Shown piece by piece: positions 1 to 64,000 of a DNA stretch of 64,000 nt. Each line of letters begins with the position of its first letter. The first letter of the stretch is position 1. The notes below the pieces were generated by a model that was given only the letters and a program-made list of their open reading frames with translations, searched no databases and had not been told where the DNA came from. The translations under genes were made by a program, and so were the position numbers. Source of the stretch: Sialis fuliginosa (taxonomy: Eukaryota; Arthropoda; Insecta; Megaloptera; Sialidae). The DNA is taken from the NCBI GenBank assembly GCA_961205875.1, contig OY540820.1, positions 8,122,001 through 8,186,000 on the forward strand. Reading direction: 5' to 3'.

Positions 1-2056
1 AAGATCTAAAATAAAGTCCGCGACACTATATGTCTAACTTTTATATTTAAGCCAGTGACTGCTTTTATGTTACAAAGAAAAGTAAAAATATTTGGGTTCT
101 GTTTACGTGGACTTATGACCTGCAAAACATTAATCCTTATCGAAATAATTTATTTCATCGTCATAAGTACTTAATGTAGATATAAATTGCCCTTTACAGC
201 ATCCAATTTGGTGTTTTGGTTTAGAAAATAACTTGAAATATACATACGGGAACATTATTCGCGCGAAATATGTAAAGAAGACCCGTATCGCGACGCGGGT
301 GTGTAGCAGAAGGGAGCGGTGTGTTCGGCCGGCATTTGTTTTCAATAATTAACTTTTTTGAAACAGAACAAAAATTATTTTTACTTTTTGTTCTGATTCG
401 TTTTTGTTTTAATTGTTGTTTGGTTTTTATTACAATAATAACTTATCGTGTTTGTACTTAATTCAATTATATATTTTTTAATCCTAAATAATAATTTCGT
501 AGTCCACGTGAGTGAAGCCGCGCGGGTCCAGCTATTCTATGTATAAAAAAAAAGTTTACATAAAATATAACTAATAAAAAATTAAATTTATTTTTGGCCA
601 ATAATAAAAACTTCTTGTCCACTGTGCACTGCTATATGGGTTTAACTTGAAATTACAATAATAGTTGATAGTCCCCACGTATAAGAATAACGGCTCCAAT
701 CTGTAATTACTTTAAGACAATAAATTAACGTTCGTGAGAAATACATCGGCGTATTGTAGTAACTAAGTTACATCAAGAAATTCTGCTTTCGTTACCAGTA
801 TCTAAACTTGTACCTAACTCCTGAATACAGTCATATAATCACCCTCTCCATCTAACCGCCCCGTTCTCACCCATACATATCCGGGTTTTGGAATAAAGCG
901 TATGTAAGCGAGTATAAATTCTGTCTGCTAGTTTTCGTAGAGAAAGAAAGCTCTAAAATTCTCCGTATATAAACGACAAGTTAATCTTTGAATAATTAAC
1001 TGTAGAGCGAATATTTAGTTTACTGTTTACAAGGTATTTTCATAGTTTGGCTAGTTGATAACAAAATATTTGAAGTTTAAAAAAATTCACGAAAGTATAG
1101 TAAATTATCGAAGAATTTTAGTAAATTACGTTATTAAATATGTGCCTGATTTTTTTATATTAAAAAAAAATTTTTTTTAACAAATTTCGTCTAATTAGCA
1201 TTTAAAATTTTAGAAAACAAATGGAGATATATCTTCGAAAGAAACATTTACCTACAAAAAATGGAGTTAAAAGAATTGAATGAACTACAAAAAAGATATT
1301 TTGAAAAATAAAATAACAAATTTGAGATATCGCATAATTTCTCCTCACACATGATTTTTATGTATTTTATATGTATAGGATAATCTACTAGACAGACTCG
1401 ACTAAAAAACCAGTTTTAATCAAAATCGGTTTAATGGTTCATGAGTTATGCAGTTAAATCAGAAATAGAGAGATCAAATATGTGGAAATTTTGAAATTGG
1501 AGAACAAAATTTTAATGCTTTCAGTATCGATCACATAGCTTCCCCTATCCTTCGGATATGGCGAGAACGGGATAATAAATATTAACATCGCTTGGGTTAT
1601 ATTGACGATAATAACCTCGGTACAAATCCTTAAAGAACAGTTATGTAATTTAACAATGCATTCGTAACAACCCGGCTATATCCGGAATAATAAAAACTCT
1701 TTTCTGCGGAGGGATCAAGGAGGCTTCATTACATCTGACACGTTCTTCTTACATGGCTCACTAGGATTAGATTAGATTTGTAACCGGCCAGAGGTTACTT
1801 ACAGAACAAAATACGAATGTTTTATTGCCCGCCTACTTGTTTTTTTCGTTTTATGTATCGATACTTTTTTTGATAAATCGTATTATGATATTGTTTCTTT
1901 GATGGATATGTTAGATTAAAGATACTCTAGTAAGAGTTATGACGGCATCGCCATTTTTAGCTGAAATGCGATTTATTAAAAAAATTATGTATGTGTTATT
2001 TTTAACAAGCATAAAAAATAAAATTAAAATTAAACATTATGTAATGATATGAAAAA
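1..2056. other. AT-rich sequence without a recognisable gene
   Basis: This stretch is AT-rich with many short poly-A and poly-T runs. Two short GC-richer spots stand out, at about 255-345 and 498-532. The second contains CACGTGAGTG, which resembles a splice donor or an E-box, but no coding frame supports an exon. Positions 1420-1575 hold a strongly decayed relative of the CGAGGAAGCA repeat family (GGTTCATGAGTTATGCAG is conserved). Positions 1917-1955 carry, on the minus strand, a motif related to GAACTCTTACTATGAGTATC, which recurs at 2865 and 42.19 kb. Confidence 0.5.
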
Positions 2057-2057
2057 A

Positions 2058-2820
2058 AACATCTTCCAAGTAAATGCACAGTGCTTTCTCGTGGCAAATT
2101 CACCAAATATAGTTAATTATTGAGCAATTTAAATAAAAACCGATAAAGTGCTCAGATAAATTACCTACAATTGATTAACCATTTAATTTTTATACAATTT
2201 TACTAAAAAATATTAGTTCGAAATTTTTTTAAGACGCACCTGATTATTTTTTTCGTATATTTTTAATTTTTTGTCAGTTTCAATCTAAATCTAAATTTAT
2301 GAATTGAAAACCTCAAAATGACATTTTATATGTCAAAGTAAATATCAATTTAAAAAAACAAAACACGATTTTTAAAAGCAAACTGAGATAAATCTTTGTA
2401 AGGGAATATTTTACAACAAACGTTGTAGACCCATATTATAGAAAATTTAATGCTCTACAAAAAAGATCCTATAAAATTTTTACGTAACATGTGTCATTCT
2501 TGAAATATCTTGAAAAAATAAATATTTTGGGATGTCACCCCTCCCCCTTACACACGATTTTGATGATTTTGAAATGGGACTCAACCATCCGACCAAATTT
2601 CAACAATATCGGTTCAGTAGTTCATGAGTTATGCATGTGACAAGAATTTATGGGACAAACACACACACAGACGGACAGACAGACAGACACGGGACGAAAA
2701 GTGTTTGTCTTGATGTGAAACGGAAAGATCAATTTAAAATTTTGAAATTGGAGGACATTTTTTTGTTTCAATCTAAAATGATCACAAAGCTTCTCGTATC
2801 TTCGATATTGCGAGGAAGCA
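2058..2820 (+). repeat. CGAGGAAGCA-family element, nearly complete copy
   Basis: This is the most complete of at least seven copies in the window. It starts with CATCTTCCAAGTAAATGCAC followed by TGCTTTCTCG and ends in ATTGCGAGGAAGCA. The end is the inverted complement of the TGCTTCCTCG found near the start of other copies, so the element has short terminal or subterminal inverted repeats. Inside are TTCATGAGTTATGC and a CAGACGGACAGACAGACAGA stretch shared by the other copies. The length is about 760 bp and no transposase frame is present. It is probably a non-autonomous DNA element; the superfamily is not clear from the ends. Confidence 0.7.
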
Positions 2821-3597
2821 ATACGGTTATGAGTGAGACTTGGCTACTACAATCAGGCTGTCAGAACTCTTACTATGAGTATCTATAGGTTAGGTAAGGT
2901 GATATTCCGACATCTACTCACTTTATTATTTTTAATCAAATTGACTCAAACTAAACATGAGAAATATGTTGGAATTGTGTTTGTATAATGAATTAACAAC
3001 AATTGAACTAAAAGTGACCCAAATTAGCTAAAATGAATTAGAATTAGAACAAAATCCATTAGTTTCCGGGTTTTGAATCAGCATCAAGCAGTTACATTAT
3101 TAAAAGCTTATCTCGGTAGAATTTGTTTTTGATGAATGCGTTTGAATCACTAGAGGATTAAGCAGTTCGATCCAACCATTAAAAGCTGTGTCGCTATTGA
3201 TAATGCTGATTGGGTAATACTCGAATTAATTTATTTTATCAGTTATCACAGATATTGTCGGATCATTATACTGATTCTATTTGTAATGAATACCTACTAT
3301 TCAATTGGCTTAAGAAAATTTTATCAATAGATGATTTAATTTGTATGTAATTAATGAGTTTAGTAGAATTTCTTGCAGTGTATCTGTTTTATTGATTTTT
3401 GAAAGAATAACTACACGGAGAAAACTAGGACTTAAGGAAAAATTACAATTCCTGAATAAAAATTTACAATCTGTATTGCAATAGTTTAGAGACTGATTGG
3501 GAAAATGTAAATATAAATTATAGAAAACATGGCAGTCTCTTTCTCTAATACTTTTTTAAGTTATATTATTTCTATATTTATATTATTTTCTGATTTT
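2821..3597. other. Spacer between two facing repeat copies
   Basis: AT-rich sequence with no gene. Just after the repeat lies GAACTCTTACTATGAGTATC (about 2865) followed by GGTAAGGTGATATTCCGACA. The latter recurs in slightly different form at 51.26 kb, so part of this spacer is itself repeated. Confidence 0.45.
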
Positions 3598-4180
3598 CGA
3601 ACCACAGAACCGATATTATTGAAACTTATTGTTAGTCGGATGGTTGGGTCTGGCTTGAGGACGGTCCCATTTCAAAATCATCAAAATCGTGTGTAAGGGG
3701 GAGGGGTGACACCCCAAAATATTTATTTTTTCAAGATATCTCAAGAACGACACATGTTACGTGAAAATTTTATAGAATATTTTTTGTTGAGCATTAAATT
3801 TCCTATAATATGGATCTACAACGTTTGTTGTTAAATATTCCCTTACAATGATTTATCTCAATTTATTTTTAAAAATCCTGTTTTGTTTTTTTACATTGAT
3901 ATTAGCTTGGACATATTAAATGTTATTTTGACGTTTGCATTTTAGATTTAGATTAAAATTGTCAAAAAATTAAAAATATACGAAAAAATAATCAGGTGCA
4001 TCTTAAGAAAAATTTCGAACTAATATTTTTTAGTAAAATTGTATAAAAATTAAATGGTTAACCAATTCTAAGCAATTTATCTGAGCATAGGTTTTTATTT
4101 AAATTGTTCAATAATAATTCATTATCTTTGGTGAATTAAGCACGAGGAAGCACTGTGCATTTACTTGGCAGATGATTTTT
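3598..4180 (-). repeat. CGAGGAAGCA-family element, truncated copy
   Basis: On the minus strand this copy begins with ATCTGCCAAGTAAATGCACA and TGCTTCCTCG (4142-4152), then runs through the same interior as the 2.06-2.82 kb copy. It stops in the AACCGATATTATTG region and lacks the CAGACGGACAG block and the far end. It faces the first copy about 780 bp away. Confidence 0.65.
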
Positions 4181-6291
4181 AATAGCAAGTAATTCTATGA
4201 TATTTTAATATAAAATCGTTTACATATAGTTTATATCCGCAACAATTTACAAAACAAGTAAGATAGTCTATTATTTTACATTGTTGATTTTTATTACATG
4301 CAGACAGCAAACAGTAATCATGTTCTCGGTTCGTCGAAAAATAAAACAACAATCAAATCGAGATTCTAAATCTCGATGATAGGAAACAACTCGAGCGACG
4401 ACATGTATTCTATTGTGAAATGATATTTGTTTTATTTGTAAATAAAGGTAATATACATTTATACAAATACGCAATTGTTTTGCAACTAATAGGACTTGAA
4501 GTGCTTTTAAACAATGTTATTATTTTATTTGATTGTATAAAACTAATTTTGGTTGGCAAATGTGGAATTCCACCCAGATGTTATATTAGTGCAGTCCTAC
4601 CCAAATTGCTCTATGGGCCGCATAGACAACCCAAAATTGTTCAAGGGCTGCACATAAATAATAATTCTCAAATTTTTTCTCATCATTTTTTCGAACGAAC
4701 TTCGTACTTATTAAATTATTTTTCTAGTCATCTTCATTTTTTTAAGTAGAACTACTTACCTATAAACCCGGTAACCTCGAGAGCAATAAATGCAAAAAAA
4801 TATGTCTCCTTTTGAAAATTTGTATCCCCGGAACTAATAATCGTACATAAATACATATGTGACAAAATTTAATATATCATGTTATAAATTAACTTTTGTA
4901 TGTATTCTAGTTGATATTTCTATGAAAAGTTGAAATTTTTCTATGAAATTTCTATGAAAAGTGAAATTAAATTAAAACCATGAAATTTGACAAAATAATT
5001 TTGAATTTTAGATTTCGTTATATAGAAAAATAATGTGAAAAGTTGAAATTTTCAAACCGCACGTCTGTATCTTAATATTTTATCTAATTTTTCTTTTAAA
5101 TCACAGGTATTTAGACATTCAAATGCACGAATATCAAAAAAAGAAAAAAGCTTACGTTCACCATCTGATCACCTGAAAAATTCAAGACCCGCACCCCCAT
5201 ATACCTTAAATTCAACACCAATGCAGACAAAACATAATAAATTACGAAAAATATGGCAATTTTTATATTTTAGTCATATTTCATGCTTCAAATTTCAACA
5301 TTCCATAGAAAAATCAATTTAAAGATAAGAAAATTAGAAGGAACATCATAACTTACAAAATAAATAATAATTTTCATTATTTTTCAATTTTTTTTTCGGT
5401 AAATAATATAAAATAAAATACTTACGGACGTAATTGAAATTGAAACATGTTGGCTTTGAAAAATGATAGATATTTACCTGAAACAAAAAAAAATCATATT
5501 AATACCAATAGAATATAAAATGTAAACTTTGATAATACGAAAAATACATGGAGATCTTCAAAATATACATAGTTATGGCACAGTTTCTGTATCACTAAAT
5601 ACGTAACTGTATGCATGATTAATACATAAATTCTATGTAAATGGGAGCACAACGAACAACTCGGTGTTAAATCTCTATTCTGTACGTCAAAATTCTATAA
5701 ATTACTTTATACCCTTTTATAATAAATCTTGTAAATGTCATGATATTGCGTTATAAATATTACCAAACGTATTTTCTGTTTTTGTGCAAAGAAATCGAAA
5801 AAAAAACTTTTGCAAATTTATACATACACAAAATAGTTATTTAGTTCTTATAAATTTTTACAAGTCATCTAGTACTGCCTTTTTGAAAAAACAAATCTAA
5901 AATGCTAGCACATTAGTGCTAGTATATTATTTAATTGAGCTACTTCGAAAAATTTATTATCACTAATGCAAAAAAATGGTTGGTGGATGAAGGTTTAAAC
6001 AAATTTATCTGGCTTTTCCAAGTTTTCCAATTGAATTTTTACGTTTTTCCTTGTTTTTTCCCAGCATTCTATTTACGTTATTAAGGAAAAACGAACATTT
6101 TTTAGTAGTTTTACTCTTTATAAGTAAAATAAATTACCAGGATCAAACATAAAATAAATTGTGTATTAATAAAAAAAAATACTATCCCCAATAACAAATT
6201 ACAATATTAATTACTATCACAAATGCTAAACAACAATTAATATATTCAACGATTGACCAAAAACAACTCAAAGTGCGCAAAATTTCTGATT
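4181..6291. other. AT-rich sequence with decayed repeats
   Basis: No gene seen. Positions 4530-4660 contain isolated GC-richer words such as GCTCTATGGGCCGCATAGAC, which look like a decayed hAT-type element without clear ends. Positions 4880-5070 contain repeated TTTCTATGAAAAGTTGAAAT words, related to 17.64-17.90 kb and 62.14-62.64 kb. Positions 6105-6200 match 27.98-28.09 kb (TTTACTCTTTATAAGTAAAA followed by a shared tail), showing another dispersed repeat. Confidence 0.45.
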
Positions 6292-6299
6292 GGTTAGAG

Positions 6300-6530
6300 C
6301 AGCGGTTCTTAAACTTATATGGTCTAGGGACCCCCTTTTGAACAATTATTTTTCAGGGATCCTCTCTCCCGGATAGAAAAACAAAGAAGATCGTTAAATA
6401 CTAATTAATCACTGGTAAATATAAGTGTAAAAGTATTATACATTAATTTATGTCAAACATGTTTCACGGACTCACAGTAAAAGCTCAGCGGACCTCCGGG
6501 AGTCCTCGGACCCTAGTTTAAGAACCACTG
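6300..6530. mobile_element. hAT-type MITE (231 bp)
   Basis: The ends are CAGCGGTTCTTAAACT and AGTTTAAGAACCACTG, matching terminal inverted repeats in the CAGTGGTTCTTAAAC class typical of hAT elements. An exact 8-bp duplication, GGTTAGAG, flanks it at 6292-6299 and 6531-6538. There is no coding capacity, so it is a non-autonomous copy. Confidence 0.85.
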
Positions 6531-6563
6531 GGTTAGAGTACTAAAAATAGATTACGTGATAAA

Positions 6564-6841
6564 TAGAGATTGGAAAAATAGTTGTTATTTTCAATGAAAT
6601 AGTTACTAGTTGAATTATTTTTCGGAAAATAGTTGGTAAATAGTTTTTTTTACGATTTAATAATAATTAGTGCAAACGAAGCAGTAAAAAGTTTTAAAAT
6701 ATTTTGAAAGATAGTTGCAAATAGTTGATTTCAAATTGTGTTCAATCAAACTAGTTTTCTGAAAACGGTGGAGATATGTAATAAAAATTACAATAAATGC
6801 ATTTTTACGCAATAGTTGAAAAACTATTTTTCCAATTTCTA
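6564..6841. mobile_element. hAT-type MITE, TAGAGATTGG ends (278 bp)
   Basis: The ends TAGAGATTGGAAAAATAG and CTATTTTTCCAATTTCTA are near-perfect inverted repeats. An exact 8-bp duplication, GTGATAAA, lies at 6556-6563 and 6842-6849. The interior repeats ATAGTTG words. A second copy in the opposite orientation sits at 57940-58175. It carries no transposase. Confidence 0.85.
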
Positions 6842-7069
6842 GTGATAAAACAGAATTTATTTGTTGACAATAGAACTTTTTTGAAAATGTCTTGTTTAAA
6901 TATTTGTGGAGTTTTTTCATTCTTACTAAAATTTCTCTCACTTCCAACAAAATTCCCTAACTTTTTCCGGGCTTCCAGTAAATGGCCACTCTGTTTGCTA
7001 TTTTCTGGCGTTTTGTTTATTACTCTACACTCTACGATTATCAGTTCCGGAGATATAAGTTTTCAAAGT

Positions 7070-7477
7070 GTGGTCCACTTTCGTTACATTCGTGCTCCCG
7101 AGTATCGCCGGGGAAGACGTAGATCTACATACGTCAAAAACCCACAGCAAGAGTAAAGCAGTGTTTTGCACGTAACCTGTCCACCCTTTATAATTGATGC
7201 TTCACATCAGAATCAAGAGTGCCATTTATAACGATACGTGTGGGTCAAAGCAACGGCGCGGACGGACGCTTCCCAAACTGGTCCTGGTGGCGTTTAATAA
7301 GGCTGCGCGAGCTAACCCCCCCGGCAATCCCTACATCTGTTTGCTTGGACAGGCCTGTCAGCCGCTACTGTGACGGAGGTCTCGCCAATCCGTCATTGTC
7401 TTCAGGATCAAAACAAACAAAAATATTCAATTAGCTGCGGTGCAGGGATTACGTGAAAATTTCCGATAAAAGTGCGT
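7070..7477 (+). other. GC-richer island, possible 5' leader
   Basis: This block is clearly richer in G+C and CpG than its surroundings and matches none of the repeats recognised in this window. An open frame of 71 codons (7219-7434) runs through it but shows no recognisable domain. TTTATAA motifs at about 7187 and 7223 could serve as TATA boxes. The island lies directly upstream of a short open segment that ends at a good splice donor. A promoter plus 5' untranslated leader is one reading; a regulatory element is the main alternative. Confidence 0.3.
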
Positions 7478-7532
7478 ATGATTGTTTTATGTGATGCGAT
7501 AGAGTTGGTGATTTTTGTTTTTATGTTTACAG
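7478..7532 (+). CDS. Possible first coding exon with a signal-like N-terminus
   Basis: An ATG at 7478 opens 18 codons, MIVLCDAIELVIFVFMFT, followed by one G and then GTGAGT at 7533. The exon/intron junction ACAG|GTGAGT is close to the insect donor consensus. The hydrophobic run after residue 9 resembles a signal peptide or membrane anchor. This is seen directly; that it is a real exon is inference. No acceptor or continuation was identified, and the next 300 bp are an inserted hAT MITE, which would then sit inside the intron. It could also be a chance match in AT-rich sequence. Confidence 0.22.
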
Positions 7533-7617
7533 GTGAGTTTAACACTTTGTGTGTCATGTAGGGATGTAAACAGAATTTTTTACTGAAGTAATTTGGTGAA
7601 CTTTTTTTAGGCTAGAA

Positions 7618-7910
7618 CAGGGGCCACCAAACTTTTCGAGAAACGAGCCGTATCGAATTTTTTATAAACATGAGGGGCCGGACGAAAAATATTCTTGTTG
7701 AAATCCAATTAGAACATTTATTTACATGTGCATTTTTAGACAAATAGAGTGTATATCGGAATTTATAATGAAAATATTTATTAAAATGTACATTACAAGT
7801 GTACATAAAATCATTGTATAAAGTTAATATTGCTCATATATAAAATATTTATACATAAAAATCGGGGGCCGGATGAAAATCTTTGGAGGGCTGTAGTTTG
7901 GTGACCGCTG
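7618..7910. mobile_element. hAT-type MITE (293 bp)
   Basis: The ends CAGGGGCCACCAAACT and AGTTTGGTGACCGCTG are imperfect inverted repeats. The exact 8-bp duplication GGCTAGAA lies at 7610-7617 and 7911-7918. The interior has GGGGCCGGACGAAAAAT and a matching GGGGGCCGGATGAAAAT near the other end. No coding region is present. Confidence 0.85.
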
Positions 7911-7918
7911 GGCTAGAA

Positions 7919-8375
7919 GATCGGTTAAATGAGCAAATTATCAATATTTTTCCGGGATGAATAATGGCGATATCAAAAAAATAAAGGACTTCTATAAGTT
8001 CTAAGCTACGAGACCGTAAATTCTAGGAATTAGAAGATACAGGGTACGGAGTGAGGGAAACAACTTCTCCTCCGATATAGGGGAACTCGAACTTATATTG
8101 GATTTTATAACTGCTGGAATGTTCCCTTTATAAAAGAATAATACATGCCTGATGGTAAAATTGATAATATAAGACAAGATATTAAATTAAAAAGAGTATT
8201 AAATTAATAGAAAATATCGAATAATAGTGTGCTATGCAAATTTAATAAAATACAAACAAATGATAGTTATTTTAACCAAAAAATCGAATTTGATTTTTAA
8301 GAAAGATGATCGTTCCAAATAGACATAATTCTTTGTTTAGAATTATAAGATAAATACTTTTAAAGCCAATATAAA
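7919..8375. other. No feature seen
   Basis: AT-rich, no gene or clear repeat end recognised. Confidence 0.4.
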
Positions 8376-9127
8376 AAACATCTGCCAAGTAAATGCACAA
8401 TGCTTCCTCGTGCCAAATTCACCAAAAGTAGTTAATTATTGAACAATTTAAATAAAAACCGATAAAATGCTCAGATAAATTGCCTAGCATTGGTTAATTA
8501 ACCATTTAATTTTTATACAATTTTACTAAAAAATATTAGTTTGAAATTTTTCTTAAGACGTACCTACCTGATTATTTTTTCGTATATTTTTTATTTTTTG
8601 ACAATTTCAATTTGGATTGAAATTGTCAAAAAATAATTAATATACGAAAAAATAATCAGGTACGTCTTAAGAAAAATTTCAAACTAATATTTTTTAGTAA
8701 AATTGTATAAAAATTAAATGGTTAATTAACCAATGCTAGGCAATTATCATAAATTTTTGCAAACGTCAAAATGACATTGAAAATGTCAAAATGACACTTA
8801 ATATATCAAAGTAATGTCACCCCTCCCTCTTAAATACGATTTTGATAATTTTGAAATGATACCGTCCTCAAGATAGACTCAACCATATAACTAAGTTTCA
8901 ATAATATCGGTTCAGTGGTTCATGAGTTATGCGTGTGACAAGGATTCAGGGGACAGACACACGGACACACGGACGGACGGACAGACAGACAGGTACGGAA
9001 CGAAAAGTGTTTGTCTTAACGTGATACGGAAAGATCAATTTAAAATTTTGAAATCGGAGAACATTTTTTTTGTCTTATTCTGAAACGATCACAAAGCTTC
9101 TCGTATCTTTGATATTGCGAGGAAGCA
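8376..9127 (+). repeat. CGAGGAAGCA-family element with an internal fold-back
   Basis: The copy starts with ACATCTGCCAAGTAAATGCA then TGCTTCCTCG (8401-8410) and ends with CGAGGAAGCA (9118-9127), so both inverted ends are present. Unlike the other copies, part of the left half (about 8477-8607) is followed by its own inverted copy (about 8617-8750). The normal middle is missing. The rest, including TTCATGAGTTATGCGTG and the GGACGGACAGACAG block, is as in other copies. Confidence 0.75.
8477..8750. repeat. Inverted duplication inside the repeat
   Basis: The arms are about 130 bp each and run TTGCCTAGCATTGGTTAATT ... AATTAACCAATGCTAGGCAA, with a centre near 8613 and almost no loop. The arms match except for small indels such as an extra CTAC near 8566. 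It would extrude as a cruciform or fold as RNA. Confidence 0.8.
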
Positions 9128-9587
9128 AAATTAATTTATCACTCCAAACAATTGATATTTATTTTAAGATCTAAATGATACAGAGTACATTTTTGCGGAG
9201 CACACTGGCTTCAATTTTAGGTAAAGTGTTATGAGTCCTATATGTATCCTTCCTTATTTAAGATTTTAACGGACGGACGTAGACATGTTAATATCCAAAG
9301 CAACATCAAAAACTTTGAATCTTTTGTTTTGTCATGTTCCTGAGATCATACTTGATTGTTTAAAAAGTTTGTTAATCTCTCACTCGCTACGCTGCTGTGA
9401 TGTTCTTGTCAACAGTAAGCTGTTAGATAAATTTCTTTGCTTAATACAATTTAATCGGTTCGTTAAATATTTTCTCATGTCTGATCTCGCAATTTGATTT
9501 TAAAATTATGGATGGCTGTTTACCAAATGAATTAAATTCTTTTAGGTACGGGTTATGTTTTTATTTTTGGATCTTTTTGAATGTAGT
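9128..9587. other. No gene seen
   Basis: AT-rich sequence without a recognised repeat. A frame of 70 codons at 9285-9497 has no domain and AT-driven composition. Confidence 0.4.
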
Positions 9588-10279
9588 AAGGTACTGGCAC
9601 CAGTTATGGCCGGCTTCTTTTTTGTAATTCTTATGTTACTAAGAAATCAAGTAACTCTTGATTTAATCAATTTAATTAGCAAAGTCCGCAAATATAGTTT
9701 GTTTTTTAAAATTTTAGCTTTTTATTTTGTTAATGTTTTTCTCCAGTATTGGATAAAGTAAAACCAGTAATGAACACGCAACGATGTACACTTGCTAATG
9801 ATTACAAAATGATAAGTACTATGACACAAAAGATATAAAAGAAACAATCGTCAAATTTGAAACAATGTAAAGCAGTTGCTATGATAATATAGCCTTTTAT
9901 TTTGTTTATATTTTTTCTCCAGTAATGGATAAAGTAAAACCAGTAATGAGCACGCAATGATGGACACACACAAAATGATAAGTACTACGACACAAAAGAT
10001 ATAAAAGAAACAATCGTCAAATTTGAAACAATGTAAAGCAGTTGTTATGATAATATAATAATTAATAAATAAATTATACTAATAATTAGTTTAAATGTCC
10101 ACCATTTTGACACCTATTGGCCGATTGTCATCAAATCACGCTGTAAGACAGTTAAATGTATATAGATTAATATTCAGAAATGGTAGTAAACAAATATCAA
10201 CAAATATTTTTAATTCAGTATATTTAATTATAAAATAGCCATTACTGGGATCATATCCAAGATTGGTGCCAATACCTTA
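9588..10279. mobile_element. AGGTACTGGCACCAG MITE with internal tandem duplication
   Basis: The ends are TA|AGGTACTGGCACCAG and TTGGTGCCAATACCT|TA: matching inverted repeats next to TA dinucleotides, as expected for a TA-targeting DNA element. About 170 bp of the interior (9720-9893) is duplicated in tandem at 9895-10060 with a few differences, making this copy longer than the ~570-bp copy at 43.38 kb. There is no transposase frame. Confidence 0.75.
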
Positions 10280-10280
10280 T

Positions 10281-11477
10281 TATATTTAAAAGATCCTTGG
10301 AGTGGAAATTATGGATTTTTGTAAGTTGTGCCCTTTATAACTTTTGATCATCACACTTTGAACTATAATTTCCTTAAAGTTACAAAAAAATCAATCCAAT
10401 TGTTTTCGTATGAGGTTCTTCCAACTATTGAAATCAAACTTAATTATAATAATGTAATTTAAAAACAAAGTGAATACATTAACAATTAGATAGAGACAAG
10501 TAACACAATTAAAACAGAATACCGTATAAATTTGTGTTTCACAATTAAACAAACCAGTGCGTTAAAAGATAAACAATGATTTGAGATAGATCTCGCATCG
10601 GAGCTCTACCTCAGTGTTACAAATTTAATTTGTTCTCTCGATTAGTGAAGGTGGAATTCATTAAATTAAGTGAAAATTCATGTTGCTACAGTATCGAAGG
10701 AATTATGTGTTTTTATTTTAAATTCGTTATGTTTTGTTTTTGTCTTTGAGATTTTTAGATGACATTGAAAGGAAGGATTCTCAATTGCCATCCGTAAATT
10801 TATTACAGAAAAATATCTTAAATAAGAAACATAAATTTTAAGCAAATATTAACATGCAAATTGCGTATGATTCTGATAAAATACTAGCTGACCTGGCAAA
10901 TGTTGTTTTGCCAAAAAATAATTTGTTTAAAAATCAGACCATAAATACACATTTTCGTAATCGAGATATTTACGAAAATGTGTATTAGTTTTCTGAAATT
11001 TTTCTCTATTATAATTTCGTCATTTTTATTTCGGATCCACAAATCGTTTTCTACAGTTGGTATTTTTTTCCATTTTGCTTCTCAATTTACGAAAAAAGAA
11101 AAAAACGTAATTTTTGGTAGTAAAATCTCAGCGTGAAAATAAGAACTGGTTTTTTATATAGTGTGTTATTTTTGGTTACCAAAATGTAGACATTAACAGG
11201 GAATGTGATAAATATACTAGATTTTTTTTATAAATTTATGTTGCACTTTAAGTTCTTAAAATAGAACATTATTAATTCAGTGATATTAAAACTTTTTACA
11301 TGTAGCTATGCTATTTATTCAAATTTTGAAATTGATGAAAACACGCGCGATGTGGATGCCATATTCCTTTGATTGAGTTTAGAAATAATATCTAACCTTA
11401 ACTAATCCTAGGGTCTTAGGCTTTCTGTCAAAAAAATTATTAAAATTGATTATAAATAGTATGTTGCACAACAGACA
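10281..11477. other. AT-rich spacer with a retroposon fragment and a hairpin
   Basis: No gene seen. Positions 10883-10930 start ACTAGCTGACCTGGCAAATG and resemble the head of a widespread insect retroposon, here truncated. Positions 10944-10986 form a perfect 17-bp inverted repeat (AATACACATTTTCGTAA) around a 9-base loop. Confidence 0.45.
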
Positions 11478-11485
11478 AAAAAAAT

Positions 11486-11872
11486 CAGGGCTTCGAACCG
11501 TTATTTTTTTCTTTTCGGTTTTCGTTCCGGTTCGAGTAAAAAAATATATTTCGGTTGGGTTCCGGTTTTCGTTCCGCAAAAAATAACGGTTTTCCGTTTT
11601 TTTCGGTTTTCGATTCAGCTCCGAGTGATTAATTAAAAAAAAATTATTTGTATTAAAATTTTTTTTCTACCATAATTTAGAACATTTTATGGTATTTGTA
11701 TGATAGTCCGAACGACAATTGAAGTGGGAAATAAGATCATGTTAACGCGGGTATTTTAACATGTACTGAACCGTAAAAACCGATATTTTTATTTCGGTTC
11801 TGTTCCGGTTTTCGTTCCGGCAAAAAATAACGGTTTTTCCGGTTTTCGGTTCAGTTCCGGTTCGAAGCCCTG
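11486..11872. mobile_element. hAT-type MITE, CAGGGCTTCGAACC ends (387 bp)
   Basis: The ends CAGGGCTTCGAACCG and CCGGTTCGAAGCCCTG are inverted repeats and begin with the CAGGG typical of hAT elements. An exact 8-bp duplication, AAAAAAAT, lies at 11478-11485 and 11873-11880. The subterminal parts are rich in CGGTTTTCGGTT words. A second copy in the opposite orientation is at 27439-27813. Confidence 0.85.
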
Positions 11873-11880
11873 AAAAAAAT

Positions 11881-13840
11881 ACAAATACATTAAATTGACC
11901 GCAAAAATAGCATTCAAAGAATTTTACATTTCTATTATAATTAAAAAAGAGTTACCTCGCCCTCCCCCTACAAAAAAAACACGGTTTTTAAAAATGAAGT
12001 TAGGAAGGGGGCAGGAGTAAATTGATTTTTTTTTGTAAAAATATAAAATAAATTTATAACTTTGAGTGCCATCCAAATTTTATTTCGTCTTTAGATTTTT
12101 TCTGTTTGTACTTTAATACCTTTTATGCTCATTTATAGTGTCTATATCGATGTCAAAAAGTACGTGGCATCTAGATACATAACAAATTATTATTTAATGT
12201 AGCGAAATGATATATGAAAATATGTTGAAATATAAAACCATAAATACTTCAATCTTTGACGGATTCATTTTATAAAAAATACGATGATAAAAGAAAAAGA
12301 TCAGACAAAAGAATGTAACATTTCTGTGGCCGAACACAACAGTCTTAAATTTCTTTACAATCTGCAATAAACGGATGATATCACTTTTACTTTCAATACC
12401 GACAATAAATAGGTTTTTTTATTTATTTTTATGCGTGTACAATGATGCTACTATACTCGACTATTTTTAGTTTAAAATATATTCTGCTATATTTTTTTTA
12501 TATTTCCTTTGCAATAAAATTGTTCAAGAGGATGCATTTTTACTGGTTTTATTGCGGTGAATGGAATTTTAATTAGGTTAGGTTTATTTGGAAGGAGATT
12601 GTACTTCTCAATATGAACAATTTAGGTCATAAAATTAGTGTCAATTTTGGAGGGGTGGGGCGAATTTAGGGCTAAATATATAATAGTTTTTTCTTACTAA
12701 ATATTCTGAAGAATGGATTAAAAATTAGACATTTGTAGACAAAAAAACATAAACCTTGTAGTAAAATATTAAAATGCTAATTGAAATTTTACTATAAGGA
12801 TATGCAGGGTTGTAAAATGTATACTTATTAAATAAAAAATCTAATATAACTTTCTTTTAACTTTTCGAGTGATAAATCGTCAGGGATAGTAAGAAATATA
12901 TATTATATATTTGTATTACTATTGTATTATACAATTAAATTTAGTTAAATTTTTTTCGAATTTCGACTGTTACCAAAATTTTCAACTACACATTTTTAAA
13001 AATCATCATTAGTTTCAGCGCTATTTGAAATGTACGATTATTTTGCAGATTTTCATAGGGATATTTCATCCCCTTAAACGGTTTTACCGCACCTAAATTT
13101 GTTTTCTTACTATCCCTGACCCCTCTTACTATATACAAAATTTGAACTCGATACGATTTTTCCATTTGAAAAGATTCCCTTGTTAATGTATTTTTAATGA
13201 TGTTTTTTTAATCAAGAGGGATGAGGGGAAATAAAAATTGTATAACAACTAAATAAAAAAATATGTTCATGTATTTTTAAATATTGTGGTGGGTTTCATA
13301 AAAAAGCAAATATAACTGAATGGTCCTTACCGCCAATCAAAGTCATGCAGGGTTATTGAGAACACTCATGTTCCGCTAAATTAAATTGCTTAAAAATTAA
13401 ATTAAAACGAACAATTTGAAACAAGGATGAAAATAGTAGGTACCTTTATAAAAAAACACACCGCTGGTAATTATAAGAATATTTGACAATAATTTAATAA
13501 AAATATAATTTGCAAAGAGCAAATAGTTTGAGGGTAATTTTATCTAGTATATAGTGTATAGTATTTTTGACGATCTTTTTTTATTTTTAGTCGCCATAAT
13601 TTTTTGCAAAACCCGGAGAAATTGCACCGAAACCCTGAGCCCGGAGATCCAGTATGCAAACCCTGAAACTCTGGGTCAAAACATGAGACCTGGTCACCCT
13701 ATATACAGGTATAAACTACAAATAACATTCCTGCATCATGCCATATAGATAATAACAATCACTTTCAATCCTTATACCCTCAATTTCATTAACTGTCTTC
13801 GCCATAATTAATAATAACATTTTATTGTCGCACGCGGTAA
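11881..13840. other. AT-rich spacer
   Basis: No gene recognised. Positions 12879-13120 are bounded by an 18-bp inverted repeat (GTCAGGGATAGTAAGAAA and its complement) and may be a small TIR element of about 242 bp; no target duplication is evident. Positions 13590-13712 read on the minus strand from TATAGGGTGACCAGGTCTC into CTGGATCTCCGGGCTCAGGG, probably one end of a transposon. Confidence 0.4.
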
Positions 13841-13871
13841 TTTTTTGCGAGAACATTGTGGATCGGACAGC

Positions 13872-13903
13872 TATTTATATATCAGTTAAGGCGTGGCAGT
13901 TGA
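13872..13903 (+). promoter_or_regulatory. Possible TATA-type core promoter
   Basis: TATTTATATA begins at 13872. GGCAGTTGAC, which fits a loose initiator (CAGTT), lies about 25 bases downstream at 13895-13904. The next ATG is at 13931, about 30 bases further on. The spacing is right for an insect TATA promoter, but such matches are common in AT-rich DNA. Confidence 0.25.
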
Positions 13904-13930
13904 CAAAAAACTGGTTATTTGAAGATAATA

Positions 13931-14109
13931 ATGAGTTCTGCTCGTATACATGTCGGTGGAAGATTATGTGATGTAATTATGACTACAAGTAAGGCATTAA
14001 ATACAATACGCGTAGGTGTCGAATTATTATATTTAATATTCTTTTAGCTACCACGTCGAATTGGGGTTTTGCGATATATACTTTTTATAATAATACGTTC
14101 TATGAATAA
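13931..14109 (+). CDS. Possible two-exon micro-gene (39 codons)
   Basis: Exon 1 runs from ATG at 13931 to 13988 and begins MSSARIHVGGRLCDVIMTT. The donor is A|GTAAGG at 13989. A 59-base intron ends in ATTCTTTTAG at 14047, the short size usual in insects. Exon 2 (14048-14109) continues in frame, with a Thr-rich junction and then aromatic residues ending in TFYE, to a TAA at 14107. AATAAA (14105-14110) overlaps the stop and could be a poly-A signal. A TATA-like box lies upstream. All of this is visible in the sequence. The product matches no family I recognise, and a chance assembly of signals remains quite possible. Exon 1 might instead splice to a distant exon. Confidence 0.25.
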
Positions 14110-14250
14110 ATTTATACATTTATTTATTAATCATTTTTGATAGTGGGTGTTACTTTAGATTTTAAATGCCTTCAGGTGATAAAGTGATGTAATTTGTTTA
14201 CTATACTTGTTGGTTTGAATATTGATTTTTATTATAAAGAATATGCTTCT

Positions 14251-14772
14251 GAACTTAGTCGAATGATTGAGTCTGACTTGAGGACGGTCCCATTTCAAAA
14301 TCATCAAAATCGTGTGTAAGGGGGAGGGGTGACACTCCAAAATATTAATTTTTTCAAGATATCTCAAGAATGATACATGTTACGTGAAAATTTTTTGTAG
14401 AGCATTCAATTTCTTATAATATGGGTCTACAATGTTTGTTGTAAAATATTCCTTTACAAAGATTTATCTCAATTTGCTTTTAAAAAGTGTGTTTTGTTTT
14501 TTTAAATTGATATTTAAAATTTTTAAATGTCATTTTGACGTTTGCATTTTAGATTTAGATTAAAATTGTCAAAAAATTAAAAATATACGAAAAATTAATC
14601 AGGTGCGTCAAGAAAAATTTCGAATTAATATTTTTTAGTAAAATTGTATAAAAATTAAATGGTTATCCATTGCTAGACAATTTATCTAAACATTTTATCG
14701 ATTTTAATTTAATTATTAACTACCTTTGGTGAATTTTGTACGAGGAAGCACTGTGCATTTACTTGGCAGATG
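14251..14772 (-). repeat. CGAGGAAGCA-family element, truncated copy
   Basis: On the minus strand it begins ATCTGCCAAGTAAATGCACA with TGCTTCCTCG and runs to the GACTCAATCATTCGACTAAG region, lacking the CAGACGG block and far end. It ends at nearly the same internal point as the 3.6-4.18 kb copy. That shared truncation point could mark a shorter subfamily. Confidence 0.65.
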
Positions 14773-14862
14773 TTTTTATAATATGTATTTTGTTTAAATT
14801 AAATTATCGGTTGGAAATTCAAGACTAGACGAGTATTGCCAACATTTAAAGGGTTATAAGTT

Positions 14863-15149
14863 CAGCGGCGTAGCGAGGGGGGGGGGTAAGGGGGTCTATC
14901 ATGCCCCGGGCATCACTTACAGAAGGGCGCCAAATGGTCCTTAAGACCAACCTTTTGAACCTCATAGCATAAACCCAATATACGAAGGGCGATAGGCCAG
15001 AATATGCAACTGAAGACCTTTTTTTTTTTAGTCACGTCAATTTCAATTCATAATTATTATAAAATTATTATTATTATTATTTTTATTTTTTTCGGGGGCG
15101 CCAAAAAGGTATCGTGCCCCGGGCGCCTATTATGCTTGCTACGCCACTG
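14863..15149. mobile_element. hAT-type MITE, CAGCGGCGTAGC ends (287 bp)
   Basis: The ends CAGCGGCGTAGCGAGG and CTTGCTACGCCACTG are inverted repeats of the CAGTGGCGTAGC hAT class. An exact 8-bp duplication, TATAAGTT, lies at 14855-14862 and 15150-15157. GCCCCGGGC occurs near both ends. No coding region. Confidence 0.85.
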
Positions 15150-15234
15150 TATAAGTTATAAGTATAGAAAATCCAGGGTTTTAATTGTTTCAGTACCGCT
15201 GTAACACCGAGTACACAGTAAACACAAGTTTAAA

Positions 15235-15480
15235 GAAATTATCCCCGAGCCCTATTTGAATAGTATTAAAACAACATTTGAATATTGCTTCGGAACGGTT
15301 ATGCAAATAGGAATAATTCCTGTTTCTCAAATTCAATCATGGCACACTTGACAATCCCGCGCAATCACGTGATACCTTTGAGGTCCAAAGCGCGCGCAAT
15401 TTGAATAACAAATAGCACAATTATGGCGCTCAAGACGACTAATTTTCATAGAACAATACAACAACCATACCAAACGATTT
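15235..15480. promoter_or_regulatory. Possible regulatory island
   Basis: This mixed-composition block matches no repeat recognised in this window. It contains ATGCAAAT (15301-15308), the POU octamer, CACGTG (15366-15371), an E-box, and CCAAAGCGCGCGC just after it. Such sites clustered in an otherwise AT-rich desert are compatible with an enhancer. This is inference without conservation data. Confidence 0.25.
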
Positions 15481-18400
15481 GTGTTACATTTTTATCTGCA
15501 AATTTGAATTTATGATTTAAAATTATTCATGTACATATGTATCAACATGCATGAAGAAATATTAACATACCAATTAGTTACAATAGAGTTTGATTTACGT
15601 GATAAATATAGAAACGAAAACTGATTTTGGGCTTAATAATTGCAAATTTTGTATATTATTATTTTTTACATGTATTTCAAAATCGTCGAATGCTAACACT
15701 ACCGGTTGCTCTGAAAATCCCACTAAAGTCAGTTCAGTAACTCTCCGTAAATATTTAATGTCACTTCTCAGCCCTAAACAATTCTAAGGTTCTTTTTTAC
15801 AGTGAAAGTCTCATCAAAATCGATTCAGTTAAGTTGAGTTTACTCGAATGAAGTACACAGAATTTCTAAAATATTAATATATTCGAATTCAAACAGAACT
15901 ATGGGATTTAAAGAGACAACTACCCCTATGTAATTTCATTATGTTGTAAAGACACTATTGCAATTAACTTATTAAAAAAAGTTTTTTTATCAAAAATTGA
16001 GGGAGAAGACAAAGATTATTGGAATGAAATGATTTGATATTGATCGATTTTAATTTAAAAATTACTTTATTAACATGGGTGTATACAGGGGGGAGGTGCA
16101 ATTGAGGGATTGTAAGAGACATGTTTTTAAGCACAAAAATGAACGCAATACTTAGTTTAAAAATGTGTGATAATGAAGACCGTTTTAGAACAAAATAACA
16201 TACATACATTATTATGGTTACCTAACCTAGTGTTTTTAGCAGGGAAAGGGAGGGGGTCTTTGTTCTATAAATCTTTCCCTTGGAAAATTTTCTGTGGACG
16301 CCTCTAGCTGTTCATTAATATTAATTTTGCTCTAAACAAATCATTGAGTTTGTATAAAAAATATATTTAGTAAATAAATTCCATGATTTTAAACCAGGTC
16401 TGCCTTTAGTATGTTCTACTACTGCAAAGTATGACGAAACGTCCGCACGACACACCCACACATTCGACCAGTTCTTACTGCATTAGCCTCTCCCTCTATA
16501 CTTAATAATATAATACACAATACTAAATAACACTTTCCTCGTTTGAAATTAATAATTCATTCAAGACCAAAAACAAAAAACAAGTCCATTGATTTATCGT
16601 AACACAAAATGTATTATTAGTATGCAAATGATGAGGTACCATTAAATGAACATGTTGCAAAATGTTGTCCAAATAGTGCAAGAAAACTACAACGCTTGTT
16701 CAACTGATCAAGTTTGTGAATAAACTAATTAACATATCTGCGAGACAAACACCAATTGTTTACAAAGGGCATATTGTTTAGACGAAGACTATATTATAAT
16801 ATAGTCATATTCTTTAGAAGCAGTGGTATGTTATCTTATACCTAGTGGTAATTGCCTGAGGCAATCATAGACAGAGAGGCAGCGACGGATTTAGGCATGA
16901 GCTACTGCCCAAGGCGGCAAAATTTTGAAACTTCTCAGTTCATATGATAATTCTTAAACTTATATAAAAAAAATAAGTTAGGGGCGGCAATTTTTTGTTG
17001 ATATTTTAGCTTAATAATTATAATAATATTATTATTTATTTATAATTAAACTTATTGGTTAATTATCATTATTCCTATCAATAATAACCTACTTACTTAG
17101 TTCATTCAGAATAAATGATAAGTTAATAAACATTAAATTCATCGAGGAGGTGGAAAAATATGAAGTTCTATACATATACTATAGTCCTGGGTATTCAAGA
17201 ATGCTTGACATGTTGCCAAAAGTCAAAAAAACTTTAAAAATTATTAAAAATCGCGTTTTTCTATCACGGCAATTCCCATAAAACTGTCGACTAATCAAGA
17301 TTCAGTCGCACTCGTGTGCTGAGCAAGGACTTAAATCGATTGCAAACCAGTTGTAAAATAATCGCTTCCGCAACTGGTTTGCAATTTTCGTTGCAAAACA
17401 GTCGCACTGTGTGCGGAGGGCCTAACGCATCTGTTCATAAGTTTCACAAAATTATTGTGTTCGCAGATGTGCATGTTTTGACGAAAGCAGAAGTGTTTTG
17501 GTTGTCAGGAATAATATTTATGTAAAATAATAATTTACTTGGGAACTTGTAAAGTTTCAAAGTTTCGCAGGGGCTGTGTTTTTTTGAATACTGATTTATT
17601 GCCAATATATAGTGTTCTTAATTTGTCCTTAAATATATGTTTATTATTTTAAAAGTTAAAATTTTCAAATCGCTTGTTTTTATTTCAAATTGTTCTCAAA
17701 TAACAGTCTAGCAAAAATTTTTAATTCTGTGAAAAAATGTCGTAACTTTTGAACAAGTATTCTGATTACAATTTACTTCAAATTTTTGAAACAAGTACGA
17801 TACTTTAAATTAGATAGATTTTGACACAATGATTTCTAAGATCTGCTATTTAAAAATTTCAACTTTTCACGGGTATAACAATCAATAATATACAATTTTA
17901 TTTTAGTGAAAGCTTAACGAAACTGTCATACAAAATCGCTACCCTTTTTTCTTCTAAACGAATAAACACTTTACATTGAAAATAGTTTGTACAGTAGTAA
18001 GTACTTGTATCTAATTTATTTCAAATAGCTCCACAAATCCTGTCTTATCTTTATTTTTAAATTTTGCAGCTAGTGCACTTTCCCAAATGTTCTGTACGAC
18101 ATATAAAATTTATAGTTGATTCATACTTAAGCTTCTGCAGCAAGCGGTGCGTGAATTTCAAGACAATGTGTGTTCTAGTGTTACAGATAAATGTTGATGT
18201 CAAATTGATGTTACACTGCCTAAGCTATGAGAGTAATACATGTATGTACACATAGAACCATAGGGGTTTTTAGGAATTTTCCAAGAACAAACTTGCTATG
18301 GAATATTTAAGACAAGCAATGTATGATCGATCTCTTTGTTATTGGTAACGAGTTTATTGTAACGAAATTAAGATACAAAAATGTAAATATGTATTTTTTA

Positions 18401-18490
18401 TTTCTCAAATATTATAATAATATTATAATATTCATCGAGTATATGGAAATTCTTCCATATACTTTTTCCGTTTTTTTTTTATTTTAAATA
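15481..18490. other. AT-rich spacer with repeat fragments
   Basis: No gene recognised. Positions 16282-16302 (GAAAATTTTCTGTGGACGCC) are one end of a dispersed repeat also seen at 19.73, 31.98 and 59.19 kb. Positions 16879-17000 begin CAGCGACGGATTTAGG, a hAT-like left end without a visible right end. Positions 17280-17425 hold TGCAAACCAG and CAGTCGCACTGTGTGCGGAG, likely part of a TIR element. Positions 17640-17900 belong to the CAACTTTTCACG repeat related to 62.2 kb. Confidence 0.4.
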
Positions 18491-18495
18491 TATTA

Positions 18496-19455
18496 CAGTC
18501 GACTCTCGTTAATTCAAACCTGCGATAATTCGAACCTCTCTATAATTCAAAGTTATCACGAGTTCCCTACAAAATCTCTTTATATTTCGAACTAAATCAA
18601 TACATTTTTATACACTTGGTAATTCGAACGAAAAAAGATTGTAAGTACATTTTGCGACAAGTTCAAACTTGTATCAACGTACACGAGCCTTTGTTTTTGT
18701 TATGATTAGTTTGACTATTTGACACACACTTCTCACGAATTGGTTTGTTTAGTTATCATTCAGTTACTGTTACTCTTTCGTTGGTATACAGTATATGTTG
18801 CAAAAGAATTTAAGATTCCTCGGTTTCTTAAAAGAAGATCAGGAAAATCTTCCAATACTTATGGATGATGAAGAACCAGCAATAGAACCATTAGTTGACA
18901 TCAGCGGTGTGAGTTTTTCTGACTTTGTTCAAGTGGATGAAGATGTTGCTGTCTCAGGTTCACTAACCGATGGCGAAATTTTATCTGCGACAGATACGAA
19001 TGAAAAAAGTAACGATGAAGATGAGGACGATACATCAGAACCTTTGGCAGAGGTGTCAGTTAAGGAAGCAAGATCCTCATTCGATACCTTACAAAGCTTC
19101 TGTCTACAAAACGAAAGTGATGAAAAAGCATTTCAGGCACTTTTTCTCTTAAAAAAAGTTATTGAGCAGTCTGAGTAGCAGCAATGTGCTTTGAAGCAAA
19201 CCAGTATACCAGAGTTCTTTCGAAAGATTAATTAATTCACATTATGAATACATGTATGTATGTACACGAATGTACCTCTAAACTTTTGTCATTGTTATAG
19301 AATAGTAGTTAATAAATAATAATTGATCAACACTTAATAATTCGAAGTTTTATTTATTTTCTCTCACAAATTTCGAACCATTTGATATTTCAAACACTCG
19401 ATAATTCGTAATATTTTAAGAGTCCCTCGAGTTTCGAATTAACGAGAGTCGACTG
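18496..19455 (+). mobile_element. Internally deleted Tigger/pogo element (960 bp)
   Basis: The inverted ends CAGTCGACTCTCGTTAATT and AATTAACGAGAGTCGACTG abut TA on both sides (18494-18495 and 19456-19457), as for Tc1/mariner-pogo elements; the end sequence fits the Tigger type. Further inverted subterminal words such as GATAATTCGAA occur inside both ends. An autonomous Tigger is usually over 2 kb, so most of the transposase has been lost. The remaining frame is described separately. Confidence 0.88.
18795..19178 (+). pseudogene. C-terminal remnant of a Tigger/pogo transposase
   Basis: An open frame of 127 codons lies within the deleted Tigger element. Residues 60-85 are strongly acidic (NEKSNDEDEDDTSEP), and DFVQVDEDV with SLTDGEIL lies before them. 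After them comes a helix-forming segment (EARSSFDTLQSFCLQNESDE, then a Leu-Lys-rich end). This arrangement matches the region after the DDE catalytic domain in Tigger and jerky-type transposases, from my knowledge of the family. The DNA-binding CENP-B/HTH domains and the catalytic aspartates are absent, so it cannot be an active transposase. The frame itself is unbroken and starts at an ATG, so a short acidic protein could in principle be made. It lies between intact inverted ends and was probably created by internal deletion. Confidence 0.75.
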
Positions 19456-19457
19456 TA

Positions 19458-20364
19458 TATGCAAATAAGAAAAAAAAGTATAGGGAATAATTTCCATATA
19501 ATCGATGAAATCAAAATTTGTTGTATAGTTCTAGGGCGTTTTTTTTAGAATTGAGATTACTTTCACGTAGGGGGGGTAGCCGAGGTTGGTGTGAAAATTA
19601 ACCCACCCTTATATGTATATATTTCTTGTTTTTTTTCCATGAATACATAGATTACTTCAAATCTAACAAGAATGACTACGATAGGAAAAATTGAATCGAG
19701 TGAGGACAGCTTTCCTCTTTTGTTTTATTTGCGGACGCCTATGTTTGAAACAACGTAGAGGGTTGTTCGGGTAAACGAGTTAATCGAACCAACGAGGATT
19801 TACGTTTGTAAATGATTTTCCTTTGTTGTTCAGCTCGATATCGTATGCATTGCGTTTTATCTAATATTTATTTGTAAAGGTAAAAGTAAATAATGTAACT
19901 GGGGTGTTTTCTTCAGTGGTCTTCTACTGGGCGGCAATCTTGAAGTAATTGGTATTTATTGCATGGACTTGTGATGGATACATTTCCCAAAAGTGAATAT
20001 ATAGCTAATAAAGACTAAAATATACATAGTTTTTAGCTTCAAATAGATATAGACTTTTGAATATATCTTATGTACATTGTACAGTGAAATGCAGAAGTAG
20101 TCGTTTAGTTTTCATTCAAATTTGCTTATCACAAACATAGTAAGCTCCTCCCATTTGATTATTATAATATTTAAATAATGTCTTCATGTATCAAACACAC
20201 ATAAATTTTGTGCGATTAAATTATTATGTAATCTACTGAAAATTAAATAATAAAAAATTAAAAAAATGTATAAGTGTTTGTGCCAATAAATGTTTGATAT
20301 TCCGAATTTTAGGATTTAAATAAGTTAAACTTGATATAAAATTAATGAATTCAAACAATATTTC
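19458..20364. other. AT-rich spacer
   Basis: No gene seen. TTTGCGGACGCC at about 19.73 kb is an end of the GGCGTCCGCAG repeat family, and the G-rich AGGGGGGGTAGCC at 19.57 kb may belong to the same copy. Confidence 0.4.
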
Positions 20365-20376
20365 TAAATATTTATT

Positions 20377-20663
20377 GACTAGCTGATACCCGCGACTTCG
20401 TTCGCGCGGATTTTTAAATTCCCACCCTCGTAATTACAACCCTCCATACATGACAGGGGATGAAATATTAAATAATTCTTTTTTTTGCTTTTTATTCAAT
20501 ATACAAAATCGTTAATATCTCGGTTTCTATGAGAGATAGGGGGTTCTTTTCCGTCATAAATTAAAGACACTCCTGAAATTTCACGTTTCTAGGTCCAGGG
20601 GTTTCGGCTCGGCGATGATGAATCAGTCAATCAGGACATGTTATTATATGTATGTATATAGAT
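20377..20663 (+). mobile_element. SINE-like retroposon with 12-bp target duplication
   Basis: It begins GACTAGCTGATACCCGCGAC followed by TTCGTTCGCGCGG, a head seen in retroposons of many insects, and ends ATGTATATAGAT. The 12-bp duplication TAAATATTTATT lies at 20365-20376 and 20664-20675, as expected from target-primed reverse transcription. There is no open frame. It may be the truncated 3' end of a LINE or a SINE. Confidence 0.7.
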
Positions 20664-20675
20664 TAAATATTTATT

Positions 20676-21835
20676 TCTTAATAGTTCACGCCATTTTCTA
20701 TATAATAAAGAAACAAAATCGAAAACCCGAATTTTGTTTAGTCAAATTTTAACTTTTTATTTTAATAAATAATTAATAATTTTATTTTAACATAGCAGCT
20801 GCTAAACTCTCGTCAGACCACGTTATTTCTTCGTTGTAGATGATTTTTTTTTATAGAACTATTAGTAAATAAAAATGACATACCAATCTAGAATAAAATA
20901 TGTGATCATAAATTGTAATAAAAATAATAACAAATTCCTTAACAAAATGTAATGTAATATATTTTCTACATATGTACAATTGTACATACATTATTGTATA
21001 TACGTAGATATCCCGTTAGATCCTTAGAACAATACAAATCCTAGCTACAAGTCCTCGTAAACTTGAGATCCGCATACATTTCAGCCACAATAAAAGAACA
21101 ATACATGCATATCGTGAAAAAATATCTTCAACTCCCAACCCCGTGCAATAAATCTCGAGTATCGTAAAAACGAAAAGTGCAAGTGCTGCAGATTTAAACT
21201 CACTTACACACACTACACACGTACACACGTACACACCCAGAATCGAGTCTTACGTTTATATATGCGGGTATGTAAATATAATTTTTTAATAGATATATGA
21301 ATTTTTAATTTAAAATATCAATATTTTTCATTAAATAACTGTATTTAAATGTTATTTATTATATTTTTAGCCTGACGATGATTCTGTGAATCGAAAGCTT
21401 GCGAATACTTATGGCACAAAATCTCGGATGTGGCGAATTTACTATGGCAGCTCATAAAAAGATAAAAAAGTTTTTTATTGTATAAAATAAATACATCAAA
21501 TTCATCGTTTTGTTCAGTTTTAATTTCACTTAAATTAATTTACTTCGAAATTCAATATTTTAACACATTAAAATTAAAAATAAGTAGCAAAAGTCATCAA
21601 GGGAACGTGTCCGTAAGTGCTAATACGAAAACAAAAGCAACCCGTACGTTTGATTCAGTATTTAAACACCGTACCTCAATAGAACATCATAAAGGGAACG
21701 CATTTAATTGATTTAAAATTGTTGTAATACTTTAATAAACTACAAAAATGACATGTTTTTAATTTTTTTATGATTTAACACATGCCTAAATATTGTATTA
21801 ATTCAAATTTAAAACAGTTCGTGACTGAAGGGTTA
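20676..21835. other. AT-rich spacer with a hammerhead-like hairpin
   Basis: No gene recognised. The segment at 21372-21397 (CTGACGA, T, GATTC-TGT-GAATC, GAAAG) resembles a hammerhead ribozyme core and is treated in the findings. Confidence 0.4.
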
Positions 21836-22068
21836 AAATTAAAAGGTCATATAACATTTTTTGTTGCATTTTAGGAGACCTATCTAAAGATACCCCACTC
21901 AATGGGGTAAGTGAACAAAAATGTGAGTACAATTTTCAATCTATGGAAGGTGGTCCAAAATAATTTTTGTGTTATCAGTCTTCGTCCATATACCAAATTT
22001 CATCTTAATCGGCTTAAATTTTTTGAAGACGGACATGGCGAAACTATAAGGTTTTCTACGGAAACCTA
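21836..22068 (-). repeat. GGTTTCCGTAG retroposon fragment
   Basis: Read on the minus strand it starts AGGTTTCCGTAGAAAACC. It shares the words AAATTTAAGCCGATTAAGAT, CCATAGATTG and ACCCCATTGAGTGG with the copy at 23.39 kb. About half the length of the other copy is kept. Confidence 0.6.
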
Positions 22069-22164
22069 AAAACTAATATTAAAAATATTTGTTTTGCAAT
22101 TTCTATAAAAGTATAAATTATCGGACAATGGAATAAAAAACAAGATTCTGGTCTTTAATTTATA

Positions 22165-22375
22165 CGTTTTAATTTGATGTGATTTTTACAGCATAGCGTA
22201 ATGCAATGTAACCGGTACGTGATACGTTATCTGCTCGCCAAGGCGAGTGACTCACATTAAATAGTGACCCGAAGCCGGCCACCGGGCCTGTGGGGATCAG
22301 TTTCACTTTTAACTGGTTGCCCCTCCCTCCACTTATCACACTGACCTCAAGATTTATGTATATGTACGCCATATA
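22165..22375. promoter_or_regulatory. GC-richer unique island
   Basis: This block contains GCCGGCCACCGGGCC and CTCGCCAAGGCGAG (a dyad) in an AT-rich setting and matches no repeat recognised in the window. Open frames cross it on the minus strand without a recognisable domain. TTTTTACAG at its left edge could be a splice acceptor, but no matching donor is clear. A regulatory element or non-coding exon is possible. Confidence 0.22.
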
Positions 22376-23391
22376 CAGAGTGGCTATATAGTATACCTAC
22401 TTTATTTCGAGTTGATTAAGCCATACAAAATTTAACATTGGATAAATTAGAAATGTTATAGCAGGCTTTGTACAAATTAATATAATGATGTGTCATTGGT
22501 GCATTTTAAAAACTGATTATTTTTAAATGAGTCAACAGTATTTTTTTTTTTTTTTTTTCAATTAAAAACAAAACACTATTGACTATTTTAAAATATTTCA
22601 GTTAGTTTCAAGGCAGTATTTTAGAATGCACCAATCACATGTCGTTTTATTTGTCCAAATTTCCCGGGTTAGTTAACTTGTAACACTACAGGGTAGAAAT
22701 AAATATCTAATTTCTAATCTAATGTCGAATTTATTGTCATTTTCTGGCCGAAACTAAAATCGAAGGAGTTTCATAATGCTAGAGAAACAAGGTAAAGTAT
22801 TTATTTTTAGCTGAATGCATTTGCTATTGTGTTTTTTATTATTTTTTGCATTTAAAATAATTTTAACTAATTCTCACAGTAAAATTTCAACGATAAAAAA
22901 ATACACATACTTTGTAAACATACTGTATACATCCGTCAATGCCACAGCACATTTTTAACTGTCATTAATTTGAAAGCTTATTTTTTTATTTAATATGCTT
23001 TCTGCATTTTTCTTTGTAAAGACATAAAATACCATATATTTATAAGCAGGGTTTAAATGGATATATAAACTTCATGAATCTGATTTTTAATTGCAATATT
23101 ACTTTACATGCGACGACATATTTATGTGTTAAAATATACATTGCGTTTAATATTAACTCTAGTAAATAATATCTTATTGTTAGTGAAATACGACATATAT
23201 ATAAAATATATATAGAATGCAAAGTAAATTTTACTGCTTGGTTTTCATTTGTTAATCTATAATTCAGTGGTGTTGTCAGGTTTTTTTGGGAGGGGGGGGG
23301 GATTTAAAAAATTATATCAATTGTTTTCAAATTATCTTTTTTTGCTTTCATTTTTGAAAAAAAATATATTGCTCTGGCGCAACTGAATCCC
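22376..23391. other. No gene seen
   Basis: AT-rich with a 20-base poly-T run near 22.54 kb and a poly-G run at 23.29 kb. No recognised repeat end. Confidence 0.4.
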
Positions 23392-23915
23392 TTTTTTAGG
23401 TTTCCGTAGAAAACTAGGAAACCGTCCTGAAAAATTTAAGCCGATTAAGATGAAATTTGGTATACGGACGAAGACTGATAACACAAAAACAGAAATGATA
23501 AGATTTTTGAAAAAACATTTTTTTTGGAGCCCTTTCCATAGACTGAAAAGTGAACTCACATTTTTTTTCACAAACTATCTATTCAAAAAATCTGAAAAAA
23601 ATTCAGAATGTAGCTTTTAATTAGTACTTCCACTGAAAATCATAACGAACACTGTCAAAATTATTTTGGACCCCCCTTCCATAGACTGAAAAGTGAACTC
23701 ACATTTTTTTTCACTTACCCCATTGAGTGGAATGTCATTAGATAGGTCTTCTAAAATGCAACGAAAATGTTAAATGATCTTTTGATTTTAACCCTTCAGT
23801 CACGATATATTTGCATTTAAATGTCGTTATCAGAGTGTCCGTTGAAATAACTCTTGTTTAAAAATCGTAATGGCTACGGAAACCTATCATGTGCGTGCCC
23901 AACACGCACTTGGCC
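23392..23915 (+). repeat. GGTTTCCGTAG / CGCACTTGGCC retroposon
   Basis: It starts TTTAGGTTTCCGTAGAAAAC and ends GTGCCCAACACGCACTTGGCC. The end resembles the CGACTCGCACTTGGCC tail of a retroposon family known in many insects. A phrase CCATAGACTGAAAAGTGAAC occurs twice (about 23535 and 23680), so part is duplicated in tandem. A truncated copy in the opposite orientation lies 1.3 kb upstream. It has no open frame. Confidence 0.6.
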
Positions 23916-25247
23916 ATTTATTTTTTAATTACAATATTGACTATATTGTGATTTTAATTGAAACGAATGTAGAAGTAGTTATTATGACAGTATAGTAAGA
24001 AAATTTCATTTAACTAACAAGAACGTATTAATGTCATTAACCATGCTTTTATTCTCTTTATTATTTCACGTTTTTTTTTAACATTTTATTACATCATCAA
24101 TTATTTTGTGAAGTATCATTCACGCTATTATTTTTTTCGCAATGTTTTCATAAAAAGCTGAGTATTTTTTAATTTGCTTTACAATGAAATCTAATTCCGT
24201 AGCTTTTAATGGAAACATCTGAATTGAATATTAAAGAATTCATTTAAAGAAGGAATTTTCAATTAGTTCGACTTGTGCAAGAAATAATAGATACCAGAGT
24301 ATTTTTTATTTTAATTTCTTCTTAAAAGCATTTGCTCATATTACAGATGTTTTATTCTATAGAGGTATTTTTTCTATAGTCAAGTCAAGTAAGATTGGTT
24401 TAATTTTATTATTTTAATTAAACTTTACAATATTAATGATTTTTAAAGCAGCTTCGCAATATGAAAATTCTTTTATAATTTTAAATTACATTATTATTGT
24501 GCTATATATAATAATATATACATTACTAGCTGTTTAAATTAGGTAGGAGCTATCAGAAAAGATGAAAATTCACTTGACATAAAATTAATTAAGATTTAAA
24601 AAATTTATTTTATACCACCAATATATTTTGAAATTTTGAAAATAATGTGATGTCCGCATGTTATTCAATTTAAACGTATTTTTAATCATTTTGATAAAAT
24701 TTTATTGAATTAAAAATTTGACTGAAATTAAAAAAAATGTTTTGAAATTTCTAAATAAATCGTTTTGGTTTTATTTCATCATTGACAAATATGATCTATG
24801 TACATAATGAAACCGTTGTTACATTTCAAATTGTAAATGCTACCTCCTAAATTATATTATTATAAGGTATGTATATATGATAAAATCAGTAAAATTATAG
24901 GTTTAAAAAGGTTTAAATTGTGAGGTAGTTTTTTGTCCAATAAAAAATATTGGGCAGGTCTTACAATACATTTTATTAAACGTTCTTGTTAAACATGTCA
25001 CAACATTGGTTAAAACTTTGAACTGAAATTACAGGTTTTTATTTTCATTTGCAGTGAATAAAACGATTTCGCTTTGTTTGTTTTTTTTTAGTTTATTTGT
25101 GTATGGACCAACAGTAAATGCCTCATTAAGTGCACCAGAATATTATTGACGCGTCAAGGATAACAACTGACACTTTACATTTTGTTACCTGATATAAATT
25201 TGGCACCGCACGATGCTAATGATTATTTTTTTTATCAATATTGTATA
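23916..25247. other. No gene seen
   Basis: Very AT-rich sequence with no repeat end or coding segment that I can support. Confidence 0.4.
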
Positions 25248-25475
25248 AGGTACATGGTTCCAGTAAAGGCTAGTGTCCATCACTGCGTGCTCATTACTGG
25301 TTTTTACTTTACCCATTACTGGAGAAAAAAATACAAAGTAAATAAAAGGTTATAATCTAAAAAATAAACTATATTTGCGGAACATGAATTCATGAGAATT
25401 ACAAAAAAGAAGCCCGTCAACCATAAAAACAGTAAACCTTGCTCTTATAGCGGCCATAACTGGTGCCAGTATTTT
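25248..25475 (-). mobile_element. AGGTACTGGCACCAG MITE, internally deleted copy
   Basis: The right part is the reverse complement of the family start (GCGGCCATAACTGGTGCCAG). The left end is degraded (AGGTACATGGTTCCAG) but next to TA. It shares CCAGTAATGGGTAAAGTAA and ATAGTTTATTTTTTAGATT words with other copies. It is about 230 bp against about 570 bp for the full form. Confidence 0.6.
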
Positions 25476-25485
25476 ATAAGGTAAT

Positions 25486-26230
25486 AAAAAAATTAAAATA
25501 TTAAATCAGAATAATTTCTTGATCGACTTTTATCTTGTTAATAGTCGCTGTATTTTTTATAGAGTACATTAGAGTACTTTAACGATTTTCACATATGTAA
25601 TGCATGACTATAACATACCTAAAAAAGATTAAAATACTGCAATGCGCACTGAGGGAGCTATTTAGCCCCTTATCGCCACCCGTCCTTTACTAAAATTATA
25701 AATATACAATTTACAACGACCCATTTTACCGACTTCATCGAACAAGTATGTACATCATTTTTAAGAATAATAATAAATTAACTTCAAGAGTTGATAAATG
25801 AAAATGATACGTATTAAAATAAAATAATGATTTTAATGTTTAGATAATACACATTCCTTTTGTCCTTTTGAAAATATTACACCAGTTTCGTACGTCATAT
25901 ACATGTCTAGTTATAACATTGCGTCATGTTTTTTCAGTAGATTTATTTACATTATGTTGGTATACAACACATACTGTATATGTGTATGTTTGTACATTGT
26001 TCACTGTTGAAACTCGGTGAATAATATAACAAATTTATCTAATAACTTGCCCCGAGTTACCTCGGCACAGAATGGATATTAACAGGGGTGTCGTTGTTTC
26101 ATAAGATATATCATTAAAATATACATATCTAAGTTTTTCAGGTCTTGATGTTATATTTTTTACCACGAAAAAGGAAAAATACATTTGATGACATGATATA
26201 AAAAAATAAAAATGCAATTTATACTTACAC
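25486..26230. other. No gene seen
   Basis: AT-rich sequence without a supported feature. Confidence 0.4.
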
Positions 26231-26234
26231 AATT

Positions 26235-26625
26235 AGTATTCCGTGCCATCACTTAAAATATTAATAATTTCGAAAAAAAAATTGTTCAGCAGTTATAAGG
26301 AAATAAACAATTAAATTGATCATTTTTCAATTCTGATAATTTTGCACACTTATTCTCATGCTTTTTCAGATATTTCTGAGTGATCCTTTTGGGGGACAGA
26401 ATTTGTTCTTCAATAAGCTTTCATTTGATACCCTACACTTGATTTTTTCCATTTTCCAATTTACCCCGTGAAATTAACTCCCAGAATCAAAATTCAACTT
26501 TTTATACTTCACGTTTATAACTAGGCCACCACACTCTGTCTCTGTGCTAAATTTAAAAAAATACGCCGAATTGTTTCAGAGAAAATCGCCTGTGACAGAC
26601 GGACGGACAGACACCGAAATGATTC
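26235..26625 (+). repeat. Decayed retroposon with GACGGACGGACAGACA tract
   Basis: It begins near TATTCCGTGCCATC and contains GGACAGACACCGAAATGATT close to its end. These two words, in this order, resemble the insect retroposon whose head reads GTTCCGTACC. The copy is diverged and its ends are uncertain. A short related head (GCGAGTCGAGTTTCGCACAC, then TGTTCCGTACC) lies at 60.39 kb. Confidence 0.4.
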
Positions 26626-27430
26626 CATAAAAAATGGTTTGGATAAGAGAATTAGAGCCAATTCCTGACCGAATGTTTTCAGCAGTATAGAAAAATGTGA
26701 TGCAAGTTAGAGAAAAACTTCGTCCTAATTATATAAAATGCGGTACGTTGTGAATTCCGTGGTAATAAACCAATTTTTGGCTTTACAATTTTACATGTGG
26801 AACAACTGATTTGTTTGATAAGATTTTTTAAAGATTTTATATATGTACTTTAATTAACTTTTTAGAAATAATAATTTTACATCAAACCTATAAAAAATGT
26901 ACTTAATGCCATATGGTACCGAAATTAAAAAAAACATATTTGTGAATTTTTGCAGAACATAAAAGTTTTACCACCGTATTTGCCATATTTTTTTAAATCA
27001 GATTGCATTAAAAATAAATGTACTTCCAAGTGAAACTGGTACAGAAGAAAAGATTTGGTGAATTTTTGACTATTCTGATATCCATCGTAATAACAACAGT
27101 TAATTAAAAATATAGGCCCGGATAGTTCAAAGCACTCCTTAAGCTGGGCCTGTATAGGAAAACATAACCCAGGTATGACGACGTTTTCTTAATATCCCTG
27201 CATTAGATTTATAATGCGATTTGGTCCTTTCACCTGCGTCGTTTGCTTATACTCTATATGTGCATACACGGAGTATAAACATTATTTATAACGGTCAATT
27301 TATTAATGTTTATATAAATGGAAATAGTTACATAGACGTTTATTTATGTCAAAATGTAATTGGGTTACTTATTGTTAACGAAATTTAAAGCAATTACTGT
27401 TATAGTTGAATATATGTTTCATTTTCAGAA
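26626..27430. other. No gene seen
   Basis: AT-rich. A slightly GC-richer patch at 27110-27260 shows no motif that identifies it. Confidence 0.4.
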
Positions 27431-27438
27431 GTTAAAAC

Positions 27439-27813
27439 AAGGGCTTCGAACCTGAATTGAACCGAAAACCGAAAAAACCGTTATTTTTTGCCGGAACAGA
27501 ACCGAAATAAAAATATCGGTTTTTACAGTTCAGTACATGTTAAAATATGCGCGTTAACATGATCTTATTTCCCACTTCAATTGTCGATCGGACTATCATA
27601 CAAGTACCATAAAATGTTCTAAATTATGGTAGAAAAAAAAATTTAATACAATTAATTTTTTTTTAATAAATCACTCGGAGCTGAACCGAAAACCGAAAAA
27701 CCGGAAAACCCGTTATTTTTTGCGGAACGAAAACCGGAACCGAACCGAAATAATTCTTTTTACTCGAATCGGAACGAAAACCGAAACGAAGAAAATAACG
27801 GTTCGAAGCCCTG
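27439..27813. mobile_element. hAT-type MITE, second CAGGGCTTCGAACC copy (375 bp)
   Basis: This is the opposite-orientation relative of the 11.49 kb copy and shares the interior, including CCATAAAATGTTCTAAATTA. Its left end has C changed to A (AAGGGCTTCGAACC). The exact 8-bp duplication GTTAAAAC lies at 27431-27438 and 27814-27821. No coding region. Confidence 0.85.
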
Positions 27814-28204
27814 GTTAAAACGATCAACTCAACAAAATGACTTAAGTTTTTGTTATCAGACTTAATAGAAGAGAGAAAAAATACGTTTTTAGTGGTCACT
27901 CTTTCTCTGGAATAAATTTCTCTTAATTTTCCCGATTTTTGTACGGATGTCCATATTATTAAGCATATTTTACACGTTCTTGAAGTGGTTTTTACTCTTT
28001 ATAAGTAAAATAATATACTAGAATCAAATTTAACGAAGTTAATTATGTATTAATAGAAAAAAATATTATCCTCAATAACATAAGAATCACGGAATAAATT
28101 AATATCAAAAAATAAATTCTTGTCAATAGATTTGCACCTTGAAAATGCTCTATTTTGTATAAAAAACAATTGTGGATATTTATAAAATTTGAGTATAGAT
28201 AAAA

Positions 28205-29763
28205 AAATCTAAGGCGAGACTTTTTTCTTTCTGGACGAGACAAGACGAGAATGTCTGAAATTTATAAGTCTCGTCGTGAGACTTGGTTTTAAAAGATTTT
28301 TTAGAATAAGAAAAAAATTAAAAATATAAATCAACAAAATGTATAATATTCGTTAATTAATTATTTATTATACAGGATGATTCAGCACTGTCGTGCCAAA
28401 CTTGAACGGTACATCGAGAAAAATATTTTAAGCAGAAAACATTATATAAACATGTGTCCGGAAATTTGTCATGAGGGGGCTACAGCCCTCCAAAGATTTT
28501 ACTCAAAATTAGTTTTTATTTAATATCTGGAGACCCCATTGTACTAAAGTTATGAAATTTGATACAGGGTTTAGTATTAATAAGTGTTATCGATTTCCAG
28601 TATTGAACAATTATAATTTAGATCAGGGCTGTATGGGGCCAGTGGGCCCATCAATTTTTATCTAGTATTTTTTTGTTCTTTAATTTTTTCCTGAATTAGA
28701 CATTTGAATAAGATTGTATGGCACAAAATACACAAAAATATACTTTGCTCATTTATCATAGGATAAACCGTTTACGAGAAATATCGATGCAAAAGAAAGG
28801 ATGCAGAATTTTACTTAATACGGATGTTTCAAATTAAACAAAATAAATTTATATTTCTGTTCTTTGATTAAAGGTAAGAAAAAAGTTCATGTACATATAT
28901 CACCTAATACGTGTCCTCTTAGACCTATAGCCAGTTCTATTAATGTTGCAAGTAATTTACTAACATAACTAGAAAGCGATACTTAAAATGGCTATTTGTT
29001 GGTAAGGATGAATTTTTGGAGGTATATTTTTATTATTTTTTTTCTTATTTTTTATCATAGAACAAGAATATAAAATTATTTTTTGTAATTTGAAGCATCC
29101 GTATTAAGTAAAATTCTGCATCCTTTCTTTTGCATCGATATTTCTCGTAAACGGTTTATCCTATGATAAATGAGCAAAGTATATTTATGTGTATTTTGTG
29201 CCATACAATCTTATTCAAATGTCTAATTCAGGAAAAAATTAAAGAACAAAAAAATACTAGATAAAAATCGATAGGCCCACTGGCCCCATACAGCCCTGAT
29301 CTAAATTATAATTTTTCAATACTGGAAATCGATAACACTTATTAATACTAAACCCTGTATCAAATTTCATAACTTTAGTACAATGGAGTCTCCGGATATT
29401 AAATAAAAACTTATTTTGAATAAAATCTTTGGAGGGCTGTAGCCCCCTTACGAAAAATTTCCGGACACATGTTCATATAATGTTTTTTGCTTAAAATATG
29501 TCTCTTAATTTACTGTTCAAGTTTGGCACGACAGCACTGAATCACCCTGTATAGTAAATGGAAAAAAAAATTTTTTTAGTTAAAATTCACACGAGACCGA
29601 GAAGATGCGGATTTTTTTTCGAGACGAACCCGAGACGAGATAGCTTCTGTTTTCACGAGACAAAACTGAAATGAGATTATTACTTGAAAAATTCGAGACT
29701 AAGGCAAGATTTCAGTAACAAAAACCGAAACGAGACGAAACTAGCCTGTCTCTCGTCCCGTGT
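28205..29763. repeat. CGAGACGAGAC repeat split by a fold-back insertion
   Basis: Both sides of the 28.37-29.55 kb fold-back carry words such as GGACGAGACAAGACGAGA (left) and CGAGACGAACCCGAGACGAG (right), ending at TCTCGTCCCGTG near 29763. They look like two halves of one older element of roughly 380 bp into which the fold-back inserted. The outer ends are not precise. Confidence 0.5.
28371..29551. mobile_element. Fold-back element, TACAGGATGATTCAG ends (1181 bp)
   Basis: The ends TACAGGATGATTCAGC and GCACTGAATCACCCTGTA are inverted and flanked by TA. The arms are about 465 bp each (28371-28836 and 29086-29551) and about 95 percent identical by eye. They include the shared words ATCAGGGCTGTATGGGGCCA and TTTACGAGAAATATCGATGC. 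The loop is about 250 bp and AT-rich. There is no transposase. Transcription would give a long hairpin RNA. A diverged single arm lies at 30.39 kb. Confidence 0.85.
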
Positions 29764-32127
29764 ATAAGTAAGATCTTACTTAATAATACACATATTGTAC
29801 AGTTGATCTTCCCACTATAAAATAAGAATCCCACATTATTAGAAATATCAATGTTTTCTCTACAACAAGAATTACAGTTAATCTAACTGAATAAATTAAA
29901 TAAAACAAATTTATTTACCTATAGTAAAATATAAAATTTTATATACCGATATATATCATATAGGAAATAGCCAACCCACATGTGATCAGGTATCGCCAAA
30001 AAGGCAAAACGTGATTACCAAACAACGGTTAGTATATAAACATATTCCTTATTTGATTAGTGATGTGAAGTAATTTCTACAGCGTGGGGTATAGTACCTG
30101 TTAGTTTAACCCCACACTAACTGGTCGAGATGAAATAAAAATGTAATTATAAGTAACAGTAGTTTTATATAAGAATTGATTCTGTTTTTTTCAAAAATGT
30201 CATAAGGTCATTGTGCCTATCTATAGAACGCATTTTTGTATACATATATGAAAAGGTTATAAAACCTATTATATTTCATAGATTGTGATGTATAAAAGAA
30301 AAAAATGGATGAGTTTTTTAAGAATATACATTATATTATAGTTTGAAAAATTACCTTTTTTAAAATATTGTTGTTTTTTGTGTATAATATACAGGATGAT
30401 TTATAACGAATGTAAAAAGTCGATCGATGTTATTTTAAACAAAAAAACTTTATATGGACATAGGTATGTCCGAAAATTCTTCTTTAGAGAGCTGCAGCAC
30501 TGATTTTTTTAAATTTAATATCTTGACAGTCGGTTTACAATTAGTATTTGTAAGTATTATCGATTTTCAGTATCAATCAATATTTTCATTTAAAAATCTA
30601 ACAAAAACATATCCTCAATCCATGAGTTAATTGTTGTTAAATTGCTGCTGTAAACTATAAATTAAAAACGCTGTATGCTAATCTTTATACTAACTACACC
30701 CTTATCACGAATCACTCAAAATTACATAAAAAATCACTTATTTACATTTGCGGAAACAAAACATTAACATTCAACTTGTCAAGAAAAACAATATAGCCGA
30801 TATGCAATGAAGTTAGGCGCCTATCGCACGGTGTCGCCATTAAAGAAATCAGAAAACTATATTTCGAGAAATAAGGGTGGACCAATTTAGCGAATGGTCC
30901 AATATACCATACTTTTCCTTAATAAGTAAGTGTAATATCGAAATAATACTAAATAATTTTGAAAATTAAGTTTTATTAATTACTGCCGCTATAATTTCGC
31001 AATTAATTATTATAAAAGCATAGAAATCGTCAGTGATTTATATCAAAATGATAAATAACTTATATAATTGGATAGCCGGCTGAACTGCGGTATATTAAAT
31101 TTAATAAATCATAATGAGAACAATAAAATTTACTTAATATTATATTAAAACGACGTTTTCAAAAACGGGGTTTGAAAGTGAAACGTATATATGTGTATAT
31201 AAGGTACTAGCAAAAGCCTTGGATTATTCCCCAGTGTTGTTTAATTTTTTTTTAAATTTTTCATTTTACATGTTCAGTAAAAATTTCACTTTTCTAGCCC
31301 ACCAATCCCAAAAAACAGTATACTTTGCTCTTAAAGCGGCCATGATTGGTGCCAGTTCCTTTTTTAATTAAAGAATTTCGTAAAATTATGAAATTATTTA
31401 TTTCTTTGCTTAAGACACGCTTTGGGATAACCAATCAAGCGTTTATTTTTTTAAATATATAATAGTTATGTCATGATTTCGATGCGGTTTTCTATGATTA
31501 AATGATTTGTAATATTTATTATTAGATTTCTTTACTTTTTATGGTATAATCTAAATTTTTTTATAACTGTACAATTACTATATTTATATAATAAATTGTT
31601 TTTATACGTACTCACATACTATTGCTGTTTTAAAGAATTGAGTTTTCTTACCTGTAACAAAAAAAGAAAATTATTAGATTATGTATGCGTCAAAAAATAT
31701 CTATCAATTCTGAGTTGACACGAAAACACTGTACCGATTTTGATGGAACTTTCACCGTATGAAAGCCACAGGCTATATATTAGCTTAAGATTATATGATA
31801 TTTGAATTAAGGCAGGCCTATAGTGAGGAAATTTACAATTTATACTTCTAAATAATTATATTTAAATTTAAATCTGAATCTGATATTTTTATCGTATCCA
31901 CGGACGTCAGCAGAAGGGGAAGGAGCAAATAGAAAAAAAATATTGACGTAATTATTTGTCAACAAGCTTTACTCCCCATGTGAAAATTTCTGCAGACGCC
32001 CATGCTCTTACCCTTATTAATTAATGTATATACTTAACAATTAACAATAACTTACCAGCTGTATCAAATTTTAAATAAAAAATAATTATTATTCAAAACA
32101 AGAATATTTTTGTAAAAAGTATAAATT
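29764..32127. other. AT-rich spacer with repeat fragments
   Basis: No gene seen. Positions 30390-30600 are a diverged single arm of the TACAGGATGATT fold-back family (TACAGGATGATTTATAACG; TATTATCGATTTTCAGTAT). Positions 31300-31370 are a fragment of the AGGTACTGGCACCAG family on the minus strand (GCGGCCATGATTGGTGCCAG). Positions 31898-32000 carry ends of the GGCGTCCGCAG repeat (GGACGTCAGCAGAAGGGG and TTTCTGCAGACGCCC). Confidence 0.45.
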
Positions 32128-32716
32128 TTTTTTTTCGGTCCCATTGACCTATGTTTTAGTTTTGGATCAAAAATTAACTGTCCAAAAATTTCAGACTCAT
32201 AGATAAAATTTGTGGACGGCGCAAACCAAGTATTTTTCCCATTTGATTAACATGGGAAAAATTACTTTTATACTTACACGTGAATATCTCGTTGAAAAAA
32301 TATTTTTTTGAAAATTTCTCAGAACAATATTTTGTAGAGAATTAAGTGCACAATTCATAAATCCAATAAATTTTAAGAAATGTTTGTTTAAAAATTATCA
32401 TAAAAATTGGATTTTACTTTTTATGATAATGTTTAAACGAACATATCTTTAAAAATACCCGATCTATGAATTGAGCACTTTGGGATCTTTTTTGTAAGAA
32501 ATTTAATTCTCTATGATATGTTGCTGTAAAAAATTAAAATAAATAAATGTTTCAACGAGATATTCACGCATAAGTAAAAAAGTAATTTTTCCCATGTTAA
32601 TCAAATGGGAAAAAGACTCGGTTTGCGCCGTCCACAGGTTTGATCTATGAGTCTGAAATTTTGGGACAGTTAATTTTTGATCCAAAGCTAAAACATAGGC
32701 CAATGGGACCGAAAAA
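32128..32716. repeat. Fold-back repeat, about 0.59 kb
   Basis: The left arm begins TTCGGTCCCATTGACCTATG and the right arm ends with its complement, followed by AAAAGACACCCTAG, which probably marks the true end of the family. The arms of about 200-280 bp share GTGGACGGCGCAAACC, CCCATTTGATTAACATGGGA and GAATATCTCGTTGAAA. The centre is near 32422. It has no coding region. Confidence 0.8.
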
Positions 32717-33562
32717 ATAAAATAAAAGACACCCTAGACTACACACATTAGTCAAGAAATAATGAAGATTTTATTACGACAAATGAACCTCGAAAACCAT
32801 TTATTTAAAAAATCCTGTCACAGCATTATTTTTATTTGTGAAGAGAGAAATTGACAGGTTCGTGTCTCATCACGATGAAGACAGCAGCGGTGTAGTAAAT
32901 TGATGTGCTCATCGGTGCATTACTTGCCGCATTAAGAACATACCCGATCGGTTTCGGTTTTATGCTTAAACGATTCATATTGATTAAGAGCGAGATGATA
33001 TGAGATTATTATTAAAAACAGATATATGATACTAGATGTCTGGGCAAGGTTGATTTATTCAGGGGTGGTTAAGGGTTGTATTCCTTTAATTTTATTTTCA
33101 CTAAAACAAATTGTTTATAAATAAAAAATATTGTTTTATTATAAATTGTTATATTGTTTTGGCTGAATTATATTTATTTCAAACAGTTAGGGACCATTTC
33201 AGTATGGAAATTGATGATTTTCATGATTTGTGATATTTTGTTTTACTTTTATTTTTTATCTAATTTTTTTGGTCACTGCAAAAGTCCTACTCCTCCAAAA
33301 ATTGTCTGAAAGAAAAACACCAAAAAGAATGAAAAACTGTAGAGGCATTGGGAGGATTTTTTTTCCTATTGAAATCTAACAAAATGGCGGCCATTTCAAA
33401 ATTGTCAAATTTGGCCTTTTTTTCGACAGAGTTTCGTTTAAAAAAATGTGAAATTTTTAAATAAAAAACTCTTCGTTTAAAATTCTTCCACCGTTTTAAA
33501 AAATGTCGCATCGAGAAAAACGCGTTTAAAGTTTCAAGTACGAGATTTTCATATGATCAATC
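32717..33562. other. AT-rich spacer with a possible regulatory patch
   Basis: No gene seen. Positions 32845-33000 are GC-richer and match no recognised repeat; they contain TTGACAGGT (TGACAG is a TALE homeodomain-type site) and CATCGGTGCATTACTTGCCG. A regulatory role is only a suggestion. Confidence 0.3.
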
Positions 33563-33564
33563 TA

Positions 33565-33653
33565 ATGGAGGCCACACACGTTACGATTTATCGTTGCAGT
33601 TCAAATTGTACAGTGCGATCGTAGCGATTTCTCGTAGCGTGTGTGGCCTCCAT
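33565..33653. mobile_element. Very small TIR element (about 89 bp)
   Basis: ATGGAGGCCACACACGTTAC at the left and its complement (one mismatch over about 22 bp) at the right lie next to TA on both sides. The interior CGATCGTAGCGATTTCTCG also has inverted character. The size and near-perfect ends suggest a minimal MITE. Confidence 0.7.
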
Positions 33654-33655
33654 TA

Positions 33656-34364
33656 AGAAAGGCTGTAGCGACCGGAATAATTCGAATGTCGCAACCAAAT
33701 TTTAACACTATGGTTATGAAAGCCCATATTTTTCGAGTATGCAACAAAAAATTCAAAAACTTTTACATCGGAATGGTCCCTTAAAATTTAGTCCCAAAAG
33801 GATTTTTCCTATATTTTTTTTATTAATTTTATACAGGGTGTTGACAAATCAGTAATAAATAAAAAAAATTTGTAGTCATCCTAAAAATGATAAATGCCTA
33901 ATGCTACCCTGTTTCCACGACTTAGGTTATAGTATATTAATACAGATGGATTATCATGCATTTTTATTTACTAGTAGTTTTTTTTTATTATGGAATTAGG
34001 ATCACAAATGAATGAAATTGAAGACATGATTTATTTTTAAACAGAAATTGTCAACGTTCTTTTTTTGTAAGTATTGTACAATAGATCATAATTTTTAATA
34101 TTAAATATTAAGCGCTTTTATATGTACCTATTTATAATGTTGGTAAGAATGTTATAAATTTGTTTTATGAGGAATTTTGATTAAAAAAAGTTATAAATGT
34201 CAGATTTCATGAATTTTATTTAAATTGAGATAGGTTATTTGATAATACCCATGATATAAAAAGATAATAAATAAAAGGTTTAATAAATATTTGGTAGTTA
34301 CATTAACAAAGAGTAAGTAGTAAGAGTTGTTAACAATGTATTTTATGTACCTATTGTATTTATA
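33656..34364. other. No gene seen
   Basis: AT-rich. TATACAGGGTGTTGACAAAT at 33832 is a solitary end of a TACAGGGTG-type element; no partner end was found. Confidence 0.4.
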
Positions 34365-34650
34365 AGGACTGGCACTAGTTATGGCCGCTATAAGAGTAAG
34401 GTTTACTATTTTTGTGATTGACGGGTTTCTTTTTTGTATTTCCCATGAACTCATGTTACTAACAAAAGAAGTAACTCTTTATTTAATCAATTTAATTACC
34501 AAACTCCGCAAATATAGTTTGTTTTTTAAATTATAGCCATTTATTTTGTTTATGTTTATTCTCCAGTAATATATATAGTAAAATCAGTAATGAGCACATT
34601 TGCTAATGATTACAAAATGATAAGTAACTACAACACAAAAGATATAAAAG
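34365..34650 (+). mobile_element. AGGTACTGGCACCAG MITE, 3'-truncated copy
   Basis: It begins TA|AGGACTGGCACTAGTTATGG and continues colinear with the 43.38 kb copy through CCGCAAATATAGTTTGTT and CAAAATGATAAGTAAC, then stops near GATATAAAAGAATATT. The right inverted end is missing. Confidence 0.7.
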
Positions 34651-35145
34651 AATATTATATTATATTATGTATAAGGAAGTAAAAATATTTTTTTTAAATA
34701 AATAAGACAGTCGCCTTTCGCTATATCAACAAAAACAGCAGTTAAAATTATTACACCTACTTCATTATAATAAAAGTTTTTATATCACTTTTAAATAACC
34801 GTTAGGTTAAATTTACATATAATAGAAACATAAAACAAGATGCGACAGAAAGAGAGAGTACTATACACCCACCTGTGAAAAATAGAAACGAAGATATCGC
34901 TTGAATGATTATTATAAAGATGTTACCAAACACAAACAATATAGATTATTATCAGCCTACTAGATATACGATTACATATGTATGTTTATCAACGACAGCA
35001 GGTGGTCTAATTTCAGATGATGTTGTTGATTTTTCAAGCTCAAATTAGATCAGGGATCGATTATACGAGTATTTTATGATTGAACACGCAATTTTTTAGA
35101 TAAGTCGAACTATTTTGTTTATTAATTAAACTGGTCAACAAAAAA
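34651..35145. other. No gene seen
   Basis: AT-rich sequence; no supported feature. Confidence 0.4.
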
Positions 35146-35149
35146 ATAC

Positions 35150-35720
35150 TTTTGTTGTATCCTAGAGACCAAAATAGTTGATTTCGAAGTTTTTTGGTAT
35201 GCTGAAACCGAATCCGTTACCCTAAATTGCTCTATCACGCCAGGTTTTGAAGATATTTTAACCTAGAATTACTAAAAAAATTTGGTCATATTTTTTGATG
35301 AAATTATCCATTTTGACCTTCCTTGAATGGTGTCTGTCTGTAAGTGCTGTAACTCAAATACAACAAATCGTAGAAGAGTGAAATTTTATACATATTTAAG
35401 ATTAATTTTTGTCTGGGAAGAAAACGTCCTATTTTTGAAAACGATTTTATTTCTTACTTCAAAAATAATTCGAAAATTCAAAAATTGACAAGAGTAAATA
35501 TCCGTTTTCGAATAAAACGTTCAAAAAATTCATTTCATGCATAATGTAGAGAATAATATTATCTATAGTTTATGTCCCATTCATTTTATTTTATCTTTTA
35601 TTAGTTTGTCAGAAATGTGTTTTAATCACGTACAATGTTCACTGGATTACGTATAAGAAAGTCCCGTTGCTCCTACGGCAGATATTTTTCTTATTTTTTT
35701 GTCGACGGCAACAAATAATA
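35150..35720 (+). repeat. Diverged repeat, copy 1 of a pair
   Basis: It shares an ordered series of words with 36.70-37.13 kb: GAGTGAAATTTTATA, CCTATTTTTGAAAACGAT, AATATTATC and ATTACGTATAAGAA. The two are colinear but clearly diverged. GGTGTCTGTCTGTAAGTGCT at 35331 is a retroposon-like tract. No ends or coding capacity were identified. Confidence 0.5.
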
Positions 35721-36695
35721 TCTTTTCTTTTTAAAAAGATCTTAAAATTTTCACTGTACAATTTTTGTTCGCCAAAATATATTTTAAAGATACTTACAAC
35801 AAACAACAGATAAAAACTATGGTTATGACTTATCAAATACAAATCCCCTAACCATAAAAATTGTAAGATTTGTATTTGATATACTTACAACATTTTTTTT
35901 AAATAAGAATTCAGGGTAGACATTGCAATGAGCCAAATGAAAACAATAATTTCGAAATATTTCGAAGACAATTGATTTCTCATGCTTTTTGTAAACGTTT
36001 TTATGCGTGCATTTAATCGTTCTACGTTTTGGTCGACTCATAAGCTATAAAAGATCGAATGCAGTCATCACCGATATTATTTGTGTTAGTTAAATCAAGT
36101 ATAAATAATATAAGTTGATTGGGGATAGACATTTGTCGGTTTATATTTATTTTTTCCGGTCGGATTTTTTCGATATCATCCTCCATAATTAATTATGAAT
36201 ATATTTTTAATGACTGATGAGAATCTGTTCATTAAATTTTGATTATATTATATTTTTGTACATACATTGGGAATAAATAAAAAGTTAAGGGTACATGGAT
36301 GACCTAGCAAGTATTCAAAGTTTTATTGTTGATGATTATTATTTATTTTATTTTAATTAACTTGTTTCTCACGGACGCATTGGATTGGAAATATTTAAAT
36401 AAATGAAAAAAAAAAATCATTAAACTTATGTTGTTATAGAAAACATTATTTTATTTATGTTCAATTCGAAAGTCAATTATATTTAATTATCTATACAGGG
36501 TGTTAAAACGAGTAAAAAATGTTTTATCATAGATTAGAAATATGAACGATTCCCAGCTTGGTAGTTATTAAAGGTCTTGTTTTATCATTTACTGTGAAAT
36601 TCATTAACGTATTTAACTTTCCAAGGTTTAGAATATATCTCTGGAACAGGAAATTGGCACATCTATATTGATTAAACTATTTACTTTCTTATATT
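35721..36695. other. No gene seen
   Basis: AT-rich. TATAAAAG at 36046 is a good TATA-box match but has no initiator at the proper distance and no downstream frame. TATACAGGGTGTTAAAAC at 36493 is another solitary element end. Confidence 0.4.
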
Positions 36696-36699
36696 AAAT

Positions 36700-37130
36700 T
36701 AACTATATTAAACTGATTTTTTTCGAATTCCGGATTGAATCCATTTTATTTTTGCCATGATGACTGTGTCTCTAGATGTAAATTAAATATGACAAATTGC
36801 AAAAGGGTGAAATTTTATATTAAGTTTCATCTTGGAAAAAAACCTCCTATTTTTGAAAACGATGTTTTAACCGGAAACGGGTGTTTACTGTTGTCAATTT
36901 TTGATTTTTCGAATGATTTTTTCAACTGTGCGAATTAAAAAAAAAATATTTTTGATAAAAGTTGCAGAAAATATTATCAATAATTAATTTTTTTTTAATC
37001 TTTTATCAGTTCTTCAAAAATATATTTTTAAATGAAATTAGAAACACGTATTACGTATAAGAATGCTGTCATTGGCCCTGTGGCACCCATGACATCTTTA
37101 TACTCAATTTTCCGACATTTTAAATAGAAA
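36700..37130 (+). repeat. Diverged repeat, copy 2 of a pair
   Basis: Colinear with 35.15-35.72 kb (AGGGTGAAATTTTATATTAA, CTCCTATTTTTGAAAACGAT, ATTACGTATAAGAATG). A 67-codon frame at 36735 lies wholly within it and is not a gene. Confidence 0.5.
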
Positions 37131-37862
37131 AACTACGCAAAATAAGGTCATCAATTTTATTTTAGATACATACAAATACTGACGCAAAATCGCAAATATT
37201 TTTTCTTGTAAATTTCAAGCATAATCTAATTTTTTTTGGTCGGTTTATAATTTTTTTATCGGGGTAACCTATAAATAAATTAATTTTTTTAGAAAATACT
37301 TGCATGCATCTTAAATAACATTGATTTCCTTATGTACCGTAGCTAAATTCTACACGTATGCCTTATTTACAGTACAATCAATAAATTTAAATAGAAAATT
37401 CATTGTGATATATAAATTACCATAGTTTTAATGTAGATATCGTAGGTTAAGTTTTATAAAAGCACTTATTTTCGGCATAGTAAAAAATCAATAGTCTGAA
37501 TATATATATTTCGAGGCAGAATGTTCGGCGCCAATGTTTTTTGCGGTGACGGACAGGATTCCTCAACGTTTTTCGTCCACTCTTCCTCTTGTTATGTCAC
37601 AAAATCAATGTGAGACTGTTTTGCAGCTGCCCAGATTCCGTTTGCCCTTATAAGGTTACGCAAAAAGATAAAACGTCCGAACGACGAACTTAGGGTGCAA
37701 TGTACCTGCCTGATAACTGATCTTTGTCTAGATATAAAAATATTCCGCAATCGTCAAAAATAACATAATATAGGGCGTTTTCATGGATTCTTACCAAATA
37801 TATATTTTTTTAATTTTCTATAATCGATTTATTGATATTTTAAAGTTTTTATTAGTCTTTAC
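37131..37862. promoter_or_regulatory. Spacer containing a possible regulatory island
   Basis: Positions 37510-37735 are GC-richer, with GGCGCCAATG, CAGCTG (37624-37629), TTTACGCAAAAAG-like words on both strands and a TTATAAGG motif. They match no recognised repeat. Flanking parts are plain AT-rich sequence. No coding frame was found. Confidence 0.22.
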
Positions 37863-38233
37863 TAGAGATGTACCGGAATTCCGGTTGGAACTCATGATGT
37901 AGATTTAAAGTGAATATTTTAACGTCACTACTATTGTATTATTATTATTTTTATATTATATTATTATTGCCACTAGAAATGTAATTACATTCTATCGAAA
38001 AGAACGTATGCTATACAAATAATTTAACGAAATTAATGTTATACCAATAGTTTTACGAAACTGTAAAAATTGCAGAATATGTAGAAAATACAATTTTTAT
38101 AATTTACTGTATTTTCTTAAGAAATACCATATAGAACAATGTTATATTAATTTAAGATAATAATCTATGTATATTTTAAATATAATAGTAGTGACGTTAG
38201 ACGTGAATTCTGGCAGGAATTCCGGTACACCTA
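37863..38233. mobile_element. TIR element, ACCGGAATTCCGG ends (371 bp)
   Basis: The ends TAGAGATGTACCGGAATTCC and GGAATTCCGGTACACCTA are inverted repeats, backed by inner inverted words (AACGTCACTACTATTGTATT and ATAGTAGTGACGTT). The insertion is flanked by an exact 11-bp repeat, TTAGTCTTTAC (37852-37862 and 38234-38244). The ends look hAT-like, but the repeat is longer than 8 bp, so the boundaries may be off by a few bases. Confidence 0.7.
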
Positions 38234-38244
38234 TTAGTCTTTAC

Positions 38245-39335
38245 GATAAATTAGAGCGGTATACGAAGACGAACAACTTTTAAAGTTATTTCTAACAGCC
38301 ATGTTAATCTCTAAATGGACCAATCAGAACCTAGAATTTGCTAATTAACAAATGTATGTACCTATACCAAGCTGTCAACAGAAACAAACTGGTAACATAG
38401 GTAGAAGAAATCGGACACTAAGTTGAGGAAAGATATATGAGCACTAGGACTGTTACCATTGTTCATATTTTAAAATAAGTACCTATTGTTTACAATTATA
38501 AAACTAATTAATAAAAATGTTTTATATTGCCTTTAAAAGTATTTAAGTGATAATTCATTAACAGAGAAAAGTATACATATTTGGAAACAATATTCAATTC
38601 AATGCATATTTGCATATTATACATTTTTATGTCTATGAGGTTTATAAATGGAAAATTACATACGATAAAAGATAATCATCAAGTTTTGGTTTCGTATTAC
38701 AGACTAGGTTTGTTGTTATGCATCTATAAACTTTTCTAATCTAAGATCCAATTAACAGTACCGAAGATATAGAACATCTTAGCACGGAATCCATAGCGCT
38801 TATGCTAAAAATTCACCCAAAATACAATAGCTTTTTTTGCCTCGTTGACAGCATGATTTGATTTACATATATTTAACGAATTGATCTTATATTTTTACCA
38901 GATAAAAATCAAAGATACCTCTACCACATCATGCAGATCTTTTGTTCTTCGACTTACTAGTTATATTCCAAAAAAAATGGAAAAATCTTGCTGTTCCTGG
39001 AGCTACAAGTATTAAGAAAAATATATTTGTTTGATATTCAAATGAGGGAAAACAACATTATGGTTTCACGCCTTTTTTCACTGCGTTGTTATCTTTTTGG
39101 TTGTTTCTCCATTATTTGGTTTTCCATGAATTTTAACAATTTAGTTTTTACACTGACTAATTTCATAGATAACGTAATGTAATTCTGTACTTTGCAGAAA
39201 CATTTTAGCAATACCAGACATGTAAATAAATACAAATACTTCACAAAATAAAAATGTATTCAAAATGTAAAATTTTGTTAACCAGTCGACTCTTGACTAA
39301 AATTTCAAGAAGCAAAATTTCAATATATTAAAAAA
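38245..39335. other. No gene seen
   Basis: AT-rich. Open frames here have low-complexity, AT-driven translations. Confidence 0.4.
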
Positions 39336-39379
39336 ATGTCACTTGTAAAAACACTCGAATTCCATATAGCACTTTTTTC

Positions 39380-39623
39380 GTACAAACAAAACGAAAACAC
39401 TGGAGTCGACCATCGAACCCAAGGGTGCAATGCACCTCAGGGAGTAACCTGGGCTGACCTTCGATTTCATGGGACAGTCGGCATCGGGTCGTTTACCCCC
39501 TTAGCGTGTCCGCGAACAGAAATTCGGAAAAATTATATAACAACTTGGTTGCGTAACGCGGGCAGGGGGGCTGGATTTATTGACTCGTTTTAACCACGGT
39601 TCACAGAAATGATCGAATTACAG
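39380..39623 (+). other. GC-richer island ending at a good splice donor: possible 5' exon
   Basis: This block matches no repeat recognised in this window and is markedly GC-richer than its flanks. It ends CGAATTACAG|GTAAGGG, close to a perfect donor, at 39624. An ATG at 39609 would give five codons (MIELQ) before the donor in phase 0. An 85-codon open frame (39336-39593), with no domain I recognise, covers most of the island and stops 15 bases before that ATG in the same frame. It could be a 5' leader exon with a short coding start, a non-coding exon, or an enhancer. No acceptor partner was found in the window. Confidence 0.3.
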
Positions 39624-39629
39624 GTAAGG

Positions 39630-41144
39630 GTACGTGATTGTAAATTTTTCGTTGTGTAATATTTATTACGTGTCCAGGGGTTATTGAATCTTTCGCTAAC
39701 ATCCTCGTTTGTCTTCCTCTTTGCTTTATTTTTTTACTTTTATTTTAATATACAGGATGAATATTGTCAAATGCGAATAACTTGAAAAATAAGCATTTTT
39801 AAGAAAAATGTTTCATCATTTGAAGGTGTCATTCAAATAGCTATTTTTTAAAAATTAGTCGAAGACTTCAAGATCATTTGAAGGTCAATTTTTTTTAATG
39901 GAAACCTATTGTTTAAAGAATCGTATTTTATAAAAAAAAGTAGATATTTTTTTTCCTTTTACATAAAACATTTCAAAAAAAGTGCGAGAATTTTTATAAC
40001 CATATTTTCATGGTGTTTCCAAAAATTCTACCAAATAAAAACTAATAACATTTTGTAGAATACAAATAAATATCCATTCAACGGCCTCCTTTGAAGTTAG
40101 ATCACTGCTATTGTACATGTATTTGGTAATAAGAAAATATCAATACTTAATTAAAATATAATAAGTAGAGGTACACAAAACTGTTCATTACCGATGGTAA
40201 AATTCCCCAAAAATATTAAAGCGAAACTACTTTATTAACATAAAAGAAATTAAAGGGCCATTGTAAAAACGTTTAATAGGTTTCAATGAAGATATTACAT
40301 AAAGCCAATTTCATCAAGAAACTTAATAGGATTGAAAAAATAATTCATATATAAATAGTTGCGAATTACCAGCGTGAAATTTTAAAACATACATAAAGTA
40401 ACTTTTTACTTACATTGGAAACAAGTAATTTTTACGGGAAAATGGGCATTCGAGTGGATCTAATGCATGAACAATAAAAGCTTATGAGTTTTTTTTTTCA
40501 CAAAAAACTTTTCAGATATCTTTATTTGTTTTGTCCGAGAGCTGGATGATCATCATTTTAAAGCAAAAGAACCATCTCAGAGGTTATAAAAGTTATCGAA
40601 CGTTGAAAAAATGTCCTGATCAATGATTGCCAACATAACTGAAGAAAAAAACTATATTGAAAAACAATAGGTAGTACACTGTAAATATTTTTTACAGATT
40701 TATTTTTATGAATTTTTTATTCAATATTTATTTTTTTGAAATTTGATAGTTTAGTTATGATTCTTGGTTGAGATAGAAAACATTTATTTTATAATTTACT
40801 ATTAACTTGTACAGAATGATTCGAAATATAATGTGTAACGTTCAAGGGGTGGTAGAGGCAACCGTCCATGTTCCATAATATTTTTTTACTTTCTTATACC
40901 CAAGTGTATATTAAATATTTTATATTAAAAATATTTTTTATTAATATGAAAAATTTTATTATAAATTTTCTTTTTTCGTTTTTTTTTTTGGGATTGGAGC
41001 GGGGCATTTGGATCATAGGCCCACCCAATATTTCATGACATGAAAGTAAAATTCAAAAATATATATTCACATTTCAATAACTTTGGTATGGGGTATCAGA
41101 CTGAAACATTTTATTAACAAAAAACGTCCATTTCATTCATTTGA
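39630..41144. other. AT-rich spacer
   Basis: No gene seen. TACAGGATGAATATTGTC at 39751 and GTACAGAATGATTCG at 40812 are both left ends of TACAGGGTGATT-type repeats in the same orientation; no inverted partners were found. Confidence 0.4.
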
Positions 41145-41368
41145 CAACCATCCGACCAAGTTTCAACAATATCGATTCAGTGGTTCATGAGTTATGCGTG
41201 TGACAAGGATTTAGGGGACAGACGGACGGACACACGGACGGATAGACAGACAGACATGGAATTAAAAGTGTTTGTCTTGACGTGAAACGGAAAGATCACA
41301 ACATTTTTTTTTGTCTCATTCTAAAACGATCACAAAGCTTCTCGTATCTTCGATATTGCGAGGAAGCA
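41145..41368 (+). repeat. CGAGGAAGCA-family element, right-end fragment
   Basis: It runs from ACCATCCGACCAAGTTTCAA through TTCATGAGTTATGCGTG and the GGACGGACACACGGACGG tract to CGAGGAAGCA at 41359-41368. It faces another fragment of the family 450 bp downstream. Confidence 0.7.
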
Positions 41369-41819
41369 AAATATTCTCAAACCTCAACAGTGTACCTACA
41401 ATCGTTTCATGTCCAAATACATTTCAATTCATGTGAAATCTAGTTGGCCATATCCAGATAACCAGATACCCATGTCAACATAAAAATAAACATAAAAAAA
41501 CATTATGACAATTTTCCACCTGACTAAACATCGCAATACAAAACCAATCAAGGTGATGTTCCCTAATTCGCATTGTTCTGCGGTTAACACAGGCGCGCAG
41601 TATTCAATTTTCACGTAATTGAATTTAATATTAACCGCAGGAAATACAGGAAAAGAAATATTTGCACAAAGAATGCAGAAGTCGGTTAACCGAGGAGATG
41701 CGTTTTTCAATAAATATGTAATGAAAATGCAAGGATTCATAGTAGATGTGATTTAAAGTTCATGTACCTTTCACCAGTGGTTACATAACTGTTGCATAAT
41801 CAATAAAGTTTTAATTTAT
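41369..41819. other. Spacer between two facing repeat ends
   Basis: A 103-codon open frame lies on the minus strand (41429-41740) with several hydrophobic segments. It has no recognisable domain, and I see no promoter or splice context, so I do not call it a gene. CAATAAAG at 41801 could be a poly-A signal on the plus strand. Confidence 0.35.
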
Positions 41820-42115
41820 TGCTTCCTCGCAATATCGAAGATACGAAAAGCTTTGTGATCGTTTTAGAACGAAATAAAAAAAATGTTCTCCGATTTTCAT
41901 AATTTTCGTGCTGTGTTTGTCTGTCGCATAACTCATGAACCACTGAACCGATAATAATGAAACTTGGTTGGATGGTTGGGTCTGGTTTGGGGACGGTTCC
42001 TTTTCAAAATCATCAAAATCGTGTATAAGAGGCAGGGGTGACTTCCCAAAATATTTATTTTGTCAAGATATTTCAAGAACGATAAATGCAACGTAAAAAT
42101 TTTATATGTCTACAA
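41820..42115 (-). repeat. CGAGGAAGCA-family element, right-end fragment
   Basis: On the plus strand it starts TGCTTCCTCGCAATATCGAA and runs to about 42115, where similarity fades. The GACGGACAG tract seen in other copies is shortened to TGTGTTTGTCTGTC. Confidence 0.7.
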
Positions 42116-43378
42116 CATTCAAATTGAACATAATATGAAGTTTAATTTTAATGATAATAATTGCAAATCGATTCGGGGTGTCACAACTCTTATTACGAGT
42201 ATCTCTAACTAGGACTAAATCTGCTGATATCATTGTAGATAAAAAAAAATTAAATATGAAAATTGTTTTATTCGTAACTTTTCAACAGGGATTTGTTTAG
42301 GATGAAGTCGTATGCGATACAAAATTCAATTTCGGAAAAATTGGCGTATAGAATTCGTTATCTTTAATTATTTTAAATTTTAATTTAAATTAATAATACA
42401 CTTTTTTAAGTTGTTCTGAAACCCACACAAAGTGTTTCACAAAAAGAGTTAAATTAATAATTTATTAAATCAACATTAAAAGCATTAATGGAATATTTAA
42501 TTTTGTTCCAGCGCAAAAGTAAATTTAAATCTTTATTTAAACAAATATCCGTACTCAAACAACTGCTTTCAAAATGATCTTGTTATATTTGCACATTCAA
42601 TTATTTTGGGCTCCATTAGTTATACTTATAGTAAGAATATATTGTAATCATGAGAATCTATCGATATAGAGATTTTGATAGTAAATAAAAATTTATAAAT
42701 GATATACCTACATAGATAAAAAACTTTTAAATTTTTAATCGAAGACTACATTTTCTTTATTCATTGGTCAAGAAGCAATTCAGTTTTATTTTATTTAAGA
42801 GCCCCAAATCAATGTTTCAAATTTTTATTTACGTATTTTTTATTATTAGCATTAATTTATTGTATAATAGAATTCTAATATCTTGTTTAAATTTTATCAT
42901 CGATATTACATACATAATAATAACAAAAAATTGTGTGAGATATGGATGTATATTATTTAGTATAAATGGAGCCATACAAAATGAAGGAAACGTAACGAAA
43001 ATTACCATACATTTTCTTTTAATATACATACTCATGTGAAAATGAAAACTTTTCGTCACACGCCTATAATAATGTTCTTCGTTTAATTTATCTGGCGCGA
43101 ACAAAAAGATTCCACGAATCCTACGTAAAATATTTGAGTAATATCGTTTTCATGTAAGTAAAATATATGTAAATATCACCAACGTACCTCTCGGAAATGT
43201 CTTTTCTACAGACCCGGCTTTGGGGTAGCAAAATTCAAAGAAAATATCTAGAACGTGTTACCAAAAATTCACATATTAATCAGTTCTTAACAAAATCTAA
43301 ACGACTGAACCGGAAACTGAAACAATTGTAATTGTTGTATTCACTTTACATACCTATACATACATTTAAATTTAAATA
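42116..43378. other. No gene seen
   Basis: AT-rich. CAACTCTTATTACGAGTATC at 42185 is related to motifs at 1.93 and 2.86 kb. Overlapping 91-codon frames on opposite strands at 42.76-43.10 kb have AT-driven composition and are not convincing. Confidence 0.4.
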
Positions 43379-43949
43379 AGGTACTGGCACCAGTTATGGC
43401 CGCTATAAGAGCAAGATTTACTGTTTTTGTGATTGACGGGCTTCTTTTTTGTAATTCTCATTAACGCATGTTACTAATAAAACAAGTAATTCGTTATTTA
43501 ATCAATTTAATTACCAAAGTTCGCAAATATAGTTTGTTATTTAAATTACAGCATTTTATTTTGTTTATGTTTTTTCTCCAGTAATAGATAAAGTAAAATC
43601 AGTAATGGGAACGCAGTGATGGACACATTCTAATGATTACAAAATGATAAGTACTACGACACAAAAGATATAAAAGAAATAATCGTCAAATTTGAAACAA
43701 TGTAAAGCAGTTGCTACAATAATATAATAATTAATAAATAAATTATACTAATAATTAGTTTAAATGTCCACCATTTTGACACCTATTGGCCGATTGTCAT
43801 CAAATCACGCTGTAAAACAGTTAAATGTATATAGATTAATATTCAGAAATGGTAGTAATCAAATGTCAACAAATATTTCTAATTCAGTATAACATTTAAT
43901 TTAAAAATAGCGATTACTGGGGTCATATCCAAGACTGGTGCCACTACCT
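43379..43949 (+). mobile_element. AGGTACTGGCACCAG MITE, reference copy (571 bp)
   Basis: Flanked by TA on each side, with ends AGGTACTGGCACCAG and CTGGTGCCACTACCT. This is the cleanest copy in the window, without the tandem duplication of the 9.59 kb copy. It has no transposase. TA flanks and short inverted ends fit a mariner-like or other TA-targeting non-autonomous element. Confidence 0.8.
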
Positions 43950-43994
43950 TATTTATGTATAAAAAATAAATAAAGAAACAAATTAGTTTGTAAT

Positions 43995-44125
43995 GTCTGT
44001 CTGACCGTTTGTCTCCTAAATCTTTGCCACAACAAATGAAACATTAAATGGATTTTAATAAAATTTGGTCTACTAGTTGGGTCGGACTAGTAGGTAGTGC
44101 CATATAATAATCATCAAAATCGAGT
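43995..44125 (+). repeat. Decayed retroposon or repeat segment
   Basis: GTCTGTCTGACCGTTTGTCT is followed by words like ATAATCATCAAAATCG that also occur in the CGAGGAAGCA family. It is a diverged relative with no clear ends. Confidence 0.4.
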
Positions 44126-44138
44126 GGAGGTAGGAACG

Positions 44139-46243
44139 GCGCACAGTGGGTCTAAATCACACTTTTTTGCGCGAAATTTCGCTTCAAGCCAATTTTCAAC
44201 CAATTTTAATAAAGTCAGTGGCATTTGAAAGGTAAATAGTTGTAGTTTCTGAAAATTACCCCAAGAATAGTCAATTCACCCTCTTAATTATTGTTTCATC
44301 CCCTTAAATCTGAAAATTCGATTAAACGATAAATTCATAAATTAATAAATCGAATCAGATAATATATTCTGCACAAATATAAATATCTATTTGTTAGTAC
44401 TATTATATAGTATGTGTAAACATGTGTGAACATATTTTAATATATACAGGGTGAGTCATAAGTTCGTATTTCTTCGATATCTCCTCTGTTAATAATTAGA
44501 GAAAAATTTTAATTTTGAATGATATTATAAGTAATAATACACATCTAAACTTATATTAAAATATATAGTGTGACCCCGAAAAAGGTGTATCATTACAGGG
44601 TGAGTTGATAGTGCGTGTATCTTCGATATCTCCTCTCTTTTACAAGATACAGAAAAAATTCAAATATTAGATAATACTAAAAGTATAAATGTACATTATA
44701 AGAATGTATTGAAATATACAGTGTGGCCCCGAAATAAGGTGTATCACAAATATAATGTATTTTTTAATGGGATGACCCATTTATTTCTACCTTATGTAAC
44801 TCTTGTTTAGAAGATCTATACAATATTTTTTAAAAACATTGAGGGGAAGGGGTATGATATAATTGTTTTTCTTAGTTGACGTTTTCAAACATTGTTTTGA
44901 AAAATCATTTTCGTTTTGGTGTGGCATTAGTTTAACCTAGACACCACTAGTAATCCATTAGAAATTTGTTTTATACAAGGTGCTTCTGAAAAAATTACAA
45001 TTATTCAAAAATTATATGTTACAAAACTATTTTTTAATGGAACAAAATATTTTTTTTTCATTAAGTATGTAATAGGTATTCGGTACACTACAACTTTTCA
45101 TGGCAGGTAAATCCTGCACCTAAAATAAATAAATATACTAAAATGCATACATTTTTTAGACACGAAGTGTTTATTTTTAAGCATAAAATCTAAGAGTTTT
45201 TTTTTCATAAATGTTTCATGTAATGTAAGTAATAAGCGTTTTTAGTATATTTATTTATTTTAGGTGCAGGATTTACCTGCCGTGAAAAGTTGTAGTGTAC
45301 CGAATACCTATTACATACTTAATGAAAAAAAAATATTTTGTTCCATTAAAAAATAATTTTGTAACATATAATTTTTAAATAATTGTAGTTTTTTCAGGAG
45401 CACCTTGTATAAAACAAATTTCTAATGGAGTACTAGTGGTGTCTAGGTTAAACTAATGCCACACCAAAACGAAAATGATTTTTCAAAACAATGTTTGAAA
45501 ACGTCAACTAAGAAAAACAATTATATCATACCCCTTCCCCTCAATGTTTTTAAAAAATATTGTATAGATCTTCTAAACAAGAGTTACATAAGGTAGAAAT
45601 AAATGGGTCATCCCATTAAAAAATACATTATATTTGTGATACACCTTATTTCGGGGCCACACTGTATATTTCAATACATTCTTATAATGTACATTTATAC
45701 TTTTAGTATTATCTAATATTTGAATTTTTTCTGTATCTTGTAAAAAGAGGAGATATCGAAGATACACGCACTATCAACTCACCCTGTAATGATACACCTT
45801 TTTCGGGGTCACACTATATATTTTAATATAAGTTTAGATGTGTATTATTACTTATAATATCATTCAAAATTAAAATTTTTCTCTAATTATTAACAGAGGA
45901 GATATCGAAGAAATACGAACTTATGACTCACCCTGTATATATTAAAATATGTTCACACATGTTTACACATACTATATAATAGTACTAACAAATAGATATT
46001 TATATTTGTGCAGAATATATTATCTGATTCGATTTATTAATTTATGAATTTATCGTTTAATCGAATTTTCAGATTTAAGGGGATGAAACAATAATTAAGA
46101 GGGTGAATTGACTATTCTTGGGGTAATTTTCAGAAACTACAACTATTTACCTTTCAAATGCCACTGACTTTATTAAAATTGGTTGAAAATTGGCTTGAAG
46201 CGAAATTTCGCGCAAAAAAGTGTGATTTAGACCCACTGTGCGG
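44139..46243. repeat. Giant near-perfect inverted repeat (2.1 kb)
   Basis: The left arm (about 44139-45146) and right arm (about 45236-46243) are reverse complements over about 1 kb. I count only about ten differences, most of them near the inner ends, so identity is about 99 percent. The loop is about 90 bases. The outer ends are CGCACAGTGGGTCTAAATC and its complement. Each arm contains two diverged tandem modules starting TACAGGGTGAGT (44445 and 44594 in the left arm). No target duplication and no coding frame were found. It is either a fold-back transposon with very long terminal repeats or a recent inverted duplication. Confidence 0.92.
44445..44752. repeat. Two tandem TACAGGGTGAGT modules in the left arm
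   Basis: The unit at 44445-44593 (TACAGGGTGAGTCATAAGTT ... GTGACCCCGAAAAAGGTGTA) is followed directly by a diverged second unit (TACAGGGTGAGTTGATAGTG ... GTGGCCCCGAAATAAGGTGT). Each is about 150 bp. Their mirror images lie at about 45630-45938. Confidence 0.75.
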
Positions 46244-46349
46244 CGGTGTCCCAAAAATTTTCTTTTTTTTTAAATATCTTAAGAATTAAATTGTAATTTT
46301 CTATAAAAATATATTACAATTTTTGTAGTAAAAATTTATTTTTCAAAGA

Positions 46350-46539
46350 TAAGGTAAATGTAGATAATTCCGGCTTAGTACATAATTACGGCCTATTTTA
46401 TTAAAAATTAATAAATAAGATAACTTTAAAAGATTTCATAAAAGATATTAATTGAATTGATTCTATGTTCGGTTATTTTTCGAAATCCGAAGTAACAACA
46501 ATGAAATCCCTTAAGCCGGAATTATGTACATTTACCTTA
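46350..46539. mobile_element. Short TIR element (190 bp)
   Basis: The inverted ends are 28 bp with one mismatch, starting TAAGGTAAATGTAGATAATT on the left; the right end is AATTATGTACATTTACCTTA. They abut TA-containing sequence. No coding region. Confidence 0.7.
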
Positions 46540-47130
46540 TAATATCTACCTATGCAGAATTTAATACGAGGAAGCACTGTGGCACTACTTGATTAAATCC
46601 ATAGATAACATAACATAAATGTTAGTTGGTTCAATTATACGTTAAATACTAATAATCTAAAGACAGAAAATTCAACTAAATAGTAATAAGGTTTACAGTT
46701 TTTGTTTGATTTTTACTAAGCCGGGCCTGCTGTCACGTAATAACAAGACACAGTACTTGATATAAAAAATTCATGAAGAAATGTGGTATTCCACAAAATT
46801 CACACTTCTCAAGTTCATCATCCTTTTCGTGAATTCTTAAATGGTGACAAAAATGTTACCAGCTAGCGATAAATAATTTATAGGCACTCCGCAACTTACA
46901 TATATTTCTCGGAAATTGTGTATCATAGGTACTTCTTAAATATTCTAACATAATTTGTATTATTATATTGAAAAAAAAAAATATAGTACCTGCTTTTCAG
47001 AATATATTTTATCATATGATCGGAAGATTCCAAACTTGTTTTGTCGAGGAACCTTTACACAATTTTTAAAAAATTGTGGAACCTTAACCATATTTATATT
47101 TTTAGGACCCTTTCTTCCAATTTTAATAAT
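46540..47130. other. AT-rich spacer
   Basis: No gene seen. AATACGAGGAAGCACTGTGG at 46562 is an isolated end of the CGAGGAAGCA family. Confidence 0.4.
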
Positions 47131-47436
47131 ACAAAGTAGTACGACACAAAAAGAAATCAAAGAAAGAATCATCAAATTTGAAACATTGTTAAGGAATTGC
47201 TATGATAATATAATAATTAATAAATAAATTATACTAATAATTAGTTTAAATGTCCACCATTTTGACACCTATTGGTCGATTGCCATCAAATCATGCTATA
47301 AAACAGTTAAATGTACATATATAGATTAATAATCAAAAATGGTAGTAATCAAATATCAACACATATTTCTAATTCAGTACATTTAATTAAAAATTTGCCA
47401 TTATTGGGGTCATATCCAAGACTGGTGCCAGTAGCT
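47131..47436 (+). mobile_element. AGGTACTGGCACCAG MITE, 5'-truncated copy
   Basis: It joins the family near AGTACGACACAAAAAG and continues colinear to the right end CTGGTGCCAGTAGCT|TA. The left half is missing. Confidence 0.7.
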
Positions 47437-49139
47437 TATAGAATTTAATTCACAATTTAAGCTCTCTTATCTCGTATCTTTATGGCGTAAAACCATGATA
47501 AATATTTATTATCTATGTCGTGATCCATTCGGAAAGAAAAGCGACTAATTCGTTAAATATATTATAAAAATATTGAAATTTTTATACATTTTTTATTTAT
47601 CGAAATTAAAAATTAATTTTTATTTATTTATTGGAAAATAAAGCACAGATATTGATATTTTAACTCTTGAATTTCATTCACAAATAAAAAGTTAAAACAA
47701 TGCTTTAAAAATTGCTAAGTACTCGTATATTATAGAAACTATCATATTTTCTATGACCTGGTAACTTTGTATGTACTTCTTGAAATAGCATCACACTTTA
47801 GAGGCCCTTATCTCCTCTACATAATAGTGAGCGGTCTCTAACATACACTGCAACTGAGTTTAACAAATTCCTGTAATATATCATGCAATATAAAGTTATA
47901 ATTAAAAAACTTTATTGCCTGAAACAAAATGATGAATAAAACATTTGTTTTCATAAACTTTTTTTTTCATCTTCTCGCTTCGTTAAAAAATGTATTGATT
48001 GCTATATTAATATTTTGTTGCCTCATAAATTCTACCCGCAACATGTAAACGTTTTGTTGAATTAATATTTATTTATTTATATGAAGAGGTACTTGATAAG
48101 TCGTATATTATGTAGATACTTTTTCTGATTTTACAAACTTATTATTATTATTATAATTGTACACGATATGTATGCTGTAAAAATAAAACAGAATTTAAAG
48201 AAAAATCGGGTATTTATAAAATTAACTGTTTAAATTACAACAAAAATTATATAGGGCAAACTAAGAGATCGATAAATATTAGAATTTAAGAACACATGCC
48301 TCGGGTCAGATATAAATAATTTAAAATTAAAAACATGCAATAATAATAATAAACAATTAGACGTAACAAAAAGCTTAGAAACCTTAAGAGATTAGAATAG
48401 GATTTTTAAGTGGTACCGGACCTATCCCAGCTTCAAAAGCGTTATTTGCGTAAGATTTTTTTTTCTAATTAATTATTTAAAATACGCTAATTGAAACCAG
48501 TTTCAGTTCTTGTAATTTCTTTTTCGTACATTGAGCTAGTAATTTGGCAATTACTATATTAAAAATTTTCAAAAAAATAAACATATTTTTTGACTTTGAT
48601 GAGCAATAACTCTGAACTGGAAACACGATACAAATAACGCTAATACTGAAAAATATGTTAGGTAATTACCTATGAAACTGACTAATTGCGGTTGCTCTAG
48701 TTACGTTACTTTGGAAGTTATGAGATAATCTTTGTTTGTAAGTACTACTCTGAAGGAAGTTTTTAAACACCCTGTAGCTTAGAGGGTGTTGAAGATAGAC
48801 CCCCTCTGTCCGTACAATTTTTTACTCACAATGGGCCAAGGAATCAGCTCTTAAAATATCTGCATCCCAAACCGGACCAGCCTGTATATATTCTCCTTAT
48901 GCTTACGGACCTTTACAAGTGGAGTCAGTGGGGGGAGGCATATTTAATGGATTCCCACCCCCGTATGTTTTTTTTCTGGAACGAATTACCATCGAATGTT
49001 GAATCCATTATTAAATACGAAAATGAAAAAATAATCGTATAACTGAAATTTCGACTATATAAAAAAATAACAATTATTTTTACTAAATATACTTATTACA
49101 TTCCCTCAAGTGTAAATTACGAATTCAGTTACAATATAA
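47437..49139. other. No gene seen
   Basis: AT-rich. AAACACCCTGTAGC at 48767 is a solitary right end of a TACAGGGTGTTT-type element. Confidence 0.4.
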
Positions 49140-49395
49140 AATAACAAGGTTGCGTTGCAAATGACAGTGTTCGGCTTTTGTTTTGGTGTGACCTCCCGAC
49201 CGCAGAGTATTTTGGAACCTGCACTAATGTTAGTTATAATCGCGCCGCGTGCGAAATAAAATTGGATTTATACATGCCGCACCGCTTCTCAAAAACACAG
49301 TCCGTGATAAGAAATTGTAATTGTGGATTCCCCGAAATTAAAAAAGCGGAAAGTACCAATCGAATAATTATTCGTGTTATTTTTTAGTCACCCTG
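49140..49395. promoter_or_regulatory. GC-richer unique island, possible regulatory element
   Basis: This block is unlike the repeats around it. It contains CGCGCCGCGTGCG and the dyad CGAATAATTATTCG, a good homeodomain-type palindrome, near 49361. TATAAAT lies on the minus strand near 49270. A 69-codon frame crosses the block (49178-49387) without a known domain. An enhancer, a promoter of a minus-strand transcript or an exon are all possible. Confidence 0.25.
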
Positions 49396-50019
49396 TCAAA
49401 AATTGTTCGACGAATTTTTATTTTTTATTTAAAGTACTGTCGGTACTCAAATAGGAAAAATTACAAGTCCTAAATAACAATTTATTATCCGTTTTGTAAT
49501 AATTAAAAGACTTATTGTAAAAATTATAATCTTTTATTTAAAAATACAATAAGGAACTGTAATTTTTCCTAAAATTTGAGTTCCATTTTTCTCCGTGTAC
49601 AATGACGATCTAAGGAGGGGGGGGGGGGGGGGAGATAGCGTGACACGATTTAATATAATTGTTATAAATTAAATTTTGAAATGATGAAAATTTACGTTTT
49701 TACGTGTAATATGTGTATATTTGTATTATTTCTTCTAAACTGCATTTATAGTGCAAGTTATAGTAAGCAAAACAATAAAAAAACAAAGCAATAATGTATT
49801 TTTTAATCTAGAGTTTTTTTGTGTTCTGGTAAAGTTGGCAATACTGACCATGTGAAAGTGCTTCTTCTTAAAATTACATTTATTTTTTTCTACCGTATTT
49901 TTTAATGTAAAAATACGTTTTGAAACGTTATTATATTAATGCATTATTGGTTTAGATATAAAAAATATAAGTTTATTAAAAAATTACCTTCGAAATATAC
50001 TCACGGACGACAAAAATGT
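49396..50019. other. No gene seen
   Basis: AT-rich with a 16-base poly-G run near 49617-49632. Confidence 0.4.
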
Positions 50020-50365
50020 ACTCACGCACGGTTGTTTTACTTCGAATCACGCTCTCGTGGGTTACAGTGACAACAACGTGACCCGAAAAATTTACGGCCC
50101 GCGCTCAGATCTAAACTGTAATATTCAAAGCGAGATGAGACTGACTTAATTCTCGTCTGAGAAGGTCATCATTTTTAATATTCAATATTTTCCCTTCTGA
50201 TTTATTCTGAAAACGTGCAAACAAACAGATCTCATATTTTGCTTCACTTTGCGTTTGAATTCTTGAATTCAATTACGACGGTTTTATATTGTTTTATCAC
50301 AAACAAAGTAGCCACGCCCTTTGTAATACCACGTGGGTCGATAAAGGTCTGTATATATTTACTCT
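50020..50365. promoter_or_regulatory. Possible regulatory island
   Basis: The block holds ACTCACGGACGAC and ACTCACGCACGG, then a dense cluster: ACAAAG (50303), GCCACGCCC (50311-50319, KLF/Sp type), CTTTGT, CACGTG (50330-50335) and GATAAAGG (about 50340). It matches no repeat recognised in this window and has no open frame of note. The cluster is what one would expect of an enhancer, but there is no direct evidence of function. Confidence 0.28.
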
Positions 50366-50667
50366 AAGTTATGCGTATACCCTTGGCTTCAATAGACATA
50401 AATTGTTATACATATAATTTTCTGTATTAATGCTCTTATTAACATTATTCATGCCTGTTATTAGTGTCAATTATTGACATATGGAAAATTGTTATTGGTT
50501 TTTTTTTTAAATGCTGAAATGTTTAAAAGTTAACTATTATGAAAATATGAATTATATTTTAATATAGTTTGTTTTGGTTTTTAATTTTGTATATATTAGC
50601 ACTTACTACTAGGAATGTTTTTCAACATTTTATTAATAATTTTGTTTTTAAATAATTGACCTGAAAC

Positions 50668-50962
50668 CAGTGACGTCGCTAGGGAGGGGGGGTGACACTC
50701 GGGCGAAAATTGAATGTCACCCCCCCCCCCGTCAAAAAAGTCAATAGGTTTCATTTTTTACACATTAGACGGGTGTCACTGTGATTTTTTAACGACATAA
50801 AAAATATCCATTATATCCATTTTTATTTATATAGACTTTCAATGTTGTTTACACATTTTACTGCCTGGAAGCTTAAAATAATCAAAAAATAAGGTAAATA
50901 GGCATTAGGGTGACACCCGTGGCGGTAAGCTACCCCCCCCGCCCACCTCAGCGACGCCATTG
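50668..50962. mobile_element. hAT-type MITE, CAGTGACGTCGCTAGG ends (295 bp)
   Basis: The ends CAGTGACGTCGCTAGG and CCTCAGCGACGCCATTG are inverted repeats of the same general class as the 14.86 kb element. GGGTGACACTCG and GGGTGACACCCG words occur near each end. The 8-base flanks do not match, so the insertion is old or the boundary has been altered. Confidence 0.65.
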
Positions 50963-51851
50963 GGTAACACAATCATTTAAAAAAAAAGAATTCATTTTTT
51001 GCCAACTATATCATTACTTTTTGAAAATTAACAGTTCTTGGCTAGGGAAATCTCTTCCCACCTCTCTTAAAAAAATTTAAATAAAAAAAATATGATTTTT
51101 TTCTCTAATTTCAGTATGTAATCAAAAATAAGGTACAACTTACTTAAAATAAGCAGTCAAGAAAAATGTGACCGAAGTAAGAGAAAAATTTCATTCAGAT
51201 CGCATATAATGTACTACAATGACAATAGTATATAATATTATATACATAAATGATTACTTTAGGTAAGGCGACATTCCGACATCCATCCGGACTACGTTTG
51301 CAGACACATTTTTAAATACATCATTTTGTAACATGTCATAAACATTTATATAATAAACGCCTTGACACACCCAAAAAATAAAAATAGGACCAAAAAACGA
51401 CTGAAGAGTAAAAAAGTATAAACTGTACCGAGTCAGATCACAATGTTTTGATAAGTAACAAGGCATCATTTTAGACGTTCATTCGCGGTATCTCGTTGAA
51501 AAAATCTCGTGCGATATATTTTATACATTCCACCCTTTAGCTACTAAAGGCGATTTATTGCAAATAACCATTGTTTCTTTTATTGAGACATAAAGTTTTA
51601 CCTCAGGGAAATTAATAATTATATATTCTTTAGAACTTTTTTATTATGCTTGATTGTAGTGTACGTATATCAATGTAAGAATAAATAAAAAATGTGTAAA
51701 AAAAGGTTGCTGTGATATTAAATATTCTTATCTTTCTTGAAACATTTGTTATTGTTTCAAAAATTAATTTTTTTGAAATTATCTTATAATTGATTTTTTA
51801 ATTTTTTTCGGTTTTGTATTAATAACTGCTAGGGGTTATTTTAGTGTACAG
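50963..51851. other. No gene seen
   Basis: AT-rich. GGTAAGGCGACATTCCGACA at 51262 is related to a motif at 2.89 kb. Confidence 0.4.
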
Positions 51852-52063
51852 TCAGGGCCGTAACTACCACCGGCGTAGTGCCACGGGACCTCCAAACATA
51901 GAGGGGCCCCCGCAGCAGCAAATTGGAGTGAGCATTGATTGATTGAGATTGAGGAAAAAAAGGATATTAAAATAAAAATTAGTAATAAGTGGAAAATTTT
52001 ATATACTGGGGGCCCCTCGGTCACTTGTTGCCCGGGGCCCCCGAGCCTCTAGTTAGGGTCGTC
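51852..52063. mobile_element. Probable hAT-type MITE (about 212 bp)
   Basis: The left end TCAGGGCCGTAACTACC and right end CTAGTTAGGGTCGTC are partly inverted. Internal GGGGCCC words near both sides (GAGGGGCCCCCG and GGGGCCCCCGAGCC) support an element. A 7-bp direct repeat, TGTACAG, flanks it (51845-51851 and 52064-52070). Confidence 0.6.
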
Positions 52064-52070
52064 TGTACAG

Positions 52071-53283
52071 CTCTAACTTGAGTTAGAAACTTAATTTATT
52101 TTTTACAGGACTATGATAGCTGTCGACCTTAGTATTTGATATTAATTTCAACTTGGTAACTCTACCCGTTCCTGAAAAAAGACGTCCAGACAGACAGACT
52201 TACCAGATTTTTGTTAATAACTCATTTAAAGCAGTTGATTTGTATACGTTGACAAATCGAAGTAAGAATAAATTCCGTAATGGCGCCACTTTCGATTAGA
52301 AGTCAATAATCTTTTAGCGAAATTTAAAGTGACTAATTCAATTATTTTATTTTATGCATACATTCTCAAAAGACCCCCCCCCTCACCAACCAAAATTAAG
52401 CTTAAGTTCTTTTATTTTGTTTGTTATCATTACCACAAACAGCTCTTATATTTCTGAAATTCGAACTTAAGTCTTCGTAACTCGAAAATTATGGTTTTTT
52501 GGACTTTGCGCCAATGTTTGGCAGGTTAAGAGCTGTAACATATCAAAAAACACTTTTCCATACGGAAAGTGCGGGGTCCTTTATTAAATAAAAAAAAATT
52601 AATTAAGCGGATAAGGAATTTACAAATTTTTTTTTTTAAATCTAGTCTTCTTCAAAAATTTGTCAGCTACCAAAAAAAGTCTTAAGATACAGAGAAAAGT
52701 AGTGTTTTAAAAAAAAGTTATTTAAAATAGACGTTAAATTTAAAGTGCTGAGTTTGTGGCTACCTTATTTTTTTTATTTGAGGGGGTGTCCCATTAATAT
52801 TTGAATTCCAACGAAGACCCTAATGTATATGTAATAGTACTCCATACAACATTGAAATAACTACTAATTCAGTTTTCAGTTTTTTATTAATAAAATTGTA
52901 GATATTCTTACATAGTAAACATTACATGAACATTATGTGTATATTACAAATGTGTACCCATATCACATAACTTTGTATATTTTCATTATTCAACATCTCA
53001 CTACATAAATCATAAATACAACATACATGCTATTATTGTATAACATAACTTTTAAAGGGTTGAGGGAACGAAACGTTTTCTTGACAATATAAAGAATGTG
53101 CATTTTGCTTACTACACCTTCTGGCGTATTCTTTTTTATGGAGGCAAAGTTTGTGTCTATATGTGTGTGTGTGTTTCTCTTTGAATTCAATACAACCGAA
53201 ATTTGTATGTAAGGGAAATGTACTCGATATTGTATTTATAAACAAATAGCAAAAAAAAAATTTTTCACCATCCATAAACTTTC
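52071..53283. other. No gene seen
   Basis: AT-rich. GACGTCCAGACAGACAGACT at 52181 is a retroposon-like tract, and a short TG microsatellite lies at 53161-53172. Confidence 0.4.
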
Positions 53284-53287
53284 TTAA

Positions 53288-54267
53288 CCTTTTCGCGCCG
53301 GGGATTTTTCCTTTAAAATTGACCTCGCATTTTAGCTGAATTTCATGACTTAAATGAATGAACTTCTTATGACAAGTCACCACTCGGAGTGCTGGTCCAT
53401 ATATGGACCACTCCCGGAGAGAAAGTTAAGGCTAATGTAAAAAATTATAAGTGAAGGTTCAAGAGCGCTTTTCAATGTTTTTTGATGTGCTGATTACAAT
53501 AAAAATAGTGAAAAAAATGTCAGTTTCATATTTGACCTTGAACTTTGAAGGTCAAATAATGAAAATGCGTATTTGAGCTTGAAAATTGATATACCTATGT
53601 TTTATGAACAGCTAAATACGATAAAAATAGTAAAAAAAGTTCTAGTTATCTCTTTGACCTTGAACTTTGAAGGTCAAAGCATGAAATTGGGTATTAGCGC
53701 TTCAAAAGTGGCACTTCACAGTATTTCTGTTGGTAAGAAGGCATTCTAGACAGTTCGTAGTGCAGAAGTTCTAAGTTCTACCCTCGGATTGAACGCCCAA
53801 TGGGACTTCACAGTCCCTCAGTGAGTGAAAGTGCATGTAAGTTCCTTCACTAACTCCAGACACCTTGGAATTTTATAATTCTACAAAAGGCTTTCGCTCT
53901 TAGCGTTACCCAGAATCAACGACGTGGACGTTTACTATGATAAATAAAATCTAGGTACACCAAGTTTTTTAGCGCAAATACGCCCTTTCTTACTTTGACC
54001 TTCAAAGTTCAGGGTCAAAGAAGTCACTAGAATTTTTTACTAATTTTATCGTATTCAGCGACTCATAAAACGTAGGTATACCAATTTTCAAGCGCAAATA
54101 CGCATTTTCATTGTTTGACCTTCAAAGTTAATTTTGAAGGTCAAAGATGTAACCAGGATTTTATCAATGTTTTTCCTAAATTTAGTGCATTAAATTGACC
54201 TTATAAACATCTATTACGTTCGCTTTTCTTGTTGGTCCATATAAGGACCAGTCCCGGAGCGAAAAGG
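53288..54267. mobile_element. piggyBac-type non-autonomous element (980 bp)
   Basis: TTAA flanks both sides (53284-53287 and 54268-54271), and the ends CCTTTTCGCGCCGGGG and CCCGGAGCGAAAAGG are inverted, as in piggyBac elements. The interior is complex: TGGTCCATATATGGACCA (53393-53410) with TCCCGGAGAGAAAGTTAA after it is a second copy of the right-end sequence (TGGTCCATATAAGGACCA at 54233-54250). Several TTTGAAGGTCAAA and TTTGACCTTCAAA words form an inverted set across the centre. No transposase frame remains. Confidence 0.7.
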
Positions 54268-54271
54268 TTAA

Positions 54272-54707
54272 TTTAAAACTGAAGTAGTGATAAATCACGA
54301 ATTCACTAATTGAAATAGTTAAAAGTATATAAATATAAAAGTATTTCTTCACTTTTTGATTTAGTGAATATTCATTACTTGAATTGGGGAATACTTAGTC
54401 ACATTTTAAGCTTTGACAGAATCTAAAGGTTTTTTATTTATTTTTGGTGTCAAGAACTGAAGCAATCTTAAAAATTAAAAATACTAACCATAAATAAATA
54501 GAAAATCATCATGCATGATAAATCTCTCAATCATTCGTAACCTAACTTCAATGTCAGTTATAAATATGTCAATTATTATCATAGGCTAATTTATGAAAGA
54601 ATCAAAATTAATGAAAAACGTGTATTGTAAACACACTAAAAATTATTTTTGTATAGATTTTATTAAGTCTTGAGGCTTATGATATGGATCTTGGCTTCTG
54701 GGTGTAA
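54272..54707. other. No gene seen
   Basis: AT-rich sequence; no supported feature. Confidence 0.4.
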
Positions 54708-54976
54708 TTGAAATGGGACCGTCCTCAAACCAGACTCAACCATCCGACCAAGTTTCAACAATATCGGTTTAGTGGTTCATGAGTTATGCATGTGACAAGG
54801 ATTCAGGGGACAGACGGACGGACAGACAGACAGACAGACAGACACGGAACGAAAAGTGTATGTCTTGACGTGAAACGGAAAGATAAATTTAAAATTTTGA
54901 AATCGGAGAACATTTTTTTTGTCTCAATCTGAAACGATCACAAAGCTTCTCGTATCTTCGATATTGCGAGGAAGCA
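54708..54976 (+). repeat. CGAGGAAGCA-family element, right-end fragment
   Basis: It starts in AATGGGACCGTCCTCAAACC and runs through TTCATGAGTTATGCATG and an eight-unit GACA/GACG tract to CGAGGAAGCA (54967-54976). It is the least diverged version of this part. Confidence 0.75.
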
Positions 54977-55383
54977 ATATATATTATTAGTTTATTTACC
55001 ATTTAAATTTGCTATTTAGTATCTACTGTTAATATCCCCAGTTTCCTCTACACAAACGTACCTACAAAACAGAATTATTATTTTTCCAGTTTTGTTTCAT
55101 ATTCATTTTCTGGTAAAGTTGTAAATGTAGGTATATGCACATACTTTATGTATTTAAGACACTGTGTGATTTTTTATGTGTCCCAATATTTACATTTTAA
55201 TGTGGAATCGTGTGTTTTCTCTTATATTTGGGTTTACTTATTCTTTCTACATTACGATCGTAGCGTTCGTGACTTTATTTTATGCGCAAATGTTTATTGA
55301 AATTTATTGGGTTTTGAATTGTACAAGACATTAATTTAAACATGTTTATTTTTTTCACAAAAATGTCGTGTTCAATTATTAAA
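54977..55383. other. No gene seen
   Basis: AT-rich sequence; no supported feature. Confidence 0.4.
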
Positions 55384-55520
55384 GTCTTGGCACTTTACAG
55401 AAACGGTCTCCGTTACCGCTTCGATAAGTGGCATGTTAGCTGCGTCAAAACTGCAGTGCGTTTTGATGCAGCTAACATGTAATAGATTTTCAAGGTCGAA
55501 GCGGTGAAAAGTGCCAAGGC
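55384..55520. repeat. Small fold-back with a perfect 20-bp core stem
   Basis: The outer arms GTCTTGGCACTTT and AAAAGTGCCAAGGC and inner ACCGCTTCG/CGAAGCGGT pair across the unit. The core CATGTTAGCTGCGTCAAAAC pairs with GTTTTGATGCAGCTAACATG around TGCAGTGC (one mismatch). It is likely a small TIR element; TTAA occurs close to both ends but not exactly at them. Confidence 0.65.
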
Positions 55521-55522
55521 TT

Positions 55523-57535
55523 AAATATGTATAAAGTGTATACCTACTGAGATGTTATAATTAATTGTTTCAGGCCCGAATTTTCGGGTGCCCCTACAAA
55601 TAAATCACGTCCTAATATTGTAGATAATAATAAATATTCGGGGTCCCATTTTTTTTTTAAATAAGAAATTTAAAAAAATTATAAATAATTTTCTTTAAAA
55701 TTATTTCAAGATCTTTTTTACTCTTCACTTCATCAGCTCGGGGTTTTTGGTAGTTGCCTAAAGTACCTACTGTGTAATATGTCACTGCTTGTATATATAT
55801 TTTTTAGATTTTTGAGTTAATTTCTTAAAACATTTATTCTATACAATGTTATAAATATCCACTGTAAGTTTTGAAATAATGATAAATACAAAATAAAATA
55901 TAAATAATGTTACAAAAACTTAATAAATCAAATAAGTTTAATAAATAATTCTTATAAATGCTCCTTAATCGCACTTACATAATTGGGTTCTTCTTGAAAT
56001 ATTAAAAAAATAAGTTCATATTTTGTCGATTGAAAATTCAAAATGTAATTGAGTTCATTTCATATATCTATAATATTATCAAATTAGAAATCCAAAGAAA
56101 TTGAGCTAACACTAACACTATTTTATTTATTTTTATTATTTAAATGATGTCAATAAAATAAACGATAAATTGACTGCGTTCAAAAAATATAAGTGCACGT
56201 CTAATAATGTACTTTTTAATATGTATTTTGACTTATTCTATGTATACTTTTTTATACCCACAGAATAAATTATTATTATTATTAATACCAGGTTATCTCT
56301 AATTATAAAAAAAAACATATTTTGTCATAAAAGCTTTATTAAAAATATATTAAGAAAATTGTATTGTAGTAGGTAGGTATCTATAATAATTTAGTGAGAA
56401 ATATTTATAAAATTTTATAAACGGTTCTCGTATAAAATCTCCCCCCTCTTATTTTTACAGCATGAATAATTAAACTTTGTGAATATTTAATTTTGTTCAG
56501 GCGAAGAAAGAGGATTTCATAAATACCTCTCTATTCTCAAAGATGTATTTATTAATTTTTTTATATTAAACTCTTCTTGGTAAAATGTAAATGTCATTCA
56601 AGAAAATTCATCTAAATCTGTTATTTTTACGATTTTCTTTTAAACTTAAAATCTATAACTACCTATTCAAAAAACATTATTTCAGATTTTTTATTCGATA
56701 ATTTCAGTGATAAATATTAAAACTGCTTGAGGAGCAAAAAAGGTCTTCTGGTATTACATGGCAATTTTTTTTCAATTTTGCTTAAATTTTTTTTCTCTTT
56801 TAAAAAAAAATTATATATAATATTCCATAACGTTCTACCGTGGGGAGAGGGATTCATTACTAACATTCCGCCCTTTACATATTATAAAACGCAACGTCTC
56901 TCTGTCTGTCTGTTAGTGCACTTATCACTCGAGAACCACTTATCCGATTTACGTATAATTTAAAAAAAAATTAATTCATAGATATGTTTTTTGCCCAGGT
57001 TTTAGTATATGTTTTGTTACGTTAGGTAACATAAGGAATAAGCAGTGACAAAAGTCGGAAAAAGTGTGCCGCCAGCGCGCTATTTTGCAATACGCTGCTT
57101 AAACCGTTAAATATTGAACAATATAACGAAGTATAGAATTGTGTAGAGTAAAAATATCTAACAATAAAATAAACTACGCGATACCATATATCTAATTGAG
57201 CAAAGCCGTGAGCACAGCTAATAAAAGAAATAAAATAATCAATACACATACAGACATTTAAATTTTAATCGATAAAATTTAGTACAGATTTCTCTCGAAC
57301 ATATGACGAAGATAGATTGCCTTTGAACATATGTATGTAGTTATTAGTAATCAATAACATGAATATGTATAAACAAACGCATATGTTTTTGTCGAATTCG
57401 AGAGCATCGCTACGTTGTGAACTTTCTATATTTATGTTTCAGTATCTAATTCTTTTAATTTGATTTATAGTTTTAATCTATAACTTGTATCTTTGAATTA
57501 AATATTTTTCATCTGTTTTGCTTCTGGGACCTGGG
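55523..57535. other. AT-rich spacer
   Basis: No gene seen. ACGTCTCTCTGTCTGTCTGT at 56893 followed by CTCGAGAACCACTTATCCG is a decayed retroposon tract. Confidence 0.4.
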
Positions 57536-57905
57536 TACAAGCCGCGTTGGTTTGGTTGTTCTATCAGCCAATGTTTCATCATTTAAACTCGTTATTTCGC
57601 GAAATAATGCGTTCTGGATATTTCCCCAAAAGGGCAATTGTTTCACGCACTGCGTGACAAGTTCATGTCATCCGATTCAGGCCATAAAAAATTTGTTATC
57701 ATCTCACGATAACGTTCACCGTAACAGCGTTACCATTATTTTCGAATAAGTACAGACCGATGACTCTGTAAGCCCAAAAACTGCACCAAAAAGTGATTCG
57801 TTTTGGGTGCATAAGTTATTATTGAATGACATGTAGATTTTCCATAGCCCAAACGGCTTATCGTTGCCTCAGAAATGCGTTTTTTCATACATAATACGTT
57901 TGGAT
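57536..57905. promoter_or_regulatory. Possible regulatory island with many dyads
   Basis: This block is single-copy within the window and of mixed composition. It contains the 16-bp perfect palindrome TTATTTCGCGAAATAA (57592-57607), the dyad TCACGCACTGCGTGA (about 57643-57657), GTAACAGCGTTAC (57721-57733), and GGCCATAAAAAATTT (about 57680), similar to posterior Hox and Caudal sites. A 65-codon frame crosses it without a known domain. The clustering suggests regulation, not coding. Confidence 0.3.
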
Positions 57906-57939
57906 CACTTTTGCGCGTTGTTTATCTGTATATCATTAT

Positions 57940-58175
57940 TAGAGATTCGAAAAATAGTTTTCAGAAAACTGGTTTTATTGAACACAATTTGAAATCAACT
58001 ATTTACATTTACCTTTCCAACTATTTAAAAACTATTTACGACACTTTTTACTGCTTCGTTTGCACTAATTATTATTAAATCGTAAAAAAAACTATTTACC
58101 AACTATTTTCCAAAAAAAAATTCAACTATGTAGTAATTATTTCATTGAAAATAACAACTATTTTTCCAATCTCTA
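57940..58175. mobile_element. hAT-type MITE, second TAGAGATTGG copy (236 bp)
   Basis: The ends TAGAGATTCGAAAAATAG and CTATTTTTCCAATCTCTA are inverted. The flanks ATCATTAT (57932-57939) and ATCGTTAT (58176-58183) differ at one of 8 bases, so the target duplication is still visible. Opposite orientation to the 6.56 kb copy. Confidence 0.8.
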
Positions 58176-58183
58176 ATCGTTAT

Positions 58184-59304
58184 ATATAAACTATACATTA
58201 TATACAATATAATATACATACATTATTTTAATAAATCATCATAAGCTATCTTTTGTGTATACAATGACAAATTAATTTTTAGAGTAGGTATTATGATAAT
58301 TAAATATAATAGGTATAAAAAATGTAAACTCTTTGGTGAGGCGTTTTGTAAACAGTTCTTGGGGTAAAACGCCTCACCGAAGCGACAAAACGTCCCTAAC
58401 TAAATTATAAATATGTAAACAAAATTTGTTTAGGTACTTATGTATTTTTCATAACTTCTTTTTTATCAAGTTTCAACATATTTTAGCCAATTTGGAGTAT
58501 AATATAATCATATATTAATCTACGCAATATGTTTAGAAGCCAGAAAACTATTTTTTTATGTATTTTAGTAATAAGCATAAGAAACACAGCCATACTTACG
58601 AAAGTAACTTTTGCTAAGCCACTCGTGTCGCTTGCACAGATGTAGCTTTATTTGTGTGTGTAATAAAGCTGTGGGGCGTTTTGTCAATTGGGGCATATTG
58701 TATAGTTTTACCCTATACTTAATTTGTCAAAGCCTGAAGACAGTTACTTAAAAAAAAAAATTAAAAAAAACAATAACATCTTAAAAATAATAATCTGTCA
58801 AATATCTACGTTCTTGTTGAATCACCCTACATAAGAAAAAAAAAGTAGTATATTCAAGCTCTAAAAGGTTGAACATAGTTGACATATTTAGCGTATTGAA
58901 TATTCAAAATCAGGAGACAGGCGTAATTGGTTTTCCGAAATTCCAGTGTGTTAATTTCTGGTCACGCTGCGTGCTGTATACCACTATTACTCGCTGACAC
59001 TATTAAAGTGTCAAATTAACAGACGCGTAAGCAGCATTTTGAGGTTTTACCCTCTTCATGAGGGTCGCCCAACGCTCGAAACATTACAACATGGTTTCTC
59101 GTTGTACAAAAGAACATTTAAAGAAACCCTTTTATTGGACTAATATTGTGATGTTTGATTTAAAAGCTAATTAATATGTTAATTCCAGAAGCGTCCGCAG
59201 AAAATCTTTCAAGGGGAGGGGGGTAAACTTATAGACAAATGAGTACATTCATTTATTTAATTGCCCCTCTCTGCGGTTACAAATTCAATAACAATATAAA
59301 TTTT
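58184..59304. other. AT-rich spacer
   Basis: No gene seen. Positions 58335-58378 are a hairpin with 13-bp arms (GGTGAGGCGTTTT). Positions 58900-59070 are somewhat GC-richer. TTCATGAGGGTCGCCCAACG then CTCGAAACATT at 59071 resembles the hammerhead-like tail of Penelope-type retroelements. GCGTCCGCAGAAAATCTTTC at 59191 is an end of the GGCGTCCGCAG family. Confidence 0.4.
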
Positions 59305-59642
59305 TATTTTGTTTTGCTTCGAGGTTTTAGGTCAATAAAATCGTTATATATATGTTATAACATTATTTATTAATTAATTAATTTTTTTTGTTTTTTTTTT
59401 TTGTTTTTCTTTGTTTTTATATACAAAAAATTAGTATTATATAACTGTTATTTTATAATAGCAATTTTAACATTTATAAGTTTAAAAATATGTTCATGTT
59501 AGCTTATTTAGTTTTTAATTATGGTAATGTGTTTTATAGATACTGAAGAAGTCTGAAATATGACGAAACGTTTATATTAATAAATAATGTTATAACACAT
59601 ATAACGATTTTATTGACCTAAAACCTCGAAGCAAAACAAAAT
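59305..59642. repeat. Fold-back repeat with about 67-bp arms
   Basis: The left arm begins ATTTTGTTTTGCTTCGAGG and the right arm ends with the complement. The arms run 59305-59372 and about 59578-59642 and include GGTTTTAGGTCAATAAAATC. CTGAAGAAGTCTGAAATATG followed by ACGAAACG lies just before the right arm (59543-59570). Confidence 0.75.
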
Positions 59643-62144
59643 AATCAAAAATGGTCATTTTCTTAAATTCTATATAACAATATAAATTAAACTAGAAATT
59701 AATCTAGAGTCTTAGGCTTGCAAACAATGAAACTCCCAGCAAAATCTGCTAGGCAGTTTTTGTGTAAAGTATAAAGAAACAAACAAAAATTGTATGAACT
59801 GTCAAAATGATTTAAATTTTGTTCAATACTAATTTTTACTTTTCCCCCTGAATATATTTTAATGTTTATTTCTAAAATATGAATATGAATATATTAGATA
59901 TATTTTATTTATATTTATAATACTTTTTACTGTGGAATTAATTCTAAAACAAATAAAGATAATCAATGTTAAGTTATAGACATCTTTCTTACAAACAAAC
60001 TATACGTCAAAATATTCTATAGGTACTTACGAACCTAAGACAAATGAGTTGGCCATGAAATTTGTGTGAAAGCCTAAACAATATGATAATGTCAAATTAC
60101 TATATTTCATTCTCCACTATGATAGATCGTTAGAGACGCCGAGGTGTGTCGACATTCAGTACATATATTAACCTTTACCCGCTGAGTATATTGCTTTGGT
60201 ATTACCACATATGACTCTAATAATTATCTATGTACATAGGTGTATACGTCAAAAATTGACAGAACCTCGATGATTATTATTAATTATTAACGAACATATT
60301 CTAGTCGTTTTTTGGTCATACTATAATGTGTTTTCTTTTATAAAAGTACTACTGATAGAAATGGAAAAATAAAAATAAATGTCAACTGCGAGTCGAGTTT
60401 CGCACACTAGTGTTCCGTACCGTATAATTTTTTTTACTTATAGTCCACGGTATTTGGATTAAAATTCGCCAAATAGAAGAAAAAAATTATAAAGTTTTGA
60501 TATTTTGTCCACGAACTCTCAGTAAAGTTCGGAATAAGAGCCCGAAAAGTTCCCACCTAAATCGTGGATGGAACATCCCCTTTCACATAAAAAACTACCC
60601 CCGGAATGAAATTTATCCCAGTTTTTCCCATTTTTCATCCGAAACGCTGTTCGTAGAAGAAAATATTACAGGAATTAAAGATTCTACATAAAATTCTACG
60701 TAAAAAATGTCATATGCACTATTCGGTTAATTCCCAGCCTACTCTCGCAATCGTTGCTCACAGTGAAGGGTAGTTTTGGGAACGCAGCAAAAAATCGGCG
60801 TAACATGAGTTTTCAACTTACATATTTCCAAAACGGCTGATTTTACGTAAAAAATGATTATGATAAAAATTATAGAACTTGGGCAGATCAAGGTTAATCC
60901 AATACCGCTAATAGCAAACGATTAATGCTCACTATTTATTTTGGTTTATCTGTCCTCAAACCCGTGGCTATTGTCTAGAAGAGGTCATAAAGAAGTGTTC
61001 TTGTGCAATAATGTAGCTGCATGTACAATACCGCCTATGGTCAAGCATGAAAAGCTTATACTATACATAAATATACCCTCTTAAGTGGATGCATCTATAT
61101 GTGTAAGTATTCATTAGACCGTTGTAATGTTGAAAATAAAAGTCGACTTATCTCTTTTATTATGCATTACTTTTAATAAGTATTGTCTTGGTTGGTGGTA
61201 AATCGGTACCTACCTTACCGACACTGATAAGTGTGTGGAAATTTATGTACTGGTTATTTAGATTTATTGGTAACAGAGTTTAAAGACTGAAAATTAATTC
61301 AATGTTTGTTAATGTTTGATATGAGTTTTAAAAGAGAAAAAACCAATTAAAAAAAAAAACTAAAAATATGAAAAATAAGTCACAGATTGCTTCAAGAAGC
61401 CAGGAAAATGCGAGTTGATAATCTTTTTTATGAATTTTATTTCTGGATTATATTGCCGTGCTTATGTAAATGGCAGTAATATTTTTTTTTTCAAAATTGT
61501 TTTTGGTACCGTTAGATTGTAAAAACTATTTATTAGACGTTACCGAGAGAAAAGGCAATAAAATATGGTTTATTAACGAAATAGAAGCTTTTTTAATTTA
61601 CTGGATTTTGTAATTTGGTTGCTCATATTTAACATGAGAAGGCAGTAAATACTCTCTTCAAAACCTGAAAGTGCTAAAAACTTTTAACATATTTTTCTCA
61701 AATTTTACATTGTGCTTATCACTGCCTTTTACCTAAGAACGGCAGTATAGCTAAGTGAACGTATGATGATATAATTAAGAAGCAATAAACCAAAAATATA
61801 TCTCATCAATATTAAAAATATTATTGTTTCTATTTCGACAATATACTGTGTAATATATGTACCTATGCATGTAGATGTGTTCAATAAGATGTTTTTCTAC
61901 CCCCCCCCCCCCTTCACTTCATGTTTAGTCGATAGTGGGTGTTGAATCCCTCCCACATATTTCACACATGGATTGATACGACTGTTCTGTTATGAACCAG
62001 TATATGTTATTATTTTATTTTTAAACATGTTACTGCTTTTTTTTCATAAAACTTGTTGTACGCAAAATGAAAGCTGGAGATTCAAAGACTGTATCTATCA
62101 GGGATGCAATCTACCCGGCAAAATTTTTTAGATCTTAAGTGATT
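59643..62144. other. AT-rich spacer
   Basis: No gene recognised. TTAACCTTTACCCGCTGAG at 60170 resembles a piggyBac-type left end without a partner. GCGAGTCGAGTTTCGCACAC at 60388 is a retroposon head. A 16-base poly-C run lies near 61900. Confidence 0.4.
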
Positions 62145-62562
62145 TGTATTTTAGTCTATATTTGTATGACGAGTTGAAGTTCACTTGCAGGAAATTTCAC
62201 TAAAAATTTTTATTTTTGATTTCGTTAAAAGTATGTAAATTCAAATATCGATTTTCAACAAAAAATTTTTATCAAATTTTCAAGTATTATACATGTCATT
62301 GATGTATAGATTTTGACACCCTGATTTCAAATCCGTCGACAAAAATTAATTCCGACCACCCGTTCAAAAGTTATGGCCATTTTTCTCCAAAAATTTGAAA
62401 AAACGGTTTGAGATACAGACCTGCGGTTTGTAAAATTTCAACTTTTCACGTTATTTTCTATATAATTAACATATTTTTAACGAAATCAAAAATTAAAAAA
62501 ACAAATTGTGAAATTTCCTGCAGTGAACTTCAATTCGTTAAACAAATATCAACTAAAATACA
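62145..62562. repeat. Fold-back repeat with about 85-bp arms
   Basis: The left arm (62145-62230) contains TTGAAGTTCACTTGCAGGAA and TTTTGATTTCGTTAAAA; the right arm (about 62476-62562) is the complement. The loop of about 245 bp contains TTTCAACTTTTCACG, related to 17.87 kb. A third partial copy (ATTTCCTGCAGTGAACCTCG) lies at 62600. Confidence 0.7.
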
Positions 62563-62699
62563 AGAAAATAAGACATAGAGGTATTATATTATACATATGT
62601 ATTTCCTGCAGTGAACCTCGTCATATAAATAAATATCGACTCATTTCGATAAATGCAAACGTTATGTATTTTGGTTTTTATTTTTAAATAACGTTGTAG

Positions 62700-62848
62700 T
62701 AATGATATGTATAAAGTTTGCTGCATTATTAAAGCTGAACCTTTTATTAAAAACTACAAACAATGTGTGGCATACGCGCCAAGTCTGTATATGGAAGCAG
62801 AGCCAGATAATATAGATTTTATTTTCAGAGCGCTGGGTAATAATGAAG
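62700..62848 (+). CDS. Possible internal coding exon of an unrecognised gene
   Basis: A segment open in one frame reads on from an in-frame ATG at 62707 and includes KNYKQCVAYAPSLYMEAEPD and NIDFIFRALGNNEG. Its codon use (GCG, CTG, CCA and GAG mixed with AT-rich codons) and balanced residues differ from the AT-driven frames elsewhere in this window. A possible acceptor, AACGTTGTAG, ends at 62699 and a donor, GAAG|GTAATA, starts at 62849, giving a 149-base exon. I recognise no family. The neighbouring 5' sequence is repeat DNA, so it could also come from a transposon gene. No further exon was found in the remaining 1.1 kb. Confidence 0.4.
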
Positions 62849-62849
62849 G

Positions 62850-64000
62850 TAATATATATTACCACAAACAAATACAATTATCTCAGCCTATATTTTGTGC
62901 CCAAATTAGACTGTACATATTATGCGTATTGTAAAATGTAATTAACAAATTTTCGGGGAGATTTTCATAATTTGTATTTCTACAACGAAGTAAAGCAGAT
63001 AATAAATAATAAAGAAGATAATTGTAGATAATAATATTTATAAAATGTATATACATATTACATAGGTACATATGCTTATTTATAAACAAAACATTAATAT
63101 TATAAATACATACCATTTAAATATTTATTGCTAACTTAAATATTATACAAAAATATCATTAATAAGTATTAATTGTCAATACTTATTATTATATTATATA
63201 TATTATTTTGTTTAAAACACGGTAAATGCTCGCACGACTGGCTGCTCTAAAAACTGAGACACTATATCAATATTTCAACATTCTAGCAGCCATTGATTAT
63301 CTTTATCATTTTTTATACTAATATCTTTATTAAAAACATTTTTTTAATACGTGCCTGACCTCATTTTTCAATAAAACTTAGTTAAGTTACATCATTGTTT
63401 AACTATCTTTGTTTTTGTTTTTTAATTTTATATTTAAAATTAGAAATCAATTGTAAATTGCCCTTAATACGGACCTGTCGTAAATTATCTAAATGAATTC
63501 TAGGATCTTAGGCTTTCGATCAGTGAATGTACTATCAAAATCGTTTTGAACTAAACATACAAACAAAATTAAAAAAAAAATGTACTGAAGTACAGGTACC
63601 TACAATTATTTTTGCCAAAAATTGTATACGATATAGGTCTATACCTTACAATTATTCTACAAAAATATGTATTTATAGGTATAAGTAAAAGTACATTGTC
63701 AAAAAAAAGTACAAATACAAGTATTTTTTATAAAAATATACTACTATTCAAAAAGTACATAAATATTTGTACAAAAATACTTAAAATAAATACATTTTTA
63801 AGTACAAATACAATTACATTTTAATAAATGTATTTGAGTAGGTACCTATAAAATACAAATTACTTTTTTGAAAATCAAATGCACAGATTCCAAAATATAT
63901 ACAAAATACAGTCGGAGCCTATAGATTTTTAACTTGTGAGATGAAAAATCCGTTATTTAGGGAACCGTTATAAAACAAAAGCATTTTTCAGAATAATCGA
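62850..64000. other. AT-rich spacer; degenerate AAGTACAAATAC repeats
   Basis: No gene seen. Positions 63590-63850 consist of repeated AAGTACAAATACAAGTA-type words in both orientations, similar to the ends of decayed hAT-like elements. The window ends in plain sequence. Confidence 0.4.

Follow-up and report, generated by a model that had tools for sequence, protein, structure and literature searches.

The genome of Sialis fuliginosa contains a 2.1-kb palindrome that raises two questions: what kind of element it is, and how its arms have come to be nearly identical. It lies in a stretch of 64,000 nucleotides (the window; C12:8122001-8186000), in which a first-pass annotation made from the letters alone had reported a near-perfect inverted repeat of about 1 kb at 44139..46243. 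The annotation attributed the likeness of the arms to a recent event or to ongoing gene conversion between them, and proposed a hairpin-RNA (hpRNA) locus feeding the siRNA pathway. An exact alignment of the arms confirmed the inverted repeat. The palindrome spans 44142-46240 (2099 bp; Table 1), and its arms of 1002 and 1001 bp are 99.3% identical with seven differences, i.e., 997 identical columns out of 1004 (two of which are bases of the target-site duplication, TSD), six substitutions and a 1-base gap. The gap is at 44637 and the other differences are at 44953, 44985, 44995, 45006, 45027, and 45101. Six of the seven fall within the inner ~190 bp of the arms, in keeping with the annotated clustering near the centre, although their number had been put at roughly ten, and the loop at 90 bases instead of the 96 found (45144-45239). 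A search for inverted arms returned the pairs 44137-44640/45742-46245 (504 nt, 100%) and 44638-45143/45240-45745 (506 nt, 99%). The symmetry thus extends outside the TACAGGGTGAGT modules and into the flanks, as had been noted. These modules are two diverged tandem units per arm, 77% alike (44594-44746 and 44445-44592), and are present in the arms of most family copies compared as well.

Table 1. Parts of the palindromic element and its flanks, in window positions
Feature	Positions	Strand	Evidence
Left TSD copy, CGGCG (5 bp)	44137..44141		Identical flanks in 39 of 40 family copies, consensus CGNCG
Left arm (1002 bp), starting with the RSS-like heptamer CACAGTG	44142..45143	+	Arm alignment
Loop (96 bases), single-copy centre of the palindrome	45144..45239		Turning point as in the seven remaining members of the class
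Right arm (1001 bp; reverse complement of the left one), with CACTGTG at its end	45240..46240	-	Arm alignment
Right TSD copy, CGGCG	46241..46245		Identical flanks in 39 of 40 family copies
Tandem pair of TACAGGGTGAGT modules, ~150 bp each and 77% alike, within the left arm	44445..44746	+	Window self-match
Mirror-image pair of TACAGGGTGAGT modules in the right arm	45637..45937	-	Window self-match

Four of the seven arm differences (44985-45027 and 45356-45398) are C to T when read inwards along either arm and fall within 42 bp of arm sequence, a number too small to interpret. The window holds other palindromic DNA as well. A long self-palindrome at 28363-29559 (89%), whose ends TACAGGRTGATTCAG adjoin TA and which resembles the TACAGGGTGAGT modules, is perhaps a mariner-type foldback. 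More inverted repeats or self-palindromes, of 80-94%, are found at 2054-4180, 8474-8748, and 32125-32723, with AAATGCACAGTGC among the ends near 2054 and 4180.

The outer edges of the palindrome are those of a transposon. The left edge reads ...AACGGCG followed by CACAGTGGGTC, and the right edge GACCCACTGTG followed by CGGCGGTG, so that the element starts with CACAGTG, ends with CACTGTG, and is flanked by a direct repeat of CGGCG. CACAGTG is the heptamer of the V(D)J recombination signal (RSS), and Transib transposons are relatives of the antibody-gene recombinase. A search for the 16-base end together with the TSD, with up to three mismatches, gave two matches in the window and none in 100 shuffles. 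Among 40 complete copies of the element read from the genome, 39 have identical 5-bp flanks with the consensus CGNCG, the exception being L065 (GGGTG/GGGCG). In all 39 TSDs, position 2 is G and position 4 is C, and 26 are exactly CGNCG. Of the 20 copies in the first set, 19 carry CACAGTG at either end, one end of L022 being CACGGTG; the second set of 20 was picked by its CACAGTG end and is excluded as a test of the termini. According to passages of the respective papers, CGNCG is a Transib insertion motif (PMC4735498), and Transib and RAG-like transposons have RSS-heptamer-like ends and 5-bp duplications (PMC7204232, PMC4411706). Drosophila hopper and transib2 are described with the target motif CCANTGG in a passage of PMC3276498, and CGNCG is thus not universal among Transibs. 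When the window flanks were joined with a single TSD, 22 of 40 scored genomic matches (two of the 40 being the window's own flanks) crossed the joint in one alignment, at 69-77% identity. The target site therefore existed beforehand, and the element was inserted into an older dispersed repeat.

The element belongs to a large family. In the 392 Mb searched (20 contigs), its 20-base terminus has at least 135 exact copies against none for a reversed-pattern control, a lower bound because one subfamily carries two substitutions in the 20-mer. These termini represent some 65 or more dispersed copies. The search for the ends that the first-pass annotation had proposed thus uncovered a repeated fold-back family; the annotation had also set a genome-wide family in which this is just one ordinary copy against its own hairpin reading, and that is what the 135 termini represent. 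Viral contigs gave no match to the exact terminus. A 571-base left-end query returned 404 candidate genomic matches; the 40 that were scored have 99-100% identity. The 40 complete copies comprise the window copy, 19 of the first 20 loci, and the 20 of the second set; L024 is left out, its recognizable left end being missing.

Structural classes were measured on 37 of the 40 copies, those with other DNA nested inside (L051-L053) being set aside. The window class has eight members (the window copy, L009, L010, L011, L012, L014, L018, and L019), with arms of 1002-1012 bp and loops of 92-115 bases. Arms of 976-992 bp and a 16-base loop characterize L017 and L061, and L016 has arms of ~1058 bp and a loop of 143. 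Two mutually identical palindromes of 3168 bp, L049 and L050 (arms of 1536 bp at 99.93%, loop of 96), occupy two sites with different TSDs, CGGCT and TGGCG. In an open-centre group, to which L013 and others belong, arms of ~860-910 bp, mostly 91-96% identical, enclose a single-copy centre of ~290-570 bp; L063, L065, and L067 have an open centre, yet their arms are 98.5-99.4% identical. Shorter copies with internal deletions complete the set (L025, L054-L057, and L059). Altogether, 13 of the 37 copies, that of the window included, are palindromes with arms of at least 988 bp and loops of at most 143. Since these 13 occupy unlinked positions and each is bordered by identical 5-bp flanks of its own, the palindrome is not a local accident of assembly. 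Divergence is low: the eight window-class copies differ by 0.1-1.25%, with 16-26 substitutions over ~2.1 kb separating the window copy from the other seven. L010 and L014 are separated by two substitutions, and L049 and L050 by none over 3168 bp.

Among 20 solo ends that were read, 6 match the family across the whole ~800 bp and 14 diverge earlier; 11 of the latter were examined for frames of more than 150 aa, and none was found. The family also has a near-palindromic miniature form of ~150 bp, L075, which is flanked by CGCCG at either end. In L058, three tandem 28-bp units (180-330), each consisting of a transposon end and a 5-bp CGGCG-like stretch, precede the left end and form an array of RSS-like ends. 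Nested elements are found in L052, which holds a copia-type element with a long frame, and in L053, which holds an insert of ~3 kb whose inverted ends measure 417 bp (88%) and whose two frames are 339 and 322 aa long.

We found no coding frame in the window element. Likewise, 20 family copies contain no frame of more than 91 aa, and in 18 of the 20 copies of another set there is none of 120 aa or more, the remaining two carrying nested elements. The genome does have candidate transposases. A search with the RAG1 Pfam profile returned nothing at the default threshold, and the weak matches at E ≤ 10 led to two families, Transib-1 (33 of 35 rows) and Transib-2 (2 of 35; L041 and L042, with the end CACTGTGGAAAATGG). 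Transib-1 is present at 33 loci with open frames of 461-904 aa. Its protein matches PDB 6pqn ("putative DNA-mediated transposase"), which we take to be moth HzTransib, with E = 1.3e-105, and it matches the RAG1 Pfam model above its cut-off. The 10 Transib-1 copies read have CACAGTG ends, and 9 have identical 5-bp flanks; the heptamer and the TSD type are thus common to Transib-1 and the window element, but the subterminal sequence is not. The ends of the window element occur in neither Transib-1 nor Transib-2. A query with the Transib-2 C terminus gave 89 genomic matches, including further families with frames of 680, 746, and 496 aa. The boundary of the 680-aa family is visible in three copies, and four 3′-flank stretches read from these further families contain neither CACAGTG nor CACTGTG. 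No transposase-coding element with the CACAGTGGGTC end was found among the Transib families read. From the 89 matches, 71 Transib positions were taken, none of which lies within 35 kb of the 124 listed family ends, a comparison that covers the listed ends and not subfamily ends outside those lists; L020 ends ~2.6 kb from a Transib-2 match at C6:5305848, which is outside the element.

Transib-1 itself shows two peculiarities. The 10 copies read (e.g., L037-L040 and L043-L048) are 99.3-100% identical to L037 in shared DNA, and the family occupies 33 loci; autonomous Transibs usually have one or few copies, according to a passage of PMC4411706. Two 4.18-kb copies (L040:1201-5385 and L047:1226-5410) have a 904-aa frame that combines a "Mutator-like transposase" domain, PF20700 (residues 71-421; E = 1.3e-67 for the L040 frame), with a Transib/RAG1-like part (442-853), and PF20700 is absent from the frames of two shorter Transib-1 copies tested. 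This looks like the in-frame capture of a second transposase domain by Transib-1, which would have been mobilized later.

We also considered candidates for an autonomous relative within the family. The longer copies (5.3-6.5 kb, and the middle of the 4.0-kb one) turned out to be ordinary-looking copies with foreign DNA nested inside (L051, L052, L053, and L093), and the 3168-bp copies are longer palindromes rather than coding elements. Pairs of ends 2.7-4.2 kb apart (C2:7565712, C14:692025, and C4:33532702) have no Transib match nearby among the 89. As no Transib among those read has the CACAGTGGGTC end, mobilization in trans is deduced from the ends and the target: a Transib-type, RAG1-like transposase would recognize the ends and cut and paste the element.

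These features allow the element to be placed provisionally. It may be assigned to the Transib superfamily by its TSD (5 bp in 39 of 40 copies), its CGNCG-like target (G2 and C4 in 39 of 39, other Transibs using other motifs), and its CAC-starting, RSS-heptamer-like termini (19 of 20 copies), not by a transposase of its own. Neither a RAG1/Transib-type gene in the element nor an autonomous relative with matching ends was found, as expected for a non-autonomous member. Its architecture is that of a foldback (FB-like) element, in which long terminal inverted repeats (TIRs) form most of the element (1002 + 1001 of 2099 bp) around a short middle. MITEs are short elements with short TIRs, a class that does not fit a 2.1-kb element, although the ~150-bp derivative L075 exists. 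The family joins a foldback architecture with Transib-type ends and target. No paper linking Transib with foldback elements was among the matches listed, which does not establish its absence from the literature.

How did the palindrome arise? Positions 1-1002 of the window copy match L013 1-1003 at 97%, and positions 1011-2099 match the reverse complement of L013 1092-1, again at 97%. The window class thus derives from an ancestor resembling the open-centre copies, one end of which was duplicated in inverted orientation with the turning point in the centre. The ancestor would have been an older, less symmetric family member with arms of ~880 bp and a single-copy centre of a few hundred bp, in which a strand may have folded back so that the same end was recopied and a short loop was left. 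Inverted duplications have been described as arising through foldback priming at hairpins or breaks (PMC7467729, PMC10622511), and we infer that such priming acted here. The turning point of L049 is elsewhere, around L013 697-795, and hence at least two separate foldback events have occurred in the family. For the window class, a single event is indicated by an inherited one-arm difference: at arm position 968, seven of the eight copies (the window copy included) differ between their arms, with C always on the same side of the loop and T on the opposite side, L009 having T in both. In addition, the turning point is the same in all eight members, with a filler AATRCAT next to it that is missing from L013, L063, and L067. 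An extra 16-base direct-repeat unit is found at the turning point in seven of the eight, the window copy being without it.

Changes that arose after this event reveal exchange between the arms. We scored variants in the eight class members against the majority of seven open-centre copies, with the alignment edge (position 985) excluded. Sixteen derived changes occupy both arms in a subset of the members, at positions 58, 350, 365, 518, 527, 542A, 595, 605, 624, 699, 729, 732, 753, 907, and 924 (the outgroup itself being mixed or gapped at 729, 732, and 907) and as an 8-bp deletion at 678-685. The deletion, T732G, and G924T are private to the window copy among the eight. The deletion was found only in that copy's two arms among 74 arms of 37 copies, the left arm of L058 showing neither form at this site. 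A further 26 changes are one-arm singletons, the outgroup being polymorphic for several of them. Some variants occur in both states: change 527 is in one arm of L011 and in both arms of L010, L012, L014, and L019, and change 699 is in one arm of L018 and in both arms of L009. Without transfer, a mutation that occurred a single time in one arm would not come to stand in both, and the both-arm changes are therefore evidence for conversion after the palindrome had formed. An end-to-inward conversion gradient, considered because the differences of the window copy cluster centrally, was not supported, since 20 of the 26 one-arm and 13 of the 16 both-arm changes share a bias towards the inner half.

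A wider comparison of arms covered 29 of the 40 copies, leaving out L025, L050-L057, L059, and L061 (short, nested, duplicate, or unsuited). In 12 of the 29 copies, each arm has its own partner as strict nearest neighbour, and in 16 the partner is nearest or tied; 2000 random pairings gave on average 0.23 such copies and never more than 3 (strict), or 0.43 and never more than 4 (nearest or tied). In an arm tree, the two arms of one copy form their own fork in 14 of the 29. Homogenization is not universal: another arm is nearer than the copy's own partner in 13 copies, the arms of L064 and L066 (~91%) pair by side instead of by copy, L023 and L058 look chimeric, and the remaining copies beyond the forks and the side-pairing are unresolved or mixed.

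With its CACAGTG ends, its CGNCG-type TSD, its position in an older repeat, its near-identical copies, its lack of a frame, and Transib genes elsewhere in the genome, the window element is very probably a recently inserted, non-autonomous Transib-type foldback transposon of single foldback origin with later conversion between its arms. Both halves of the annotated alternative are supported, a recent event because the eight class copies differ so little, and arm-to-arm conversion because the both-arm changes are limited to single copies or subgroups within the class. The arms would have been recopied onto each other by gene conversion or break repair, and repeated recopying would keep them ~99% identical while the copies drift apart.

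Other explanations of the identical arms must be weighed. Each copy or subgroup might have been made palindromic anew, from one arm that had already mutated. The family did make different palindromes more than once (the 3168-bp and the window class), and the window junction, without the 16-base unit of the other seven, is not fully identical to theirs. This scenario is nevertheless improbable given the one turning point and the filler in all eight copies, together with the same-side difference at position 968 in seven of them, for which a single origin followed by arm transfer was judged simpler. We give little credence to an artefact of assembly or polishing, by which reads of the two arms were mixed and real one-arm differences written into both. 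Arms so alike are difficult to polish, and all the evidence comes from assembled sequence, but the 26 one-arm singletons persist in the eight copies, five both-arm variants (365, 527, 605, 624, and 907) are common to unlinked copies, and 39 of 40 sites bear out the family and its TSDs. Youth alone, i.e., recent amplification of a perfect palindrome whose arms are too young to have diverged, is very unlikely. It would suit the near-identity of L049 with L050 and of L010 with L014, but the 16 both-arm changes in some class copies cannot come from single mutations without conversion, and own arms group above chance across the family; it is already contradicted, unless the both-arm states are artefacts of assembly. 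Finally, although a 1-kb arm pair at 99.3% would form long double-stranded RNA if transcribed, a dedicated hpRNA locus, with siRNAs that regulate host genes and hence arms kept identical, is extremely improbable and finds no support, because the transposon family explains the anatomy of the palindrome: the copies are many, dispersed, and flanked by TSDs, the both-arm changes vary between them, and among window self-matches of at least 150 bp the arms pair with nothing but one another and the modules within them, with no host gene.

Conversion between the arms may also take place within the element's own transposition cycle, RAG1/Transib-type excision followed by repair recopying the arms and sometimes making longer palindromes, a tentative extension that we regard as rather unlikely.

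The family resembles Transib elements (HzTransib, hopper, and transib2) in its CAC-starting, RSS-heptamer-like ends and 5-bp TSD. It also shares the CGNCG target reported in part of PMC4735498, and RAG1-like transposases are encoded in the genome; Drosophila hopper and transib2 differ in their CCANTGG target (PMC3276498, in part). It differs from Transib in that no transposase was found inside the window element, which is almost wholly palindromic, with arms of ~1 kb, and up to 1.5 kb in the family. TIRs of Transib-like and RAG-like elements measure ~13-15 bp in the passages concerned of PMC4411706 and PMC7204232. Galileo, a Drosophila foldback element of the P superfamily, is closer in architecture: a portion of PMC3573991 describes TIRs of 18 to 1,250 bp that are 98-100% identical within copies, extension of the TIRs by recruitment of internal sequence, and chimeric copies, features like those of the window family; the authors of that paper propose recombination and conversion. 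Galileo belongs to another superfamily, and the comparison covers architecture; by this analogy, the window element may behave as a Galileo-like foldback element whose TIRs are extended and exchange sequence. Tetris and other Mutator-type foldbacks are likewise non-autonomous, with internal tandem repeats and a mobilizer that was not found, but Tetris has TSDs of 8-10 bp, against 5 bp here, and its authors assign it to Mutator (PMC4079207, in part). In sex-chromosome palindromes, gene conversion holds arm identity above 99%, as an extract of PMC8981503 reports; these are chromosomal structures and not mobile elements, unlike the window family.

Transib-type ends and target on a foldback family fit the view that long inverted repeats have originated convergently. 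They also carry a warning: near-perfect inverted repeats of 1 kb in animal genomes are not necessarily hpRNA loci. With many natural insertions, one turning point, and copy-specific both-arm changes, arm conversion in a mobile palindrome becomes directly measurable, and the set includes a variant caught half-way between the one-arm and the both-arm state. If homogenization does occur within the transposition cycle, the family would behave as a mobile, self-correcting palindrome.
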